Below, piece after piece: positions 1 through 64,000 of a DNA stretch of 64,000 nt. Both the position numbers and the translations under genes were made by a program. The stretch comes from Bacteroidota bacterium. Its GTDB lineage: Bacteria; Bacteroidota; Bacteroidia; CAILMK01; JACPUW01. Where the stretch lies: NCBI GenBank assembly GCA_016192035.1, contig JACPUW010000007.1, positions 1-64,000 on the forward strand, given 5' to 3'. Numbering within the stretch: the first letter of the stretch is position 1; each line of letters starts with the position of its first letter. Under the pieces are notes generated by a model. That model saw nothing but the letters and a program-made list of their open reading frames with translations, was not told the DNA's origin and did not search any database.

Positions 1-1
1 C

Positions 2-1015
2 CTACAGCCGCATCCACTCGCGGGTGCCGCCATACACCACCGTCTTTGTGGCCTCCTGTCTCAAAAAATCGTGCGGAAAACCCAAGTCTATCTGGCTCGC
101 CTGGTCAAGCAACAGCATCACCTCAGCCGGTATGTCCACCAGCACCGCCTTTACCGCGTCATCTACCTGTGCCGCCCTGCTGGCCCCTATCAGCGGTATG
201 CCCACAAAGTCCTGTTGCATAGTCCATTTAAGTGCCAGTTGTGAGGGGGTGCAGCCCAGCTTTTTGGCCTCGCGCACCACCAGCTCCACTATGCGGTTGT
301 TCTCTTCGCTGCGGCGCTTGCTGTGCTCGGGCACCCTTCCGCTCTGTCCTTTCAGGTATTTGCCGCTCAGCGCGCCCCCAGCCAGCGGTGCCCAGGGGGT
401 CACGGCAAGGCCCATTTCCCTGGCCATGGGCAGCAGGTCGCGCTCAGGGCTGCGCTGAAGCAGGCTGTATTCCACCTGCAGCCCCACAAACTGGGCCCAA
501 CCCCTCAGCTCGGCCAGCGTGTTGCACCGCGACACCACCCAGGCTGGCGTGTCTGACACGCCTAGGTAGTGCACCTTGCCCGAACTTACCAAGTCGTCAA
601 GCCCGCGCATTACCTCATCGTGTGGCGTAAAAAAATCCCAGGCGTGTACCCAGAGTATATCCAGGAAACCGGTATCCAGCCGCTTGAGGCTGCCCTCCAC
701 CGACCGCATCATGTTCTTGCGGTGGTTGCCCGAATAATTGGGGTCGCCCAGCCTATCGTACAGCGTGTATTTGCTACCTATCACAAAGTGGTCGCGGTCA
801 CCCTTTATCAGTTCGCCAAGTATGCGCTCGGCACTCCCCTCGGTATAGCGGTTCGCCGTGTCTATAAAATTGCCACCTGCCTTGGCAAAAGTGGTAAACA
901 TCTTTTTGCACTCCGATTTCTCAGCCCCCCAGCCCCATTCGGTGCCAAAGGTCATGGTGCCCAGCGCCATTTCCGATACCCGCAGCCCACTGCGGCCAAA
1001 CAACTTGTACTTCAT
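2..1015 (-). CDS. Aldo/keto reductase
   Basis: This is a complete 337-residue protein of the aldo/keto reductase superfamily, which performs NADPH-dependent reduction of carbonyl compounds on a cytoplasmic TIM barrel. The N-terminus (GRSGLRVSEMALGTMTFG) is typical of the YajO/Tas-like group. The expected catalytic tetrad can be placed at Asp52, Tyr57 (in FIDTANRYTEG), Lys82 (VIGSKY) and His124 (LWVHAWD). A C-terminal IPLIGAS segment fits the cofactor-binding loop. The physiological substrate cannot be inferred. The gene stands alone on the minus strand beside a tRNA gene, with no visible partner. Confidence 0.93.
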   Translation of the reverse strand: MKYKLFGRSGLRVSEMALGTMTFGTEWGWGAEKSECKKMFTTFAKAGGNFIDTANRYTEGSAERILGELIKGDRDHFVIGSKYTLYDRLGDPNYSGNHRKNMMRSVEGSLKRLDTGFLDILWVHAWDFFTPHDEVMRGLDDLVSSGKVHYLGVSDTPAWVVSRCNTLAELRGWAQFVGLQVEYSLLQRSPERDLLPMAREMGLAVTPWAPLAGGALSGKYLKGQSGRVPEHSKRRSEENNRIVELVVREAKKLGCTPSQLALKWTMQQDFVGIPLIGASRAAQVDDAVKAVLVDIPAEVMLLLDQASQIDLGFPHDFLRQEATKTVVYGGTREWMRL

Positions 1016-1300
1016 GACATGCCTCTTTTCTGGCGGCGATAATAGGCCTTGGCGACCGCTGTCCGTATCTGTTGGGGATTTTTAAGAGAAATGTCATAAA
1101 CGGCCCTACTGCCTGCCAGCACCATACAAGTCCTCCCCAGGCACATACTGGCAGTGGCGCAGGGCAACTTGATGGCCCCATGGGCAGCCCCCCACCCTTT
1201 TTTTTGTTTCATATGATAAGTGATTGATTGCCAAACTCCACATTCTGCCAAAACTTTACATCCAGTTGAAATTCAGGCAGGTGGTAGGCTTGGTTTGGGC

Positions 1301-1329
1301 AAAAAAAAAGTTGCGCGGGGCGCAACTTT
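1301..1329 (-). terminator. Rho-independent terminator after tRNA-Val
   Basis: On the minus strand a perfect 10-bp stem (AAAGTTGCGC paired with GCGCAACTTT) closes a 3-nt loop and runs into a tract of nine T. It lies 12 bases past the CCA end of the tRNA gene and would end its transcript. Confidence 0.82.
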
Positions 1330-1340
1330 CAAGGGTGTGG

Positions 1341-1418
1341 TGGTGGGCGATGTAGGATTCGAACCTACGACCCTCTGCTTGTAAGGCAGATGCTCTGAAC
1401 CAGCTGAGCTAATCGCCC
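1341..1418 (-). tRNA. tRNA-Val (anticodon TAC)
   Basis: The reverse complement folds as a standard cloverleaf. The acceptor stem is GGGCGAT/ATCGCCC, the D-arm contains AGCTCAGCTGGTTCAGAGC, the anticodon arm TCTGC-CTTACAA-GCAGA has anticodon TAC (reads GUA and related valine codons), and the T-arm carries GGTTCGAATCC. The discriminator is A and the CCA end is encoded (1341-1343). No other tRNA gene was seen in the window. Confidence 0.96.
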
Positions 1419-1597
1419 TTGTTTGGGGCCAAAAACGCTATCCGTTTTTGCGGTGGCAAAAGTAACCATCTTTTCACACCGCCAAAACTTTTTTTCAAAA
1501 AAAAATTCCCGCCAACACTTATGCACAAAAGGCAACCGGCGGGCCTGACAGCGCACTCATGGCGGGTGTAATTTCGTTCATTGCTCACTGCCCACCC

Positions 1598-3901
1598 ATG
1601 CGCATCATAAGAATTACGGCTACCTACCTCTCCATTCTCTTCCTCTCCTTTGTAAGCCTGTCCATCATAGCATTTCATGTATTTCAGCGTGATTTGTCCA
1701 ATGTGGTGCTCTCTGCACTCAAGCCCATGCTGCAGGCCGAGGTAAAGGTGCGCAGCCTACAGGCTTCCCTATTCGCCGCCTTTCCGCAGGGCTCGGTAGA
1801 ACTCATAGACGTGCGCATAGCCGACACCGATCCCGAAAGCCCCGAAAACGCCTATGAAATAGGTCGGTTATACCTGCTCTTTGACTATAAAGACCTGTGG
1901 AAGGGCAACCTGCGCATTAGGCACATCATAGTGCGCGATGCGGCCATTGCCATGCGCTACAGGGCTGATGGTAGTGCCAATTTTGAGTTTTGGCAAAGAG
2001 ATGATTCCGCGGGCACCGACACCACACAGTTTCAAATGGCCCTGGACCGCGTGCAGCTTTTCAATACCAAATTCGTGTTTCACAACCAGCAAAATGGTTT
2101 TTACCTGCGCAGCCACGTGAGGCAGGGCGAGTTTTCACTCAATACCCTGGGTGGCCATACCTATATGGACATTTCTGCCGATTTTGAAATCAATGACATT
2201 AGGGATGGTGAAATACAATGGGTTAAAGACAAAAACCTGCAATCTAAACTGGGTTTTGCCATCAAGGATTTAGATAAATACACCATTCAAGACGGAGAGT
2301 TGGTGGTGGAGCGCATGAAATTCGCCATCAACGGCTCCATTGACAACTCTGGCCACAACCTGTTCACCGACATCACCATCAACAGCACCTACAGCCGCTT
2401 GGAAGAATTGCTCCAATTGTCGCCCAGCCTGTTGGCGGGTTCCTTGTCCGACTACCAGGTGCAGGGGGCCGCATACTTTAACGCAGCCATAGTGGGGGAG
2501 TGGTCGGCCTCCCAGTCGGCCAATATCAATGTGGGCTTCGGGTTTAGGGATGGCGACATAGTCCAGGCATCAACCGGCATAGCCCTCCATGAGCTCAACC
2601 TGGACGGGAGGTACTCTAACGGTAAGCGCAACAATGAATACACCAGCTATATACACCTCAAGGGGCTGCGCGCCAGGCACAACACCGGCGAGATTTCCGG
2701 TGATTTTTACCTGGACAATTTCAATGATCCCTTCTGCAAGTTTCACATCAAGGCCAACATAGGCCTGGCCTGGCTGCACGGCCTTTTTGCCTTGCCCGGC
2801 ATTGACCAAGTCCAGGGTGAGTTGGTGTCTGACCTTCGGTTTGAAGGAAAGCTGTCAAACCTGGAACACATGGAAACCTTGGGAAATGTGGAGGTAACCG
2901 GTGAAATAGGCCTGAGCAATATAGGAATACACGCCCCAGCACTGCCCAAGCCCATAAAAGGGCTCTCGGCAAAACTCACCTTTGAAAAGCCCTTCCTCAT
3001 GGTTGAAGGCCTAAGGGCCACTGTTGGCGCCAGCGATTTGAAACTTGAAGGGTACTTTAAAAACCCGCTTACCTTTTTCAAAGACAAGGTGTTGGTGCTC
3101 CACGGCGACCTCACATGCGATACCATTTTACTCGCCGATTTTATGCCAACCACTCAGCCGGCCACAGCTGAAACGCCCGGCAATCAGGCAACTGGCAACA
3201 CGGTGGCCGGACGCATCATGGCCAACCTGCACCTGGATGTAGGCCACCTGGCCTATGAGCGGTTTGCGGTGGGCCACATCAAGGGAAAGGCCATGTACCA
3301 AAAAGGACAGTTGGCAGTAGATGACCTGGAATTCAATACTTTGGGTGGCAAAGTGCAGGTTTCTGGACTACTTAGGTCAAATACCTTTTCAGGCCATACG
3401 CTCGACATGGAGTTGGCCCTGGACCAGATTGACCTATCTCAACTGTTCTGGACTTTCCATGATTTTGACCAAGATGCCCTTACACACGAGATGATAAAAG
3501 GGCTGATAGATGCCCAGCCTTCACTTTCGCTACGGCTTGACCATGACTTTAACCCCGAGGTGACTTCTCTCACCGCACGCGTGCCCATTACGGTAGTCCA
3601 AGGTGAGCTCATAGGTTTTTTGCCCATGGTAAAACTGGGTGGGTTTATCAAGGTGGGCCAGTTTGAGCACCTGGTATTTGATACCCTCATAAGCCACTTG
3701 TTCATAGCCGATAACCAAATAGTAATACCTTCTACCGAAGTGTCGTCCAATAGTTTTGACATGGTGGTATCGGGCACCCACTCCCTTGACAATATGGTCG
3801 ATTACCAATTGGCGCTCAACCTGGGCAAACTCTTTATGGAGCAGCACCGGGTGGACGACAACACCTTTGCCCATTTTGCAAGGCGCCTTCGGGCAAGGTA
3901 A
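1598..3901 (+). CDS. AsmA-like envelope protein (main part; C-terminus frame-split)
   Basis: This 767-residue AsmA-family protein has one N-terminal membrane anchor (about residues 5-27) and a long, beta-rich, repetitive periplasmic body. Proteins of this superfamily sit in the envelope and are linked to lipid transport and outer-membrane homeostasis; the exact role here is unknown. The ATG at 1598 is preferred over the upstream one at 1559 because it places the hydrophobic segment at the N-terminus. The frame stops at 3899-3901, in the middle of the region where Bacteroidota AsmA proteins carry their conserved C-terminal part. That part (a conserved YD followed by a charged helix) is found in another frame in the next entry. 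A single -1 frame change between about 3840 and 3898 would join the two. Confidence 0.85.
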   Translation: MRIIRITATYLSILFLSFVSLSIIAFHVFQRDLSNVVLSALKPMLQAEVKVRSLQASLFAAFPQGSVELIDVRIADTDPESPENAYEIGRLYLLFDYKDLWKGNLRIRHIIVRDAAIAMRYRADGSANFEFWQRDDSAGTDTTQFQMALDRVQLFNTKFVFHNQQNGFYLRSHVRQGEFSLNTLGGHTYMDISADFEINDIRDGEIQWVKDKNLQSKLGFAIKDLDKYTIQDGELVVERMKFAINGSIDNSGHNLFTDITINSTYSRLEELLQLSPSLLAGSLSDYQVQGAAYFNAAIVGEWSASQSANINVGFGFRDGDIVQASTGIALHELNLDGRYSNGKRNNEYTSYIHLKGLRARHNTGEISGDFYLDNFNDPFCKFHIKANIGLAWLHGLFALPGIDQVQGELVSDLRFEGKLSNLEHMETLGNVEVTGEIGLSNIGIHAPALPKPIKGLSAKLTFEKPFLMVEGLRATVGASDLKLEGYFKNPLTFFKDKVLVLHGDLTCDTILLADFMPTTQPATAETPGNQATGNTVAGRIMANLHLDVGHLAYERFAVGHIKGKAMYQKGQLAVDDLEFNTLGGKVQVSGLLRSNTFSGHTLDMELALDQIDLSQLFWTFHDFDQDALTHEMIKGLIDAQPSLSLRLDHDFNPEVTSLTARVPITVVQGELIGFLPMVKLGGFIKVGQFEHLVFDTLISHLFIADNQIVIPSTEVSSNSFDMVVSGTHSLDNMVDYQLALNLGKLFMEQHRVDDNTFAHFARRLRAR

Positions 3902-4146
3902 TGGTATATCTATTGGCCAAAGGCCATATAGACTCCCTGGATATAGCATATGACATGGGCGCCCTGGGTGGCAGCATAGGCAAGGAGGTGATGTGGCAAA
4001 AGGAAAGCATAAAGGAGGCCCTGGCCAAAGAGCGCAAGCTGAAGGAAGGCCGCCGCGACTCCCTGTTGCAGGCGTATGTTAAAAATCAGAGGGTGAGGCG
4101 GAAAAATACCCTAAAGGGTGGCTGGGACCAAACCATAGGCCCATGA
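3901..4146 (+). CDS. Frame-shifted C-terminal tail of the AsmA-like protein (or tiny coupled gene)
   Basis: This 81-codon frame begins at an ATG overlapping the stop of the preceding gene (TAATG). It reads LLAKGHIDSLDIAYDM and then a lysine/glutamate-rich helix, which resembles the usual C-terminus of Bacteroidota AsmA-like proteins. The same frame is open upstream of the ATG (GKVMVYLLAKGHIDSL), so the segment is best read as the continuation of the AsmA-like protein after a one-base loss. The alternative is a separate, translationally coupled small protein. It overlaps the kinase gene downstream by ATGA. Confidence 0.6.
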   Translation: MVYLLAKGHIDSLDIAYDMGALGGSIGKEVMWQKESIKEALAKERKLKEGRRDSLLQAYVKNQRVRRKNTLKGGWDQTIGP

Positions 4147-5312
4147 TTGGCAAGTACTACCACAAAAGGATTTGGAAAATAGTGCTCCTGGCCGTGGCCG
4201 TGTTCATAGGGGTGGCCAGCGTGGTATATACCAATTATGTGGTGCAGCGACTGGCCAGGGAAGAACGCGCCAGGGTACAGCTCATCGTGGAGGCCACCAA
4301 ACTAATTACCGAACTGGAAACCAGCGACCAAGCCCTTAACTTCTTGATGAACATCATCAAGGGGAATACCACCACTCCGGTGATAGTAACCGATACCCTG
4401 GGCCGCATAACCCAGTACCGCAACATAGACTCCACCCTGGCCCTTGATTCGGCCCGGCTATATGCCAAGCTCCAAGAAATGAAAGCCCAGCACGAACCCG
4501 TATTCTTAAACTCCGGGTATTACCCTGAGATATACCATTATGGCGATTCGTCCACCATCATCATGCTCAAGTATTATCCCTATGTGCAGTTGTTTATCAT
4601 AGCCATGTTTATCGGGGTTTCCTATTTGGCCTTTAGCGCCTCCCGCCGGTTTGAACAAAATCAGGTATGGGTAGGCATGTCAAAAGAAACGGCACACCAG
4701 TTGGGTACCCCCCTGTCAAGCCTCATGGCCTGGGTGGAATACTTTCGTTCCCAGCCAAATATGGTGCCCACACAGGTCATTGCTGAAATTGAGAAAGACG
4801 TTGACCGGCTCCACACCATCACCGAGCGTTTTTCCAAAGTGGGTTCACAGCCCACCTTGGCGCCCACTGACTTGCACGAAACCATAAGTGCATCCATTGA
4901 GTACCTGCGCAGCCGGATTCCCAGCAAGGTAGCCTTTGAGTTAAGCCAAACAGGTGATTTGCCCCTGGTAAACCTGAGCAAAAGCTTGTTTGACTGGGTG
5001 ATAGAAAATCTGTGCAAAAACGCCGTTGATGCCATGAACGGGGCGGGCCGCATAGCCTTCCACCTATTTGCCAAAGGTGACCATGTATATGTGGATGTGA
5101 AGGATACCGGCAGGGGCATACCGGTGTACCTTCAAAAAACGGTGTTCAACCCTGGCTATACCACCCGCAAACGCGGCTGGGGCCTGGGATTATCCCTGTC
5201 CAAGCGCATCATTGAGCAGTATCACCAGGGCCAAATCTTCGTCTTGCAGTCCGACGCCAAGAGCGGTACCGTATTTAGGATTAAACTGCCTGTTGCTGGC
5301 CCCACGGCCTAG
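4143..5312 (+). CDS. Membrane-bound sensor histidine kinase
   Basis: This 389-residue two-component sensor kinase has two membrane helices (about residues 12-34 and 148-166) that bracket a periplasmic or extracytoplasmic sensor region of roughly 110 residues. The H-box (KETAHQLGTPLSSL) places the phospho-acceptor at about His185. N-box (ENLCKNAVDAM), G1 (DTGRGIP) and G2 (GWGLGLSLSKRI) motifs show an intact HATPase_c domain. Its start overlaps the preceding frame by ATGA, suggesting cotranscription with the asmA-like gene and a role in envelope sensing, which is inference. No cognate response regulator is adjacent. Confidence 0.92.
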   Translation: MIGKYYHKRIWKIVLLAVAVFIGVASVVYTNYVVQRLAREERARVQLIVEATKLITELETSDQALNFLMNIIKGNTTTPVIVTDTLGRITQYRNIDSTLALDSARLYAKLQEMKAQHEPVFLNSGYYPEIYHYGDSSTIIMLKYYPYVQLFIIAMFIGVSYLAFSASRRFEQNQVWVGMSKETAHQLGTPLSSLMAWVEYFRSQPNMVPTQVIAEIEKDVDRLHTITERFSKVGSQPTLAPTDLHETISASIEYLRSRIPSKVAFELSQTGDLPLVNLSKSLFDWVIENLCKNAVDAMNGAGRIAFHLFAKGDHVYVDVKDTGRGIPVYLQKTVFNPGYTTRKRGWGLGLSLSKRIIEQYHQGQIFVLQSDAKSGTVFRIKLPVAGPTA

Positions 5313-5481
5313 CCACCTGGGCCAGTCCTAAGTTTCACCTACTGGGGCAAAAGGCATGGCAGCCAAAGGGATGCCCGAATGGGACAATATAATTTAACAT
5401 ATATACAATCAATAGGATACCATGTAGTTTCATCTCCTTGCCTAAAGCATCAGCCTTAGGGGCACTCACCGCCATGGCGCA

Positions 5482-5489
5482 TACCTTTG
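5482..5489 (+). promoter_or_regulatory. Bacteroidota -7 box upstream of yicC
   Basis: TACCTTTG followed by C matches the phylum's -7 consensus TAnnTTTG exactly. It lies 27 bases before the ATG at 5517 and within the span a TTG start at 5487 would use, so it argues for the ATG. No TTTG was seen at the ideal -33 distance. Confidence 0.5.
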
Positions 5490-5516
5490 CCCGCTGTACC
5501 CTATCAATTCTCCCGT

Positions 5517-6389
5517 ATGATATGCTCCATGACCGGTTTTGGCAGTGCGCACCATGAAGGTGCCCTGGTAAAGGTTGAAATTGAACTCAAATCGCTCAAC
5601 GGCAAGTTTATGGATCTCACTTTTAAGATGCACAAGCTCGCCCAACCCTATGAGGTGGATTTTAGGAACCTCATTAGCCAGCGCCTAAAGCGGGGCAAAG
5701 TGCAAATGAACCTCAATATAGTGGGCATGGATCCTTCGGTGGCCAAGCGGAACATCAACAAGGCCCTGTTTATGGTGTATAAGAATGAGTTGGAGCAATT
5801 GGCCGATGAGGCCGGCATAAAAAAGGGCGACCTGCTAAAGGTGATCATGGAGCTGCCCGATGTGGTGGAAACACAAGAAGGTGAGCCTGATGATGCATTG
5901 CGCCAAGAGTTTATGGACGCGCTGGGCATGGCTGTGGACAAGCTGGTGGCCTACCGCGAGCATGAGGGTGCCCTCATGGCAACCGAACTGGAGCAATATG
6001 CCCTAAACATAGCCCGGCACATGGCCTTGATAGATGCCAATAAGCAGGTTAGGATAGACTATATGCGCAAACGCCTGAAAGATATACAGGATAAGTACCT
6101 CACCAATGACCAAAAGGATGGCAACCGGCTGGAACAGGAAATGGTGTTTTACTTGGAGCGGTTTGACATTACCGAAGAATTGGTGCGCCTTGACGGGCAC
6201 ATAAACTATTTTATCCGCGAACTGAAAGGGGAAGGATCTGGAAAAAAACTGGGCTTTATAGCCCAAGAAATGGGCCGTGAAATAAATACCATAGGCTCCA
6301 AGGCAAACGATTCCCAAATACAGCATCAGGTGGTGCAGATGAAAGACGACTTAGAGAAAATTAAAGAGCAGGTACTCAATATACTGTAA
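5517..6389 (+). CDS. yicC: YicC family endoribonuclease-like protein
   Basis: This 290-residue protein starts with the family hallmark MICSMTGFG and ends with the DUF1732 C-terminal region (QMKDDLEKIKEQVLNIL). E. coli YicC has been described as an endoribonuclease that acts on a small RNA; cytoplasmic action is expected. The ATG at 5517 is chosen over the in-frame TTG at 5487 because the family signature begins here and a -7 promoter box overlaps the TTG. It is followed 5 bp later by gmk, which is the usual yicC-gmk arrangement in many bacteria, and then by nadD, so the three probably form one operon. Confidence 0.95.
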   Translation: MICSMTGFGSAHHEGALVKVEIELKSLNGKFMDLTFKMHKLAQPYEVDFRNLISQRLKRGKVQMNLNIVGMDPSVAKRNINKALFMVYKNELEQLADEAGIKKGDLLKVIMELPDVVETQEGEPDDALRQEFMDALGMAVDKLVAYREHEGALMATELEQYALNIARHMALIDANKQVRIDYMRKRLKDIQDKYLTNDQKDGNRLEQEMVFYLERFDITEELVRLDGHINYFIRELKGEGSGKKLGFIAQEMGREINTIGSKANDSQIQHQVVQMKDDLEKIKEQVLNIL

Positions 6390-6394
6390 ACGGT

Positions 6395-6976
6395 ATGGAT
6401 ACCCCAAAACGGCTGGTGGTTTTTTGCGGCCCCTCGGGAGCGGGTAAAAGCACCCTCACCAAAAAAGTGCTTGAGCGATATCCCCAGTTTGCACTTTCGG
6501 TATCGGCTACCACCCGCCCGCCCCGCCCGTATGAGGTAGAAGGCACTCATTATTATTTTGTGGCCGAAAATAATTTTAAAGAGCTGATAGACAATGGCGA
6601 ATTGTTAGAATACGAACAGGTGTACGCCGGCAGCTATTACGGCACGCCCAAGCGTGAGTTGGAACGCATATGGGCCATGGGGCGTATCCCCTTGCTTGAC
6701 CTTGACGTGCAGGGTGCCGCCAGGTTAAAGCAATGGTACGGGGCACAAGGGATATTTGTGTTTGTACACCCAGGCAGCTTGGAGAACCTGGCCCAACGGC
6801 TCATGGCCAGGGGCACCGAAAACCCAGAGAGCATGGCCAAACGCCTAGAACGCGCTCGGTATGAGTTGGATCAGGCGCATTTATTTGATTTTGTGCTGCA
6901 TAACATAGACCTGGTGCAGGCTGAAGCCCAACTCATGGCTCTTATGGACCAAGTAGTTAAGAACAAAGCGTCATGA
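6395..6976 (+). CDS. gmk: Guanylate kinase
   Basis: This 193-residue enzyme phosphorylates GMP to GDP with ATP in purine nucleotide synthesis. The P-loop GPSGAGKST lies at about residues 12-20. The GMP-binding region includes SATTRPPRPYEVEGTHYYFV and the YGTPK segment, and DLDVQGA follows. Length matches the family. The stop codon overlaps the nadD start by ATGA, showing translational coupling with the next gene. Confidence 0.97.
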   Translation: MDTPKRLVVFCGPSGAGKSTLTKKVLERYPQFALSVSATTRPPRPYEVEGTHYYFVAENNFKELIDNGELLEYEQVYAGSYYGTPKRELERIWAMGRIPLLDLDVQGAARLKQWYGAQGIFVFVHPGSLENLAQRLMARGTENPESMAKRLERARYELDQAHLFDFVLHNIDLVQAEAQLMALMDQVVKNKAS

Positions 6977-7542
6977 AAGTGGGCCTGTTTTTTGGGTCAT
7001 TCAACCCCATACACATAGGGCACTTGGTGATAGCCAACTATATGGCAGAAAATACTGACCTTGACAGCGTTTGGCTGGTGGTGAGCCCACACAATCCGCT
7101 CAAGGACCAGCGCAGCCTGCTACATGGCCCTGACCGCCTAGAAATGGTGCGCCTGGCCATAGGCGACCATGATAAACTGCAGGCCTGCGATGTAGAATTT
7201 ACACTTCCCCTGCCTTCGTTTACCGTGGATACCCTGGCCTACATGGAAGAAAAATGGCCCGCCCATCAGTGGGTGCTTATTATGGGCAGCGACACGGTGA
7301 ACACCCTGCCCAAGTGGAAGAACCACGAGGTGCTTACCAGGCGCTATGATGTGTATGCCTATCCACGCGCCAAAGTGGAGTTGGCGTACCGGTTTCCCCG
7401 CCTACACCAACTCCCCACGCCCATCATGGAAATTTCGGCATCCTTTATCCGCCAAAGCCTGGCGCAGGGCAAATCGGTGCGGTACTTTGTGCCCGATGCC
7501 GTGCTGGCACATATCTATAAATGGGGGTACTACGGTGCTTGA
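6973..7542 (+). CDS. nadD: Nicotinate-nucleotide adenylyltransferase
   Basis: This 189-residue protein adenylylates nicotinate mononucleotide to deamido-NAD in NAD synthesis. The nucleotidyltransferase signature GSFNPIHIGH is at the N-terminus, with the HIGH-type motif, and the C-terminal ISASFIRQ carries the second phosphate-binding motif. Length and motif order are standard. It is the last gene of the yicC-gmk-nadD run and is followed by about 600 bp without a convincing gene. Confidence 0.96.
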   Translation: MKVGLFFGSFNPIHIGHLVIANYMAENTDLDSVWLVVSPHNPLKDQRSLLHGPDRLEMVRLAIGDHDKLQACDVEFTLPLPSFTVDTLAYMEEKWPAHQWVLIMGSDTVNTLPKWKNHEVLTRRYDVYAYPRAKVELAYRFPRLHQLPTPIMEISASFIRQSLAQGKSVRYFVPDAVLAHIYKWGYYGA

Positions 7543-7689
7543 TTGTTTGTATTGTGCTATGATATAATGCGTTGTCTTGGGTTTCAACCGGTATTGGTTC
7601 ATTTCACATGCATTTGGCCAAATCTGTTGCTGAACCGCCATGCCCTGTTACAAGAAAAGGTGCCCGAATGGCGGAAAGGGTAAAACTTA

Positions 7690-7890
7690 ACCCACCGCCG
7701 CAGCCAGTGGTTCACGGCCTAGGATTCTGGGTGTGTAGGGGGTGTATCGCAAAGAACGCAAAGGGATTAAGAAAAACAACAGGCACCGCCCGTGGTACGT
7801 GGTCCACCATTCGTTCCAAAACCCGAAGGGGGTGGCATATCCCGGACACAATCAGTATATTAGATTTTATTCGCCCTGAGCCCAGCGCCC
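7690..7890. repeat. Degenerate interspersed repeat copy A in a 596-bp gene-free stretch (7543-8138)
   Basis: This stretch contains CCACCGCCGCAGCC (7692-7705) and, further on, GTTCCAAAACCCGAAGGGGG followed by TGGCAT (about 7813-7838) and a region rich in GCCCTGAGCCC. The same blocks recur at about 9320-9375 and 14129-14265. The copies are diverged, have no coding capacity and carry CCGAAAGGG-type palindromic cores, like REP-type intergenic repeats seen in many Bacteroidota. I see no gene elsewhere between nadD and the lipoprotein gene. Confidence 0.55.
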
Positions 7891-8138
7891 TGCCCGCACC
7901 GCCCGTGCGGCCAAGGAGTGATGATCGGCATGTATCAGGTAGAATGCGCGTTAATATACAGAATATGAATACAATATGATTAGCTGGACTGCCAAATGCG
8001 CTTGGCCACAAATCTTTGCGGCCAGCCAAGGTTCCTTTAAGGCATTGATAAATAGCGCAATAAAAATTTCTGAAAATAAATTTGGTAGTCTCGTTTTTTT
8101 TTTTTGCTTTGTGCCATCAACCTTTAATAATTCACAAT

Positions 8139-8681
8139 ATGAGAAAGTTTTTGGTTTCATGGGCAATTGTTTTTTTGTCGTCATGTGCAGACTTTAATCA
8201 TCAACTTGAAGAAGAAGAATTAACCATTTCGATGGCACCTGATACCGGTGGAGATGATTGTGCAGCGTCTGAATTAAATGATGAACATGTCCGTCTAGGA
8301 GGCAGTTCTATTTCCCTAGACGATGCACACTGGGTTGAGATTAATGTCTTGGTTGGAAATCCACAAGGAGAGCAATATATTGATGATTATACGGACTTAA
8401 GTGTTTTAGCTTTAAATGAGGGGTATCTCATTAGTGAATTTACATTACATTTCAACGCTCTAATAGCGGGGTTATCAGTTTGTAGTGTTTTGAAGAATGG
8501 GTCGGACACAGATACTGCCGTTTCAAATGCCAATTTTAGTGATCTATTGGCGCTAATTACTTTTTATGAGGGGGAATCCTTGACACCGGTTTATTCCGAC
8601 TTAATCGCAAAATTGAAATCGGACTTAATTTCGCACAATGGTGATACAAAAGCTGAGCTGGAAACTTTTCTAACAAACTAG
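8139..8681 (+). CDS. Small lipoprotein of unknown function
   Basis: This 180-residue protein has a signal peptide with lipobox (MRKFLVSWAIVFLSSC), so the mature protein starts at Cys16 and is probably anchored in the outer membrane or periplasm. The mature part is acidic (LEEEELTISMAPDTGGDDC). I do not recognise its family. The ATG at 8139 is chosen because it starts the signal peptide; a run of ten T and a weak -7 box (TTGCTTTG) lie upstream. The gene is visibly AT-richer than the flanking core genes and is followed directly by a membrane metalloprotease-like gene, which suggests a joint, possibly acquired unit. Confidence 0.72.
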   Translation: MRKFLVSWAIVFLSSCADFNHQLEEEELTISMAPDTGGDDCAASELNDEHVRLGGSSISLDDAHWVEINVLVGNPQGEQYIDDYTDLSVLALNEGYLISEFTLHFNALIAGLSVCSVLKNGSDTDTAVSNANFSDLLALITFYEGESLTPVYSDLIAKLKSDLISHNGDTKAELETFLTN

Positions 8682-8702
8682 TTGAAAGGAATATATCAAA
8701 TT

Positions 8703-9263
8703 ATGTTGTACGTTCTGATAATATGTATCGGAACGATAATTCATGAAATGGGACACTTTACTGTTGCCCATTTCATTTATGCTAACCCAAAGCTACACTA
8801 CTCAAGCTGTGACTGGCATCCGACAGAGGACCAAGTTGGTGGAGTACATGAAATCGTTTTTCATATGGGTGGAATACTATTGCCAACAGTTCTTTCCACA
8901 ATTGCTACCGTTTTGTTGTTGGTAAAAAAGACTTTCAATCCAACTCAATTTCATCTATTGGTAATTGCTGGCACTCTATCATTTCGAAGTTTTTTCATAA
9001 TAACGTTGTTCATTATTAATTCCTTGGGATTAAGCCAACACAATTCATACGATGAAGCTAAACTCAATATTTTGCTAGAACTACCTAATGGCTTTATTGA
9101 AGTGTTATCGGCAATATACAGTATAATGATACTCTTTGCTTTGCTGTTTTTGTTGCATAAAAACGGTCATAATCTGTTAAGATATTTATCTAGAATGGCA
9201 GCAGGAATATTGATTGGGTTTTTTCTTTGGTTTAAAATTCTTGGCCCAGTAATCCTGCCTTAA
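8703..9263 (+). CDS. Membrane protein with HExxH motif (M50-like)
   Basis: This 186-residue protein is almost entirely hydrophobic, with about five or six membrane segments. The first helix contains HEMGH (about residues 14-18), the zinc-binding signature of intramembrane M50-type metalloproteases. The second canonical motif of site-2 proteases (an LDG or NPDG segment) is not evident, so catalytic activity is unproven. A TTG at 8682 directly after the lipoprotein stop is an alternative start, giving 193 residues. AT-rich like its partner lipoprotein gene upstream; the two probably form an operon. The substrate is unknown. Confidence 0.7.
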   Translation: MLYVLIICIGTIIHEMGHFTVAHFIYANPKLHYSSCDWHPTEDQVGGVHEIVFHMGGILLPTVLSTIATVLLLVKKTFNPTQFHLLVIAGTLSFRSFFIITLFIINSLGLSQHNSYDEAKLNILLELPNGFIEVLSAIYSIMILFALLFLLHKNGHNLLRYLSRMAAGILIGFFLWFKILGPVILP

Positions 9264-9319
9264 TTCCCTATACTTCTTCCCTGATAAAAGTGGAAGTATC
9301 GCCACTTAGTATGCTGGCC

Positions 9320-9375
9320 CAGCCACCGCCGCAACCCATTGTTAATCTGCTGCAAACAACCCCGAAAGGGACTTT
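9320..9375. repeat. Degenerate interspersed repeat copy B
   Basis: CCACCGCCGCAACCC (9323-9337) and CCCCGAAAGGG (9360-9370) match the blocks of copies A and C in the same order as in C. It lies just outside the left end of the integrative element. The rest of 9264-9428 shows nothing I can name. Confidence 0.5.
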
Positions 9376-9428
9376 ATTGTATTTAGTAATGGCTTGAAAA
9401 ACAGAAATATACAATGGTGTAAAATTTA

Positions 9429-9449
9429 AGGGGACGGAATAGGGGACGG
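9429..9449. repeat. Left 21-bp direct repeat (putative attL or integrase arm site)
   Basis: Two GGGGACGG octamers separated by AATA, preceded by A. The identical 21 bp recurs at 13991-14011, just upstream of the integrase gene, and the flanks of the two copies differ. This is what is expected of a core-site duplication flanking an integrated element, although the internal octamer repeat could also be arm-type binding sites for the integrase. Confidence 0.65.
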
Positions 9450-9478
9450 AATGGGAATGAAAAGTGCTTCGTTATCGG

Positions 9479-9718
9479 TCAAAGGTCTGACCCGAACGGC
9501 TCGTTTTCGCGGTAGTCCACCTGCTCCACCTTGGGCAGGGCATAGGGCAGCAACTTCACGATAATTTCCAGCCTGTCCCTTGGCTCCAGCCCCGCCAAGT
9601 ACCCACCCAAATTTTCCAGCTCATTGTACAGGGCATCCTTCAGGGCAACCCTTAGTTCCTTGGTTACCCTGTTGGGCGTTCCTATTTGCCTTCCTCCTGT
9701 TTTAGTCCTTTGTGCCAT
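9479..9718 (-). CDS. Small GRxxGTPN-motif protein (terminase-small-subunit-like)
   Basis: This 79-residue protein opens with a basic GGRQIGTPNRVTKELR segment, which is seen in small proteins of Bacteroidota mobile elements and resembles the N-terminal DNA-binding part of some small terminase or DUF5681 proteins. The rest (LEPRDRLEIIVKLLPYALPKV) is helical. The ATG at 9718 lies inside the end of the preceding small gene, a 37-bp overlap in another frame. Function is not established; DNA binding is inferred from the basic motif. It is the last gene before the left direct repeat. Confidence 0.62.
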   Translation of the reverse strand: MAQRTKTGGRQIGTPNRVTKELRVALKDALYNELENLGGYLAGLEPRDRLEIIVKLLPYALPKVEQVDYRENEPFGSDL

Positions 9719-9855
9719 AGTTCTGCCGTTTTCTTTATCCTTTCACGCCTGGGCAAGTGCCCCAGCATATTGTAGTAATACATCACGCTGCCAACCGCTG
9801 GTTCGCCCAGTGGGTTCGCTTTTTTTAGTTCCGCTATACTTTCACTCAGGTTCAT
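9682..9855 (-). CDS. Small protein of unknown function (57 aa)
   Basis: An open frame of 57 codons starts at ATG 9855-9853 (MNLSESIAELKKANPLGEP) and stops with TAG at 9684-9682. The product is charged and helical at both ends, with a central VMYYYNMLGHLPRRERIKK segment. It lies on the same strand as its neighbours, between the tandem repeat array and the 79-residue gene, whose start it overlaps by 37 bp. I do not recognise a family. Support comes from strand, position and plausible amino-acid composition only. Confidence 0.42.
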   Translation of the reverse strand: MNLSESIAELKKANPLGEPAVGSVMYYYNMLGHLPRRERIKKTAELWHKGLKQEEGK

Positions 9856-9962
9856 TGCCTTGCGTTTTTATTCCTTATACCATGGAGTGCGTAAATCTAC
9901 TATTGTCTTTTTTAGATGTTGTCGCGTCCCCATCGTACGGCTCGTACTACTCGTACAGGGTG

Positions 9963-10030
9963 CGAACGGTACGAATGGTACGAATGGTACGAATGGTACG
10001 AATGGTACGAATGGTACGAATGGTACGAAT
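9963..10030. repeat. 9-bp tandem repeat (seven units plus a partial unit)
   Basis: The unit CGAATGGTA is repeated head to tail: a first variant unit (CGAACGGTA) at 9963-9971, six perfect units to 10025, then CGAAT. Further CGTAC-containing variants lie just upstream at about 9936-9958. The array sits directly downstream of the RepA-like ATPase stop codon, between it and the small genes. It could be an iteron-type replication origin for the element, or a simple variable repeat. The FVP-repeat frame it creates on the minus strand is not treated as a gene. Confidence 0.9.
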
Positions 10031-10042
10031 TGGCGTTTTTCT

Positions 10043-11113
10043 TTAGACATTTTCGGTTTCCTTTTTAAGCCATTTCCGTATTGCTCCCTCCGATACCCCA
10101 AATTGTTTTGCAATCTGAATGTTCGATAAGCCTTGTTTTTTCAAGTCCAATGCTTCCCTAGTCCTGCCCTCTTGGTCTTTGTCGGTCAACTGCTTCAGGT
10201 GCTCACGCTCTATGCCGTGGTCAACAAATTCAAACGCAAGGAAATTGACATGCTTATCCAGCCTGCAAACAATTACGTTCTCGGTGTCGTAAATTATTGC
10301 CGTATTGCGGGCTTTAATTTGCTTGATGTACCTTGTATTGTTGCCCGCAGTACTCTGCCCAATAGCGAAACAGCTATCAATGAAATTGAATATCATTTTA
10401 CTGCCCTGCATATCGTTCTGTGAAATGGGGCGGCTTAAATCACGTTTCGGGGTGTGTGCCAGTGCCAATATCGAAAGGCCATATTTACTTTTAAGTGCTT
10501 TCAATTGATGTATCAAGGGCAGGGCATTTTTTGACTGTTCCATTTCTGTTTTTAGGTAGGTAATGTTGTCAATGATTAAGACCTTGGCTCTTGTTGCCAT
10601 TATGCATTTCTCAATACATCGGATAAGGTGTTCTTCAGGGTCGCATCCATTTGGCAAGGCTGCATCTGTGTTTATCGTCCCTCGCCTGAAATTATCATCA
10701 AAACTATAATGATGCTCAAATGTCTTTAGGGCTTCATTCTTTACCGAATACCTTGCTTCAAACTGCTTGGGGTTAAGTTCAAAGTCAAAGTATAATACGG
10801 GCTGCCGTTTGGCTTCCAACTTGAAACCCGGTATTGGTTGACCCTTGCTAATGCTATCCGCAATCTGGACTGACAAAATGGACTTTCCCAAGTTGCTGTC
10901 CGAAAACAAAACGCACAGTTCGCCTTCGTGCCAAAATTCGCTAAAAAGCATTTCGGGGATAGGGCTCGTTTTTGCGAGTTCCAGCCATTCGTTGCCAGTC
11001 TTCACACTGAGAAACTCTAGGGGTTGTCCCGCTATTTCTCGTTTTTGTTGTGGTATTGCATCATAACCTTTAACCATGACAGCAAGATGCGGCGGCAATT
11101 CCCTCCTCATCAT
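10043..11113 (-). CDS. RepA-like AAA/RecA-fold ATPase with C-terminal HTH
   Basis: This 356-residue protein belongs to the AAA_25/RepA-like group of RecA-fold ATPases, many of which act as replicative helicases of plasmids and mobile elements. The Walker A region is SDSNLGKS (Lys77-Ser78), a variant common in the family. Walker B is AKVLIIDN (Asp182). A C-terminal helix-turn-helix (about residues 325-352: KQGLSNIQIAKQFGVSEG) would bind DNA. Two ATG codons open the gene, and the first overlaps the stop of the upstream HTH gene (ATGATG). The 9-bp repeats lie immediately downstream and may be its target, which is inference. Confidence 0.85.
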   Translation of the reverse strand: MMRRELPPHLAVMVKGYDAIPQQKREIAGQPLEFLSVKTGNEWLELAKTSPIPEMLFSEFWHEGELCVLFSDSNLGKSILSVQIADSISKGQPIPGFKLEAKRQPVLYFDFELNPKQFEARYSVKNEALKTFEHHYSFDDNFRRGTINTDAALPNGCDPEEHLIRCIEKCIMATRAKVLIIDNITYLKTEMEQSKNALPLIHQLKALKSKYGLSILALAHTPKRDLSRPISQNDMQGSKMIFNFIDSCFAIGQSTAGNNTRYIKQIKARNTAIIYDTENVIVCRLDKHVNFLAFEFVDHGIEREHLKQLTDKDQEGRTREALDLKKQGLSNIQIAKQFGVSEGAIRKWLKKETENV

Positions 11114-11445
11114 AGTCCCATATCTTTATACATCCTTGCCGGCACAAGTTCTGGGTCGGTAGTGTAGAAGCCTGCCAAGCACCCGGATATGGGGCAGTGC
11201 GCCTTGCCTACCTTTTGTATCATGCCCCTGTCTTCCCAGTAGGCCACATAGCGGCACAAATTGGCGCGTTCTATGCCTGTTTGCCTTGATACCCACAGCA
11301 TGGTACTAGGCATTATGCCAAAGGCCGCAAATACCCTTTTCATTTGTGTGGCGTACGGGTTAGCTTTGCCCCCAGTTGCGCACCGCGTGGCTAAATCTGA
11401 ACATGGGGCGTGGGTGGTTCCCGCCCCTATTTTTTTTTCCTTCAT
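11110..11445 (-). CDS. Small winged-helix-like protein of the element
   Basis: This 111-residue protein has a central segment (MKRVFAAFGIMPSTMLWVSRQTGIERANLCRYVAYWEDRG, here described at about residues 36-75) that reads as a helix-turn-helix or winged-helix fold with a recognition helix around RANLCRYV. Small proteins of this type commonly sit between excisionase and RepA-like genes in Bacteroidota elements. It overlaps both neighbours by four bases (ATGA), so it is translated as part of the element's operon. The precise role is unknown. It may control replication or excision. Confidence 0.62.
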   Translation of the reverse strand: MKEKKIGAGTTHAPCSDLATRCATGGKANPYATQMKRVFAAFGIMPSTMLWVSRQTGIERANLCRYVAYWEDRGMIQKVGKAHCPISGCLAGFYTTDPELVPARMYKDMGL

Positions 11446-11738
11446 GGCCTTTTGTATTTAAGGTTTTTCACTTGCCCAAGTGCCTTGTGGAGTTCAGCGG
11501 TCTTAAACCTAATGCGCCCACCTATGCGAAACTTTTGCAGGGTGCCCTCGTTGCTCCATTTGTCTATGGTCACAAGGCTAACCCCCAGTAGCTTGGCAGC
11601 TTCGTCCCGGGTCATGTACCTAGGCTCCGCAGGTTCGGCTTCGTTCGGCCAGTAGGCTTCAAGTTCTTGCCTTACTGCCGTGGTGAGTAACTGTTTTAAT
11701 TCGTCAACCGTTACGGGTTGAATTAGCAATGCGTTCAT
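11442..11738 (-). CDS. Excisionase-family HTH protein
   Basis: This 98-residue protein carries a MerR/excisionase-type DNA-binding domain at about residues 40-88 (YMTRDEAAKLLGVSLVTIDKW then EGTLQKFRIGGRIRFK). Proteins with this HTH_17 domain act as recombination directionality factors or regulators in integrative elements. An N-terminal helix (TVDELKQLLTTAVRQELEAY) probably dimerises. It is expected to promote excision together with the integrase encoded at 12685-13950. Its stop overlaps the start of the next gene by ATGA. Confidence 0.82.
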   Translation of the reverse strand: MNALLIQPVTVDELKQLLTTAVRQELEAYWPNEAEPAEPRYMTRDEAAKLLGVSLVTIDKWSNEGTLQKFRIGGRIRFKTAELHKALGQVKNLKYKRP

Positions 11739-11815
11739 GTGCTTCTATCGTTATTGAAGCAACGAAATAAAATACTAGTTTATGGGTATTTTTCCCTAAG
11801 AATTCCGTGGGAAAT

Positions 11816-12682
11816 TTATTTTTTTAATCTTTCCGTAATTAGCTCAATTTCAAGTTTTTCAGCGCTTCTAGGTTTGAGCATTTTATCGCGAATATTTTTC
11901 AATCCTTTCCCCAGTCCGCTTACATCACCTATTTTACAAGGTATTTCCATCAAGGCTTTGTGCACTTTTTTTAATAGCACAGCTTCTGGTTTTCTGGCAC
12001 CGTCCTTTCTAGTTAAGTCAACCCCAATTAAGTCAACCCCAAGCCATTCGCATTTTTCCAATGCTATCAATACTCTGAAGCAATCCTTTGGCTTTTTGGC
12101 ATCCCTAAGCTCAGCCAAAACGTTGTCCAATTTCTTTCTCCCTTCATCGTTCAAGAACTCATTAAAGGGAATGTTATTGTTGACTTGTGGCCTGCCCCCC
12201 TCCAGTGTTTCAATCTTTTTCCGCGCCTTCTTGCTTTGTTTAAGCAATTCCCGCGTTTTGGCAATAAGTCGTGCATCGCTAAGTGCCCTGTTTGCAATCT
12301 CCAAATCATTGTACGACACTCGCCCCTTGGGTGTTTTCGCTTCAAAATGCTGCATCCCTACATAATCGGGGCCTATACTGGCCAGCTCCCCGTTGATTAT
12401 TTCAATAACGTCCTGTTTGTCCGTTTTGACCAGTGTATCAGTGAGTTCTTTTATCAGCCTGTTCCTTTGGCTTGTTATGCCGCCTACCAATTCTTGCAGT
12501 GCAAATTCACACCCATTAAAAAACCGCTCAACCGAGTAGCCGCGTTCATCTTTCGCTTCTTTAAACACATCCACAAAATACCCCGCCAAATCGCTTCGGT
12601 TGGATGGTATGAGTATCCCTTTCAATAGTATCTCTAGGTACTCACCGGGTAGCCCACTTGCCGATAATGCGCGCTTTTCCAT
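11816..12682 (-). CDS. Hypothetical protein of the element (288 aa)
   Basis: I do not recognise the family of this 288-residue, mostly helical, lysine- and glutamate-rich protein. It has no signal peptide or membrane segment and a basic stretch LKQSKKARKKIETLEGGRP at about residues 148-166. A near-repeat LGVDLIGVDL comes from a 15-bp direct duplication in the DNA (about 12015-12045). It starts two bases after the integrase stop codon, so the two are cotranscribed. Position beside the integrase suggests a role specific to the element. Nothing shows what that role is. Confidence 0.7.
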   Translation of the reverse strand: MEKRALSASGLPGEYLEILLKGILIPSNRSDLAGYFVDVFKEAKDERGYSVERFFNGCEFALQELVGGITSQRNRLIKELTDTLVKTDKQDVIEIINGELASIGPDYVGMQHFEAKTPKGRVSYNDLEIANRALSDARLIAKTRELLKQSKKARKKIETLEGGRPQVNNNIPFNEFLNDEGRKKLDNVLAELRDAKKPKDCFRVLIALEKCEWLGVDLIGVDLTRKDGARKPEAVLLKKVHKALMEIPCKIGDVSGLGKGLKNIRDKMLKPRSAEKLEIELITERLKK

Positions 12683-12684
12683 AG

Positions 12685-13950
12685 CTATCCTACCACTTTA
12701 AGTTTAGGCCTGAAATACTCGTGCTGCTGCATTATCTCGGCGTGGTCTTCGCTGCCCAGCTTCAGGTAAGATTGAAACACCTTTTCCGAGCTGTGCCCTG
12801 TTATTTTCATAATGGACTGCACGGGCACCTTGGCCTTGTATGCCAGCGTGGCGAACGTGCGGCGTGCCGTGTGCGCGGTCACCAGTTGGCACTTGGGGCG
12901 CAGGGTTTCCCTGCTTGCCCCTGCCTGTGTACGGGTTGTGGCCACTTCATGGGTTATGCCCGCCATTTGTGCCAGCTCCTTTACCCAGCGGTTAAACTCT
13001 TGGTTGCTCGGCACCCGTGGCAGTTTGCCCCCGTGCTTCTTGAGTATTTCCACCGTTTGGTCGTGCAGGGGCACATACACCACTTCCCCGGTCTTTTGGG
13101 TGCGTATCCGTATCACATCGCCCCAACCGGCCTTTATTATCTTGTCAGGGGTCAGTTGCTTCAGGTCGCCAAACCTCAGCCCCGTACGGCAGCCCACCAT
13201 GAAAACGTCCCGCACCCCGTCCAGTTTGCCGTCCCCGCTCAGGTCCAGGCCATAAATCTTGGCCAGCTCATCCTCGGTCAGGTAAACAGAATCCACTTCC
13301 TCCTTCATGACCTTAAACCCCTTGCCCTTGTACGCCAAGTTGTCGTGCAGCCCCTTTTGCCGTGCCACTTCCATAAATACCTTGATGATCTTTACCCTAG
13401 TGCCCACAGTGTTGAGTGCCATTTCCTTTACTTCTTGGCAGTACTTCACAAAGTCAAGGTAAAAGTCCAGGCCTATGTCGGCAAAGCCCAGCGGCCTGCC
13501 CTTGCGCCTATGCACTTCGTATTCCCTTAGGGTGCCAATTGTCGTTACGTAGCTAGCACGGGTGCCCGGTTTCTTGGTTGCCATCTTTTGGTACCCGTCC
13601 GCAAACTCCAGTAGCGTTTGTGCGGCCTTGGCCTGCTTGTGGGTAAACTCCCTGTCCAGGTACAACCGTACCAGCCCAAGGTCAAATGGCAATTTGTTCA
13701 GCGTGGCGTTTGATACCAGTTTGTCAAGGGCATCAACATAGCGTTCCAGTTGGTTGTTCACGGCCTTGTCGCTATTGGTCACCCCATCGGCCTTTAGGTT
13801 TACCCGTTGCTTGGCTTTGTCCCATTTGGACGGGTTGACCTTTTCGCCCGTGGAGTACTTCAGCCGCTTGTTGCCGTCACGTACAATCAGGAAAATGATG
13901 GTATCCGCGTTTGCCCCCGGCTCCTTCAGTACAAAAGAATGTGTTGCCAT
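12685..13950 (-). CDS. Tyrosine recombinase (integrase)
   Basis: This 421-residue site-specific integrase has an N-terminal arm DNA-binding domain (about residues 1-55), a SAM-like core-binding domain (about 105-205) and a C-terminal catalytic domain. The catalytic residues can be placed at Arg255 (GCRTGLRF), Lys286 (RTQKTGEV), His360 and Arg363 (HTARRTFAT), His386 (TGHSS) and the nucleophile Tyr395 (SYLKL). All six are present, so it should be active. It lies 40 bp inside the right direct repeat, the usual place for the integrase of an integrative element. It is the first gene of the element's minus-strand operon. Confidence 0.95.
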   Translation of the reverse strand: MATHSFVLKEPGANADTIIFLIVRDGNKRLKYSTGEKVNPSKWDKAKQRVNLKADGVTNSDKAVNNQLERYVDALDKLVSNATLNKLPFDLGLVRLYLDREFTHKQAKAAQTLLEFADGYQKMATKKPGTRASYVTTIGTLREYEVHRRKGRPLGFADIGLDFYLDFVKYCQEVKEMALNTVGTRVKIIKVFMEVARQKGLHDNLAYKGKGFKVMKEEVDSVYLTEDELAKIYGLDLSGDGKLDGVRDVFMVGCRTGLRFGDLKQLTPDKIIKAGWGDVIRIRTQKTGEVVYVPLHDQTVEILKKHGGKLPRVPSNQEFNRWVKELAQMAGITHEVATTRTQAGASRETLRPKCQLVTAHTARRTFATLAYKAKVPVQSIMKITGHSSEKVFQSYLKLGSEDHAEIMQQHEYFRPKLKVVG

Positions 13951-13990
13951 AAAAAAGTGGTTAAATCTGAATCAGACACAAACATAATAC

Positions 13991-14011
13991 AGGGGACGGA
14001 ATAGGGGACGG
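13991..14011. repeat. Right 21-bp direct repeat (putative attR or integrase arm site)
   Basis: Identical to 9429-9449 over 21 bp, with two GGGGACGG octamers spaced by AATA. It lies 40 bp upstream of the integrase start codon. The sequence diverges from the left copy immediately outside the repeat on both sides. Confidence 0.65.
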
Positions 14012-14128
14012 TTTTGGTTTTTTTTTCTTGTTTTTTCTTATCTTGCCTTATCCCCAAAAACACCCATTCCAACCGTCAAACGCATAAATACAAACAACCT
14101 AGCCACAACTAGGCAAATATAGTTCAAG

Positions 14129-14265
14129 TCCGAAAGGGGTGGCATGATTATAGCCGCCGCCGCAACCCGTGGTGAATGGTACGCCCCGTTCCAAAACCCC
14201 GAAAGTGGTGATATATGATGCACACAACCAACCCATTGGGCTTCGATTGCCCCGCGCCCTAAGCC
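14129..14265. repeat. Degenerate interspersed repeat copy C, in the gene-free stretch 14012-14281
   Basis: It contains TCCGAAAGGGGTGGCAT (14129-14145), CCGCCGCCGCAACCCGTGG (about 14154-14172), GTTCCAAAACCCCGAAAGTGG (about 14188-14208, same blocks as copy A) and a GCCCTAAGCCC block. It is the fullest of the three copies. The minus-strand frame running through it from the porin end is not considered a gene. Between 14012 and 14128 I see only a T-rich stretch. Confidence 0.55.
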
Positions 14266-14281
14266 CTTGGCCATTTGTTCC

Positions 14282-16318
14282 CTAATCATAAAACCTCCAG
14301 GCCAGGCCCATCCTCAGCGCCCTCGGCGGCATGGGGTAACCCATGATCATCTCTGGGTAACCCAATAGCCCCTCGCTCAGGTGCTCTAATTTTATAAAAC
14401 CCTCCCACTTGTCCACCAGGGCAGCCAGGTAAAGGTCAACCCACCCATATCCACCCGTTTGCCCATTGCCGGCGGCCATATAAAACTGGCCCAGACCCGG
14501 CGAATAGGCCATGGCCCTATACCTGCCCTGGTACCACAGCCGCATACCCAGCCTCACCGTGGTAGCACCCTTAAAAAGAGGGCTTTTTAGGTAACAATTG
14601 CCCTGATAAAGAATAGGTGGCAACGCTATGGGAGCCCCTTCTGCCAGTTGCTGCACCCATAAGGAATGCTCCAGGTGAAGGGCGCCCCATGTCAGGTGCT
14701 GTTCTAGCCCCAGTTTGCCATACCACAGTGGGGCTGCCATTTGCCGGGGCGTGGAGGCAGTATCATAGTATATGGCCCCCTGGCTGCGTATGGCCTCCAG
14801 GTATAGGTTGCCCCACTTACTATGCGCCAGCAGCAGGCCCGCCTGGCCGTGGTGGCCCCTCACAAAGTCGTTGTTCCACCGGGCAAATGCACTGGCATAC
14901 TGCTGCTGCATGGCCGTTGGGCTTAGTCCATCTATCCGCAGCCAAACCTGGGCAACCCAGGGTTTGCCCATCCGCCTGTGTATTTGGGCCATGGCGTGGT
15001 AATCACCCATCTGGCTGCCCAGGGCCACCAGGTCACACTCCCCATACATCCCTGTTTTGGCCCACAATTCTTTCGCTATCTTGCCTGCCAAGTGCGTGTT
15101 GGCATAGTATCCCCAGCTTACCAAATCTTCGGCCGGCAAAAATGTAAGCCTTTCCAAGCCCCAATACCCTGCCCTGCCAACCACCACCCTCAGGCCAGCC
15201 TGTACCAGTTGGGCGGCATATGGCTTGGATATGTCCTGCGAATCGCCCCGAAGCACACCCGGCGGGTTTAGATATCTGGCCCATAGCAACTCGTTGTCAA
15301 TGGCTTGGTGAACCACCGTTTCGGCCATGCGGTTTATGCCGGTGTAATTCTGGGCAAAGTAGTCCACCTGGCCTGTGGCAAACAGCGATGATTCTCGCAA
15401 ATAGCTTATTTTGTGGCTTATATAGCCGTGTGTGCTATACACCGGTACCTGCCCGTGGCCTTTTATCTTGGTCGAATCCATGGCGCCCATATACCATATT
15501 TGTCTCAGCCCATATCCGCCCTGCCGTATCCTCCTATCGGCATCTAGGTAGGTGGGTTGGTTTAGGCGGGCCAGCCGGGTGCCCAGGACACCTTGGCCAA
15601 AAAGGGCTACCCCCTCCACACCACCGTTTTCACTGATCTGGTGCAGGTTCCATATGGCATAGGCCAGTGCCCTGTACCTGCCATTGGGACCGTGGTAGTG
15701 TCCCTGCACGCTCAGGCGCCTTGCCGCTTGGTCTTCGTTCTCATAAAATCCCCGGCTCTTTAGGCTGCCATAGGTCAGGCCCAGGTTGAGCGACTCGCCA
15801 AATCCCTGGCTGTAATCCATATCGAGCACCTGCAAGTCTCCGTCGCCCTGCACATAGCGCAGCTGGGTATAGGGCGTATAGCTGTCATAGTATCTTACAT
15901 CTTTAGGCTGTACCTGCCCGCCACTGGGGCTTGGTATGCCCAGGGCAAACCCAGGCTGGCGCCAGGGCATATAGCCCAGTTGCAGGGCCGCGCTCCCATA
16001 GGTGCCCGTCCGTTGAGAAAAACCGTTGTTGCCTGTTTCCCATCCGCCTGCCATATCCAAATTGGCATACTGCGTGTCTATTTTTACAAAACGGGCCGGT
16101 TTTGTCAGTGCGGAGTCTTCCAGTAAATACACCGTGCGGATGGCCCTGGGCCCTTTGGGCTTTGATTTTTCCTGGGTGCTGTCCTTTTCGGGCCTGGTGG
16201 CTTCCCGGTTCAGCCCGGGCAACTGGCACACGGCAGTAAGCGGGGCCAGTAGGCATAACATCAAGCCAATGACCCATCCTTTGGGCTTTTTTGATCTATC
16301 TTTTCGGGTATGGTACAT
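14282..16318 (-). CDS. Putative outer-membrane porin
   Basis: This 678-residue protein has a signal peptide (about residues 8-31, WVIGLMLCLLAPLTAVCQ) followed by a long beta-rich chain with alternating aromatic strands. It ends in LAWRFYD, near the aromatic C-terminus expected of outer-membrane barrels. It resembles the Bacteroidota putative porin family (Porin_10), so it probably forms an outer-membrane channel; the substrate is unknown. The ATG at 16318 is preferred over 16378 because a -7-like box (TTTCTTTG, 16349-16342) lies between them and because it starts the signal peptide. It stands alone, downstream of the DUF721 gene on the same strand. Confidence 0.75.
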   Translation of the reverse strand: MYHTRKDRSKKPKGWVIGLMLCLLAPLTAVCQLPGLNREATRPEKDSTQEKSKPKGPRAIRTVYLLEDSALTKPARFVKIDTQYANLDMAGGWETGNNGFSQRTGTYGSAALQLGYMPWRQPGFALGIPSPSGGQVQPKDVRYYDSYTPYTQLRYVQGDGDLQVLDMDYSQGFGESLNLGLTYGSLKSRGFYENEDQAARRLSVQGHYHGPNGRYRALAYAIWNLHQISENGGVEGVALFGQGVLGTRLARLNQPTYLDADRRIRQGGYGLRQIWYMGAMDSTKIKGHGQVPVYSTHGYISHKISYLRESSLFATGQVDYFAQNYTGINRMAETVVHQAIDNELLWARYLNPPGVLRGDSQDISKPYAAQLVQAGLRVVVGRAGYWGLERLTFLPAEDLVSWGYYANTHLAGKIAKELWAKTGMYGECDLVALGSQMGDYHAMAQIHRRMGKPWVAQVWLRIDGLSPTAMQQQYASAFARWNNDFVRGHHGQAGLLLAHSKWGNLYLEAIRSQGAIYYDTASTPRQMAAPLWYGKLGLEQHLTWGALHLEHSLWVQQLAEGAPIALPPILYQGNCYLKSPLFKGATTVRLGMRLWYQGRYRAMAYSPGLGQFYMAAGNGQTGGYGWVDLYLAALVDKWEGFIKLEHLSEGLLGYPEMIMGYPMPPRALRMGLAWRFYD

Positions 16319-16403
16319 CGCCTTTGCGCAGGTTGGCGGCGCAAAGAAAGTCAACAAGTATCCTTGGCCCCACTCCATAGGTGACCCAATGGCAAAACGG
16401 GCA

Positions 16404-16697
16404 TTAAAACAGCCTCAGGTCTTTGATAATGTCGCCCTGGCCCAGGGCCTGGTTGAGTTTTTCCAGCAGCTTGCTTTTCATCATGGACACCTCATGCCGC
16501 ACCACCGATGAGTCAAACTTGATGAATAACATATTGTTTTTCATGTATATCTCCGTGGTATGCCGCGCTACCATCCGGCCCGCTATTTCTTCCCAGCGCT
16601 GGCCCAGTTCCACACCTATCATGCGCCCTTTGAGCCCACTGGCGTTTATCAGGTTGGCCAATGCCGATTTTAGGTCTATCTCGTCGCCGCCTCTCAT
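16404..16697 (-). CDS. DUF721 domain protein
   Basis: This 97-residue protein matches the short DUF721 form typical of Bacteroidota, with ALANLINASGLKGRM near the start, a central WEEIAGRMVARHT and the LFIKFDSSVVRHEVSMMKS segment. The domain is related to the DciA helicase-loader fold in other bacteria; the role of the short form is unproven. The ATG at 16697 gives the usual family length. An in-frame start at 16784 would add 29 residues of low quality, and a -7-like box (AATCTTTG) lies between the two. It is divergent from sucD, sharing the intergenic region. Confidence 0.82.
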   Translation of the reverse strand: MRGGDEIDLKSALANLINASGLKGRMIGVELGQRWEEIAGRMVARHTTEIYMKNNMLFIKFDSSVVRHEVSMMKSKLLEKLNQALGQGDIIKDLRLF

Positions 16698-16825
16698 GGT
16701 TTGCTTCTTTTTGTTTAGTCCAGAGCCCCAAAGATTGGCTTTTTTATCTATTCCCGTATTGGCATACCCCGCGTTTTGTGCCATTTTAACCCAGGCCCGG
16801 TAACCCTTCCTTCGCTTTCATGGGC

Positions 16826-16833
16826 TTACTTTG
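16826..16833 (+). promoter_or_regulatory. -7-like promoter box upstream of sucD
   Basis: TTACTTTG followed by C matches seven of eight positions of the TAnnTTTG consensus. It lies 42 bases before the ATG at 16876 and overlaps the upstream in-frame ATG at 16831, which supports the later start. Confidence 0.42.
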
Positions 16834-16875
16834 CACCCTGTTTTTAATTGGCATTTAATAAATCTATCAGCACGG

Positions 16876-17760
16876 ATGAGTGTACTAGTTAATAAGGATT
16901 CAAGGGTTGTTGTTCAGGGTTTTACTGGAAAGGAAGGTTCTTTTCACGCCTCACAAATGGTAGAATATGGTACCCGCGTGGTGGGTGGCGTTACCCCGGG
17001 CAAAGGCGGACAGGAGCACCTAGGGGTGCCCGTGTTCAATACGGTGGAACAAGCGGTTAAAGAAGCCGGGGCCAACGTGTCCATCATTTTTGTGCCGCCC
17101 GCTTTTGGCGCCGATGCCATTCTGGAGGCCGCCGATGCCGGTATTGGGGTAATCGTGTGCATTACCGAAGGTATTCCGGTCAAGGATATGATCTATGTCA
17201 AAGACTACATCAAGCGCAAGGGTTGCCGGCTCATAGGCCCTAACTGTCCGGGAGTTATCACCCCAGGTGAAGCCAAAGTGGGTATCATGCCGGGATTTGT
17301 GTTCAAACCTGGCCGCATTGGCATCGTATCAAAGTCGGGAACCCTTACCTATGAAGCTGCCGACCAGGTAGTTAAGGCCGGACTGGGCATTTCTACCGCC
17401 ATAGGAATTGGTGGTGATCCCATCATAGGCACATCTACCAAAGAAGCCGTGGAACTCCTTATGAACGACCCAGATACTGATGGAATAGTCATGATAGGAG
17501 AGATAGGAGGCAACTATGAAGCCCTGGCCTCACGCTGGGTCAAGGAGCAGGGCAACCCCAAACCTGTGGTGGGTTTTATAGCTGGCCAAACTGCCCCCAA
17601 AGGCAAGAGAATGGGCCATGCCGGGGCCATTATAGGTGGTGCCGACGATACCGCAGAAGCCAAAAAAGCCATCATGTCACAGTGTGGCATTAGCGTGGTG
17701 GAGAGCCCCGCACACATTGGCCGTACCATGGTCCAGGCCATGGGCTTGGCCAAAGCCTAA
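16876..17760 (+). CDS. sucD: Succinyl-CoA synthetase, alpha subunit
   Basis: This 294-residue protein is the CoA-binding alpha subunit of succinate-CoA ligase, which makes GTP or ATP from succinyl-CoA in the TCA cycle. The N-terminus ([20 protein letters not shown]) forms the CoA-binding Rossmann fold. The active-site histidine that becomes phosphorylated lies in [10 protein letters not shown] near residue 250. The chosen ATG gives the usual length and N-terminal signature; the upstream ATG at 16831 would add 15 untypical residues. The beta subunit gene (sucC) is not adjacent, as is often true in this phylum. Confidence 0.97.
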
Positions 17761-18054
17761 GCGGCCCTTTTTTATTCTGTCCGGTCCTTTTTATTTGATA
17801 AGTGAATGGTAACCAGATTCATGTCTGGTTTGCCTGTGTCCGGGCCCGTACAAGTTCCACCTAAGGTAGGACTCCGATTCTTGAAGAGCAGGTCAGTGCC
17901 TTTGCCCATGTCGCCTAGTGGCCCTCAGGGCCACAGCGCCCCGCCCAGCCCATGTATTCCAATTGTCACCAAGCGCCGGCACCACGCCTATAGCGTGCAG
18001 CGTCCATGGCCGTCTTTTGCCGCCCAGGCACGGCATATACCGTACCTACCGGTG

Positions 18055-18087
18055 TTTGGCCGCTGCATGGCCCCCAGCCTATCTTTG
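18055..18087 (+). promoter_or_regulatory. Promoter of carB (within gene-free stretch 17761-18110)
   Basis: TATCTTTG (18080-18087) matches the -7 consensus exactly and TTTG (18055-18058) lies 21 bases upstream, close to the ideal 19. The carB ATG follows 23 bases after the -7 box. In the remaining 17761-18054 I see no gene and no clear terminator, only a T-rich stretch just after sucD. Confidence 0.5.
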
Positions 18088-18110
18088 CCGCCAACCTTTC
18101 ATTTCTATAA

Positions 18111-20924
18111 ATGCCCCTTCGCTCCGATATCCGCTCTGTTTTCATCATCGGTTCAGGCCCCATCATCATTGGTCAGGCATGTGAATTTGACTATTCGGGC
18201 AGCCAGGCAGCCCGCTCCCTCCGCGAGGAGGGAATTGAGGTCATCCTTATCAATTCCAATCCGGCCACCATCATGACCGACCCCACCATGGCCGATCATG
18301 TATATCTCAAGCCGCTAAATACCCATTCTATACGTGAAATACTCCAAGCACACTCCATAGATGCCGTGCTGCCCACCATGGGGGGGCAAACCGCCCTAAA
18401 CCTATGCAAGGAAGCCGCCGAACAGGGTATTTGGGAGGAATTTGGGGTAGAAATCATAGGGGTTGACATAGCGGCCATAGACCGCACCGAAGACCGCGAG
18501 CAGTTTAGGCAGCTCATGGTGGAACTTGACATACCCGTGGCCACCAGCCGCATAGCAAATTCATACCTGGAAGGCAAGGAGGCCGCCCAGCAAATTGGCT
18601 ACCCATTGGTCATACGCCCTTCATTTACCCTTGGCGGCTCAGGCGGTGGCTTTGTGCATTCCAAAGACCAGCTCGACGCTGCCCTGCGCAGGGGCTTGGA
18701 TTTTTCGCCCATCCATGAAGTGCTGGTGGAAAAAGCCGTGCTCGGATGGAAAGAGTATGAACTGGAATTGCTTCGTGACTCTAATGACAACGTGGTAATT
18801 ATCTGCGTGATAGAAAACCTGGATCCCATGGGCGTCCACACGGGCGATTCCATCACCGTGGCCCCGGCCATGACACTGAGCGATACGGCCTACCAACACA
18901 TGCGCAACATGTCAATCAAAATGATGCGCGCCCTGGGCAGTTTTGCCGGGGGCTGTAATGTGCAGTTTGCCCTAAACCCTCACGATGAAGCCATAATTGC
19001 CATTGAAATCAACCCGCGCGTGTCCAGGTCTTCAGCACTGGCCAGCAAGGCTACTGGCTACCCCATAGCCAAAATAGCCGCAAAACTGGCCGTGGGGTAT
19101 CACCTCAACGAGCTTAAAAACCCCGTGACCAAAACCACCTCGGCCTATTTTGAACCGGTTCAGGATTACGTCATTACCAAGATCCCGCGCTGGAACTTTG
19201 CCAAATTTCCAGGCAGTGATACCCGTCTGGGCCTACAAATGAAATCGGTAGGAGAAGTAATGGGCATTGGGCGCAGTTTTAACGAATCACTGCAAAAGGC
19301 CTGTCAGTCATTGGAAATTGACCGAAACGGACTGGAGAGCCTGAGCCATGAACTTACCCGCCTTGATGAACTCAAGCGCAGCTTGATGGAGCCCTCATGG
19401 AACCGGATCTTCTTTATCAAAGAAGCCATGTCGCTGGGCATGACCATGAAATCCATCCAGAAACTCACCAAGATTGACCGCTGGTTTTTGTTGCAAATTC
19501 AACAATTGGTGAAACTGGAGGCCGAAACCAAACGATATACCGCCGATACCATAGGCCGAGACCTGATGCTGGAACTCAAGCGCAACGGGTTTTCTGACAT
19601 ACAGATAGCTAAACTGGTGGGCAGCACCGAAGACGATATCTACGCCCTGCGAAAAAGGATGGACCTGCTGCGCCGATACAAAACCGTGGACACCTGTTCG
19701 GCTGAGTTTCCTTCGCCTACCAACTATTTCTATTCCACTTTCGACGACGAAAACGAATCGGAAGTGTCTGATCGCCAGAAAATAGTAGTGCTAGGTTCCG
19801 GCCCCAACCGTATTGGCCAGGGCATTGAGTTTGACTATTGCTGCGTACACGGCATCATGGCCATTAAGGAATCAGGTTTTGAAGCCATCATGATCAACTG
19901 TAATCCTGAAACCGTCTCTACCGACTTTGACATTTCAGACAAACTCTACTTTGAGCCCGTGTACTGGGAGCATATTAGGGAAATCCTGGACCACGAAAAA
20001 CCCTATGGCGTCATTGTGCAGTTGGGTGGCCAAACAGCACTCAAATTGGCCGAAACCTTTGATAAGTATGGCGTGCGAATCCTTGGTACTTCGTTTAGGG
20101 ACATGGACTTGGCCGAAGATAGGGGCGCGTTTTCCACATTGTTGGCGCAGCTCGAAATACCGTACCCGCGATTTGGCGTAGCCACCAATCCCGATGAAGC
20201 CATCAAGGTGGCCAATGAGGTGGGATACCCCGTGTTGGTGCGTCCATCCTATGTGCTGGGCGGCCAGAACATGAGCATTGTGATCAATGATGAAGAACTG
20301 GAAGAAGCTGTGGTGCGCCTATTTAGGGAAATACCCGGAAATAAACTCCTCATTGACCATTTTCTGGACCGTGCTTTTGAAGCCGAAACCGATAGCCTCT
20401 GTGACGGGGAAGAGGTACATATCATGGGCGTAATGGAACATATAGAACCGGCAGGCATTCACTCAGGAGACAGCTTTGCCGTGCTCCCACCCTATGATTT
20501 CTCCCCGCGGATCATTGACCTGCTCAAGGAGTACTCGGTAAAAATTGCCCGCGCGCTCAAGGTGTTGGGCGTGGTAAACGTGCAGTTTGCCATTAAAAAT
20601 GACCAAGTGTTTGTCATAGAAGCCAATCCCCGTGCATCGCGTTCCATGCCTTTTATCTGCAAGGCGTATAAAAAGCCCTACCTCAACTATGCCACCAAGC
20701 TCATGCTTGGTGGCAACCGATTGTCAGACTTCGACTTGACTCCTATCGAAGAGGGATTTGCCATAAAAGAACCCGTTTTCTCGTTTGACAAGTTCCCCAA
20801 TGTGAACAAGGAGCTGGGGCCTGAGATGAAATCAACGGGCGAAGCAATTCGGTTTATCAGCGATACACGCGATCCCTACTTTAGGGAGTTGTATAAAAAG
20901 AAATCCATGTTCTTAAGCAAGTAA
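18111..20924 (+). CDS. carB: Carbamoyl-phosphate synthase large subunit (short form)
   Basis: This 937-residue protein makes carbamoyl phosphate from ammonia, bicarbonate and two ATP for pyrimidine and arginine synthesis. Both ATP-grasp halves are present: the first begins with SVFIIGSGPIIIGQACEFDYSG and the second with IVVLGSGPNRIGQGIEFDYC, and each has its EINPR or EANPR metal-binding motif. The oligomerisation region lies between. The C-terminal MGS-like allosteric domain found in the roughly 1070-residue E. coli enzyme is missing. The chain ends soon after the second ATP-grasp fold, which is the form common in Bacteroidota, so the usual UMP/ornithine regulation through that domain cannot apply. 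The glutaminase subunit gene carA is not in the window. Confidence 0.97.
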   Translation: MPLRSDIRSVFIIGSGPIIIGQACEFDYSGSQAARSLREEGIEVILINSNPATIMTDPTMADHVYLKPLNTHSIREILQAHSIDAVLPTMGGQTALNLCKEAAEQGIWEEFGVEIIGVDIAAIDRTEDREQFRQLMVELDIPVATSRIANSYLEGKEAAQQIGYPLVIRPSFTLGGSGGGFVHSKDQLDAALRRGLDFSPIHEVLVEKAVLGWKEYELELLRDSNDNVVIICVIENLDPMGVHTGDSITVAPAMTLSDTAYQHMRNMSIKMMRALGSFAGGCNVQFALNPHDEAIIAIEINPRVSRSSALASKATGYPIAKIAAKLAVGYHLNELKNPVTKTTSAYFEPVQDYVITKIPRWNFAKFPGSDTRLGLQMKSVGEVMGIGRSFNESLQKACQSLEIDRNGLESLSHELTRLDELKRSLMEPSWNRIFFIKEAMSLGMTMKSIQKLTKIDRWFLLQIQQLVKLEAETKRYTADTIGRDLMLELKRNGFSDIQIAKLVGSTEDDIYALRKRMDLLRRYKTVDTCSAEFPSPTNYFYSTFDDENESEVSDRQKIVVLGSGPNRIGQGIEFDYCCVHGIMAIKESGFEAIMINCNPETVSTDFDISDKLYFEPVYWEHIREILDHEKPYGVIVQLGGQTALKLAETFDKYGVRILGTSFRDMDLAEDRGAFSTLLAQLEIPYPRFGVATNPDEAIKVANEVGYPVLVRPSYVLGGQNMSIVINDEELEEAVVRLFREIPGNKLLIDHFLDRAFEAETDSLCDGEEVHIMGVMEHIEPAGIHSGDSFAVLPPYDFSPRIIDLLKEYSVKIARALKVLGVVNVQFAIKNDQVFVIEANPRASRSMPFICKAYKKPYLNYATKLMLGGNRLSDFDLTPIEEGFAIKEPVFSFDKFPNVNKELGPEMKSTGEAIRFISDTRDPYFRELYKKKSMFLSK

Positions 20925-20955
20925 GGCCAGATGGTTGCCTGTTAAATCTTTTCAC

Positions 20956-21153
20956 ATGTCTCTGTTCAAATACATATTTCTGTTTGTCATAGGCTATGCC
21001 GTGTGGCGCCTCTTGGATTCCGTATTTGCCAGCCGTACTGGCCCTACCCGCCAGCCACCAAGCGGTGGAACCCAGACGGGGCCCAAGCCAAACCCCAAAC
21101 CGCGCATTCCTGATACCGAAGGGGACTATATTGATTTTGAAGAAACCAAATAA
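20956..21153 (+). CDS. DUF4834-like small membrane protein
   Basis: This 65-residue protein has one N-terminal membrane helix (LFKYIFLFVIGYAVWRLLDSV), a proline-rich linker (TRQPPSGGTQTGPKPNPKP) and a short acidic tail ending EGDYIDFEETK. This layout, with the final YIDFEE-type motif, matches the DUF4834 family of Bacteroidota, whose function is unknown. It starts 31 bp after carB, probably in the same transcript. The ATG at 20956 places the helix at the N-terminus; a TTG at 20935 is the alternative. Confidence 0.75.
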   Translation: MSLFKYIFLFVIGYAVWRLLDSVFASRTGPTRQPPSGGTQTGPKPNPKPRIPDTEGDYIDFEETK

Positions 21154-21527
21154 CCCCCTGTAAACCAGGTGGCAATGACCGCCAAATACAAGGGGGGATT
21201 CGTGCTGCGGTGGCAGCGAAGTCCCATTTGAACCAATCCATTTAAGAGGAAATACCTGAATCACCCATTCGGGTGAGACTGGCGCTCGGTGCCCCGGATA
21301 CTTTTGGCCCATCAAAACGATAGCCGCTGTAAGATCCATGACGCTTTTACCCGTATATTCTCAAAGCAAAGAACTCAAAATCAGCAAGGGAGTGGGTAAT
21401 GTGCATATCCAAATTGGGGTTCGCATGAAGCGAAAAACACATTACGGCTACCCAATGACTTTACACAAGACGGTGGGAGGCACAAACCCTTCTTCATTTC
21501 TCATAAGTTGCGCCTGTTGAAATACGA
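21154..21527. other. Gene-poor intergenic stretch
   Basis: A short perfect hairpin (TCACCC-ATTC-GGGTGA, about 21260-21275) and an exact -7 consensus box on the plus strand (TACTTTTG, 21299-21306) are the only signals. A 60-codon frame starts at ATG 21338, 31 bases after the box, but its translation looks unlike a conserved protein. I therefore do not call a gene, though a small RNA or small ORF transcribed from the box is possible. Confidence 0.4.
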
Positions 21528-22214
21528 TTACACCATTTGAAGTACCCCTTCAAATAGCTTCCTGCCGTCTTTATTTCCAAGAATTCCTTCAGCCGCCCTT
21601 TCTGGGTGGGGCATCATGCCAAACACGTTGCGCCCCGCATTGGTAATGCCGGCTATATGGTCCAAACTGCCATTGGGGTTGTGCTCCTCACCCAACCGTC
21701 CTTCCTTGCTACAGTAGCGGAATAGCACTTGGTCATGGTCTTGAAGTGATTTAAGGCCCGCATTGTCTATGTAGTAATTGCCCTCGGCATGGGCTATGGG
21801 CAGGGTGAGCACTTGGCCCTTTTCCAATTGTTGGGTTATGGCAGATTGGATGGTTTCCGTGCGCAGATAAATGTTTTTGCAGGAGAACTTCTGCCCGGCA
21901 TTGCGCAGCAGGGCCCCAGGCAGTAGGCCTGATTCGCACAGCACCTGAAATCCGTTGCATATGCCCATGACAAATCCGCCTTTGGCCGCATGTGCAGCCA
22001 CCGACTCCATGATGGGCGAGAAACGGGCTATGGCACCTGAGCGCAGGTAGTCGCCATAAGAAAAACCACCAGGCAAGAAAACAAAATCGCAGCCTTGCAG
22101 GTCATGGTCTTTATGCCACAGAGAAACGGTGTCAAACCCCATCACGGTGCGCAACACGTGCAGGGTATCGTGGTCGCAATTGGATCCAGGAAAGGTGACT
22201 ACGCCAAACTTCAT
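21528..22214 (-). CDS. purQ: Phosphoribosylformylglycinamidine synthase, glutaminase subunit
   Basis: This 228-residue class I glutamine amidotransferase supplies ammonia to PurL in step four of purine synthesis. MKFGVVTFPGSNCDHDTLHVL is the family N-terminus; the nucleophilic Cys lies in MGICNGFQVL and the His/Glu pair in MMPHPERA near the end. The ATG at 22214 is chosen over 22253 because the family signature begins there and because an exact -7 box sits between the two. Downstream and upstream genes are unrelated, so it appears to be a single-gene unit. Confidence 0.96.
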   Translation of the reverse strand: MKFGVVTFPGSNCDHDTLHVLRTVMGFDTVSLWHKDHDLQGCDFVFLPGGFSYGDYLRSGAIARFSPIMESVAAHAAKGGFVMGICNGFQVLCESGLLPGALLRNAGQKFSCKNIYLRTETIQSAITQQLEKGQVLTLPIAHAEGNYYIDNAGLKSLQDHDQVLFRYCSKEGRLGEEHNPNGSLDHIAGITNAGRNVFGMMPHPERAAEGILGNKDGRKLFEGVLQMV

Positions 22215-22228
22215 GCGATATCTTTGGG

Positions 22229-22236
22229 CAAATGTA
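22229..22236 (-). promoter_or_regulatory. -7 promoter box upstream of purQ
   Basis: Read on the minus strand this is TACATTTG followed by C, an exact TAnnTTTG match, 14 bases before the purQ ATG at 22214. No TTTG was found at the ideal -33 spacing. Confidence 0.48.
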
Positions 22237-22395
22237 CCCAGTGCCACGGGCACAGGGGGTAAAGCGTGTGGGGCTACCTACGTTGAAAAACCAAAAATGC
22301 GGTTAAACTTATTTGGCCAATCCCTGTTTTCAAAAGGTGTGTTTTAGTTTTACCCCGTTGTTTTGGGAGGCAACGGTACAATACAAATTGGCTAC

Positions 22396-22599
22396 ATGCC
22401 TAAAAAGAAATCTGACCGAATGAACAATTTCTTGCTCGGAACCCTGATTGTGCTGGTCTCCATATCGGTATATAATATCAATGCGGTGACCAAAGGGGTA
22501 ACGCATGACTACATGAAAGGGCTTATACTGGTGTTTGTCATCAGTTTGGCGCTTGCCTCATTGTTTATCACCATACTGGGAAAGGCCCGAAAGTCCTAG
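22396..22599 (+). CDS. Small two-helix membrane protein
   Basis: This 67-residue protein has a lysine-rich cytoplasmic start (MPKKKSDRMNN) followed by two membrane helices, about residues 12-29 and 40-61 (LILVFVISLALASLFITIL). I do not recognise a family. The ATG at 22396 is preferred over one at 22363 because a -7-like box (TTGTTTTG, about 22353-22360) and T-rich sequence directly precede the latter. It is flanked by convergently and divergently oriented genes, so it would be transcribed alone. Confidence 0.6.
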   Translation: MPKKKSDRMNNFLLGTLIVLVSISVYNINAVTKGVTHDYMKGLILVFVISLALASLFITILGKARKS

Positions 22600-22760
22600 C
22601 CCTTGTGGCCACTCTAAGTGCCATGCCCCTTTGTGTGGGCAAACCGTGCTTGCCCCGCTCCAATACCTTGATATGAACACCATTGGCATAAGCAACTCTT
22701 GGGCTAGAGGGCAGCTCATATCACAGAAAGCCCGCCAATTACATCATAGTGCGTTGGCCA

Positions 22761-23228
22761 TTACTGCTTGCCGCCTTTCATCATCCTTTGGCGCAACTCT
22801 TCAAGCTTTAGGCGTTTCTCGGCGTCCAATTGCTGTTTCTTAGTTTCTGCATCTATGGCCTCCTGCCCTTTAGTGTCTAGTTCGGGCAAGTGCTGTTCTT
22901 GCTGGCTTATATGCTCCAACACTTCGTCATAGAGCAGGTCAAATAGCACGGGATGCTCCATATACCAATCGAAACTGGTTTTGAAATGGTTGAAATCCAC
23001 TGAATGAAGAGCCATGATCTTGGCGTACTCCATGCCCGGGAGTAGTTTTTCGCTGTCTTTTTCCACCCTGTTGATGGCAGTGGCCGCTTCGGCCAAATGA
23101 ATGTCGGCCAGCACCGCCACCATTTTGTCCTTTTCCAAGACCCCTGATGGGGGCCTTTCGTCAGCAGGTTTAGATTTGCAGGCATTGGCGGCCAATAGGA
23201 CCAGGAGCCAGAACTTAACGAAACGCAC
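22761..23228 (-). CDS. DUF4296 lipoprotein
   Basis: The roughly 155-residue product has a lipoprotein signal ending in LLVLLAANAC, followed by a disordered linker and the DUF4296 domain (MVAVLADIHLAEAATAINR, then YAKIMALHSVDFNHFKTSFDWYM, cited at about residues 35-90). A glutamine- and lysine-rich helical tail follows. The family is a Bacteroidota envelope protein of unknown role, often near yggS. The start is uncertain: an ATG at 23267 would overlap the divergent yggS gene by 21 bp, whereas the in-frame GTG at 23228 avoids this and starts the signal peptide cleanly. Confidence 0.82.
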   Translation of the reverse strand: MRFVKFWLLVLLAANACKSKPADERPPSGVLEKDKMVAVLADIHLAEAATAINRVEKDSEKLLPGMEYAKIMALHSVDFNHFKTSFDWYMEHPVLFDLLYDEVLEHISQQEQHLPELDTKGQEAIDAETKKQQLDAEKRLKLEELRQRMMKGGKQ

Positions 23229-23246
23229 AACAGCGAAAGTAGCCTT

Positions 23247-23912
23247 ATGGACATAAACACATACCAAGAATTGCTCAAGGAACTGGAACCGTACGGAGCC
23301 GATTTAATAGCAGTGTCTAAGAACCAGGGTATTGGGGCCATCATGGAAATATACCAAGCTGGGCAGCGCATGTTTGGCGAAAACAAAGTGCAAGAACTAA
23401 TGGGCAAACAAGCCCAACTTCCCCATGACATAGCATGGCATATGATAGGTCACTTGCAGCGAAACAAGGTCAAGTTTGTGGCACCGTGTACCACCCTTAT
23501 TCAGGGTGTTGACAGTCAGCGGTTATTTGACGAACTGGCAAGGCAGGCGGTACGGCAGGAGCGAAAGGTGGAAATACTTCTACAGGTACACATAGCCACA
23601 GAAGAATCCAAATTTGGGTTTTCAGAAGTGGAGCTACAGGCTTTTTTTGAAGGCATCACCCTGGCCGAATGGGGCAATGTGGTGATTAGGGGCCTCATGG
23701 GCATGGCCTCAAATACCGCCGACCAAGCACAGGTGTACCGGGAATTCAAAGGGCTTCATGCCCTATATGAGCGCATGGGCCGGGATTTCTTTGCAGGTAT
23801 CGGGGGATTTTCCATACTCAGCATGGGCATGTCAGGCGATTACCGCATAGCCCTGGACGCCGGCAGCAATATGGTGCGCGTGGGCAGCAGGCTCTTTGGC
23901 CCCCGGGGCTAG
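23247..23912 (+). CDS. yggS: YggS/PLPBP family pyridoxal-phosphate homeostasis protein
   Basis: This 221-residue protein binds pyridoxal phosphate without known catalysis and helps PLP homeostasis. The PLP lysine lies in LIAVSKN at about residue 25. RMFGENKVQEL and the HMIGHLQRNKVK motif follow, with the phosphate-binding SMGMSGDY and the closing VRVGSRLFGPRG. Length is standard. It is divergent from the DUF4296 lipoprotein gene, with start codons about 20 bp apart, so the two share a promoter region. Confidence 0.95.
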   Translation: MDINTYQELLKELEPYGADLIAVSKNQGIGAIMEIYQAGQRMFGENKVQELMGKQAQLPHDIAWHMIGHLQRNKVKFVAPCTTLIQGVDSQRLFDELARQAVRQERKVEILLQVHIATEESKFGFSEVELQAFFEGITLAEWGNVVIRGLMGMASNTADQAQVYREFKGLHALYERMGRDFFAGIGGFSILSMGMSGDYRIALDAGSNMVRVGSRLFGPRG

Positions 23913-24040
23913 CGCGCGGCTGTCACTGGGCTGTCAATTTGTCCAAATTCACTATCGTACAGGCCTAGTTTCCATCACAAGCTGGGCCTTGGCATATGCC
24001 TTGATAAGCGGGGGCGCAAATCAACTTAAGAAACCACGCC

Positions 24041-25855
24041 ATGAGCAAAAAAGGATCCTTACAGGTACATACCGAGAATATCTTTCCCATTATCAAGAAG
24101 TTTCTGTATTCCGACCATGAAATTTTCTTGAGGGAGCTGGTATCAAACGCTGTTGACGCCACACAAAAACTTAAAATGCTGACCCAGAAGGGCGATTATG
24201 CCGGTGACTTGGGTGACCTTACCATTAGGGTGAAGCTGGATAAAGAGAAAAAAACGCTTACCGTGAGCGATAGGGGACTGGGCATGAGCGAAAGCGAGGT
24301 TGAGCGGTATATCAATCAAATTGCCTTTTCATCAGCCGAAGAATTCGTGGAAAAATTCAAGGATTTGGATGACAAATCTGCCATCATAGGCCACTTCGGA
24401 TTGGGCTTTTATTCGGCGTTTATGGTAGCCAACAAGGTGGAACTGGTGAGCAAAAGCCATAGCGGTACCCCTGCTGTCAAGTGGTCGTGCGTGGGCACCA
24501 CCGATTTTGAAATGGCAGAAACCGAAAAACCGGAGGTGGGTACCGATATAGTGCTCCATATAAATGATGATAGCCAAGAATTCCTGGACGACTATAAGGT
24601 GAAGGACCTGCTAAAGAAGTACTGTAAGTTCATGCCGGTGCCCATAGCATTTGGTGATGATGCAGAGGCTATAAACAAGACAAACCCTCTATGGCTCAAA
24701 CAACCCAGCGATATTGATGACAGTGAGTACGGCGAATTTTACAAGGAACTATTTCCCTTTCAGCCCGACCCATTGTTCAATATCCACCTGAACGTGGACT
24801 ATCCATTCCATCTAACCGGTATCCTTTATTTTCCTAAAATTGACAATTCCATAAATCTGGAAAAGAATAAGATACACTTATATAGCAACCAGGTTTTCGT
24901 TACCGATAAGGTAAACGACATAGTGCCCGAATTCCTTACCCTGCTCCATGGGGTTATTGACTCGCCCGACATACCGCTCAACGTGTCTAGGTCATACCTA
25001 CAGGCCGATGGCAACGTAAAGAAAATCAGTAATTACATAGTTAGGAAAGTAGCCGATAAGCTGGAGAACCTGTTTAAGGAAGACCGCGCTGCCTTTGAAG
25101 CCAAGTGGGACGACATAGCCGTATTTGTGAAATATGGCATGCTCACCGATGAGAAATTCTTTGAAAAAGCCAAGAAATTCTTCCTGCTGAAAGATACCGA
25201 TAAGAAATATGACACCCTGGAAGGGTATAGGGAAAAGACCAAGGATGCACAGGTGGACAAAGACGGCAAGCAGGTATATCTCTACACCGGCGACAAGGAA
25301 CTGCACGATGCCATAATAGGTTCGGCCACCGCCAGGGGCTATAGTGTGTTGGTGTTTGACCACCCTATAGACAGCCATTTGATAGGAAAACTGGAGATGG
25401 GCGAGGAAAACCTTAGCATCAAGCGCATAGATGCCGCACCCATAGCCGAACTGATAGACAAAGGGGAAAAGGCCGAGGATGTATTAAGCAAGAAAGACTC
25501 CGAGAGCCTGGAGTCGGCCTACAAAGCCCTGGTTGACGAGAAAGAATTTAAGGTGGAGCGAAAAGCCCTGTCGCCCAACGATCCTCCCCTCATTATTACC
25601 CAAGATGAGTTTATGCGCCGCATGAAGGAAATGAGTGTCATGGGCGGTGGCCCTGCTTTTGGCGGGTTTCCTGATTCCTATAATTTGGTAGTGAACACCA
25701 ACCATCCGGCCTCGGCCAAACTGGCCGCCCTAAAAGGGGAGGAGCAATCAAATATGGCCAAGTACCTGCTGGACCTGGCCAAACTATCGAACGGCCTGTT
25801 AAAAGGCGCTGACCTTACCAGGTTTGTGAGCGATAGGATTTCACAAGTAAACTGA
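24041..25855 (+). CDS. htpG: Molecular chaperone HtpG (Hsp90)
   Basis: This 604-residue cytoplasmic Hsp90 chaperone starts at an ATG followed by SKKGSLQVHTENIFPIIKK. The GHKL ATPase domain shows LRELVSNAVDA, DRGLGMS and IGHFGLGFYSAF. The middle domain includes VFVTDKVNDIVPEFL and the conserved NVSRSYLQ. The C-terminal dimerisation domain is present, with no MEEVD tail, as expected in bacteria. It is followed directly by a strong terminator and is a single-gene unit. Confidence 0.97.
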   Translation: MSKKGSLQVHTENIFPIIKKFLYSDHEIFLRELVSNAVDATQKLKMLTQKGDYAGDLGDLTIRVKLDKEKKTLTVSDRGLGMSESEVERYINQIAFSSAEEFVEKFKDLDDKSAIIGHFGLGFYSAFMVANKVELVSKSHSGTPAVKWSCVGTTDFEMAETEKPEVGTDIVLHINDDSQEFLDDYKVKDLLKKYCKFMPVPIAFGDDAEAINKTNPLWLKQPSDIDDSEYGEFYKELFPFQPDPLFNIHLNVDYPFHLTGILYFPKIDNSINLEKNKIHLYSNQVFVTDKVNDIVPEFLTLLHGVIDSPDIPLNVSRSYLQADGNVKKISNYIVRKVADKLENLFKEDRAAFEAKWDDIAVFVKYGMLTDEKFFEKAKKFFLLKDTDKKYDTLEGYREKTKDAQVDKDGKQVYLYTGDKELHDAIIGSATARGYSVLVFDHPIDSHLIGKLEMGEENLSIKRIDAAPIAELIDKGEKAEDVLSKKDSESLESAYKALVDEKEFKVERKALSPNDPPLIITQDEFMRRMKEMSVMGGGPAFGGFPDSYNLVVNTNHPASAKLAALKGEEQSNMAKYLLDLAKLSNGLLKGADLTRFVSDRISQVN

Positions 25856-25865
25856 TAATGTGCCA

Positions 25866-25916
25866 AATAAGCCGCAGTTTGGAACCTAGTTCCAGGCTGC
25901 GGCTTATTATTTTTTT
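25866..25916 (+). terminator. Rho-independent terminator of htpG
   Basis: A 12-bp perfect stem (AATAAGCCGCAG with CTGCGGCTTATT) with an inner TGGAA/TTCCA stem is followed by ATTTTTTT. It starts 11 bases after the htpG stop. The A-rich side is short, so it works mainly for the plus strand; the converging gene at 26006 may also use it weakly. Confidence 0.85.
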
Positions 25917-26005
25917 GGGGTAGGGGGTGGCCTGGCTTATCCCTTTGCTACTTGGTAAATGCTACATTGGTCGAAGGGACGCTTCTGTCCCGTTGCTGAA
26001 GCCTT

Positions 26006-28507
26006 TTAACGCCCAACTTTTGTCACGCGCTTGGTCCACTTCCTGTCATTGGCTTGTATTTCCACCAGGTAGTTCCCATCCGGTAAGCCGCTCAGGTCCA
26101 ATTGTCCATGGGTATGGCCAGCCAGTACCTCCCGTCCCTGTGGGTCAGTTATCCTATATGATTGCTTTCCAGTGATATGGGCCAGATGGACCAAGCCAGT
26201 GGTAGGGTTTGGATAAAGGGATGGAGACTCAGCTTGGGAGCCTGCTTGCTCCACCCCTGCAAATGGGTCGTCCATGGCGGGGAGGTTGGCCGCAAATACA
26301 CCCCTCCCGTGGGTAAACACAAACAATTTGCGGTCGGTGTAGCGCAGGCGGAGCTGCTCTACCACCACGTTGGGCATGCGCTTCTCCTTTAACCAGTGCT
26401 GGCCGCCATCCTGGCTCACGTACAATCCAAAATCGGTACCTATAATAAGATAATCGTCTGGAAGGTATGGATCTACCACTATCCAGTTGGCGGGTAGTTG
26501 GGTGGGCAAATCACCGGTTAGGTCTATCCATTTGGGCAAATCGGTATCGGCATCCTCCACGCGCCACACACGGCCTTGGTTGCTATAGTTGCTTAGGCTC
26601 AGGTAAATAATACCGTCGTTGCGCGGATGTACGGTGATATTGGAAATAAACCCGCCCATGAGCCCACTGGGTAGGTTGCGCCTAAGGTTTACCTCATCAC
26701 CTGGGCTAGAACCGTATAGGTCATCTATGCGGTAGAGCAACAGGTTGTCGCCACCAAAATATACCCGGTACGGCTCTGCCTGATTGGGTATTCCCACAGC
26801 GTATAGATTGGATTTATAAGTACTTAGCGGATACCAACTCCCTGCCCCGTCAAAACTGAACCAAAGCCTGCGGCGGGTAGGGTAAAACAGCATTTCGCCG
26901 TTCAGGTAGTTCATTTCAAATGGGTTGATAAACCAGGCGCCATCATCTATCTCGCCATTGTTGTCACCATCCAGTTCATTTATCACGCTTATGGTCTGTG
27001 GCACAGGATAGTCTATGCGGTTGGTCTTCCTTATGGCCCCGTTTTGGTAAGATAGATAGGCTATGGTGGGAATCTGTTGGTGGATATGGCAAAAAGCCCC
27101 GTCGCCGCCCATGGATTCATAGTATTTAGGCCGCCCGTCTATGGAGTAGGCCGTGCCGTTGTCCTGCGCCCCGGCTATGTTGCCCAAACTGTCGGGCATA
27201 AAGGAGCCTGCATAAAACTGGGTTACATTGAACTGGTTGTTCTTGTCCACATAGCGCATGGCCACTGTTTCCCAGTTGTATTCATATACGCCACCGTCGC
27301 ATCCCAGCATAAAATACCCCGGTTTGTCAGGCCTAAAAGCATATACATGGTGGTCGGCGTGTCCGTTATTGCCTTGTTTCCACGTCTTTCCCCCATCCAG
27401 CGAAAAGACAAAGTCGCGGCAGCCAGCCACCAATTTGTTGCTGTCGGCGGGGTCAACCCCCAGGGCCAGGGTAAACCAGGGCTGGGCAAAACTGGCTTTG
27501 GTTTTTTCACTGGGGTTGCCCTGATAGGCCCAGGTTTTTCCCCCATTGCCCGATTTCCACACGCCTATGGTTTTGCCATTTTCATAGTCAATATTTTGAG
27601 TGTATATGGCATACATCACCTTTGGGTGGCTCTCACACAGGGCTAGCGCTATCCTGTTGAAACCTGATGAAGGCAATCCTTTTTCTTGCTCTACAAAACT
27701 TCCCGGTTCGCCGTTGTGTGAGCGGTATATCCCTTGGTCCACTATAGCCACCACCACCGATCCATCGGGTAGCAATTCTATGTCACTCACATTGCCCCCA
27801 GGTATTATTTGTTCAAAGGTGTCGCCCTTGGTGGTGGTGCGCCAAAGGCCTTTGCTGCTGGTGGCCACATAGAGTAGGCTATCGTCCCAAAGGCTGTGGG
27901 CCATGTCCCATATGTTGCCAAGTACCAGGGAGTTTGGCAGCGACTGGAAACTTATGCCTCCGTCCACCGACTTGAATATGCCCTCACCGGGTACCCCAAT
28001 GCCGCCTGAGGCTATGCCCGTGCCGTAGTACATTTCATTGGTGGCAAAGGGATTTTGGGCCAAACTGGTTACTGTTAGGTTGCTAGCCCAGTCGTTTATG
28101 GGTTTCCATACCACCCCGTTGTTCTTGCTTACCCAAAGGCCACCTGAGTGGGTGGCAGCCCAGATTTTGCCCGGGGTTGACATGTCATAGAGCAAGTCAA
28201 GGGTGCGTCCGCCTATGTTGTTGGGCCCTAATTCTTTAATGTTAAAAAGTCCCGTTGTTTCCGTTCGTTTCAGGCTCTTTTCCATTTCTAGGCGAAGCCA
28301 TGTGGCATACAGGCCCTGGGGTATTTCGCCATTTTCGTCCTGCTTCTTCATGCGCCACTGTAGGTACCATCCGGGATTTTTTAGCATGGCTGGCACCACT
28401 GTCGGGGCATCAGCTGTATGGTGAATCTCTGGTATAAAAGCCCATGCAAATACGGCAACTAGCCAAAGTTTGCCTAACAGGCGGTGGATTATGCTGCGCA
28501 GCTTCAT
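26006..28507 (-). CDS. T9SS-exported beta-propeller protein (BNR/sortilin-like repeats)
   Basis: This 833-residue protein has an N-terminal signal (LLGKLWLVAVFAWAF) and many BNR/VPS10-like beta-propeller repeats, shown by recurring SKNNGVVWKP, SVDGGISFQS, SGNGGKTWAY, SLDGGKTWKQ and SQDGGQHWLK (Asp-box motifs). The last 75 or so residues (LYPNPTTGLVHL to WTKRVTKVG) are a type A sorting domain for the type IX secretion system, so it is exported to the cell surface or medium. No catalytic residues can be named. It resembles exo-alpha-sialidase/xyloglucanase-fold proteins of unclear function found widely in the phylum. Confidence 0.87.
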   Translation of the reverse strand: MKLRSIIHRLLGKLWLVAVFAWAFIPEIHHTADAPTVVPAMLKNPGWYLQWRMKKQDENGEIPQGLYATWLRLEMEKSLKRTETTGLFNIKELGPNNIGGRTLDLLYDMSTPGKIWAATHSGGLWVSKNNGVVWKPINDWASNLTVTSLAQNPFATNEMYYGTGIASGGIGVPGEGIFKSVDGGISFQSLPNSLVLGNIWDMAHSLWDDSLLYVATSSKGLWRTTTKGDTFEQIIPGGNVSDIELLPDGSVVVAIVDQGIYRSHNGEPGSFVEQEKGLPSSGFNRIALALCESHPKVMYAIYTQNIDYENGKTIGVWKSGNGGKTWAYQGNPSEKTKASFAQPWFTLALGVDPADSNKLVAGCRDFVFSLDGGKTWKQGNNGHADHHVYAFRPDKPGYFMLGCDGGVYEYNWETVAMRYVDKNNQFNVTQFYAGSFMPDSLGNIAGAQDNGTAYSIDGRPKYYESMGGDGAFCHIHQQIPTIAYLSYQNGAIRKTNRIDYPVPQTISVINELDGDNNGEIDDGAWFINPFEMNYLNGEMLFYPTRRRLWFSFDGAGSWYPLSTYKSNLYAVGIPNQAEPYRVYFGGDNLLLYRIDDLYGSSPGDEVNLRRNLPSGLMGGFISNITVHPRNDGIIYLSLSNYSNQGRVWRVEDADTDLPKWIDLTGDLPTQLPANWIVVDPYLPDDYLIIGTDFGLYVSQDGGQHWLKEKRMPNVVVEQLRLRYTDRKLFVFTHGRGVFAANLPAMDDPFAGVEQAGSQAESPSLYPNPTTGLVHLAHITGKQSYRITDPQGREVLAGHTHGQLDLSGLPDGNYLVEIQANDRKWTKRVTKVGR

Positions 28508-28606
28508 CGGCGCAAATTATCTTGTTTGCACTATTTCCAAATGCAAATAATGGCAATGGAAACAAAAACAGCAAGGTAGGAAAATTTGGGCCGGGAAAAT
28601 CTGTCC

Positions 28607-29380
28607 CTAGCCATTGATTTGGCCGCTGGGAAACGCCCATTGGTTCCTGTCCTTGGGGAGTGCAGTAGGCGCCGGGTCGTTCTTCCTGAGTAGTTTCACC
28701 AGGGTGTGCAGGTCGGGGGGATAGGGGGCTATAGCCTCAATTTCTTGTCCGCTGGGCCCGGTAAATCCCAGGCTAAAGGCGTGCAGTGCCTGCCGCTGTA
28801 TCATGGGGTTTTCGTCCCTGCCGCTTGGTTTATAGCGCCTAACCAGGGCACTAAGGTAGGGCAGCTGCCCCCCATAAAGTGTGTCGGCCACTATGGGGAA
28901 ACCCAAGTGCGCCAAATGGATGCGGATTTGGTGAAACCTGCCCGTGGATGGGAGGCACTCTATAAGGCTGTAATGGCCAAAAGATTCTAGCGTGGTAAAG
29001 GTGGTGAGGGCCGGTTTCCCCTCGCGGGCCACTATGCCGGTATTGTTGCGTTTCTTTACAAGGGGCACATCCACCACTTCACCTTGCAAGGCAGAGGCTC
29101 CGTGCACCACGGCATGGTACACCTTGCGGATCTCCCTGTGCTCAAATGCCAGGGAAACATGTCGATACGCCTCGTCATGGGCCGACACGATCATACAGCC
29201 CGAGGTAAATTTGTCGAGGCGGTGACAGAGCCTGGCATGAGGCTCTTCCTGTTTCATCACTTCAAACACGCTAAGGGCCGTATTGCCATGCTCAGAAAGA
29301 CTCGAAATGCCCGCCGGTTTGTTTATCACAAACAGGTCAGTGTCTTGGCAGATTACCCAACTATGAAATGACGGTTTCAC
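28607..29380 (-). CDS. RluA-family pseudouridine synthase
   Basis: This 257-residue RNA pseudouridine synthase has the catalytic aspartate in ARLCHRLDKFTSG (the HRLDxxTSG motif), preceded by DLFVINKPAGI. The later RFHQIRIHLAHLGFPIVAD motif is also present. No S4 domain is visible at the N-terminus. The target site in rRNA or tRNA cannot be told. Its start overlaps the stop of the upstream TlpA-like gene by ATGA, so the two are translated together. Confidence 0.93.
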   Translation of the reverse strand: MKPSFHSWVICQDTDLFVINKPAGISSLSEHGNTALSVFEVMKQEEPHARLCHRLDKFTSGCMIVSAHDEAYRHVSLAFEHREIRKVYHAVVHGASALQGEVVDVPLVKKRNNTGIVAREGKPALTTFTTLESFGHYSLIECLPSTGRFHQIRIHLAHLGFPIVADTLYGGQLPYLSALVRRYKPSGRDENPMIQRQALHAFSLGFTGPSGQEIEAIAPYPPDLHTLVKLLRKNDPAPTALPKDRNQWAFPSGQING

Positions 29381-30660
29381 TTGGGCAAATTGGCGCTTAG
29401 AAACGCTTTTAACTCACCGGCTTCCATAAACTTTTCAACCAATTTGCCATCAGGGTCTATCAGGTAGGACATAGGGTATTCATATGCCATATAATGGTCA
29501 AACACACTTGATTTGGTGCCCAATTGGTCGCATACCACTATCCAGGGTGCCTGAGTGGAGGCCAACCATGCCTTAAGGTCATCTTCCGTTTCGTCCAGCG
29601 CTACGTTGTAAATCTCAAATCCCCTATTGTGGTAAATGTTGTAAATATCGGTGAGCGCGTTGGCCTCTGCCACACACTGGGGGCTATAACCCACCGTGAG
29701 CAAAACCAGTACGTATTTCCCTTTAAGGCTGCTGAGCCGGTAATTGGTTCCATCGGCACTGGGCATCACCAGTTCCGGGGCATTTTTGCCCAGGGCCATG
29801 GGGAGGTATCTTATCAACTTCATTCCCAGGTTTTTTACGTATGATGAATAGGGGTATTTCTTTACCAATTCATCGTAGAGTGCTTCCACATAGTTGGTGT
29901 GTTTCAAGAAATCGAGCCGGTTGGCGGCCTCCGCCGCCAAGGGGCTGTTCCGGTTGTTGTCAATAAAATTTTTAAGGGCTTTGGCCCTCTCTTGTTCTAT
30001 CAGGTTATTGTAGTAGGGCATGGAGTCGAGCATCCGCTGCACTTTCCAGGCCTTCTTGGCCTTGGCGTACTTATCCTGGCGCTTGCTCAGTTTTTCATAT
30101 CGCTCATTGAATGTTTCCAGTATCAAAAACAGTTCCTGCACCTTGTATGACATGGGTGCGTTGACCTGGAATTTGCTAAGATCGTTTATGTTGGCCTTTA
30201 AATCATAGTTCCCGTTATCCAAGAACAGCACAATATTGCCAGAGTCGGTGCTTAGTGAATATATCTGTTCCTGGTTGGAATTGGTGCTTAGTTCAAAGTA
30301 GTTGTCTTCATTGATAATGGTGGTTACCAGCGGTTCGTAATTTGATTCCCCGCCCAGTTTATTGAGCGTGATGCTCATGCCCACGCCACCTAAGATGGTG
30401 CCGTTTATGCGCACTTGTTTGGGCTCACGTGATAGGAGCAGTTGCTCAGCCTTGTTTTTAAGGCGTTCCCTTACAGCTTCATAGCGTGCATCAGCCGACC
30501 CGGTGTCCAAAAGTTCTGGTGCAGTTGCCCCGCTATCGGCAAGCGGTGTTCCGGTGTTTTGGCCTACTGCCAGGTCAGATTTGCCGCTTTTGGGGCCATT
30601 GGGCCCGCATGATGTGGCCACCAATAACAGTAGGCAGAGGAGGGTGAGTAAATTTTTCAT
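29377..30660 (-). CDS. TlpA-like thioredoxin-fold lipoprotein with degenerate active site
   Basis: This 427-residue lipoprotein has a signal ending in LLLLVATSC. A DUF4369-like beta domain (about residues 65-150, RINGTILGGVGMSITL) is followed by a helical spacer and a C-terminal AhpC/TSA-TlpA thioredoxin fold (GKYVLVLLTVGYSPQC). In TlpA proteins this position carries WCxxC; here it reads YSPQC, so the first, nucleophilic cysteine is replaced by serine and normal disulfide reductase activity is doubtful. Proteins of this group sit in the periplasm. The ATG at 30660 lies 7 bp after gatB; an upstream start at 30678 would overlap gatB. Confidence 0.85.
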   Translation of the reverse strand: MKNLLTLLCLLLLVATSCGPNGPKSGKSDLAVGQNTGTPLADSGATAPELLDTGSADARYEAVRERLKNKAEQLLLSREPKQVRINGTILGGVGMSITLNKLGGESNYEPLVTTIINEDNYFELSTNSNQEQIYSLSTDSGNIVLFLDNGNYDLKANINDLSKFQVNAPMSYKVQELFLILETFNERYEKLSKRQDKYAKAKKAWKVQRMLDSMPYYNNLIEQERAKALKNFIDNNRNSPLAAEAANRLDFLKHTNYVEALYDELVKKYPYSSYVKNLGMKLIRYLPMALGKNAPELVMPSADGTNYRLSSLKGKYVLVLLTVGYSPQCVAEANALTDIYNIYHNRGFEIYNVALDETEDDLKAWLASTQAPWIVVCDQLGTKSSVFDHYMAYEYPMSYLIDPDGKLVEKFMEAGELKAFLSANLPK

Positions 30661-30667
30661 GGTCATA

Positions 30668-32122
30668 CTAATTATCAAGTTCTTCTTCCAGCAGCTGGCT
30701 AGTACGCTTGGGGTCGGCCTTGCCCTGGCTCAGCTTCATTATTTGGCCCATAAACATGCCCAATATTCCTTTTTTTCCCGCCCTATACTCTTGGGCCTTG
30801 GCCGGGTTGTTGGCCACTACTTGCCTCACCAAGCCGAGAAGGTAGTCATCGCTTCGCTCCTGTATGAGGTTTAGCTTGGCCGCCAGGAGGGTGGGTGATG
30901 CCTGGGGTTCCTGTAGCAGGGCAGGAAACAAGCGCTGGTTGGCCACGGCAAAGCTCAACTTGCCCTGTCCCACCAGGTCAATCACCTCAGCCAGGGTATT
31001 GACATCCAGAGGGAAATCTTGTATTTCAATTGCTGTTTCGTTTAGGTAACCCTTTATGGGGCCCATCATCCAGTTGGCAGCTGCCTTCCGGTCGGGGCAG
31101 AGGGCCGCCAGTTTTTCAAAGTATAGGGCAAAGTGTTTTTCGGCCGCTATTCCCGCTGCATCATACTCGCTTAACCCGTATGATTCGGTAAATTTTTTAT
31201 GAAGCTCCCAGTGCATGGGGGGCATACTCCGCTTTACCGCTTCCAAGAACATATCATCAAGTACCACAGGCGGTATATCGGGTTCGGGAAAATAACGGTA
31301 GTCATTGGCAGCCTCCTTGCTGCGCTGGCTATGGGTGCGGCCGGTGGCCGCATCAAAACCCCGGGTATCGGCTTCCACCTGCCCGCCGCCCTCCAATAGA
31401 TCTATTTGCCGCTCTATTTCATGCTCTATGGCCTTGCGCACGTTGCTTATGGAGTTCATGTTTTTCACTTCCACCTTGGTGCCAAATCGGGTGCTCCCCT
31501 TTTTCCTTACTGACACGTTGGCATCACACCTAAGGGAGCCTTCCTCCATGTTTCCATCGCAAATTTCCAGGTACCGAACTATCTTTCTTATCTCTATCAG
31601 GTAGTTATAGGCTTCTTGTGGGTGGCGCATGTCTGGCTCGGTCACAATTTCTATTAGGGGTATGCCTGCCCGGTTCAGGTCCACCAAGCTGTTAAAAGGG
31701 TCTATGTCGTGCATGGACTTGCCTGCATCTTCCTCTATGTGTATGCGGGTTATGCCTATGGGCTTGTCTTGGCCTGTGGCATCTTTTATCATTACTTCAC
31801 CTCCAGTACACAGCGGGGTTTTGTCTTGGGTTATTTGGTAGCCCTTGGGCAGGTCGGCATAGAAGTAGTTCTTTCTGGCAAACATGGTGGTTTGGTGCAG
31901 GGTAGCCCCTATGGCCATCCCCATCATGGCAGCCAATTCAAAATGGCGCTTATTGGGTATGGGCAGGGTGCCCGGGTGCCCAAGTGCCAAAGGGCTCACA
32001 TGTGCATTGGGGCGGCCTCCATAGGCATGAGGGTCAGGGCTATATGCCTTGCTTTTGGTGAGCAATTGCGCGTGTACTTCAAGTCCTATAACCGCCTCGT
32101 AGCTGTGGGCTGATTGGTGCAT
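30668..32122 (-). CDS. gatB: Aspartyl/glutamyl-tRNA amidotransferase subunit B
   Basis: This 484-residue subunit of GatCAB amidates Glu-tRNAGln or Asp-tRNAAsn in cells lacking the direct synthetases. YEAVIGLEVHAQLLTKSKAY and the long ENYFYADLPKGYQI-type region mark the kinase/amidotransferase domain, with the C-terminal helical tail domain (YLLGLVRQVVANNPAKAQEY). The ATG at 32122 gives the family length. A GTG at 32161 is alternative but sits directly after a -7 box (TAGTTTTG on the minus strand, about 32163-32170). gatA and gatC are not in the window. Confidence 0.96.
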   Translation of the reverse strand: MHQSAHSYEAVIGLEVHAQLLTKSKAYSPDPHAYGGRPNAHVSPLALGHPGTLPIPNKRHFELAAMMGMAIGATLHQTTMFARKNYFYADLPKGYQITQDKTPLCTGGEVMIKDATGQDKPIGITRIHIEEDAGKSMHDIDPFNSLVDLNRAGIPLIEIVTEPDMRHPQEAYNYLIEIRKIVRYLEICDGNMEEGSLRCDANVSVRKKGSTRFGTKVEVKNMNSISNVRKAIEHEIERQIDLLEGGGQVEADTRGFDAATGRTHSQRSKEAANDYRYFPEPDIPPVVLDDMFLEAVKRSMPPMHWELHKKFTESYGLSEYDAAGIAAEKHFALYFEKLAALCPDRKAAANWMMGPIKGYLNETAIEIQDFPLDVNTLAEVIDLVGQGKLSFAVANQRLFPALLQEPQASPTLLAAKLNLIQERSDDYLLGLVRQVVANNPAKAQEYRAGKKGILGMFMGQIMKLSQGKADPKRTSQLLEEELDN

Positions 32123-32207
32123 GGGCTGTTGGGTGGTATTAAGCGTTGGGGGTAAATTCACCTACAAAACTAACTGGGGCTAAGGCTACACAAGGACAAA
32201 GGTGGGC

Positions 32208-34607
32208 CTAAAAGACCAGTACCATGCCCACCATGTAGGAGCGCCCGGCTTGCGGAAAGTAATAATTGTCATGGTAATAACCACCATCCTGACGGTACAT
32301 CCAAGTATAGGCGGCGGCCTCATACCGCTCGTTCATTATGTTATATGCCATGGCCTGTAATACCAGCGATTGGCATACCGACTTGGGCTTAAGTTCGTAA
32401 TTCAATATCAAGTCGCTCACTACATAAGGGTCTATCATGGCAGTGGTGCTTCCGGTATTGTCTATAAACTGTTTGCCCACAAACTTGGTCTGCAGCGCCA
32501 TGTTCAGGCCGCCTGTTATCTGGAATTGGAAGACAGAAAAACCCACAGTCGCGGGCGAAAAACTGATAGGCGTTTGGTCAAAGGACTCCGACACCTGGCC
32601 TATTTGATTGAATTCCACATCCACTTCATCAATAAATGCAGTAAAGGATTGGATCCGGTTGTCTGACAGGCTTATGTTTCCGCTCCAGGATATTTTGGGG
32701 GTCAATTGCAAGGCCGCTTCCAATTCTAGCCCCATCCTATAGCTCCTTGCCACATTGGTGCGCAGGTAAGCCCCCACATCGTTTATGGCCCCATTCAGCA
32801 CCAATTGGTCTTTAAAGTTCATGAAAAACAAGTTTATGCCTGCCTTAAGATCCTTTTTGTCCCAAGCCGCCCCGGCTTCCATGTCGTGTACCACCTCAGG
32901 CCCTGGCCAGTCATTGGGCGCTACCATCACCAGGTCTTCACGCAGCGGTTCCCTGGCCGATTTGCCGTAATAGGCATATATGGTAAGTGATTGGCCCATG
33001 TTATAGCTGGCCATCAACTTAGGATTGACAAAAAAATAGTCCAATTGATGGTCGGCAGACGACAGGTTATTGTCAAGGCCTTGAAAACCATAGCGCACCG
33101 AGCGCACCTGTATTTCCCCCTGCACGGTGGCCTTGGTCCAGGCCAGTTTGGTTTTTATATAGTTGTTGGTATTGGTTTTCACTGCTTCGGAGCGGTAGTA
33201 TTCTTGGCCTGGCCTTAAGTAGGGAGCCCGGTTTGCCCATACTATTTCACCAAAGTGTTGCCCCCAGTACCGGTTGTAGCTACCACCCAGCACTACTTGC
33301 AGGTGGGCGTAGTTTCCCATTCGCCGCTTGTGCTCCAAGGAGTATATCCCCCCCACAAAGTGATTGCTCAGCCACCGCTGGCGCACCAGGTGGGTGGTGG
33401 TATGGGTAATGCTGTCTATCACGGTGAAAGGCAGTCCATAAGTAGCCAATAGGTCGTTTTCTATATACTCCTCATAGTATCCACGCCCCCTGGTGTAGTG
33501 TAGGGCAAGGTTGGCCTTGGCCCAATGGGTATTGCGCGTGTAGTGTAGTTGGTAATGGTCTTGTTGGTAGTTGTCCGTTTGGTTTTGGTAGGTAAATGGG
33601 TTGTAGGTGCGGTTGGTGGCCAGTATGTGGGCCGGTACCCCTCCCCAGGCTTGGTAGGTGCGCTCCGCTCCTGAAAATGCCGTGAGCCGCAGCGATTGCT
33701 TGCGGGTAACATAGTGTCCGGCAAGGTAGTATGATTTCAGGTCGGCAAAGGCGCGGTCTATATAGCCATCAGAGTGCATGCGCGAGAGCCTGCCCGTGAA
33801 TCCCCAATGGCTGGGCAACATGCCGGTGGAGAATTCCATGGTTCCCTTCCACGCGCCAAAGGATCCTGCCGAGGAGCTCAACTGTGCAGTGGGCTCTAGT
33901 GATAGTTTCTTGGTTTCTATATTGATACTACTTCCAAATGCCTGGCCGCCATTGGTGGAAGTGCCCACGCCGCGTTGGATCTGTATGGTGTTGATGGAAC
34001 TGCTCAAATCAGGCATGTTTACCCACCACACGTTGTGGCTTTCTTGGTCATTGATCGGTACCCCGTTCACCGTGACATTGATACGGGTCATATCCATGCC
34101 CCTAATCCGCAATTGGCTGTATCCTATTCCGTTGCCAGCATCGCTGCTGCTCACCAAACCCGGGGTGCCCATAAGCAGTAAGGGCAGGTCCTGGCCCGTG
34201 TTTAGTTTCTGTATCTCTGTACGTTTAAGGGTAACCGCCGTTTTTATTTCTTTTTCGTCCATGCGGGTAGTGCTCACCACCACCGCTTCGGCCAGTTCTT
34301 GAACCTGGGGACTGAGCAGAAATACAGGGAGCCCTTCTTGGGCCTTATCCCCATAAGGGTAGCTCACCATCCTAGGCTCGTATCCCAGCAATACCAGGCT
34401 TAATTCGGCTTCCAAACCACTGAAATCTAGGGCAAAATATCCTTCCCCATTGGTGTATGTGCCTTGCCCATTGGCCATTACCTGTATGCCCACATCGGGC
34501 AGGGCAAGCCCGGTCACTGCATCATAAACATAACCTGACAATTGGTGCTGGGCACTCAAGGCCTGGCCCACAACACATGCCATGGCGGCAAGTAGAAATT
34601 TGATCAT
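32208..34607 (-). CDS. TonB-dependent receptor, probable outer-membrane thiamin transporter
   Basis: This 799-residue receptor has a signal peptide (MIKFLLAAMACVVGQALSA), a CarboxypepD_reg-like domain (about residues 22-100, SGYVYDAVTGLALPDVGIQV), a plug (about 115-230, with SQLRIRGMDMTRINVTVNGV) and a long beta-barrel ending in phenylalanine (YMVGMVLVF). TonB-dependent receptors import scarce nutrients across the outer membrane. Directly upstream is a TPP riboswitch, so expression should fall when thiamin pyrophosphate is plentiful; in Bacteroidota such receptors are predicted thiamin (or precursor) transporters. An inner-membrane partner (PnuT-like) is not adjacent. gatB follows 85 bp downstream. 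Confidence 0.93.
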   Translation of the reverse strand: MIKFLLAAMACVVGQALSAQHQLSGYVYDAVTGLALPDVGIQVMANGQGTYTNGEGYFALDFSGLEAELSLVLLGYEPRMVSYPYGDKAQEGLPVFLLSPQVQELAEAVVVSTTRMDEKEIKTAVTLKRTEIQKLNTGQDLPLLLMGTPGLVSSSDAGNGIGYSQLRIRGMDMTRINVTVNGVPINDQESHNVWWVNMPDLSSSINTIQIQRGVGTSTNGGQAFGSSINIETKKLSLEPTAQLSSSAGSFGAWKGTMEFSTGMLPSHWGFTGRLSRMHSDGYIDRAFADLKSYYLAGHYVTRKQSLRLTAFSGAERTYQAWGGVPAHILATNRTYNPFTYQNQTDNYQQDHYQLHYTRNTHWAKANLALHYTRGRGYYEEYIENDLLATYGLPFTVIDSITHTTTHLVRQRWLSNHFVGGIYSLEHKRRMGNYAHLQVVLGGSYNRYWGQHFGEIVWANRAPYLRPGQEYYRSEAVKTNTNNYIKTKLAWTKATVQGEIQVRSVRYGFQGLDNNLSSADHQLDYFFVNPKLMASYNMGQSLTIYAYYGKSAREPLREDLVMVAPNDWPGPEVVHDMEAGAAWDKKDLKAGINLFFMNFKDQLVLNGAINDVGAYLRTNVARSYRMGLELEAALQLTPKISWSGNISLSDNRIQSFTAFIDEVDVEFNQIGQVSESFDQTPISFSPATVGFSVFQFQITGGLNMALQTKFVGKQFIDNTGSTTAMIDPYVVSDLILNYELKPKSVCQSLVLQAMAYNIMNERYEAAAYTWMYRQDGGYYHDNYYFPQAGRSYMVGMVLVF

Positions 34608-34619
34608 TTTGTATCACAA

Positions 34620-34656
34620 TAAGTTGTTGTAAAAACACAGGGGGCGCCACAACTTA
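34620..34656 (-). promoter_or_regulatory. Possible expression-platform hairpin of the riboswitch
   Basis: TAAGTTGT and ACAACTTA form an 8-bp stem around a 21-nt loop, located between the TPP aptamer and the receptor's start codon. There is no T-tract after it, so it would act on translation rather than termination if it is the switching element. This role is inferred. Confidence 0.4.
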
Positions 34657-34664
34657 CCATACGG

Positions 34665-34755
34665 CTCATCCCTTCGCTGGCATTACCCAGATCAGGTTCA
34701 GAGGGTATTTCTCAGTCATGGGCCGGTGGTCTGCTCCGGCATGACACCCCTTGAG
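34665..34755 (-). ncRNA. TPP riboswitch (THI element)
   Basis: On the minus strand the conserved THI-box blocks appear in order: AAGGGGTG, then CTGAGA, then ACCCTCTGAACCTGATC, then TGGGTAATGCCAGCGAAGGGA. The variable P3 stem region lies between the first two (GCCGGAGC...CCGGC). The match to the TPP aptamer consensus is nearly complete. It lies in the leader of the TonB-dependent receptor gene, about 58 bases before its ATG, and is transcribed from the promoter just upstream. Confidence 0.96.
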
Positions 34756-34761
34756 TGGCCA

Positions 34762-34792
34762 CAAACGTAAGTGGATTTTTCAATTTGCCAAA
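34762..34792 (-). promoter_or_regulatory. Promoter of the TPP riboswitch/receptor transcript
   Basis: On the minus strand TTTG (34792-34789) is followed after exactly 19 bases by TACGTTTG (34769-34762). This matches the Bacteroidota consensus TTTG-N19-TAnnTTTG at every fixed position. Transcription would start a few bases later, right at the 5' side of the aptamer. Confidence 0.78.
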
Positions 34793-34865
34793 TGGCGGCT
34801 TTCCCCGACAAAAAGATTCAAGCCTTCTTAAAAGCCCAATATTGGTCATTGGCTAGTTTTGCGGC

Positions 34866-36341
34866 ATGTCAGGTATTGGTGGCCGCGCTTGCCTTATGTG
34901 TGTTGGTTTGTGGGGTATGTACCTGCTTACAGCCTGTACCTCAGGCATGGTAGGTGAGTCACATGACAACTTGCCGCCCGAAACCTATACCGTGGCCAAG
35001 CATATCAATCGGGTTGGCGACCAGCGTTTTGTGTCGCAGGTATCCATACAGTGGTGGGGCGATGACCCTGATGGCGCGGTGTCAGGATATGAATTTTCCA
35101 TAGATCAGGTTAACTGGACATACACCAAGAAACAAGATAGTGTCTTTTTGGTGAATTTGCCCGAAGGGCTTGATACCTTTGACTTTGCTATTTACATTAG
35201 GGCCATTGATAACTACGGACTGGCCGATCCAAGCCCGGCACATGTGGTGTATCCGGTGAAGAACTCACCTCCGCATATTGCTTTTTCAGCCGTTTTGGGC
35301 AGCCCCACCGAACCTGCCAGGCAACCCAGGAAGTCTTTTCCCATCATACAGTACAGGTGGGAAGTGGACGACCCAGATGGGTATGATAATATAGATTATG
35401 TAGAGTTTTTTATAAACGATACCACCGCAAAGGGAATGCGTATAGGCTCAGATTACCAGTCGCTTACCCTTGAAGCCATACGCCCGGAAGAGGCCACATC
35501 GCCCGTGCGGATTTATGTGGGCAGCACCATGGTATTGCTTGATGGGCAACTGGATGGATTGCGCCTGGATGCCATGAACAAATTCTATCTGCGGGCTACT
35601 GACAAGGTGGGTGCACAGAGCGGTTTTGCGGTTTCAAAAGCCGTCTATGTAAAGCGGAAAGTGGGTAATGTGCTGTTGGTAAATGCCTATGCCAACTCAA
35701 TAAGTGAAAGGGAATTGTTTTACTTAAGCCATTTGCAAGCGGTAGGCATTGCGGGGATCGACACCATGCGGGTGAATGAGGTAGAAGGCGGGTATTACAC
35801 CCAATTGGCGGCTGACAATGCTACGCAATCCCTTATTTTTTCGCTATTTGATGTATTGGTTTGGTTTGGTGAAGACGCCGGATATACGCTCACGTTGGCG
35901 CAGCGCACTACCCCAGGTTTTATTGCGCAAGGTGGGCGCATGTTTGTATCGGTATTCTTTAGTTCAGGTATAGACCCTTTGTCCACCTATTTGGAGTTTA
36001 CCCCCATCGACTCGCTGGTCGATCCCAAAGGCGGTGTGTTTTTTATGGACAAAAACGCAGCAGCAAGCCCCAGCTTGGCAGGGTGGCCCACCATTAGTTC
36101 TTCCAAAATCATCACGAGCCCGCGCCCCTTTTATCCTAGTTTTGGAGCCCAGGCCCTGTATGCTGCCCAACTTAAAACGCCTGCCGGTGAGTGGGTTGGC
36201 GAATCGACCATTATGGCCAAAACAGAAGCGGGCGGGCACACACGATTTGTCATTTCGAGCATAGAATTGCACCGGTTGGATGGCAATGGAAACATGATGG
36301 AACTCTTTCAAAAAATCTTTAAAGAAGAATTTGGCCTGTAA
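34866..36341 (+). CDS. Large lipoprotein with Ig/fibronectin-like domains, unknown function
   Basis: This 491-residue lipoprotein has its lipobox in MYLLTAC (Cys24 from the chosen start). Two beta-sandwich-like segments follow, each with a WWGDDPDGAVSGYEFSID or YRWEVDDPDGYDNIDYVEFF pattern, as in fibronectin- or cadherin-like surface domains. The C-terminal half (VGNVLLVNAYANSISERELFYL onwards, about residues 260-490) is mixed alpha/beta and may be a catalytic or binding domain resembling ThuA-like folds, which is a guess. The start is uncertain: a -7 box (TAGTTTTG) ends just before the ATG at 34866, so the ATG at 34896 is possible. The stop overlaps the purN start (TAATG). Confidence 0.75.
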   Translation: MSGIGGRACLMCVGLWGMYLLTACTSGMVGESHDNLPPETYTVAKHINRVGDQRFVSQVSIQWWGDDPDGAVSGYEFSIDQVNWTYTKKQDSVFLVNLPEGLDTFDFAIYIRAIDNYGLADPSPAHVVYPVKNSPPHIAFSAVLGSPTEPARQPRKSFPIIQYRWEVDDPDGYDNIDYVEFFINDTTAKGMRIGSDYQSLTLEAIRPEEATSPVRIYVGSTMVLLDGQLDGLRLDAMNKFYLRATDKVGAQSGFAVSKAVYVKRKVGNVLLVNAYANSISERELFYLSHLQAVGIAGIDTMRVNEVEGGYYTQLAADNATQSLIFSLFDVLVWFGEDAGYTLTLAQRTTPGFIAQGGRMFVSVFFSSGIDPLSTYLEFTPIDSLVDPKGGVFFMDKNAAASPSLAGWPTISSSKIITSPRPFYPSFGAQALYAAQLKTPAGEWVGESTIMAKTEAGGHTRFVISSIELHRLDGNGNMMELFQKIFKEEFGL

Positions 36342-36931
36342 TGAATGTTAAATTGGCCCTGCTGGCTTCTGGTACCGGAAGCAATGTAATGAGGTTCTTG
36401 GCATACTTTGAACAGGTGCCTAGAGTAGAAATTGCCTTGGTAATGAGCAACAAAGCCGAAGCCCCAGTGGTGGCAAAGGCCACTAAGGCGGGGGTGGAGA
36501 CCCTGGTGATGCGCAAGGAACAAGCGTCAAACGGTATGTGGATGGTTGATGCGCTACAGGGACGGGGCATTGATTTCGTGGTGTTGGCTGGATACCTCCA
36601 GCTTATTCCCGTGGAGGTAATTGACGCTTACCGCAACTACATAGTGAACATACACCCTTCACTGCTGCCCAGGCATGGTGGAAAGGGCATGTATGGCCAC
36701 CGGGTACACCGGGCGGTACTGCAGGCCCGGGAGGTTTTTAGCGGCATCACCATTCACCATGTGGGGCCTGACTATGATAAGGGGGATGTAATCATGCAGG
36801 CATCAGTGGAGGTGAGACCCGACGATACGGTAGAAACCCTGGCCGAAAGGGTGCATGAACTGGAGTATGAACATTACCCCGAAACCGTTCATCGCATGTT
36901 GAGGTTGAGATTTCCAGAGATGGTTGAATAG
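36341..36931 (+). CDS. purN: Phosphoribosylglycinamide formyltransferase
   Basis: This 196-residue enzyme transfers the formyl group of 10-formyl-THF to GAR in step three of purine synthesis. LLASGTGSNVMRFL is the substrate-binding loop. The catalytic Asn and His lie in VNIHPSLLPRHGG and the catalytic Asp in VGPDYDKGDVI. Length fits. It is translationally coupled to the lipoprotein gene by a TAATG overlap, although no functional link is apparent. The other purine gene in the window, purQ, is on the opposite strand 14 kb away. Confidence 0.95.
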   Translation: MNVKLALLASGTGSNVMRFLAYFEQVPRVEIALVMSNKAEAPVVAKATKAGVETLVMRKEQASNGMWMVDALQGRGIDFVVLAGYLQLIPVEVIDAYRNYIVNIHPSLLPRHGGKGMYGHRVHRAVLQAREVFSGITIHHVGPDYDKGDVIMQASVEVRPDDTVETLAERVHELEYEHYPETVHRMLRLRFPEMVE

Positions 36932-36948
36932 CACACCTTTTCATGGGC

Positions 36949-37596
36949 CTAAGGCATGTCGAGGGCCTTGCGCACGGGAATGGCAAATCCTCGGTTTGAC
37001 CAGGCAAAACCCAAGAGTAAATCCTCATTGGCATCGTTCGTTAGGCTAAAAACGAGTTCTTCTTTTGGTGGGTCTATTTCAGAAACAGTGAGTTGAAACC
37101 TTGCCACATCCAGTGCGCTGTCGTACTCAAAAGCACCCCATTGGTCAGCTACACTGTTTAGTATGAGCGTCCATTCCTTTTCCCTGGGTATGGTAAAAAG
37201 TGCGTACTTACCAGATTTTATATGTTTTTCGCCCATATGTACATCATGGCTCAGTTCCACAATGGTTGCCTCGTTAGCCCCGGTGCGCCATACTTGCCCG
37301 TAAGGCACCAGGCTATCATAGATGGTACGGTGTTTCACTGAAGGAGCGCTGTAGTGAATGGCCATTTCCAGGCCATAGCCTGAACTGCCAAGCGCCGAAC
37401 GGGGCGGGCTCACACGCTGGTTTATTACTTCGGCATTTGTCCAGGCTTCGTTTGTTTGGTGTATGAGGTAATCTACTTCGGTGGGGCCACCATGTTCCGC
37501 ACTGCTGCCCTTTTTGGTGTTGTTGCATGACAATGGTATGGCTATCAATGCTGTAAACAGTAGTGTGCGCGACACTAGTGGGCTGGTGTATATCAT
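36949..37596 (-). CDS. DUF2911 lipoprotein
   Basis: This 215-residue protein has a lipoprotein signal (LLFTALIAIPLSC) and a DUF2911 domain (about residues 55-210: IHYSAPSVKHRTIYDSLVPYG, WRTGANEATIVELS, KSGKYALFTIPREKEWTLI). The family is widespread in Bacteroidota and has no known function. The open frame extends far upstream across prfC, but only the part from 37596 is protein-like. A -7 box (TACCTTTG, minus strand 37608-37601) lies so close that the in-frame GTG at 37575 is also a reasonable start. Confidence 0.87.
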   Translation of the reverse strand: MIYTSPLVSRTLLFTALIAIPLSCNNTKKGSSAEHGGPTEVDYLIHQTNEAWTNAEVINQRVSPPRSALGSSGYGLEMAIHYSAPSVKHRTIYDSLVPYGQVWRTGANEATIVELSHDVHMGEKHIKSGKYALFTIPREKEWTLILNSVADQWGAFEYDSALDVARFQLTVSEIDPPKEELVFSLTNDANEDLLLGFAWSNRGFAIPVRKALDMP

Positions 37597-37650
37597 TTCA
37601 CAAAGGTAGGGTTGGCCGCAAATAGGCCACCGCAGGGTAGGGTATGCCGC

Positions 37651-37658
37651 TATTTTTG
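37651..37658 (+). promoter_or_regulatory. -7 promoter box upstream of prfC
   Basis: TATTTTTG followed by C matches TAnnTTTG exactly and lies 17 bases before the prfC ATG. No -33 TTTG at the ideal distance was found. The divergent DUF2911 gene has its own box about 45 bases away. Confidence 0.5.
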
Positions 37659-37675
37659 CCGCCCTATTACCAAGC

Positions 37676-39244
37676 ATGTCACTAGAAAAAGAGATACAGC
37701 GCCGCCGCACCTTTGCCATTATAGCCCACCCCGATGCGGGCAAGACAACCCTTACCGAAAAGCTCCTCTTGTTTGGCGGGGCCATACAGGTAGCGGGTGC
37801 GGTTAAATCTAACAAGATCAAGAAGACCGCTACCTCGGATTTTATGGAAATTGAGAAACAGCGGGGCATTTCCGTGGCCACTTCGGTTATGGGTTTTGAG
37901 TACAAGGGTTTGAAAATAAATATACTAGATACCCCTGGCCACCAAGACTTTGCTGAAGATACGTACCGCACGCTCACAGCGGTTGACAGCGTGATAGTGG
38001 TGATAGACGTAGCAAAAGGCGTGGAGCCACAAACCGAAAAATTGGTTCAGGTCTGCCGCATGCGTGAAACGCCCATCATCGTATTTATCAACAAATTGGA
38101 CAGGGTAGGGAAGGACGCTTTTGACCTGCTGGATGAGGTAGAAGAAAAGCTGGGCTTACACGTGCTGCCCCTTACCTGGCCCATTGGCATGGGAAAGGAC
38201 TTTAAGGGGGTGTACAATCTGTACCAGCGGGGTTTGGTGCTGTATGAGCCCAACAGCAAAATGTCAAATAAAGTAGAAATTACCAATTTACAAGATCCCA
38301 TAGTAAACAAGCTGCTGTACCGTCAGGCCGACACCCTAAGGGAAGAGGTGGATCTGATAACCGGGGTGTATGAACCGCTCAATGTGTCAGAATATCAAGC
38401 AGGGGCACTTTCACCCGTGTTTTTTGGCAGTGCGGTAAACAATTTTGGGGTGGCCGAATTGCTCGATTGTTTTGCGGAAATAGCCCCATGCCCCAAGTCC
38501 ACCGCCACGGCCGAGCGTGTAGTGGCCCCCAACGAAGAGCGTTTTAGCGGGTTTGTGTTTAAGATACATGCCAATATGGATCCCAAGCACCGCGATAGGA
38601 TAGCGTTTATGAGGGTGAATTCAGGGGTCTTTTTGCGGGGCAACCCCTACCTGCATGTCCGTTCAGGCAAAAGGTTGCGTTTTGCAAACCCCACGGCTTT
38701 TATGGCCGACAAAAAGGACGTGGTGGACGAGGCCTTTCCGGGCGATATAGTGGGGCTGCACGATACCGGGACCTTTGTAATAGGCGATACCCTAACCGAT
38801 GGGGAAATGCTCCACTTTAAAGGTATGCCCAGTTTTTCGCCTGAGCTCTTTAAGTATGTGGAGAATGGTGACCCAATGAAATCCAAGCAATTGTGGAAAG
38901 GGGTAGATCAGCTTATGGATGAGGGGGTAGCCCAATTGTTTACCACATCATCAGGCCGCAAGGTGATTGGCACCGTGGGCCAATTGCAGTTTGAAGTCAT
39001 AGAATACAGGCTCAAACATGAGTATGGGGCCACCTGTATCTGGGAACCGCTGTCTATGTACAAGGCCTGCTGGATCACCAGCGATTATCCGGCAAAGCTG
39101 GTGGAGTTTAAGCGCTTGAACGCGCAGTATATGGCTACCGATAAACATGGCCGCGATGTGTATTTGGCCAATTCGGAGTTTAGGCTGCAAATGGAACGAA
39201 AGAATTTTTCTGAGGTCAACTTTCACTTTACGAGTGAGTTCTAG
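37676..39244 (+). CDS. prfC: Peptide chain release factor 3
   Basis: This 522-residue translational GTPase removes RF1 or RF2 from the ribosome after peptide release. G1 is [10 protein letters not shown]2 lies around [11 protein letters not shown]3 is DTPGHQDF and G4 is NKLD. The RF3-specific domain 2 and C-terminal region ([30 protein letters not shown]) are complete. Its last 17 bases overlap the convergent MtfA-like gene at 39228. Confidence 0.97.
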
Positions 39245-40007
39245 CCGCAGGATCTTGCTTGTATATCTTCGTCAGTATGTTGTATAGTTCGGGGTGTTCG
39301 GCCTTAAATTGGTCTGGCTGTTCAAAAAAGTGTTCTGACGACACGGCAAAGAACTCGTCTATATTGGTGCCTCCGTATTCCCTTATAAAGTGTTCTTCAT
39401 TGTCCACCACATCAGGCATTTCGCGCATGGCTATGGCTTTCCACTCCGCCAGTACTTGGCCCGAAATATATCCGGCCTCCCTGTCTTTCATAAGGTTCTG
39501 AAAAAATATGGCATGGGCAAACTCATGGATGGCCAGGTTTCTACCATCGGTTTGGTCGCCAATGCCAGTTCCAAAGTCCACCCAAGCCAATTTGATAACC
39601 CCGCGCCTCAAGTCCACTTCGCCGGCATGTTCCAGCCCGGTGACAAAAGAGTAATAAGCCTTGGGATACACCATAATGACCGAAAAATGGGGGAGGAGAT
39701 AGTGCGAAAGGCCCATGGTCATTCGAATGGCTTCTGCACATACCAAAGCTTCTATGGCCGTAAACATTTCCTGCCCTTCCACGCCCACTATACGTTTAGA
39801 ACCAATAAAATGGCCAAGCCGCTTGATAAACGTTTGCTTGTGGGCTTCACTCATGGCGCTAAATGGGCCATAGTGCTGCTCAAGTGCCGTTATTTGGCTG
39901 TCATTGAGCGTATAGGGAGTGAGATTGCCATTGTTTTCCACAGAACTGGCTTTCTGTGATAGCCAAAACACAAAGACCGCAACTAAAATGAATGCTACTG
40001 CCAACAC
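39228..40007 (-). CDS. MtfA-like (M90) zinc peptidase
   Basis: This 259-residue protein has an N-terminal membrane anchor ([17 protein letters not shown]) and a zinc-binding HEFAH motif in [14 protein letters not shown], with the downstream glutamate in [15 protein letters not shown]. This arrangement matches the MtfA/M90 family; E. coli MtfA is a soluble peptidase that affects the glucose PTS via Mlc, whereas here the anchor suggests a membrane-bound form. It converges with prfC, overlapping its 3' end by 17 bp. Physiological substrate unknown. Confidence 0.85.
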
Positions 40008-40092
40008 AACCCATGAATATTAGGCGAAATCATCTGGCCAAATGTAAGCCGAGAGCTAATATTGAACCTTTGATTCCCTAAGCAAGCGTGAA

Positions 40093-40503
40093 ATGAATAC
40101 GATTAACAAGGTTTACCTTATTGATGACGACGAAATAAACAACTTTATCTGCACCAATATCTTGCGAAAGATCGATTTCTGTAAGGAAGTCCTTGCTTTT
40201 GAGAGTGGTACAGAGGCCCTGGATGCACTAAAACAAGTGGTGGACCTGGGGGATATGTCGCAGGTACCCGATGCCATTTTCCTAGACATTAATATGCCAA
40301 TAATGAACGGTTGGGACTTCTTGGCCGAATACCGAGGCATGAAAGACAAGATAACCAAGAAGGTGACCCTCTTCATGCTTTCCTCTTCAATTTACCAGGC
40401 CGACGTGGAGAAGTCGAAGCAGTTTGGCGAGGTAGCCGATTTTGTAACCAAGCCCCTTAATGCCGATTTGCTCAACGATATAAAAACCAAGTATTTTGGC
40501 TAG
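40093..40503 (+). CDS. Single-domain response regulator
   Basis: This 136-residue CheY-like receiver has the acidic pair in LIDDDE, the phosphorylated aspartate at about Asp65 in DAIFLDINMP, the Thr/Ser position in FMLSSS, and the conserved lysine in FVTKPL. No output domain follows. It would act by protein-protein contact. No kinase is adjacent, and its stop codon lies inside the start of the next lipoprotein gene, so they may be coupled. Confidence 0.93.
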   Translation: MNTINKVYLIDDDEINNFICTNILRKIDFCKEVLAFESGTEALDALKQVVDLGDMSQVPDAIFLDINMPIMNGWDFLAEYRGMKDKITKKVTLFMLSSSIYQADVEKSKQFGEVADFVTKPLNADLLNDIKTKYFG

Positions 40504-40966
40504 ATCATCCCGGTTTTTTCTGCTCGTGTCGGCTTTGCTCCTGCCCATGGCGCACATGGTATCATGCAATGGGTCTTGCGCCGGATTTGATTGCGTGCGG
40601 GGTGATTGTGTGTCAGGCAGGTGTGAATGTGATGAGGGATATGAGGGGAATAATTGTGGCACATCTTGGTCAGAGAAATTTGTGGGCAGCTATGAAGGCA
40701 AGGATTGTTTTGATGCATCCATAGCGCGCTACACACTAACAGCCACATCAAGGCCTGATAGCCTTAGATACTTGGGCAAGCACTATGCCCTGGTAAAGGA
40801 AGGCACCCTATTGGAGTTTCCTGAACAAACGGCCAGCGATGAGGGCATTGAATTTGTGCTATCGGGTAGTGGTCAATTGACAGCCAATGGCATACGCCTT
40901 AATTTACTGTCTAAATACCCCACTTTTGAGCTGCGCTGCGACCTGCAGCTTACCCGTGTGAACTAG
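40496..40966 (+). CDS. Small lipoprotein with an EGF-like domain
   Basis: This 156-residue protein starts at a TTG that overlaps the preceding response regulator by eight bases. The signal peptide ends in MAHMVSC (Cys24). The mature part begins with six cysteines in an EGF-like pattern (at about residues 28, 33, 38, 43, 45 and 54: CAGFDCVRGDCVSGRCEC, then GYEGNNC). A beta-rich domain of about 90 residues follows. EGF-like modules are unusual in bacteria but known in Bacteroidota surface proteins. An ATG at residue 18 would remove most of the signal peptide, so TTG is preferred. Function unknown. Confidence 0.75.
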   Translation: MARSSRFFLLVSALLLPMAHMVSCNGSCAGFDCVRGDCVSGRCECDEGYEGNNCGTSWSEKFVGSYEGKDCFDASIARYTLTATSRPDSLRYLGKHYALVKEGTLLEFPEQTASDEGIEFVLSGSGQLTANGIRLNLLSKYPTFELRCDLQLTRVN

Positions 40967-40991
40967 CCGGGTAATGCCTAGGCCCAACCAC

Positions 40992-40999
40992 TACTTTTG
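40992..40999 (+). promoter_or_regulatory. -7 promoter box upstream of gltX
   Basis: TACTTTTG followed by C matches TAnnTTTG exactly and ends 27 bases before the ATG at 41027. It overlaps the upstream in-frame start at 40997, which argues that 41027 is the true start. No -33 element at ideal spacing was seen. Confidence 0.5.
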
Positions 41000-41026
41000 C
41001 GGGCCTATATTATCGCTTACTTTTCC

Positions 41027-42748
41027 ATGTCAAACCCTGAAATCCGACTTCGGTTTGCTCCGAGCCCTACTGGCCCCCTGCATATTGGCGGGGTGCGGAC
41101 AGCACTTTACAACTATTTATTGGCCAAGAAATTAGGAGGAACATTTATTCTTAGGATAGAGGACACAGACCAGAAAAGATATGTGGCCGGTGCTGAAGGA
41201 TACATTGCAGAGGCGCTTGAATGGGCAGGCTTGCCCTACGATGAGGGACCTGGACGGGAAGGCGATTGTGGGCCCTACCGCCAATCGGAAAGAAAACACA
41301 TATACGGTGCCTATGCCAGGCAATTGGTGGAAAGGGAATGGGCCTATATGGCATTTGATACCGAAGATGACCTGGAGCGCATGCGCGAGCGGCTTAGAAG
41401 TGCTGGCAAGGCGGCCCCTAAGTATGACATGTTTGTGCGCGAATACATGAACAACAGCCTTACCCTACCGGCGGATGAGGTGGAGGCCAGGATAGGGAAA
41501 GGGGAACCTTACGTAATTAGGCTAAAGGTGCCCCGCAATGAAGAAATCCGTTTTTACGATGAGATACGCGGATGGGTATCGGTAAAGAGTGAAGAGCTGG
41601 ACGACAAAGTCTTATACAAATCAGACGGAATGCCTACCTACCACTTGGCCAACATAGTGGACGACCACCTTATGCGCATAAGCCATGTGGTGCGCGGGGA
41701 GGAGTGGCTGCCCAGTGCACCCACCCATGTGCTGTTGTACAGGGCATTTGGATGGCAAGCCCCAAAATTTGCCCACCTACCCCTTATACTCAAGCCCGAC
41801 CCGGCCTCTTACCTTACCAAATCAACCAAATCAAAGTTTTCGGCGCAGTTTGCCCAGGAATTTGCCCATAAATATGAAGTGGCCCAGGGGGATGTCTTGC
41901 CATTGTTTGACGCCCTGTTATCCAACCCAAAGGATCTGATCAACCAACTCAAGGCCAATGAAAAGGATAGCAAATTGAAGGCCGAAGCCAAAGCCTATTT
42001 AAAGAAAGCCCTATATGGCAAACTGAGCAAAAGGGATGGTGACCGACTGGGGTTTCCGGTATTTCCGCTTAGCTGGGAGCAAGAGGGCATTACGGGTTAC
42101 CGGGAATCGGGATACCTGCCAGGGGCATTTCTAAATATACTGGCCATGCTGGGCTGGAACCCTGGCACTACACAAGAAATATTTGGCTTACCCGAACTTA
42201 TTGAGGCGTTTAGCTTGGAACGTGTAGGCAAATCGGGGGCCAAGTTTGACCCCGATAAGGCGCGGTGGTTCAACCAACAGTTTTTGCGGGCAAGTGAACC
42301 AAAAGGATTCCTGCCGATTTTTAAGGCGGAAGCGGACAGGGCCGGATATGAGGTGTGTGATGAGTATTTGCTTCAAGTGATTCCATTGGTCATGGAGAAG
42401 GCCACCTTTAGCCATGAGCTGTGGCCCATGGCCGATTATTTTTTTAGGGAACCAACAGATTATGATGCCCATGTGGTAGAAAAGAGATGGGATCAAGGCG
42501 CAGAGGGCTTTTTTCAAACCTTGGCCGGGTATCTGGAAAAATTGGATGGTTTCACGGCAGAGGCGGCTGAGCAAGCCTATCACCTTACTGCCAATGCAAT
42601 GGGGATTGACCCGGGCAGATATACCCAGCTATTTCGGGTCATGGTTACCGGAGTTGGCGCAGGCCCAGCATTGTTTTCCATAGTGGAGGTATTAGGAGCT
42701 GCCGAAGTGGTGAAGAGACTGAAAGATGGTGTGGAAAGGCTGGGCTAG
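41027..42748 (+). CDS. gltX: Glutamate-tRNA ligase with an insertion before the KLSKR loop
   Basis: This 573-residue class I synthetase charges tRNAGlu (and, with GatCAB in this genome, probably also tRNAGln). The HIGH-type motif is in RFAPSPTGPLHIGG and the KMSKS-type motif is GKLSKRDGDR. In standard enzymes the latter follows directly after a conserved LKPDGK segment; here LILKPD is separated from GKLSKR by about 71 residues (DNA 41801-42014) of charged helical sequence (KSKFSAQFAQEFAHKYEV...). The frame is intact and both flanks are conserved, so this is an insertion rather than a mistake. The stop region overlaps the next gene by 23 bp. Confidence 0.94.
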   Translation: MSNPEIRLRFAPSPTGPLHIGGVRTALYNYLLAKKLGGTFILRIEDTDQKRYVAGAEGYIAEALEWAGLPYDEGPGREGDCGPYRQSERKHIYGAYARQLVEREWAYMAFDTEDDLERMRERLRSAGKAAPKYDMFVREYMNNSLTLPADEVEARIGKGEPYVIRLKVPRNEEIRFYDEIRGWVSVKSEELDDKVLYKSDGMPTYHLANIVDDHLMRISHVVRGEEWLPSAPTHVLLYRAFGWQAPKFAHLPLILKPDPASYLTKSTKSKFSAQFAQEFAHKYEVAQGDVLPLFDALLSNPKDLINQLKANEKDSKLKAEAKAYLKKALYGKLSKRDGDRLGFPVFPLSWEQEGITGYRESGYLPGAFLNILAMLGWNPGTTQEIFGLPELIEAFSLERVGKSGAKFDPDKARWFNQQFLRASEPKGFLPIFKAEADRAGYEVCDEYLLQVIPLVMEKATFSHELWPMADYFFREPTDYDAHVVEKRWDQGAEGFFQTLAGYLEKLDGFTAEAAEQAYHLTANAMGIDPGRYTQLFRVMVTGVGAGPALFSIVEVLGAAEVVKRLKDGVERLG

Positions 42749-44378
42749 GCTGATTAGCGGATATGAAAAGCTGCTAACCCATCCAAAAGCGGCAACCTGG
42801 GCAGGGGCTGCGCTTGTGGCCAATGTATTGCTCAACGCCTGGCTTGGCGACGATGGGTTTATTTCATTTAGGGCGGTGGACAATTTTGTGAATGGCCATG
42901 GACTGGTGTATAATGTGGGCGAGAGGGTACAAGCCTTTTCAAACCCGTTGCTGGTGTTGCTCTTGCTCCCTATTCATGGTGCTACGCGATGGATGGGTAT
43001 TGACAGCATTTATTTTACATCCCTGGCATTTTCATTCCTCCATTTGGGCTTGTTCATTTACTTGGCCAGGCGCATTGCCAATAGTCCCATAGTTTTGGCT
43101 TTTGGCTTGATAACCATGTTTTTGCATGGGCCTATTGTAGATTACTTTACATCAGGTCTTGAGAATTCCCTTAACTTTCTATTGGTAGCTGCCCTGGTTT
43201 ACTATTTGGCACAGAACAACACCAACAAAGCCTATATAGTGATGGGCTTGCTCTTGGTGAGCCGGCTCGATTTGGTGGTACTGGTGTTGCCATTGCTTAT
43301 TTATTCCCTTTATCATTCACCTGATTTTAAGGCAAAATGGTGGTGCTTGGTTAGGGTGGGCGGGCCGGTGGGCGCATGGCTGGTTTTTGCCCTGGTGTAT
43401 TACGGCAGCTACCTGCCAAACAGCATGATAGCCAAATCGGCATTCCGTCCAGGAATTATTTCCATTTTACATCACGATTGGTCGTATTTGATGGGTAGTC
43501 AGTATTTCCACCCCTGGACTTTTATACTGCCTACGGTATTGTCATTGGGCTTCATGGCCAAATGGAGGGTGTTGGAATACTGGGAAAAAGGATTGACATT
43601 AGGTGCATTGGCCTATTTGATTTTTCCATTTGGGCTGGGAGGTGACTTTATGGCGGGTAGGTTTCAAACAGTGCCCACTGTTTTGCTCATCCTTTTGGTC
43701 ACGCGCCGGATTGGAAGTATATCAACATGGATTCCCCTACAACTGTGCATGATCTTGATCTGGCTGGTGCACTCCAATAGCATCCTGAACCAGTGGAAAG
43801 AACTGGCTTGGCTTGGATTGAAAGAAACGAAAGGGTATAATGTGACCATGGATGAAATTACATGGGTAAAAAAGAAATTTTTCTTATCCATTGCCGAAGA
43901 AAAGCTGTTTTATTTGTCAAGCACCAATTTGACAATAAAATTGGCTTTTATACTCAAACGCGGTATAATTCAGCACTTTGATCTGTATTATTGGGGCGCA
44001 AGGGAAGTGGGGCTGCGGTACAGGGTCACAAACCAAGAAAAAGTAGTAAAGAAAACAATGGCCGGAGTGCCGCCTTACTACGGCGGGCCAAAGATGTATT
44101 TGACAGATAATGTGGGGATAGTGGACCCTTTGATTGCCCGATTGCCAAAAAAACCTAGTGATAACTGGCGTGTAGGACATGTAAGGAGGGTATATCCAGT
44201 GGGCTACTTGGAGTCATTGCGCGGCGACAACAACCAAATAGAAGACCCGCAGGTGGCAGCCCTGTATCACGACCTGCGCCTGGCCCACCGGTCGCCTGAA
44301 CTATTTGAGCGTGAGCGATGGGAGGCTATATGGAGGCTCAATACCGGATACCACCACATACCCTATGATTACAGATAG
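42726..44378 (+). CDS. GT-C type membrane glycosyltransferase (AftB-like)
   Basis: This 550-residue protein has about nine or ten membrane helices. Near the N-terminus is GDDGFISFRAVDNFVNGHGL followed by VYNVGERVQAFSNPL, the acidic DD loop and downstream pattern of GT-C enzymes related to mycobacterial arabinosyltransferase AftB (polyprenyl-phosphate sugar donors). A long soluble C-terminal domain (about residues 375-550) is periplasmic. It probably adds sugars to an envelope glycan, but donor and acceptor are unknown. The start overlaps gltX by 23 bp. A GT2 enzyme and a flippase-like protein follow, suggesting one glycolipid pathway. Confidence 0.75.
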   Translation: MVWKGWARLISGYEKLLTHPKAATWAGAALVANVLLNAWLGDDGFISFRAVDNFVNGHGLVYNVGERVQAFSNPLLVLLLLPIHGATRWMGIDSIYFTSLAFSFLHLGLFIYLARRIANSPIVLAFGLITMFLHGPIVDYFTSGLENSLNFLLVAALVYYLAQNNTNKAYIVMGLLLVSRLDLVVLVLPLLIYSLYHSPDFKAKWWCLVRVGGPVGAWLVFALVYYGSYLPNSMIAKSAFRPGIISILHHDWSYLMGSQYFHPWTFILPTVLSLGFMAKWRVLEYWEKGLTLGALAYLIFPFGLGGDFMAGRFQTVPTVLLILLVTRRIGSISTWIPLQLCMILIWLVHSNSILNQWKELAWLGLKETKGYNVTMDEITWVKKKFFLSIAEEKLFYLSSTNLTIKLAFILKRGIIQHFDLYYWGAREVGLRYRVTNQEKVVKKTMAGVPPYYGGPKMYLTDNVGIVDPLIARLPKKPSDNWRVGHVRRVYPVGYLESLRGDNNQIEDPQVAALYHDLRLAHRSPELFERERWEAIWRLNTGYHHIPYDYR

Positions 44379-44447
44379 CCCCAGCTAAAGGAGCCCTGCC
44401 CGTGGGTAGTGCTCAAAGGGGCCATCTTTGCACCCTAAATTCAGCTC

Positions 44448-45389
44448 ATGCTATCGGTAGTAGTGCCCGTAATGAATGAAGAAGACAACGTGAAACCGTT
44501 GTTTGATGCCATAAAGACAGCCTTGGTTGGACTGGAATGGGAGGCGGTGTTTGTGGACGACGGAAGTACTGACCATACGGTAGCCCGCATGAAAGTAGAG
44601 GCCGACCACCGGTGCAAGGTGGTGGTACTGAAGAAAAACTACGGCCAGTCAACGGCCATGGCCGCCGGCATAGCTGAAGCCCAGGGGGAGTATATAGCCA
44701 CCATGGATGGAGACCTCCAAAACGACCCTTCTGATATACCCATGATGCTGAGTATGATGCAACGCGAGGGTTGGGACCTGGTGCATGGACGGCGGGCCAA
44801 TCGCCAGGATGGCGCGCTCCTGCGAAAATTGCCCTCCAAGATTGCCAATTCCATCATTAGAAATGCCACCGATGTACACATAAGCGACTACGGGTGTACC
44901 TTAAAGGTATTTAGGTCAGATATAGCTAAAAACTTGGGCCTGTATGGTGAGCTTCACCGCTTTATTCCGGTTTTGGCCAAGATGCAGGGGGCCAGTATTA
45001 CGGAGGTTGACGTGAAGCACCATGCACGCAGGTTTGGTAGCTCTAAGTACGGCATAAACCGAACCTTTAAGGTGATGAGCGATTTGATGCTCATGGTGTT
45101 CTTTCAGAAATATATACAGAAGCCCATGCATTTTTTTGGCACCTTGGGAATCGCCTCTTTTTTAATTGGCCTCTTGATAGGATTGGCCCTTACCATTCAC
45201 AAGTTTGTGGCCGGTGCTGACATAGGTGGGCGGCCCTTGCTCATATTTGCCGTTGGGCTGGTCTTGGGCGGTATTCAGTTGGTGAGCTTTGGGTTTATCG
45301 CCGAGCTGATCATGCGCACCTACTATGAAAGCCAGGGCAAAAAGGTATTTAATATCAAGGAGATATCAATTGGCGGCGATAAAGCCTAA
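44448..45389 (+). CDS. GT2 glycosyltransferase (polyprenyl-phosphate type)
   Basis: This 313-residue enzyme has an N-terminal GT-A domain (SVVVPVMNEEDNVKPLF; FVDDGSTDHT; the DxD-like MDGDLQNDP) and two C-terminal membrane helices (about residues 228-250 and 263-287). This matches the DPM1/GtrB/ArnC group, which transfer a sugar to polyprenyl phosphate at the cytoplasmic membrane face. It would provide the lipid-linked donor for the GT-C enzyme upstream. A -7-like box (CATCTTTG, about 44422-44429) precedes it. Its end overlaps the next gene. Confidence 0.9.
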   Translation: MLSVVVPVMNEEDNVKPLFDAIKTALVGLEWEAVFVDDGSTDHTVARMKVEADHRCKVVVLKKNYGQSTAMAAGIAEAQGEYIATMDGDLQNDPSDIPMMLSMMQREGWDLVHGRRANRQDGALLRKLPSKIANSIIRNATDVHISDYGCTLKVFRSDIAKNLGLYGELHRFIPVLAKMQGASITEVDVKHHARRFGSSKYGINRTFKVMSDLMLMVFFQKYIQKPMHFFGTLGIASFLIGLLIGLALTIHKFVAGADIGGRPLLIFAVGLVLGGIQLVSFGFIAELIMRTYYESQGKKVFNIKEISIGGDKA

Positions 45390-46245
45390 AAAAGTCCTTT
45401 CCACCCTGGCAAAGGTGGGGATAAGCGCCACTGCCGTAGGGTATATGGTGTACCGTTTAGGCACTGATGACCGACAGGAAATACTGGATGTACTGGCCGG
45501 TGCCCAATGGGCACCCATGGTTATCGCCTTATTGCTATTTAATGCATCAAAATGGTTGAGCGCCATTAGGTTAAATAGATATTTTGGCTCCTTAGGCCTG
45601 AACCTTGACCAAATGTTCAATCTCAAATTGTACTATTTGGGTATGTTTTACAATCTCTTTTTGCCGGGAGGCATAGGTGGTGATGGGTATAAAGTGTATT
45701 ATCTACACCGACGGTACCAGGTGTCCACCAAGGGGCTTATAGGTGCTACCCTGCTTGACCGGATTTCTGGCGCAGCGGTACTGGGCATGTTGGCCTTGAC
45801 ATTTGCCTCGGCCTCTACCGTGGTAGGTGTGGTGAGGTACCAACCGCTTGTATTGTTGGGCTTGGCGTTTTTGGCGTTTCCACTGTTTTGGTGGTTTCAT
45901 TCCGTTGTTTTTCAGCGGTTTCATCCTGAATTTGCTGCATCTATGTGGTTGGGATTGGGGGTGCAGTTGTCACAGGTGGCCTGCGCAGCCTGCCTGCTAT
46001 GGTCGGTGCATGCACCGGGCAGTTATTTAGATTATTTCACCCTTTTTTTAGTGTCGTCGGTAGTGGCCGCACTGCCCATAACCATTGGTGGTATAGGTGC
46101 CCGTGAACTTGTGATGCTGGAAGGGGTGGCTTATTTTGCCTCACTAAGTGCTGCGCTGCCCAGTGCCATGGCATTTTCCATTCTTTTCTTTTTGGTTACC
46201 GCCATATCATCGCTTGTCGGTTTGGCATTTGTAGCACGCGTTTAG
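45370..46245 (+). CDS. Lysylphosphatidylglycerol synthase TM-region (UPF0104/AglD-like) membrane protein
   Basis: This 291-residue protein has seven or eight membrane helices and family features such as FLPGGIGGDGYKVYYL, LLDRISG and ITIGGIGARE. It belongs to the LPG_synthase_TM superfamily, often encoded with GT2 enzymes and proposed to act in lipid-linked sugar transfer or flipping. The start is uncertain. A TTG at 45370 is preceded by a strong AAGGAG seven bases upstream, whereas an ATG at 45325 has none and would overlap the GT2 gene by 65 bp; TTG is preferred. It closes the three-gene glycosylation cluster. Confidence 0.83.
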   Translation: MAAIKPKKVLSTLAKVGISATAVGYMVYRLGTDDRQEILDVLAGAQWAPMVIALLLFNASKWLSAIRLNRYFGSLGLNLDQMFNLKLYYLGMFYNLFLPGGIGGDGYKVYYLHRRYQVSTKGLIGATLLDRISGAAVLGMLALTFASASTVVGVVRYQPLVLLGLAFLAFPLFWWFHSVVFQRFHPEFAASMWLGLGVQLSQVACAACLLWSVHAPGSYLDYFTLFLVSSVVAALPITIGGIGARELVMLEGVAYFASLSAALPSAMAFSILFFLVTAISSLVGLAFVARV

Positions 46246-46491
46246 GGGTTATGTTAGCCATGGATTATAGCGCAAATTATTAATAAACAGGTGTACACAT
46301 GGTAGTCAATTGGCCTATTGGGCTGGTGCTGCAGCCATGCTTAAGAACTAGGGCCATGGCAGCGCATTGGCCTAGCGGCTGGGTGGTGTACCCGGCCCAA
46401 TGTTGACAGCTTTACGGGCACGTGCATCGTGTTTTGGCTGGGGTAAGGGCATCTTTGAAACCTTTTTCTAACCTGATTATTAACGGATTTT

Positions 46492-47541
46492 ATGTGGGAC
46501 TTTGTGGTGGTGGGTGCAGGTTTGGCTGGTACCGTGCTAGCCGACAAGCTATTGCGGGCAGGAGCCCAGGTAAAGGTGATAGACCGCGATGCAGGTGCCT
46601 ATGGCAGCAAAGTGGCTGGGGGCATTTTCAATCCCGTGACAGGGCGAAGGATGGTAAAGTCATGGATGTCAGATATTTTTTCAAAGGAGGCGTATGCCTA
46701 TTACCGGCAAAGAGGGGAAGGATTGGGCCTGCATCTCTTAGACCATTTGGACATGCAGCGCTTGTTTCACAATGAAGGCCAGCGCCAAGAATGGCTAGTT
46801 AGGGTGGATTTTGACAAATTGCAGGGAATAATGGCGGGCGATATAGCCCCTGATGTGGAGGATAAGGTGCTGTGCAGGGAGTTTGGCGGGGTGCGCACCA
46901 GTGGTTCGTGGAGGCTGCATACCGCCCGTTTTATGGATGCCCTACACCTAGAGTGGACAGCCAATGGCATTCTGGAACACAGGGCTTTATCCTACAATGA
47001 AATACAGTGTGGGCCCCAGGGTCTAAGTGTGGCAGGCGAAAAATCGCGCAAACTGGTGTTCTGTGAGGGTTGGCAAATGGTGGACAACCCGTGGTTTGCC
47101 CATTTGCCCCTGCGGCCCAACAAAGGCGAGACACTGGGCGTGAGGCTGCATGGCAAAGGCCCTGATGAGATGGTGCTCAAACAGGTGTACCTATTGCCAC
47201 AGCCCAATGGAAGCTATAGGGTAGGGGCTACATATGACCGCGACAACCTGGAACTACACCCAAGTGCCGAGGCCAGGTCATGGCTGCTAGAAAGGTTGCA
47301 GCAATTGATAAAACTGCCACTGGAGGTGGAAACCCACAAAGTAGGCATCAGGCCCGCCAGTATTGACCGAAGGCCCATGCTGGGCAGCAGCAAAATGGAG
47401 CCTCAACTCTTTGTTTTCAATGGATTTGGGTCAAAGGGAGTGTCGCAGGTGCCCTGGTGTGCGGAGCAAATGGCGGTTCACCTCCTGAAAGGCGTGCCCC
47501 TGCCACCTGAAGTGGACATCTCGCGGTTTGAACGGGCCTAA
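46492..47541 (+). CDS. FAD-dependent oxidoreductase (DAO family)
   Basis: This 349-residue flavoprotein starts with the dinucleotide-binding VVVGAGLAGTVLADKLLRAG and has the DAO-family C-terminal pattern (LFVFNGFGSKGVSQVPWCAE) near the flavin. VGATYDRDNLE lies in the middle of the substrate domain. The substrate is unknown; amines or D-amino acids are typical of the family. It ends two bases before the first ATG of the next frame and about 35 bp before the chosen mtnA start, so they are likely cotranscribed, although a metabolic link is not shown. Confidence 0.88.
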   Translation: MWDFVVVGAGLAGTVLADKLLRAGAQVKVIDRDAGAYGSKVAGGIFNPVTGRRMVKSWMSDIFSKEAYAYYRQRGEGLGLHLLDHLDMQRLFHNEGQRQEWLVRVDFDKLQGIMAGDIAPDVEDKVLCREFGGVRTSGSWRLHTARFMDALHLEWTANGILEHRALSYNEIQCGPQGLSVAGEKSRKLVFCEGWQMVDNPWFAHLPLRPNKGETLGVRLHGKGPDEMVLKQVYLLPQPNGSYRVGATYDRDNLELHPSAEARSWLLERLQQLIKLPLEVETHKVGIRPASIDRRPMLGSSKMEPQLFVFNGFGSKGVSQVPWCAEQMAVHLLKGVPLPPEVDISRFERA

Positions 47542-47575
47542 GATGGGCTTGATGCCACCTTTGTGGTATAGCAAT

Positions 47576-48712
47576 ATGGAAACTGTGCAGCTACCCATAC
47601 CCCGGAGCATTTGGCCACTGCCCGCCCGCCAAACCTTGGCCATAGAAATTTTGGACCAGCGTTTTTTGCCGCACCATACACGGGTTAACAGGCTTGAAAC
47701 GGTATTGGATTGTGCTAGGGCCATACGCGATATGGAAGTGCGCGGTGCCCCGCTCATAGGCATTACCGCCGCTTTTGGGGCAGCGTTTGCCGTGCAGGAA
47801 GCCAAGCGGTTGGAGGGCAGTACCCATGAATGGCAAACCGCTATGGGCCACTTGATAGCCCAGCTTAGGGCGGCCCGGCCTACGGCGGTAAACCTTCATT
47901 GGGCCATAGAACAGCAATTGGCATATATGGCAACACGGCAAGACGATGAAAAACTGGCACTTGAACTATTTGAACATGCCATTGTACTCATGGACGAGGA
48001 TAGGGAAACCTGCCGGCGCATAGGGACGCATGGACTGGGGTTGATGCGCCAAATAGCCGAAAGGAAAAATGGGGAACCGGTGAACATACTTACCCACTGC
48101 AATGCCGGAAGCTTGGCAGTGGTGGCCTGGGGCACGGCTACTGCGCCCATTTACCTTGCCCATTTGGAGGGCCTGCCCATCCATGTATGGGTGGACGAAA
48201 CCCGCCCGCGCAACCAGGGGGCCAACCTCACGGCCTATGAACTGGGCCTGGCGGGGGTGCCGCATACCCTTATAGCCGACAACACGGGTGGGCACCTGAT
48301 GCAGCAGGGACTGGTGGACCTATGCCTGGTGGGTTGCGACCGCGTTACAGCCCGGGGAGATGTGGCAAATAAAGTTGGTACCTATCTCAAGGCATTGTCA
48401 GCCAATGACAACGGAATACCTTTCTATGTATGCCTTCCTTCAAGCACCATTGACTGGGGAATTCAAGACGGACTGGCAGAAATACCCATAGAAACCCGTT
48501 CGCCACAGGAGGTGCGCTATGTGCGCGGCATGGTCAATGGCCAATGGCAGGATGTGCTTATATGCCCGCCAGATACCCCTGCCCTTAACATAGGATTTGA
48601 CGTGACGCCGGCGCGCTTGATTACGGGATTAATAACCGAACGCGGTATTTGCCAGGCCAACAAAGAAGGGTTGCGCAGTTTGTTTGGAGAAATGCAAGAT
48701 GTTGATGTGTAA
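47576..48712 (+). CDS. mtnA: S-methyl-5-thioribose-1-phosphate isomerase
   Basis: This 378-residue enzyme isomerises methylthioribose-1-phosphate to methylthioribulose-1-phosphate. Family motifs are MEVRGAPLIG, NILTHCNAGSLA (catalytic Cys), DETRPRNQGANLTAYEL and VGCDRVTARGDVANKVGTY (catalytic Asp). The position before that Asp is Cys where GADRV is usual. The start is one of several in-frame ATGs (47528, 47543, 47576); the last avoids overlap. The neighbouring class II aldolase-fold gene would process its product, as explained there. A methylthioadenosine phosphorylase or kinase gene is not in the window. Confidence 0.93.
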   Translation: METVQLPIPRSIWPLPARQTLAIEILDQRFLPHHTRVNRLETVLDCARAIRDMEVRGAPLIGITAAFGAAFAVQEAKRLEGSTHEWQTAMGHLIAQLRAARPTAVNLHWAIEQQLAYMATRQDDEKLALELFEHAIVLMDEDRETCRRIGTHGLGLMRQIAERKNGEPVNILTHCNAGSLAVVAWGTATAPIYLAHLEGLPIHVWVDETRPRNQGANLTAYELGLAGVPHTLIADNTGGHLMQQGLVDLCLVGCDRVTARGDVANKVGTYLKALSANDNGIPFYVCLPSSTIDWGIQDGLAEIPIETRSPQEVRYVRGMVNGQWQDVLICPPDTPALNIGFDVTPARLITGLITERGICQANKEGLRSLFGEMQDVDV

Positions 48713-48746
48713 ATATATAGTTTGATTTTTATTAGAAAAATGCCAT

Positions 48747-49337
48747 ATGCTCAACGAAGGATACATCAAATACCAACAGGACCATATCCCTGGCCCTGCG
48801 CCATCTGCCGATGAAGTGGCCATGATGGACCAGTGCCGTGCGCGGTTGTGGCAAATGGGATTTATTGGCGCATTGGCCGATGGTACGGGCTATGGAAACA
48901 TTTCTACCAGGGAGGCCAAAGGGGGCTTTATCATTAGCGGTACGCAAACAGGCCACTTGCCCATATTGGGGCCAAACCACTATACTCGCGTGACCCACTG
49001 TGATATTGAAAAGAATTATTTGCGATGTGTAGGCCCAGTTAAGGCCAGCTCTGAGGCCTTGACCCATGCGGCGGTCTATGCCATTTCAGGTTTGGTGCGG
49101 GTGGTTATCCATATGCATAGCGCGGCACTATGGCGCAAGCATTTGGGCCATAAGCCCACCACCGGTGCACAGGTGAGCTATGGCAGCACCGACATGGCGC
49201 TTGAAGTAGGACGGCTGTACGGGAGTGGCGCACTTAGGGGCAATCCTGTCATTGTGATGGCCGGTCACCAGGATGGTTTGTTGGTTTACGGGCTTGATTT
49301 TGACGAGGCACTTGGCGTGGTTATGTCATTGATTTGA
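48747..49337 (+). CDS. Class II aldolase/adducin-fold enzyme (MtnB-like or Ald2-like)
   Basis: This 196-residue zinc enzyme has the family motifs GTGYGNISTR, KASSEALTHAAVY (catalytic Glu region), the zinc ligands in VVIHMHSAALW and a later histidine in MAGHQDG. Its position 34 bp after mtnA suggests action on methylthioribulose-1-phosphate: either dehydration (MtnB, methionine salvage) or aldol cleavage to DHAP and methylthioacetaldehyde (Ald2, the DHAP shunt). The remaining salvage genes (mtnC, mtnD) are not adjacent, which slightly favours the shunt. The two activities cannot be told apart by reading. Confidence 0.8.
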   Translation: MLNEGYIKYQQDHIPGPAPSADEVAMMDQCRARLWQMGFIGALADGTGYGNISTREAKGGFIISGTQTGHLPILGPNHYTRVTHCDIEKNYLRCVGPVKASSEALTHAAVYAISGLVRVVIHMHSAALWRKHLGHKPTTGAQVSYGSTDMALEVGRLYGSGALRGNPVIVMAGHQDGLLVYGLDFDEALGVVMSLI

Positions 49338-49448
49338 TTTGGGTTATTATATCCTCTTGTCATCCATGCTATTGTCCGGCTTTTTTTTGCATTTGTCAAT
49401 ATCCCGGGCAATTTTCTTTACATTTGAATGAATATTAAATTTAACCTA

Positions 49449-49988
49449 ATGTCAAGCGCTATCCGTTCATTTGCACATCTCGCCGTGCCCCTAAGCTTGG
49501 CAGTCATTTTTGTTGCCTGTTCATCCACCATGTATCCAGAGCCGCAACCGCCGGGCAAAACGCCATTGGATGCCATACCATCATCCTTTTTGGGGACATA
49601 TATAGGCAGCGATGAAGATACCTTGGAGATAAGCCCAAATGGATTTAGGGAGGTTCATATAGGCAGGGATTCTAGACATTTCTTGCTGGGCGACAGCATA
49701 AAGGTGAAATGGTTTGCCGGTCAATTGTTTTTTAATGTATTGAACGACAATGGATATTGGGTGCTCTACTTGGCAAGGGCGGAAGGTGATGCGATTTATC
49801 TATCAGCACTCAATGCCAAGGACTGTGTGGGCCGCCTGAGGCAGATTTGCCCTGTGGAAGAAGTGGCAAATGACGATGGGAGCCTGGATTACTACCTGCT
49901 GTCGCCCACCAAGAAGGATTGGAGAAAAATAGTACGCGAGCACCTGCCCAAGCCAACTGATACCTTGAAGGCACTGCCCAAGAAATAG
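49449..49988 (+). CDS. Small lipoprotein of unknown function
   Basis: This 179-residue lipoprotein has a signal ending in LAVIFVAC. The mature part is beta-rich (FLGTYIGSDEDTLEISPNGF; IKVKWFAGQLFFNVL) with a positively charged C-terminal helix, similar in outline to small lipocalin-like or META-type envelope proteins, but I do not recognise the family. The ATG at 49449 is chosen over 49428 because an exact -7 box (TACATTTG, 49419-49426) directly abuts the earlier one. It is a single-gene unit, convergent with the methyltransferase gene. Confidence 0.72.
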   Translation: MSSAIRSFAHLAVPLSLAVIFVACSSTMYPEPQPPGKTPLDAIPSSFLGTYIGSDEDTLEISPNGFREVHIGRDSRHFLLGDSIKVKWFAGQLFFNVLNDNGYWVLYLARAEGDAIYLSALNAKDCVGRLRQICPVEEVANDDGSLDYYLLSPTKKDWRKIVREHLPKPTDTLKALPKK

Positions 49989-50034
49989 GAAGGGATTTTT
50001 TGTGGGCAGCAATGTATTTATTACCACAGGGTGC

Positions 50035-51573
50035 TCACACAAACTCCATGAGCTTCTTCATACGGCCCGGCTGGGCCCAATTACAAGTCCCTTGCATCCT
50101 TAATGATGACAGGTACTCTTGGATAAGCGGATTGGTGAGCTTGTTGTAAATTTCTTGGGCTTCATCAAAGGTTGAAGCGCCAATAAATGCATTAAGAGAC
50201 TGATTGCCTTGCCAACTGCCCAAAAAATCGTCTGGGTGTAATATCCTTGGCGTGAATTTGCTATCGCCAAAAGCCTTCCACATAATCTTGTATGGGACAA
50301 AGCTGTAAGGGCCTATACCCATTAGCGACCACCAATATCCTTTTTGGATCCACGTGTTAATAAGGACACCTTTTCTGTTATCCAATACTCCCTTATGCTT
50401 TAATAAGTAGGAATATAAACCTTCTTCGGCTTCCAATGAGGGTAGATCTAGGGGTTTGCCATCGGTTTTGTGCGGGATAAGGATGACCTTTTCCGGCCTT
50501 GGTTCTCCTTTAGTTAAGGTAGCCGAAACCGTAAGTGGAAAGACGTACTTAGCACTCACCACAAAGCGCTCCCCTTTTTTGCTTTTTAGCTCCACTTGGT
50601 GGCTACCTACGGCCTGAAATGAACTAAAGAAGAATATGTCGTTTGCCCCGCAAGTGTTTACACCCTGTCGGGGCTGTAAGTGCTTAGCCAACACAATTTT
50701 CTGGAATCCCTGTAGGCGGAGTTCAGATGCATCATCGTTAAATACGGTAAGAGGATCAGTTGAATTAAAGAGTGGTTTTGCCTTGTGCAAAAGCCACTTT
50801 CCGTTTTCAAGTACATGATAATGAATGGGAAACATTTGTGGTTTGTCGCGCTGAAAACGCGCAACACCGTATCGGCCCAGGATGTCATCAAATACTTTGT
50901 TTCCATTGAAATCCATAATGTCTTCCACGCAAAAGTTAACCCCTCTTACCTTGTATTTCCTAAAAGCTTGGTTGGCCCCATCATTTTGAAAAATGGAAAG
51001 GGGTAAAAAGAACACGGCTTTCCCATTTTCTTTCAAATTGCTAAGCAGTACTTTAATTAAAATCAGCGAAGCAATATCTGTCCTGGCGTTTCCCAGCAAT
51101 AGGTCTTTCTGGTTGGTAACCAATCCAAACTCAATGAAAAGATGTTTAATCTTCTCTTTGTATGTTTCGTCTAAGTCTGTGAAATTTACCCAAGGGGGAT
51201 TTCCCACAAGGAAGTCGGCTTTTATCTCTACGTTTTGAAAAAGAATGTCGCCCTGTCTAAAGTTATCTTCCGGGAAATCAATAGAATATTTAGATTTTAT
51301 CCTGTGATGGAAATTGTCAATAAATTTTTGATTTAGTTCCACACCATAAAGTTGGGCAAGCCTATCTTGGGTAAGTGAATGTCCTTTTTCTCTGGCAAGG
51401 GAAAGAAATGATTCGATAAACACTCCCTCGCCTGCGGTGGGATCTAGAATACTGGCCCCGTTAAGCCACTGCGTAAAAAAATGTTTTTCCACGATCCTTC
51501 TGGCCCAGGCATTTGGGGTAAAGACTGCCCCGAATTTTTTATTGTAATTTTCTACTGAATTTGAAATGTTCAT
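50035..51573 (-). CDS. Type II N6-adenine DNA methyltransferase
   Basis: This 512-residue protein has the SAM-binding motif DPTAGEG (residues 44-50), an acidic motif in YGVELNQ, and the catalytic NPPW at residues 125-128 (FLVGNPPWVNF), typical of N6-adenine methyltransferases. A long C-terminal target-recognition region follows. Its start overlaps the end of the restriction endonuclease gene by 35 bp, so the two form an R-M pair in the order R then M. With the endonuclease frameshifted, the methyltransferase may now act alone or be kept as an orphan. The recognition sequence is unknown. Confidence 0.9.
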   Translation of the reverse strand: MNISNSVENYNKKFGAVFTPNAWARRIVEKHFFTQWLNGASILDPTAGEGVFIESFLSLAREKGHSLTQDRLAQLYGVELNQKFIDNFHHRIKSKYSIDFPEDNFRQGDILFQNVEIKADFLVGNPPWVNFTDLDETYKEKIKHLFIEFGLVTNQKDLLLGNARTDIASLILIKVLLSNLKENGKAVFFLPLSIFQNDGANQAFRKYKVRGVNFCVEDIMDFNGNKVFDDILGRYGVARFQRDKPQMFPIHYHVLENGKWLLHKAKPLFNSTDPLTVFNDDASELRLQGFQKIVLAKHLQPRQGVNTCGANDIFFFSSFQAVGSHQVELKSKKGERFVVSAKYVFPLTVSATLTKGEPRPEKVILIPHKTDGKPLDLPSLEAEEGLYSYLLKHKGVLDNRKGVLINTWIQKGYWWSLMGIGPYSFVPYKIMWKAFGDSKFTPRILHPDDFLGSWQGNQSLNAFIGASTFDEAQEIYNKLTNPLIQEYLSSLRMQGTCNWAQPGRMKKLMEFV

Positions 51574-52215
51574 AATTGTTGTTCATAAAGTTAACTATGG
51601 ATTGAATGCGTTTGTCGGCATCAGATTTCACACGCCGGTAATGCGCAAGGGCCAGTTCGCAAAAAATATCGAAAAATTCTGGGTATGTGCGGTTCCAATC
51701 GAGTTCATCCCACACTTGGTTAATGGTGTAGTTCATTCGCACTTGTCCTGTGCCAAGGTTTTCTATTCTAAACGTATCCTTGGGCAAGCAATGAAATGGT
51801 GCAATGCGGATATATTCAATGTCCCTGCTCTCGTTTTTACTTCCGGATCGGTTATGCCCAAACTCGGCTATCACAAAAATGCCCTTGTCGTTTGCCATGT
51901 ATTTCAATAGATTGCCTATGGCGCATACCCCACCATCCGAATATTTATCCGAGTCAAGGTCTTTGGTCTTTACATCAATGCCAAATAGCTGATTGTCAAT
52001 TCTGCAGGCAAAGTCAAAAATAGTCCTTCTTCCAGGGATTTGGATTGGTTCATAGCCAAGGTCTTTACAGATGATATCCCAATTCCCGGTAATTTTCTTT
52101 CGACCATTGCGCCGAAAGCCCTGGAATCCTCCCGCTCTGCAATTCCGGATCGTAGTTCGTCAAATAGAAGCGAAATACGATCTTCTATTGTTTTTGAAAT
52201 ACTTTGGTAATCCAT
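51539..52215 (-). pseudogene. Type II restriction endonuclease, frameshifted
   Basis: Two overlapping frames encode one protein. The first (52215 to 51970, starts MDYQSISKTIEDRISLLF) is protein-like for about 30 residues and then becomes unlikely sequence. The other frame, open from about 52140, carries GFRRNGRKKITGNWDIICKD, then DFACRIDNQLFGIDVKTKD (a PD-(D/E)xK-like Asp and DxK active site), and runs to 51539 (122 residues from the internal ATG at 51907). Joining them needs a -1 shift at about 52120-52145, giving roughly 225 residues. It overlaps the methyltransferase start by 35 bp, which fits an R-M pair. It may be a true loss of function or a sequencing indel. Confidence 0.75.
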
Positions 52216-52256
52216 TAAATCAAAATGAATGAAATATGAGGTGAATGCGGTAAATT

Positions 52257-53282
52257 TTATCCATGGCCCTCTTGGCCGGGTTCCCCCTCAGCCGGTTGCT
52301 GTGCCTTGGCCACTATCTCGCGGATTACTTTGTCCAATTGATTTACAGACTGCATGATATGGCGCATAAGCTGCTGTTGTTGTCCATGTTCGCCCTCTTC
52401 ATCAAGTAGGTCGGCCAGCCCCATGATATTGGCCAGTGGCGCACGCACCAAGTGTGACTGTGTCCAAGCTATGTCCCTAAGGGCCTTGTTTTGTAACTCT
52501 ATGGCCTGCATATACTTGGTGCGCTCAGTCACGTCGTTGGCCAGCACCAGGGCGGCCGGTTTGCCGTTGTAGTTCATTTCACTCATGAGCTCCTCCACCA
52601 GTATTTGCGCACCATCACTTTTTTGGTGTACATAGGTGCTCTCCACTACGCCCAGGTGCTTTGGGCTGGCCAGGGCAGTGCCGGGCTGTTCAAAAGACCC
52701 AGTCCGCAGGTCGGTTACCTTCATGGTGATGAACTGCTCGTGAGGATAGCCATAGTGCACCACCGCCGCCCGGTTTACCGCCATTATGGCCATGGTATTC
52801 CTGTCATACAGATACATGGGCTGTGGGCTTAGGTGAAACAGGTTGGCGTACCGTTGCTCCGACTGCTTCAACTCAGCTATGTATTTGTTTCTTTCTATGC
52901 TGTAAATTAAGGTTTTATATAGGGTCGTTGGGTTTAGGTTGTCCTTGATCAAATAATCAGCTGCCCCCAGGCTTATTGCCTTGTTGGCATAGGAGTAATC
53001 GGTATAGCCGGTAAGTATGATCACGGGTACTGTTCCGGCCAACTCCATAATGGCCCTAATGAGCGTTTCGCCCTTTAGGTCGGGCAGGCTTAGGTCAAGC
53101 AAAATGGCCGAAGGCCCATACACAGGATTGCGGAGCAAGGCCGCGGCCTCCTCATAACATTTGGCCAAGTCAAAATGCGGGGTAGCTATCTCCTCTTCCA
53201 GATAGTCTTGTACCAGCAGCATATCGCCTGGATTGTCTTCTACCAACAATATCCTAAACGCCGATTCGTCTTTGCTGATCAT
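52257..53282 (-). CDS. REC-PAS-DHp hybrid signalling protein lacking an ATPase domain
   Basis: This 341-residue protein has a receiver domain (about residues 9-125, phospho-acceptor Asp63 in AILLDLSLP, Lys113 in YLIKD), a PAS domain (about 140-258) and a HisKA-like DHp helix with AWTQSHLVRAPLANIMGL (His277). It stops at residue 341 without any HATPase_c motif (no N or G boxes). It could not phosphorylate itself and may act as a phosphotransfer or scaffold protein, accepting phosphate from a neighbouring kinase, which is inference. The start overlaps the preceding response regulator by ATGA. Confidence 0.87.
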   Translation of the reverse strand: MISKDESAFRILLVEDNPGDMLLVQDYLEEEIATPHFDLAKCYEEAAALLRNPVYGPSAILLDLSLPDLKGETLIRAIMELAGTVPVIILTGYTDYSYANKAISLGAADYLIKDNLNPTTLYKTLIYSIERNKYIAELKQSEQRYANLFHLSPQPMYLYDRNTMAIMAVNRAAVVHYGYPHEQFITMKVTDLRTGSFEQPGTALASPKHLGVVESTYVHQKSDGAQILVEELMSEMNYNGKPAALVLANDVTERTKYMQAIELQNKALRDIAWTQSHLVRAPLANIMGLADLLDEEGEHGQQQQLMRHIMQSVNQLDKVIREIVAKAQQPAEGEPGQEGHG

Positions 53283-53716
53283 GCCGGTGATTGGTTGGGG
53301 AGGGTTACTATACTAAACCAAAAATTCTCTATGCTGCCTATGGCCTCCAAAAAGGGGGCAATCTCTACCGGTTTGGTTATGTAGCAGTTGGCATGGTGTG
53401 CATAAGATTTTACTATGTCGCTTTCGCTAGATGAGGTGGTGAGCATGATCACGGGTATCTGTTTGGTGCGCGGATCGCTTTTCAAGGTTTCAAGTACTTC
53501 ATGGCCACTCTTCAAGGGAAGGTTTATGTCAAGCAATACCAGGTCAGGGGTGGTGGCTTGGGTGTGGTTTCCGGTCTTAAACATGAAATCAAGGGCCTCC
53601 ACACCGTCCCTTGCCACGCTTATCTCGTTGATAATTCTGCTGTCCTCCAGGGCTTCACGGGTTAGGTAAATATCGCCATCGTTGTCTTCTACCAAAAGGA
53701 TGTGTACGGTTTTCAT
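53279..53716 (-). CDS. Single-domain response regulator (Rcp1-like)
   Basis: This 145-residue receiver protein has ILLVEDNDGD at the N-terminus, Asp63 in DLVLLDINLP as phospho-acceptor, VIMLTTSSS and CYITKPVE with the conserved lysine. The inserted spacing and N-terminal EDNDGDIYL resemble Rcp1-type regulators that pair with bacteriophytochrome-like or PAS kinases. No output domain. The ATG at 53716 gives a standard start; an upstream ATG at 53797 would add 27 poor residues. The stop is coupled to the REC-PAS-DHp gene. Confidence 0.93.
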   Translation of the reverse strand: MKTVHILLVEDNDGDIYLTREALEDSRIINEISVARDGVEALDFMFKTGNHTQATTPDLVLLDINLPLKSGHEVLETLKSDPRTKQIPVIMLTTSSSESDIVKSYAHHANCYITKPVEIAPFLEAIGSIENFWFSIVTLPNQSPA

Positions 53717-53809
53717 TGTTCTCAAAATGCTTGTTGTCAGTATTGTAAGAAGATGTGGACGGCCAATCGTGCGGATAAAGGTATCTTGTTTGGGCAAAAT
53801 ACGGTGGAC

Positions 53810-55153
53810 TTACAAGTGTTGCGGCAGCGCTATCCAGAAAATGCTTCCCTGGCCACCCGGATTGTCGGTTACCCAAATATTTCCCCCAAAAAGGTCAACT
53901 GCCTTGCGCACTATGGCCAAGCCCAAGCCGGTGCCAGGATAGGCAGTATTGCCGTGTAGGCGGGTAAAGGCATGGAACACTTTCTCTCGGTGCTCCGGTG
54001 GTATGCCTATGCCTTCGTCTTGTACGCCAATTAAGTAGCCATTATCCGATGCACTGCAGTGTACCATCACCCTGGGCGCATGGCCCGGGGCATGGTATTT
54101 TAGGGCATTGCCCACCAAATTGGTAAATATTCTGTAGAGTGCCGGCTCATGGGCAGTGAGTGTGGGTAGGTCTGTCCACTCAAAGGAACCGCTTTTGCTT
54201 TTCAAATCATTGGCAAACAGGTGTTTTATTTCAACCATAAGGCTATTTAGGTCCACTTTTTTGGGGGCCTGCGGCTCGGTATCCATTTGCAGGAATTGAA
54301 GCAGGTCGTCCATGAGTGCCAGCATCCTACGCGCTGCGTCTTGGCTCAGGCTGACCATTTCGGCCATCCGTGGGTCACCTGCCGTTTCCAAGCGGGGCAA
54401 TAGCCTTCCCTGTAGGGCAATAATGAGCCTGGCGGGTTCGCGTAGGTCATGTGAGGCTGCCGATGCCAGCACGGCCAGGTCATGGTTGCGCGACTCAAGG
54501 GTTAGCATGGCCTCTTTGAGTTGTTGGTTTTGACTGTCCAAGCGCGCACGGGCTATCTTTTCCCTGCCCATGGCTAATTGAAACCCCCGGAAAACCCCCG
54601 GAAAAAGGGCGGATGCCGTGAAACTGAGGAATACCATATTGGATGCCACCACCATCCATACTTCAGGCCCAATGCCTCCTACCGACCAGTATCCTAGGAG
54701 AGAAGCTGCGCTAAGGCCTAAATATAGGCCAAGATTGAGGATTGAAGGCCAAAGGGCATAGGAGGTGGGCAGAAATATAATAACGAACATGCTGGTAGCC
54801 AGTAGGTAAAGCAAGCCTGGGCCGAGTATGCCCAGCTTAAGCAGCAGAAAAACCGCTACGCCATATACTATGCCCAAGAAAGTCCACTTGCGCACGCCAA
54901 GGGGTATGCCCCTTATATAGGTAATAACAAAAAACAGCGCATACGCCAAGCTGTCAATCACTAAAATTGACCATGTTTCGGTTTTGATGCACAGCCACAC
55001 CGCCGGCAGGTAAGCCAGGGTAGAAATGGGAAATGTATAGGCCAAGGCCAAGGTGAACAGGCTGTTGCGCCAGGTGTCAGGTTCCATCACAAGCCCCTGG
55101 TGCAAGCCTATGCGCCGGGCTACGAACCGCTGGTACCGTTGGAGCAATTTCAT
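53810..55153 (-). CDS. Membrane histidine kinase with multi-helix sensor
   Basis: This 447-residue kinase has five or six N-terminal membrane helices (about residues 30-195), then a short coiled coil, a HisKA domain (ASAASHDLREPARL) and HATPase_c with NLVGNALKYH, DEGIGIP and GTGLGLAIVRKAVD. The membrane helices have few loops, so the signal is probably sensed inside or near the membrane. The ATG at 55153 overlaps the stop of the upstream response regulator by ATGA, the coupling used by several genes here; an earlier ATG at 55180 would overlap by 31 bp. It is likely to signal to one of the adjacent response regulators. Confidence 0.92.
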   Translation of the reverse strand: MKLLQRYQRFVARRIGLHQGLVMEPDTWRNSLFTLALAYTFPISTLAYLPAVWLCIKTETWSILVIDSLAYALFFVITYIRGIPLGVRKWTFLGIVYGVAVFLLLKLGILGPGLLYLLATSMFVIIFLPTSYALWPSILNLGLYLGLSAASLLGYWSVGGIGPEVWMVVASNMVFLSFTASALFPGVFRGFQLAMGREKIARARLDSQNQQLKEAMLTLESRNHDLAVLASAASHDLREPARLIIALQGRLLPRLETAGDPRMAEMVSLSQDAARRMLALMDDLLQFLQMDTEPQAPKKVDLNSLMVEIKHLFANDLKSKSGSFEWTDLPTLTAHEPALYRIFTNLVGNALKYHAPGHAPRVMVHCSASDNGYLIGVQDEGIGIPPEHREKVFHAFTRLHGNTAYPGTGLGLAIVRKAVDLFGGNIWVTDNPGGQGSIFWIALPQHL

Positions 55154-55575
55154 ATGCTGGGCAGGCATTTTTTTATCCAATGGCCTATACGGGGATGGTT
55201 TGCCAAGCGGTCTAGGTGCAGGCCAGCAAGCGGCTTTTCTATGTATTCTACCACTATGGGGTAACTAAGCACCTTTGTCTTGTCAATTGGATTAACCGAT
55301 GAGGTGGCGACCACCACGGCCACTTCTGCCTGGCGGGTAGTTTTTGACACTATATCCAGAAATGTCCAGCCGTCCATGCCGGGCATGTTCAGGTCAAGCA
55401 AAACCAGGAAACGCTTGTCCAAGTCATTGTGCATGTCAATGAACCGAAGGCCAAAGGCGGGGTTGAGTATCTCCAGTGCTATACCCTCCAGGTGCCACTC
55501 CTCAATCACCAGTTTGTGCAGGAACTGCATGGCCGGCTCGTCGTCTATGATCAGCGTATATAGGAGGGGATCCAT
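55150..55575 (-). CDS. Single-domain response regulator
   Basis: This 141-residue receiver shows LIIDDEPAM, Asp61 in FLVLLDLNMP, VVVATSSVN and VVEYIEKPL with the conserved lysine. No output domain. It is encoded 18 bp after one kinase gene and overlaps the next kinase start by ATGA, so it is likely the partner of one or both. Confidence 0.92.
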   Translation of the reverse strand: MDPLLYTLIIDDEPAMQFLHKLVIEEWHLEGIALEILNPAFGLRFIDMHNDLDKRFLVLLDLNMPGMDGWTFLDIVSKTTRQAEVAVVVATSSVNPIDKTKVLSYPIVVEYIEKPLAGLHLDRLANHPRIGHWIKKCLPSI

Positions 55576-55593
55576 TTGCTTGGTTTTTTATAA

Positions 55594-56589
55594 TTAATTG
55601 CAATTGCTCCTGAGCTCGGCCAGCAAGAACTTAGGTGCCAATGGATCTTTGGGCAGGGTAAAGCAAAAACAGCTGCCCTGGCCGTAGATGGATGATGCCC
55701 AGACCTTTCCACCCATCATTTGCACTTGTTTGCGCACTATGGACAGGCCCAGCCCGCTGCCTTCGTATGCGTCTTTGGGGTGCAGCCGTTGAAAAACTTC
55801 AAATACCTGTTCCACATACTCGGGTTTCATGCCTATGCCCTGGTCGCGCACCGATATGGTGTAGCATTCCTTGCCATCCTCCGCTATTACCTCAATGGTA
55901 TTTGGGGCATTGGGTTTGCCAAATTTGATGGCGTTGCCTATCAAATGCTGCAATACTTGTTGTAGGGCAAGGGGATAGGTGCGGATAACAGGCAGGTTTG
56001 ATGCCACTATATGCACCGAACTAGATTCTATCCGCTTGCGAAATAATCGTTTAACTTCTTCCAGGGCCAGGTTTAGGTCCACTTCCCTTGCCGTGCCCAA
56101 CTCTTTTCCCGCCATGGAATAATGCAATAGGTCTATCACTATCTGGCGCATCCTAAGCCCGCCCTGCACGGCAAACTGTATGTATTCATGGGCTTTATGG
56201 TCCAACAAATGGTGGTATTTGTCTTCCAGCAGTTTCATAAAGCTTATGACCATGCGCAGGGGCTCTTGTAGGTCATGTGAGGCGGCAAAGGCAAATTGTT
56301 CCAACTCTTTGTTAACAGATCTAAGCTCCTGTGCCTGTGTTTCCAACTCGCTGTTGGCCCGCTGTACTTCTTGCATTTTCCTTTCTATGGCCCGGTCATG
56401 CCTGCGCAATAGGTAGTACAGCACGGCGGCGGTACCGGTTACATAGAACAGGCCTTTTAGGGTTTGAAAACGATTGATTTCCTCGGCGGAGCCCGGGGCC
56501 ACAAATTGGCCAACCAGCCAGTCACCTGTCACAATCCACCCATAACCTATGATTATGTATATGAGCGTAACCTTATGCGCTTGTTTCAT
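55594..56589 (-). CDS. Membrane histidine kinase (small sensor)
   Basis: This 331-residue kinase has two N-terminal membrane helices (about residues 8-30 and 44-62) with a short extracytoplasmic loop, a coiled coil (RAIERKMQEVQRANSELETQ), a HisKA domain (FAASHDLQEPLRMV) and HATPase_c (HLIGNAIKFG; DQGIGM; GSGLGLSIVRKQV). Its DHp/CA part is closely similar to those of the 2154-residue kinase and the partial kinase at the window's end, suggesting duplication. It overlaps the end of the giant kinase gene by 17 bp. Confidence 0.92.
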   Translation of the reverse strand: MKQAHKVTLIYIIIGYGWIVTGDWLVGQFVAPGSAEEINRFQTLKGLFYVTGTAAVLYYLLRRHDRAIERKMQEVQRANSELETQAQELRSVNKELEQFAFAASHDLQEPLRMVISFMKLLEDKYHHLLDHKAHEYIQFAVQGGLRMRQIVIDLLHYSMAGKELGTAREVDLNLALEEVKRLFRKRIESSSVHIVASNLPVIRTYPLALQQVLQHLIGNAIKFGKPNAPNTIEVIAEDGKECYTISVRDQGIGMKPEYVEQVFEVFQRLHPKDAYEGSGLGLSIVRKQVQMMGGKVWASSIYGQGSCFCFTLPKDPLAPKFLLAELRSNCN

Positions 56590-59500
56590 GCTTTCCCTTT
56601 TTGTGTATGCTTTTTTTTATGTTTTTTGGCAAGGTAAAAATGAAGGTAGCCCCCTGGCCCAGGTTGGATTCTACCCAAACCTTGCCCCCCATCAACTCTA
56701 CGTTTTTTTTCACTATGGCCAGCCCCATGCCCGTACCCGGGTACTCTTCCCTTCGGTGGAGTTTTTGAAATAGCAGAAACACTTTTTCGGTGTATGCAGG
56801 GTCTATGCCTATTCCATTGTCTGACACGCTTATGGCCCATTGGTCTTTTTCTTCTGCGGCCCTTACCTCTATTTGCGGCGGTGTTTCTTTACGGGCATAT
56901 TTTATGGCGTTGCCCAGCAGGTTTTGCATGATTTGTACCAGGGCCGACTTGTGCCCCTGCACCACCGGCAACCCTTCATGCCGGATACGCGCCTGGCTTT
57001 CTTTTACTTGTTCGCCCAGCAACAGGGTGGCTTCGCCCACCACCTGGGCCAGTGATACGGGCGTGGGCGGATCGGTAAACTTGCCCACCCGGCTAAAATC
57101 CAGCAGGTCAAGTATGATCTGCCGCATACGCGCTGCACCATCCACTGCGTAGTGTATATAGGTTTGTGCCCTGTCATCCAGTTCATTGTCGTATTTCTTG
57201 CGGAGTTGCTCCAGGAAACTGCTTACCATGCGCAGGGGCTCTTGTAGGTCATGTGAAGCGATATAGGCAAACTGCTCCAACTCATGGTTTGACTTGGCCA
57301 ATTCCTCCACATTCATTTCCAGTTGTTCGTTGAGTGCCTGTAGGGAAGCCTCGTATTCCTTTCGGTGGCTAATGTCGTTCATGGCGCCCACCATGCGCGT
57401 GGCATCGCCTGCCTCATTGCGCAGCACCAGGCCCATATCTATTACGTGGGCATAGCTGCCATCAGCCCTCCGAAACCGAAACTCACATTGCCATTTTTCC
57501 GCACCAGGGTCACCCAGTCCGTATAGGGCCTGTTCCAAGCTGTTTGTTACCCGCTGTATGTCATCAGGATGTATCCGCTCCTTCCACAAATCAAACGCCT
57601 GAGGCCCGTCCACCCCGTAGCCAAACATGGTGTAGTACCCGGTACCCCAAAGTATGGATTTTGAGGGTAGGTCCCAGTCCCAAATGGCATCTTGGGTGGC
57701 TTGGGTTACCTTTTCAAACCGTTCGTTTGAGCTGCGCAGTGCCTGTTCCAGTTTTTTCTGGCTGCTTATGTCCCTAAAAAACACGCTCAGCCTTTCCCCT
57801 TCGGGATACACGCTCACATCATACCACCTGCCGGTAGTGGCCGATTGCTCTTCAAAGTGGGTGGTTACCTTCTTGGCAAATGCATCATCAAACCACCTAT
57901 AGAAATTGTAAAATACTTCTTTGTCAATAAATTGGGTAAGTTTTTTTCCTATTATTTCGTCATGTTGATAAGAAAGTATCCGGGCAGCTTCCTTGTTCCA
58001 CATGCTCACCGTGTAGTCGCGGTCTATCACAAAAAAACCATCGTCTATGCTCTCAATTATTCGGTTGCGGTCATCAAATAGGGTTTTTAAATGTGCCTGG
58101 GCCTGGTGGCGCTCTATGGATGATGCCAGGCTTGAGAGTATGTTTTTTAGAAAGGAAACTTCCAATTCCTGCCAAGTGCGGGCGGTAGTGCAATCATCAA
58201 AACCCATAAAACCCACGCTTTCACCATTGGCATTGGCAGGCAGCACCGCAAGGGATAGGATCTCTTGGTCTTGCAAGATTTTTTTAAGAGCTGGATCATG
58301 TATATCCTCTACAGTAGAAATAAAGCCATGGCCCCACAAGATGGGAGTGAAAAATTCAGGTAGCTCATCCACCTCCATGCCCTGCATCACCTCATTGTCC
58401 AATTCGGGCTTTATCCCCTCCTTTACCCATTCATGCCGCTGGCTCGCCAAAATAGCCCCATCATGCGGTCTTTTATGAAAATCAAAGTAATACACCCTAT
58501 CGACACCTAGCGCCTTGCCCACTGTCTGGCATACATCGGCCATTACCTCCCGCCAATTGCCATAGGAAATAAAAAGGCTTATACAGGTATTAAGCGCCTG
58601 CAGCAACCGGTGGTGGTAGGCTATGGTATCCTGTTGCTCATGCCGTGCGGTCACGTCCCTAAAATACACTGAAAGCCCGCCAGGGTTGGGATAGGCGCTC
58701 ACATCCAGCCATTTGTGGGTGGTGGTGCTGCGCTCTTCAAAATTGATGGGCTGCTGGCTGTCCATAGCCAATTGGTACCTGTGGTGAAAAGGGCTGTGGG
58801 TGCCCATCACCACCTCGTCCCATAAATGCCGCCCCAATATGTCTTCCCGTTTGGTGCCCATGATTTCTTCGGCAGCGCGGTTCCAGTGGCGCACTATCCA
58901 GTGGCGGTCCAGGGTAAAGAAGCCATCGCCAATACTCTCCAAAATGGAGGTTTTTTCTTGTAGCGATTGGCGCAAATCATCCTTGTCCTGTTGGCGCGAA
59001 ATGGCCACCGATAGGTTGCTGGCTATGGCGTGCAGGAAATCCACCTCGCCATCTAGCCACTCCCTTTCCGTCGAACAGTCATCAAATCCTATAATTCCCT
59101 GAGGAACACCGTCAATTGTAATGGCTAGTAAAAGAAGCGATTGGACTTCTTGCTCGGTACAGATGGCTTTTAGGCTTCCTTCAGGTAGTTGGCTTTGGGT
59201 GGCGGTAAAAAGGCCCTGGTCCAACAAAGCTTCGCCAATGGGGGCATAGTCATGTATTCCTATGTTTTGCAGTCGATTATCAGTCAAAAAAGGTTTAACC
59301 CCGGGGCGGGTCCATTCAGCATATTGGCTAAACGTGGGTTGGCCGGTGCGGGCGTCAATAGCATGGTCAAAGAAATAGGCCCTATCGGCACCCACGGCTT
59401 CGCCGGCCCACTGAAGGCAAGAGTCTAGTGCCTGTCGCCAATCATTGGCCTGGAGCAGGATTTCTATTACCCTAAGTAGGGCCTTTAACAAACGGGTTTG

Positions 59501-62500
59501 TCCTTCTAGTTTTATTTCCAGCACTTTGCGTTCATGTATGTCTTGCACACTTCCCGTTATCCTTATGGGTTTTTCTTGGTGCATTTCTATCTGCCCCATG
59601 GCGTGTACCCATTTTTCCCGCCCCTGGTAGGTCATGATGGGAAACTCCAGGTCAAATGGCCGTCCGGTTGCCAATGAAGCATTGATGGTGCTTTCTATTA
59701 AGGAGTAGGTCTTGGTGCTATAAAATTGGCCCGATTCAATGGTGCTTGGGTTATAGGGTGTTGGGATTTCCAGGATTTCCCTGGTAGTTTGGTCCCATAG
59801 GTGTTGCCCTGTACGTAGGTCGTATTGCCAAGCGCCTATCTTAGAGAGTCTTGATGCGTTTTCCATGAGTTGGCGCATTTCCACCGATTCTGATATATCG
59901 CGCAGCACGCCCACCATGCGGGTGGGTTTGCCATATTGGTCCCTGAGCAGGTAGCCTGTTTCTTCCACGTGGGCATAGCTGCCATCGGCCCGGGCAAATC
60001 GATAGGATTCCCGCCAATCGGTCTGGTTGGGGTCAGACACGTAGTACTCCCATTTGGTTTGCAGGCGTTCATGGTCTATGGGGTACATGCGCTGGGCCCA
60101 CTGCTCCAGCGTGGCGGGTGGGCCACCGGGCTCTTGTCCAAATAGACGTTGGTACCCATCCCCCCAAGTATAGGCATCGGCATCCACATCCCATTCAAAA
60201 ATGGCTTCATTGCTGGCCTTGTTGATTAATTCATACCGCTGGTTGTTCCAGGTAAGCCTCTCTAAATAATGGTATTTGGCCCAGAGTAGCGATATGAGCC
60301 GCTGGCTCCTCTCCAGGGTCTCTATTTCGGCGTGGGTGGGCTCATGCGCCTGGCCATAGTAGTTGGCTATCACGCCCACCACTAGCTTGTCATGATTAAA
60401 AATGGGGTAGGAGTAGCAGGCAGCAAATCCATACTCAGTGCCCAGGTGTTTTATGTTCGTCCAGAGTGGGTCTTGCTGCACATTGGCCACCAGCACGCCC
60501 TGCGCCCTAAATGCAGCGGTGCCGCAGGAGCCCCGGCCTTCGCCAATCTCTATGCCATTCATTTGGGCTATATACCTACTGGGTAAATTGGGGGCTACAA
60601 AGTGTTGTAACTTACCGTCTTTTACCTGCAATATGGCGCCGCGCATGTCTCCCATCAAACCTTCCAGACGGGTAATGTATAGGTGGAGCAAGTCAGATAG
60701 GGCCATGTCGTTGCCTACCGACAGTTCAAGCACCTCCTTTTCCAGTTTACCCAATTGTTCGTAAAAGTGGGCCCGGCTTATGTCTTTGATCACTGCCAGC
60801 ACCCTGGTGGGGGTGCCGTTGTGGTCGCGGATGATAAAGGCCCTGTCTTGCACCAGGGCATAGCTGCCATCTGACCGCTGTAAACGGTACTCGTGCTGCC
60901 AGCGGTCAAGGTGGGTATGGTGTAGGGTATGGACTAAATTGTCGATAACCGTTTGGCGGTCATCGGGGTGGATATGTGCATTGATGAGGTCCCTATTGTC
61001 GTCAAGGCCAGCAGGCTCCAGGCCAAAAATCCTGTTGAACCCATGGCTCAGGTACAATTGGTTAGTTTGAGGGTCGTGGTCGCAGATACATTCAGAGTTT
61101 TCGCGCATGATGAGCTCAAAGCGCTCATTGGCGCGGCTAAGCTCGGCCTGCACTTCCATAATGGCGGTTATGTCGGTGCTTACCACCACAATGCCGCCCA
61201 CGGCGGGGTCTTGGCTCAGGTCAGTGCCCCGGCTCTGCAGCCAGCGCCAGGTGCCGTCCTTTCGCCTGAACCTATAGGGCGCTGAGCTGAGGAAACTGGT
61301 GCTGGCAAACTGGGAAAATTGCGCCAGCACCGTAGAAAGGTCGTTAGGGTGAAAATGATTGAAAGCATTGGTTCCAATTAACTCTGGTATATCATATCCA
61401 AATTGGGTTGAGTAGCTGGGGCTCACATATTGGTAGTTGCCTTGTGCATCTACTATGGTTACCAGTTCATGGGCTTCGCCCACCAGGGCAGAGAACCGCC
61501 TGGCCTGAAGGTCAATTTTTTCCTGTGCTTCTTTTTGCGCCGCTATGCTGTCAAACACCACCACTGCCCCTTTGCATTCATTGTCAATGATAATGGGCGT
61601 AGATGAGTACCTTACGGGAAAGGAGCTGCCATCGCGTTTCCAAAATATATCGTCGCTTGCCCTTACCGTTTGTTGTAGGCACATGGCCTGGTAAATGGGG
61701 CAATCATCTGGAGTGTGCGGTTCCCCGTTTGATTTGTGGCGGTGTATGAGGGCGTGCATGTCGCTACCTATGCATTCAGATTCCCCATATCCCAGCATTA
61801 GTGCAGCAGCATGGTTGATAAAGGTGCATTTACCTTGTGTATCAATGCCATATATGCCTTCTTCGGTGGTTTCAAGCAGCAGCCTATAATTGGTGGAAGT
61901 TTCTAGCCTCCCCATGTGCAGGGCCAGGTTGTCGGCTATGGTTTCCAGCAATTCATATTCGTCGGAAAGGAAATCTAAAGTGGAAAAAAGTTGTGGGCCA
62001 TGTGAATAGGCCACTTCCAACTCCAATTTTTTGTCGCCAACCTGCCTAAAGGTGCGAATGGCCATAGAAACAACTGCCCATTCAGTGGAATTGTAGCTCA
62101 TTCCATCATAGGTTATCCTGGCTTGGCAGTATTGTGGAAACTGCCAACCGTGGGGTATGATTTCAACACTGCGCTGCAAGGCCTGTGAAATGCCCAGCGC
62201 CTCATTTGCCAGGCGGGAGATACGGTACAAGCAACTCTGTTCCTTGACCCTCTCCTTGAGGGCACGGGCCATGCTTTCCCTATCCAGTTGGGCGGTTTTC
62301 AAATCGGTAATATCCAGTACCAGTGAATCCCAAACTATGGATCCATCCAGTTGTGGGGAGGGATTTCCCATGCCCCGCTGCCAGCGTAGGCTTCCATCGG
62401 GGTGGTGGTATTTCCAGGTGCATTCCCAGTTATCGCTGTGCAGGGCCGCCTGTCTAAAGGAATCAAGTAGTAGCTGCCGGTACTCAGGATCCACCCGGTT

Positions 62501-63037
62501 GAGGAACAGTTGGCCATTGGTCATGCATTCTTGGGCTGATATGCCCCAAACACCGGTGGCCCCTTCACTCACATAGCTTATGCCTGAGAACCCACCGGGG
62601 CTGCTTTTATATCTAAAAATCAGGGCAGGAATGTTATTGGTTATGGTGGTGAGCTCCAGTTCGGTGCGCTTGTACGCGCTTATGTCGCGCATAAAACTTA
62701 CACAAAGACAGGTGCCATCAGGCTGGACCAAACGATTGGCCCGTAGGGAAATGGTCATGGTATCCCCGCTCTTTTTTATGCCGGTGAGCTCGGTGGGAGC
62801 GTGGCCGCTTCCCTGCATAAACCGCTGAAAACTCTCAAATAGCCCTTTCCTATGGGATTCGGGCACCAATTGGCCAAAGCTCATGCCCAATAGCTCTTGC
62901 TGGGTATATCCGTGCAGGGAGCAGATTTGCCCGTTCACATACACCAGGCTGCCCTCTTCATTGCAAATGCCTATGCCTTCATCACTTCCTTCAAAAAGTG
63001 CCTGAAAAAGGGCAGGCGTCAAGTCAAGTGTGTGCAT
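56573..63037 (-). CDS. Giant soluble PAS/GAF sensor histidine kinase (2154 aa)
   Basis: No membrane helix is visible, so this is a cytoplasmic multi-sensor kinase. Approximate order: PAS (5-125), PAS (130-250), GAF-like (265-380), PAS (384-510), PAS (516-635), PAS (641-760), GAF (770-930; GEGRGSCGTAAFR), PAS (936-1060), PAS (1066-1175), GAF (1195-1345), PAS (1366-1475), GAF (1496-1640), PAS (1661-1770), PAS (1775-1890), HisKA (SHDLQEPLRMV, about 1930), HATPase_c (LLGNAIKYA; DNGIGIDP; GTGMGLAIVKK) to about 2135. The two GAF-PAS units at 1195-1475 and 1496-1770 look like a tandem duplication. No receiver domain is present; the phosphate is probably passed to a neighbouring response regulator. 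Confidence 0.93.
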   Translation of the reverse strand: MHTLDLTPALFQALFEGSDEGIGICNEEGSLVYVNGQICSLHGYTQQELLGMSFGQLVPESHRKGLFESFQRFMQGSGHAPTELTGIKKSGDTMTISLRANRLVQPDGTCLCVSFMRDISAYKRTELELTTITNNIPALIFRYKSSPGGFSGISYVSEGATGVWGISAQECMTNGQLFLNRVDPEYRQLLLDSFRQAALHSDNWECTWKYHHPDGSLRWQRGMGNPSPQLDGSIVWDSLVLDITDLKTAQLDRESMARALKERVKEQSCLYRISRLANEALGISQALQRSVEIIPHGWQFPQYCQARITYDGMSYNSTEWAVVSMAIRTFRQVGDKKLELEVAYSHGPQLFSTLDFLSDEYELLETIADNLALHMGRLETSTNYRLLLETTEEGIYGIDTQGKCTFINHAAALMLGYGESECIGSDMHALIHRHKSNGEPHTPDDCPIYQAMCLQQTVRASDDIFWKRDGSSFPVRYSSTPIIIDNECKGAVVVFDSIAAQKEAQEKIDLQARRFSALVGEAHELVTIVDAQGNYQYVSPSYSTQFGYDIPELIGTNAFNHFHPNDLSTVLAQFSQFASTSFLSSAPYRFRRKDGTWRWLQSRGTDLSQDPAVGGIVVVSTDITAIMEVQAELSRANERFELIMRENSECICDHDPQTNQLYLSHGFNRIFGLEPAGLDDNRDLINAHIHPDDRQTVIDNLVHTLHHTHLDRWQHEYRLQRSDGSYALVQDRAFIIRDHNGTPTRVLAVIKDISRAHFYEQLGKLEKEVLELSVGNDMALSDLLHLYITRLEGLMGDMRGAILQVKDGKLQHFVAPNLPSRYIAQMNGIEIGEGRGSCGTAAFRAQGVLVANVQQDPLWTNIKHLGTEYGFAACYSYPIFNHDKLVVGVIANYYGQAHEPTHAEIETLERSQRLISLLWAKYHYLERLTWNNQRYELINKASNEAIFEWDVDADAYTWGDGYQRLFGQEPGGPPATLEQWAQRMYPIDHERLQTKWEYYVSDPNQTDWRESYRFARADGSYAHVEETGYLLRDQYGKPTRMVGVLRDISESVEMRQLMENASRLSKIGAWQYDLRTGQHLWDQTTREILEIPTPYNPSTIESGQFYSTKTYSLIESTINASLATGRPFDLEFPIMTYQGREKWVHAMGQIEMHQEKPIRITGSVQDIHERKVLEIKLEGQTRLLKALLRVIEILLQANDWRQALDSCLQWAGEAVGADRAYFFDHAIDARTGQPTFSQYAEWTRPGVKPFLTDNRLQNIGIHDYAPIGEALLDQGLFTATQSQLPEGSLKAICTEQEVQSLLLLAITIDGVPQGIIGFDDCSTEREWLDGEVDFLHAIASNLSVAISRQQDKDDLRQSLQEKTSILESIGDGFFTLDRHWIVRHWNRAAEEIMGTKREDILGRHLWDEVVMGTHSPFHHRYQLAMDSQQPINFEERSTTTHKWLDVSAYPNPGGLSVYFRDVTARHEQQDTIAYHHRLLQALNTCISLFISYGNWREVMADVCQTVGKALGVDRVYYFDFHKRPHDGAILASQRHEWVKEGIKPELDNEVMQGMEVDELPEFFTPILWGHGFISTVEDIHDPALKKILQDQEILSLAVLPANANGESVGFMGFDDCTTARTWQELEVSFLKNILSSLASSIERHQAQAHLKTLFDDRNRIIESIDDGFFVIDRDYTVSMWNKEAARILSYQHDEIIGKKLTQFIDKEVFYNFYRWFDDAFAKKVTTHFEEQSATTGRWYDVSVYPEGERLSVFFRDISSQKKLEQALRSSNERFEKVTQATQDAIWDWDLPSKSILWGTGYYTMFGYGVDGPQAFDLWKERIHPDDIQRVTNSLEQALYGLGDPGAEKWQCEFRFRRADGSYAHVIDMGLVLRNEAGDATRMVGAMNDISHRKEYEASLQALNEQLEMNVEELAKSNHELEQFAYIASHDLQEPLRMVSSFLEQLRKKYDNELDDRAQTYIHYAVDGAARMRQIILDLLDFSRVGKFTDPPTPVSLAQVVGEATLLLGEQVKESQARIRHEGLPVVQGHKSALVQIMQNLLGNAIKYARKETPPQIEVRAAEEKDQWAISVSDNGIGIDPAYTEKVFLLFQKLHRREEYPGTGMGLAIVKKNVELMGGKVWVESNLGQGATFIFTLPKNIKKSIHKKGKHETSA

Positions 63038-63096
63038 ACGGTGGTGTTTTATGGTTCACATAACTTGTCAATGGACTTTCCGTGCTTAGTACAGGT

Positions 63097-64000
63097 TCAT
63101 ATGGGTTTGTTTAGGAAAGGGATAGAGAAAAATACCGATACACCCTGGTCCCTATTTCCCTCTATCCATATGCGCCCGCCCATGTTTTCCACGTTGCGTT
63201 TGGCTATGGGCAGCCCCATGCCGTTGCCGGGGATATTGGGATTGTTGTGTAGGCGTTTGAAGGCTAAAAATACCTGTTCCCGCATATCGGCAGGAATCCC
63301 CAATCCATTGTCCATAAATTGGATAACCCACTCATTGCTTTCTTTTTGTGCAGTAATGCTTATGGTGGGTATCCGGTCGGGGTGCCTGAATTTCAAGGAA
63401 TTTTCAAGTAATTCTACCACCACGGGCAGGAGCCCATTTCTAAAGGATGATAAGCTTGGGAGGGGGCCATGGGCCACTATGGCGCCCAATTCTTCCAGGC
63501 GGCGGTGGTGCCTGCGCTTGGCTTCGTTTATGATGTCTTGCAGTTCCAAATCTTCTGGTTCGTACTCCTGCCTGCCCACTCGTGAAAATTCAAGTAAGTC
63601 CAAGATGATCTGGCGCATTTGTTTGGCACCATTCACGGCAAAATGAATGTATTGCCTTGCCTTGTCGTCCAGCAGGTCGCCGTATCGGCGTTCTAGCTGG
63701 GTGAGGAAACTGTCCACCATGCGCAGGGGTTCTTGCAGGTCATGTGATGCCACAAAGGCAAATTGCTCCAATTCCTGGTTCGACTTGGCCAGTTCCCTGG
63801 CGCGCAATTCCAGCTTGGTGTTTAGCGCCACCAGTTCCCTTTCATGTTCTTTTTGGTAGCTTATGTCGGTCACTGCTCCTACCATGCGCACCGCTTTGCC
63901 GGTGTGGTTCCTCACCACCAATCCCCGGTCTATCACATAAGCGTAGCTGCCGTTGGCCCGTTTGTAGCGGTATTCCTGCTGCCACCTTTGTTCGTTTGGG
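63097..64000 (-). CDS. PAS-containing histidine kinase, 5' end outside the window
   Basis: The frame is open to the window edge (WQQEYRYKRANGSYAYVIDRG upstream, described at 63930-63995), so the protein is longer than the 279 codons that start at the internal GTG. The visible part has the end of a PAS_3 domain with PAC (RMVGAVTDISYQKEHE), a coiled coil, HisKA (FVASHDLQEPLRMVDSF) and HATPase_c (LLENSLKFRH; DNGLGIP; GNGMGLPIAKRNV). The N-box ends SLKF, slightly unlike the usual NAIKF, but the ATPase fold is complete. It is the first of the minus-strand signalling genes and a close relative of the giant kinase. Confidence 0.9.
   Translation of the reverse strand, partial: PNEQRWQQEYRYKRANGSYAYVIDRGLVVRNHTGKAVRMVGAVTDISYQKEHERELVALNTKLELRARELAKSNQELEQFAFVASHDLQEPLRMVDSFLTQLERRYGDLLDDKARQYIHFAVNGAKQMRQIILDLLEFSRVGRQEYEPEDLELQDIINEAKRRHHRRLEELGAIVAHGPLPSLSSFRNGLLPVVVELLENSLKFRHPDRIPTISITAQKESNEWVIQFMDNGLGIPADMREQVFLAFKRLHNNPNIPGNGMGLPIAKRNVENMGGRIWIEGNRDQGVSVFFSIPFLNKPI

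Follow-up and report, generated by a model that had tools for sequence, protein, structure and literature searches.

A compact integrative element of 4,583 bp occupies positions 9429-14011 of the 64-kb stretch of DNA analysed here (the window) and is bounded by perfect 21-bp direct repeats, AGGGGACGGAATAGGGGACGG. The two copies form the attL core (9429..9449, followed by a partial 12-bp unit up to 9452) and the attR core (13991..14011). No other copy occurs in the 2.98-Mb genome even with up to 3 mismatches allowed, and the repeat never occurred in 100 shuffled versions of the window; the earlier note's description of a 4.6-kb element with identical 21-bp ends is therefore upheld. The element is flanked by a hypothetical gene of 193 aa and by a porin gene; in the relatives compared for an empty site the porin either is missing or does not exceed 35% identity. 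Every gene which that note had listed was recovered in the ORF calls. The named genes (integrase, 288-aa, excisionase, HTH-like and ATPase) all lie on the minus strand, as do the 79-aa and 57-aa ORFs. The absence of a relaxase and of structural genes, also claimed there, agrees with the full ORF list and family searches for the element and with a Tn4555-type relaxase profile, which had no match in the window; by the same ORF list and family searches the element has no complete virion gene set of its own, as is general for phage satellites. Overall, the element looks complete.

The tyrosine integrase (421 aa, 12685..13950) matched Phage_integrase (1.8e-11) and phrog_1 (8e-30) as well as SAM_5 and Arm_5, and inspection of its sequence located the catalytic residues R, H-x-x-R, H and Y. 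The 98-aa product of the gene at 11442..11738 is an excisionase or recombination directionality factor (HTH_17, 3.5e-11; TIGR01764, 3.8e-11), and att repeats, tyrosine integrase and excisionase are thus all present, as in an integrative mobilizable element (IME). Between the two genes, in what is the TnpC slot of Tn4555, lies a 288-aa orphan (11816..12682) that matched no Pfam, NCBIfam or PHROG family and nothing among 395 genomes of the same class; its single weak homologue sits in the same int-xis slot of locus L089. The 111-aa winged-HTH-like protein (11110..11445), with a weak MarR_2 match, is matched by same-slot homologues (up to 56%), for example in L083, L092 and L100. The 57-aa ORF (9682..9855) overlaps the start of the 79-aa gene and had no homologue in any locus compared and no family match, and its coding status is uncertain.

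The gene at 10043..11113 encodes a RecA-fold ATPase (AAA_25, 3e-17) with a C-terminal HTH at about residues 311-355, a putative initiator or helicase. Its predicted structure (pLDDT 77) matched the folds of KaiC, DnaB and T7 gp4, and the motifs that are invariant across its family are kept. Adjoining it at 9933..10028 is a putative replication origin, in which the iteron-like repeats reported earlier were confirmed as 11 units of 9 bp in two inverted blocks: TCGTAC at 9933, 9942 and 9951, a degenerate unit at 9960, and seven copies of GTACGA at 9969-10023, the whole array keeping an exact 9-bp register. The place and period of the array are conserved in relatives. Across 74 relatives, iteron sequence correlated with the recognition helix of the ATPase (partial r 0.66) but not with the ATPase core (0.02), and none of 2,000 permutations reproduced the correlation. 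One MAG holds two elements with near-identical ATPases in which the HTH and the iterons have been exchanged jointly, and a later set of IMG/VR contigs showed the same correspondence. Tree support for independent helix and iteron switches is limited: strongly supported branches hold only 2-3 pairs per class, and these all agree. Because the iterons track the recognition helix and a natural joint swap exists, these data support the assignment of the ATPase and iterons as a putative initiator-origin pair.

The replicon is found Bacteroidota-wide and is common to this element and the mobilizable transposon Tn4555, an IME of Bacteroides. The module int-X-xis-(wHTH)-ATPase-iterons-DUF6371 is conserved in about 100 Bacteroidota loci, and Tn4555 shares with the element the order int, X, xis, ATPase and iterons near the 3' end of the ATPase gene, where it has GGGACA repeats; the two ATPases are 40.7% identical over 92%. 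Tn4555 also has tnpA, a DUF6371 protein, mobA and cfxA, whereas the element lacks all four and carries a DUF5681-type gene. The primase-like DUF6371 protein, a Zn-ribbon protein that is the usual partner of the ATPase, is encoded in most relatives but missing here, and no family match to a primase was found in the element.

That DUF5681-like gene (9479..9718) encodes a 79-aa protein, a putative small-terminase-type packaging protein. It matched no Pfam or NCBIfam family and no terminase family model, and its PHROG matches were very weak and to families of unknown function. In phmmer searches, however, it matched TerL-adjacent phage proteins (L173, 1.9e-13; L177, 8e-7; MW202462, 3e-5) and the same-slot proteins of relatives (L197, 7e-16; L190, 2e-12), and its homologues occupy this slot in about 16 relatives. 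In MW202462 and in L173 the homologue lies immediately upstream of TerL (identified in L173 by phrog_2, 8e-33), and in L177-L189 homologues lie near TerL (phrog_38, about 1e-100 in the five tested). Two Bacteroides phages, BF1-TP2 and BKO1-TP3, have their homologue near the integrase, the BF1-TP2 copy being about 20 kb from TerL; a reading based on this placement, that the protein is unrelated to terminases, was dropped once the TerL-adjacent homologues emerged. The terminase link of the 79-residue protein, set in the earlier note as a test, survives through the gene neighbourhood of its homologues, and at the level of sequence these matches demonstrate homology to proteins in the small-terminase position of phages. 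Structure prediction for the protein gave, at low confidence (pLDDT 70), a hairpin of two helices in which no DNA-binding domain was evident; Foldseek with this weak model returned no significant match, and solved structures gave no useful match to the 79-aa profile or to the TerS candidates. One relative, L190, carries a DUF5681-type protein together with a separate recognised TerS, suggesting that DUF5681-type proteins may have another packaging role.

Of 107 loci, 28 had a TerS-like or DUF5681-like gene, which lay 0.3-3.8 kb downstream of the ATPase except in L196, where it is elsewhere on the circle, and in sister elements recognised small terminases occupy the slot of the 79-aa gene. In L099, from a Flavobacteriales MAG, VRR-NUC and TerS (phrog_606, 9.6e-32) form a phage-like block without TerL; Flavobacterium phage FPSV-S27 has this block ahead of its TerL. 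The TerS of L190 had 181 phage matches. The proteins of L193 and L199, for which database searches gave little, read as putative gp3-like and P27-like TerS, respectively. Five relatives (L175, L193, L196, L197 and L199) are circular IMG/VR contigs of 6-10 kb with exact end repeats. Circular IMG/VR contigs alone are no proof of encapsidation. These five together with L099 and L190 share the iteron-bearing replicon and a TerS-like or DUF5681-like gene with the element; they are mostly 5.5-8 kb, no relaxase was detected in any of them, and all keep a primase-like gene; L196 and L199 have another ORF of 306-383 aa in the DUF6371 slot, and L199 encodes an HK97-type prohead protease. Direct-repeat ends were sought in L065 and L099 and none were resolved.

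The TerL-adjacent homologues, the sister elements with TerS in this slot and the relatives that occur as circular contigs support the satellite-like reading, which the earlier note had offered beside a mobilisable element. We consider it fairly likely that a minimal, integrating phage satellite is at hand. It probably spreads by using the particles of a helper phage, judging from its nearest kin, which are small circles with a replication starter and a packaging gene and no shell genes. Upon induction, Int and Xis would join the 21-bp repeats and free a 4,562-bp circle; the ATPase would bind the 9-bp iterons via its C-terminal HTH and load as a hexameric helicase, starting replication. Since the element lacks the primase-like gene of most relatives, primase would come from the host or the helper. 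The 79-aa protein would then steer the TerL of the helper onto element DNA, and helper particles would take up this DNA, probably in concatemeric form. No prophage TerL of the two families searched (phrog_2 and phrog_38) was found in this genome; a weak phrog_2 match was rejected because the gene reads as PhoH-like.

Alternatively, the element might be an IME with only an oriT, a pared-down counterpart of Tn4555 or NBU that excises, replicates and exits by means of the conjugation machinery and relaxase supplied by a helper element, with the 79-aa protein as an accessory DNA-binding protein. In favour of this, its ATPase, excisionase and integrase have homologues forming such a module in Tn4555, a transposon that conjugative elements mobilise (PMC5704250), and IMEs with oriT alone have been described (PMC11389934). 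However, Tn4555 aside, none of about 100 relatives matched the Tn4555-type MobA relaxase profile, nor did the window, a result that weakens a conjugative route even though oriT alone could suffice. The PF03432 relaxase model also had no match in the genome, a weak negative since it overlooks L201, a Tn4555-like element bearing a Tn4555-type mobA. The genome further lacks a TraG/VirD4 family T4SS coupling protein, and relatives repeatedly have phage small-terminase genes instead; we therefore regard this alternative as unlikely.

Somewhat more doubtful is decay: the element would be what remains of a satellite or IME after the loss of primase and transfer genes, defective and capable of excision at most. 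The missing DUF6371 gene, a tail of only the 57-aa and 79-aa ORFs, and the seven near-identical units of the array, indicative of recent expansion, would fit such decay. On the other hand, all main ORFs are open, the end repeats are perfect, the invariant ATPase motifs are kept, the iteron still matches the helix and the 79-aa gene is conserved, and several relatives (for example L065, L109 and L128) likewise lack a recognisable DUF6371 gene beside the ATPase. Least probable is that the ATPase and iterons are a device for transcription control or excision rather than an origin, which would be compatible with any transfer mode and is suggested by the additional proteins that Tn4555 and NBU1 excision requires besides Int and Xis (PMC5704250) and by the frequent position of the array, as a possible operator, between the ATPase and DUF6371 genes, since the array is kept here though no DUF6371 gene follows and the DnaB/KaiC/T7 gp4-type fold with its usual Zn-ribbon partner looks like a helicase-primase replicon.

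A divergent master-regulator module beside the integrase is a feature of PICIs. As all genes of the proposed satellite are on one strand with no divergent module, it was not classed as a PICI. PICIs resemble it in having an integrase, an excisionase and their own replicon with the origin beside the initiator (here a repeat array adjoining the ATPase, seen as sequence), and no structural genes, TerS being putative in the element (PMC6092414; Bacteroidota are unmentioned in that paper). The element differs in its smaller size, its one-strand genes without a divergent regulator pair and its other replication protein. PICMI, which adjoin fis, use alpA and a primase and have no terS (PMC10803314), are likewise very small, with a core restricted to excision and replication and no capsid genes. 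In contrast, the element pairs an AAA_25-HTH initiator with iterons and has a putative TerS-like gene but no primase. Its flanks are the hypothetical and porin genes, and the PICMI arrangement of alpA, int and primase next to fis is absent. The Charybdis elements (PMC12324425), of similar size, were set apart by their published description, in which the hallmark genes and an archaeal host differ.

Bacteroidota dominate guts and many waters. In the literature searched, no phage-satellite family from this phylum came to light. The element might belong, a proposal on which we are evenly balanced, to a lineage of very small phage satellites that spans the Bacteroidota, has not been described before and has a swappable replicon in common with Tn4555-type conjugative hitchers. 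The gene in the post-replicon slot, a small terminase or a relaxase, would set the transfer mode, joint exchange of the DNA-reading helix of the ATPase and the 9-bp iterons would set compatibility, and the element studied here would be among the smallest members. If so, many small circular 'viral' contigs would be satellites, and Tn4555, the carrier of the cfxA beta-lactamase, would have the same replicon as these satellites. At 4.6 kb, the element would lower the minimal satellite size from that of the Vibrionaceae satellite PICMI115 (6,110 bp, i.e. 6.1 kb; PMC10803314). The helix-iteron correspondence also bears on the replication of IMEs, a subject that according to a 2017 review had never been studied (PMC5704250), and provides a code for the coexistence of elements that can be tested directly.

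The window opens contig 25 of a genome of 2.98 Mb, assigned to the Bacteroidota from its relatives, and spans 64 kb. In it the element lies between the identical 21-bp ends that the earlier note had described, and AGGGGACGGAATAGGGGACGG is present exactly at 9429-9449 and 13991-14011. No further copies were found in a whole-genome search allowing at most three mismatches, and shuffled versions of the window held 0 copies of the 21-bp repeat pair. All genes between the repeats are on the minus strand, and the gene set proposed earlier was recovered (integrase, 288-aa orphan, excisionase, 111-aa HTH-like protein, ATPase and 79-aa protein) together with a 57-aa ORF. Few-base overlaps join the xis, wHTH and ATPase genes, as in an operon, and excision would yield a 4,562-bp circle. 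Outside the att repeats, a 26-bp repeat (85%) stands on either side of the element (9321-9346 and 14152-14177), perhaps a host intergenic repeat. To the left, 8000-9300 has a GC content of ~0.37 versus 0.50-0.58 in nearby host genes and is possibly another acquired segment; the product of its gene at 8682-9263 carries a HEMGH zinc-protease-like motif.

By family search the ATPase belongs to AAA_25 and has an HTH at its C-terminus; its predicted structure (pLDDT 77) resembles the hexameric RecA-fold motors KaiC, DnaB and T7 gp4. Its identity to the Tn4555 ATPase (from a mobilizable transposon) is 40.7%, and to those of other relatives at most 74%. Searching GTDB contigs turned up 476 relatives; the best 80 of these were read. 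The order int-X-xis-(wHTH)-ATPase-iterons-DUF6371 is kept among relatives. The DUF6371 proteins have a Zn ribbon, and we infer that they are primases. Distant homologous ATPases on four viral contigs of 100-295 kb (L202-L205) have neither the C-terminal HTH nor an iteron array (4/4).

The iteron-like repeats noted earlier proved to be eleven units at 9933-10028, directly 3' of the ATPase gene; the array and the ATPase stop codon overlap in some relatives. Units are spaced 9 bp apart in both orientations, each with 5-7 fixed bases and the remainder nearly free, and 74 of 90 relatives have at least four copies. Recognition helix classes pair nearly one-to-one with repeat classes: SEGxxRKW with GTACGA (14 loci), GxVNKY with GTGAAC (19 loci), MKVxR with GTTACA (29 loci) and KSTVxR with GGGACA (3 loci). 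Uncommon helices pair with uncommon motifs, and one SEG helix, that of L115, goes with another motif. Helix similarity correlated with the repeat (r 0.69; 0.66 once the ATPase core is allowed for), a value reached in 0 of 2,000 permutations, and core similarity added no prediction (0.016). In the later IMG/VR set, where loci with any of three common helices were counted, the expected repeat was found in 8/8 (L190-L196 and L199), with at least five copies in seven and three in L194. The ATPase core tree places the window element with three GTGAAC/GxVNKY elements (99% SH-aLRT), therefore its helix and repeat have switched jointly. In two loci of the same MAG, L127 and L135, the ATPase genes are near-identical up to the HTH, beyond which HTH and repeats both differ. 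Since HTH and array adjoin, the match could arise from their exchange as one block; however, within one class diverged helices retain the same motif while the spacer varies, pointing to selection on the helix-repeat match.

No family model named the 79-aa protein (9479-9718, minus strand), and phmmer returned 30-odd homologues, some of which occupy the slot after DUF6371 in relatives of the element. Among phage genes, homologues overlap the start of the large terminase (TerL) gene in MW202462 and L173, and in L177-L189 they lie directly before it or 1-2 small genes apart. Small terminases (TerS) are usually encoded just before TerL. A VRR-NUC-like nuclease gene is followed at once by a homologue in L196, and both are present in L104. 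Flavobacterium phage FPSV-S27 has the order virE, VRR-NUC, DNA packaging protein, TerL; the Flavobacteriales MAG locus L099 carries a nuclease and TerS of this kind and ends short of TerL, the anatomy that would be expected of a TerL-borrowing satellite. We consider it only likely that DUF5681-type proteins, which the 79-aa protein resembles, function as TerS, because L190 encodes one of them and a distinct TerS as well. After the DUF5681-type gene, about 12 elements encode a conserved ~195-aa protein with a CPxTxKRCRxxY motif (alignment A6, e.g. L098:10386-10988), without Pfam, PHROG or phage match.

Matches to the Tn4555 MobA profile were confined to Tn4555-type loci. The 25 commonest Pfam matches among 139 accessory ORFs of relatives include a small-terminase family and no relaxase family. 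The genome yielded no PF03432 relaxase, a weak test, no TraG-D_C protein and no terminase by phrog_2 or phrog_38; any helper would have to be a phage that infects the cell, or else lie beyond the reach of these models. The 88.5-kb viral contig L201 holds a mobA-bearing Tn4555-like element near a TerL-like ORF, and this element may be inserted in a prophage.

Exact end repeats of 96-127 bp were found in 5/10 short IMG/VR contigs with the module, and in a sixth, L190, the first 20 bases recur 99 bases from the contig end; by their ends, these contigs read as assembled circles of about 6.0-9.6 kb. The circular contig L199 (9,724 bp) encodes an HK97 prohead protease (TIGR01543) and a second protein that we take, from its sequence, to be a P27-type TerS; together, the protease and this putative TerS look like a stage on the way to satellites that form capsids. 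Restriction, DISARM-like, Zorya-like and phospholipase D anti-phage genes matched near modules of relatives (accessory ORFs, alignments A5 and A7) and are possibly cargo. A ~460-aa gene lies ~240 bp before tnpA-int in many relatives (L081, L084, L086, L091, L095, L100, L106, L110, L113), and that at L098:2319-3716 was identified as mnmE/trmE. The end of mnmE is the target of SGI1, and because of this gene's position the tnpA-int subgroup probably inserts there.

The window element is not a Tn4555-type IME since a relaxase is missing, and the defining layouts of PICI and PICMI place it outside both classes. The best-supported reading, which we favor with moderate confidence, is that of a satellite-type element that carries an initiator and iterons of its own. 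In the part of the satellite literature that was searched, no satellite-like Bacteroidota family with an IME-shared replicon was found. The novelty is chiefly at the family level: satellite-like Bacteroidota elements with a swappable replicon common to IMEs.
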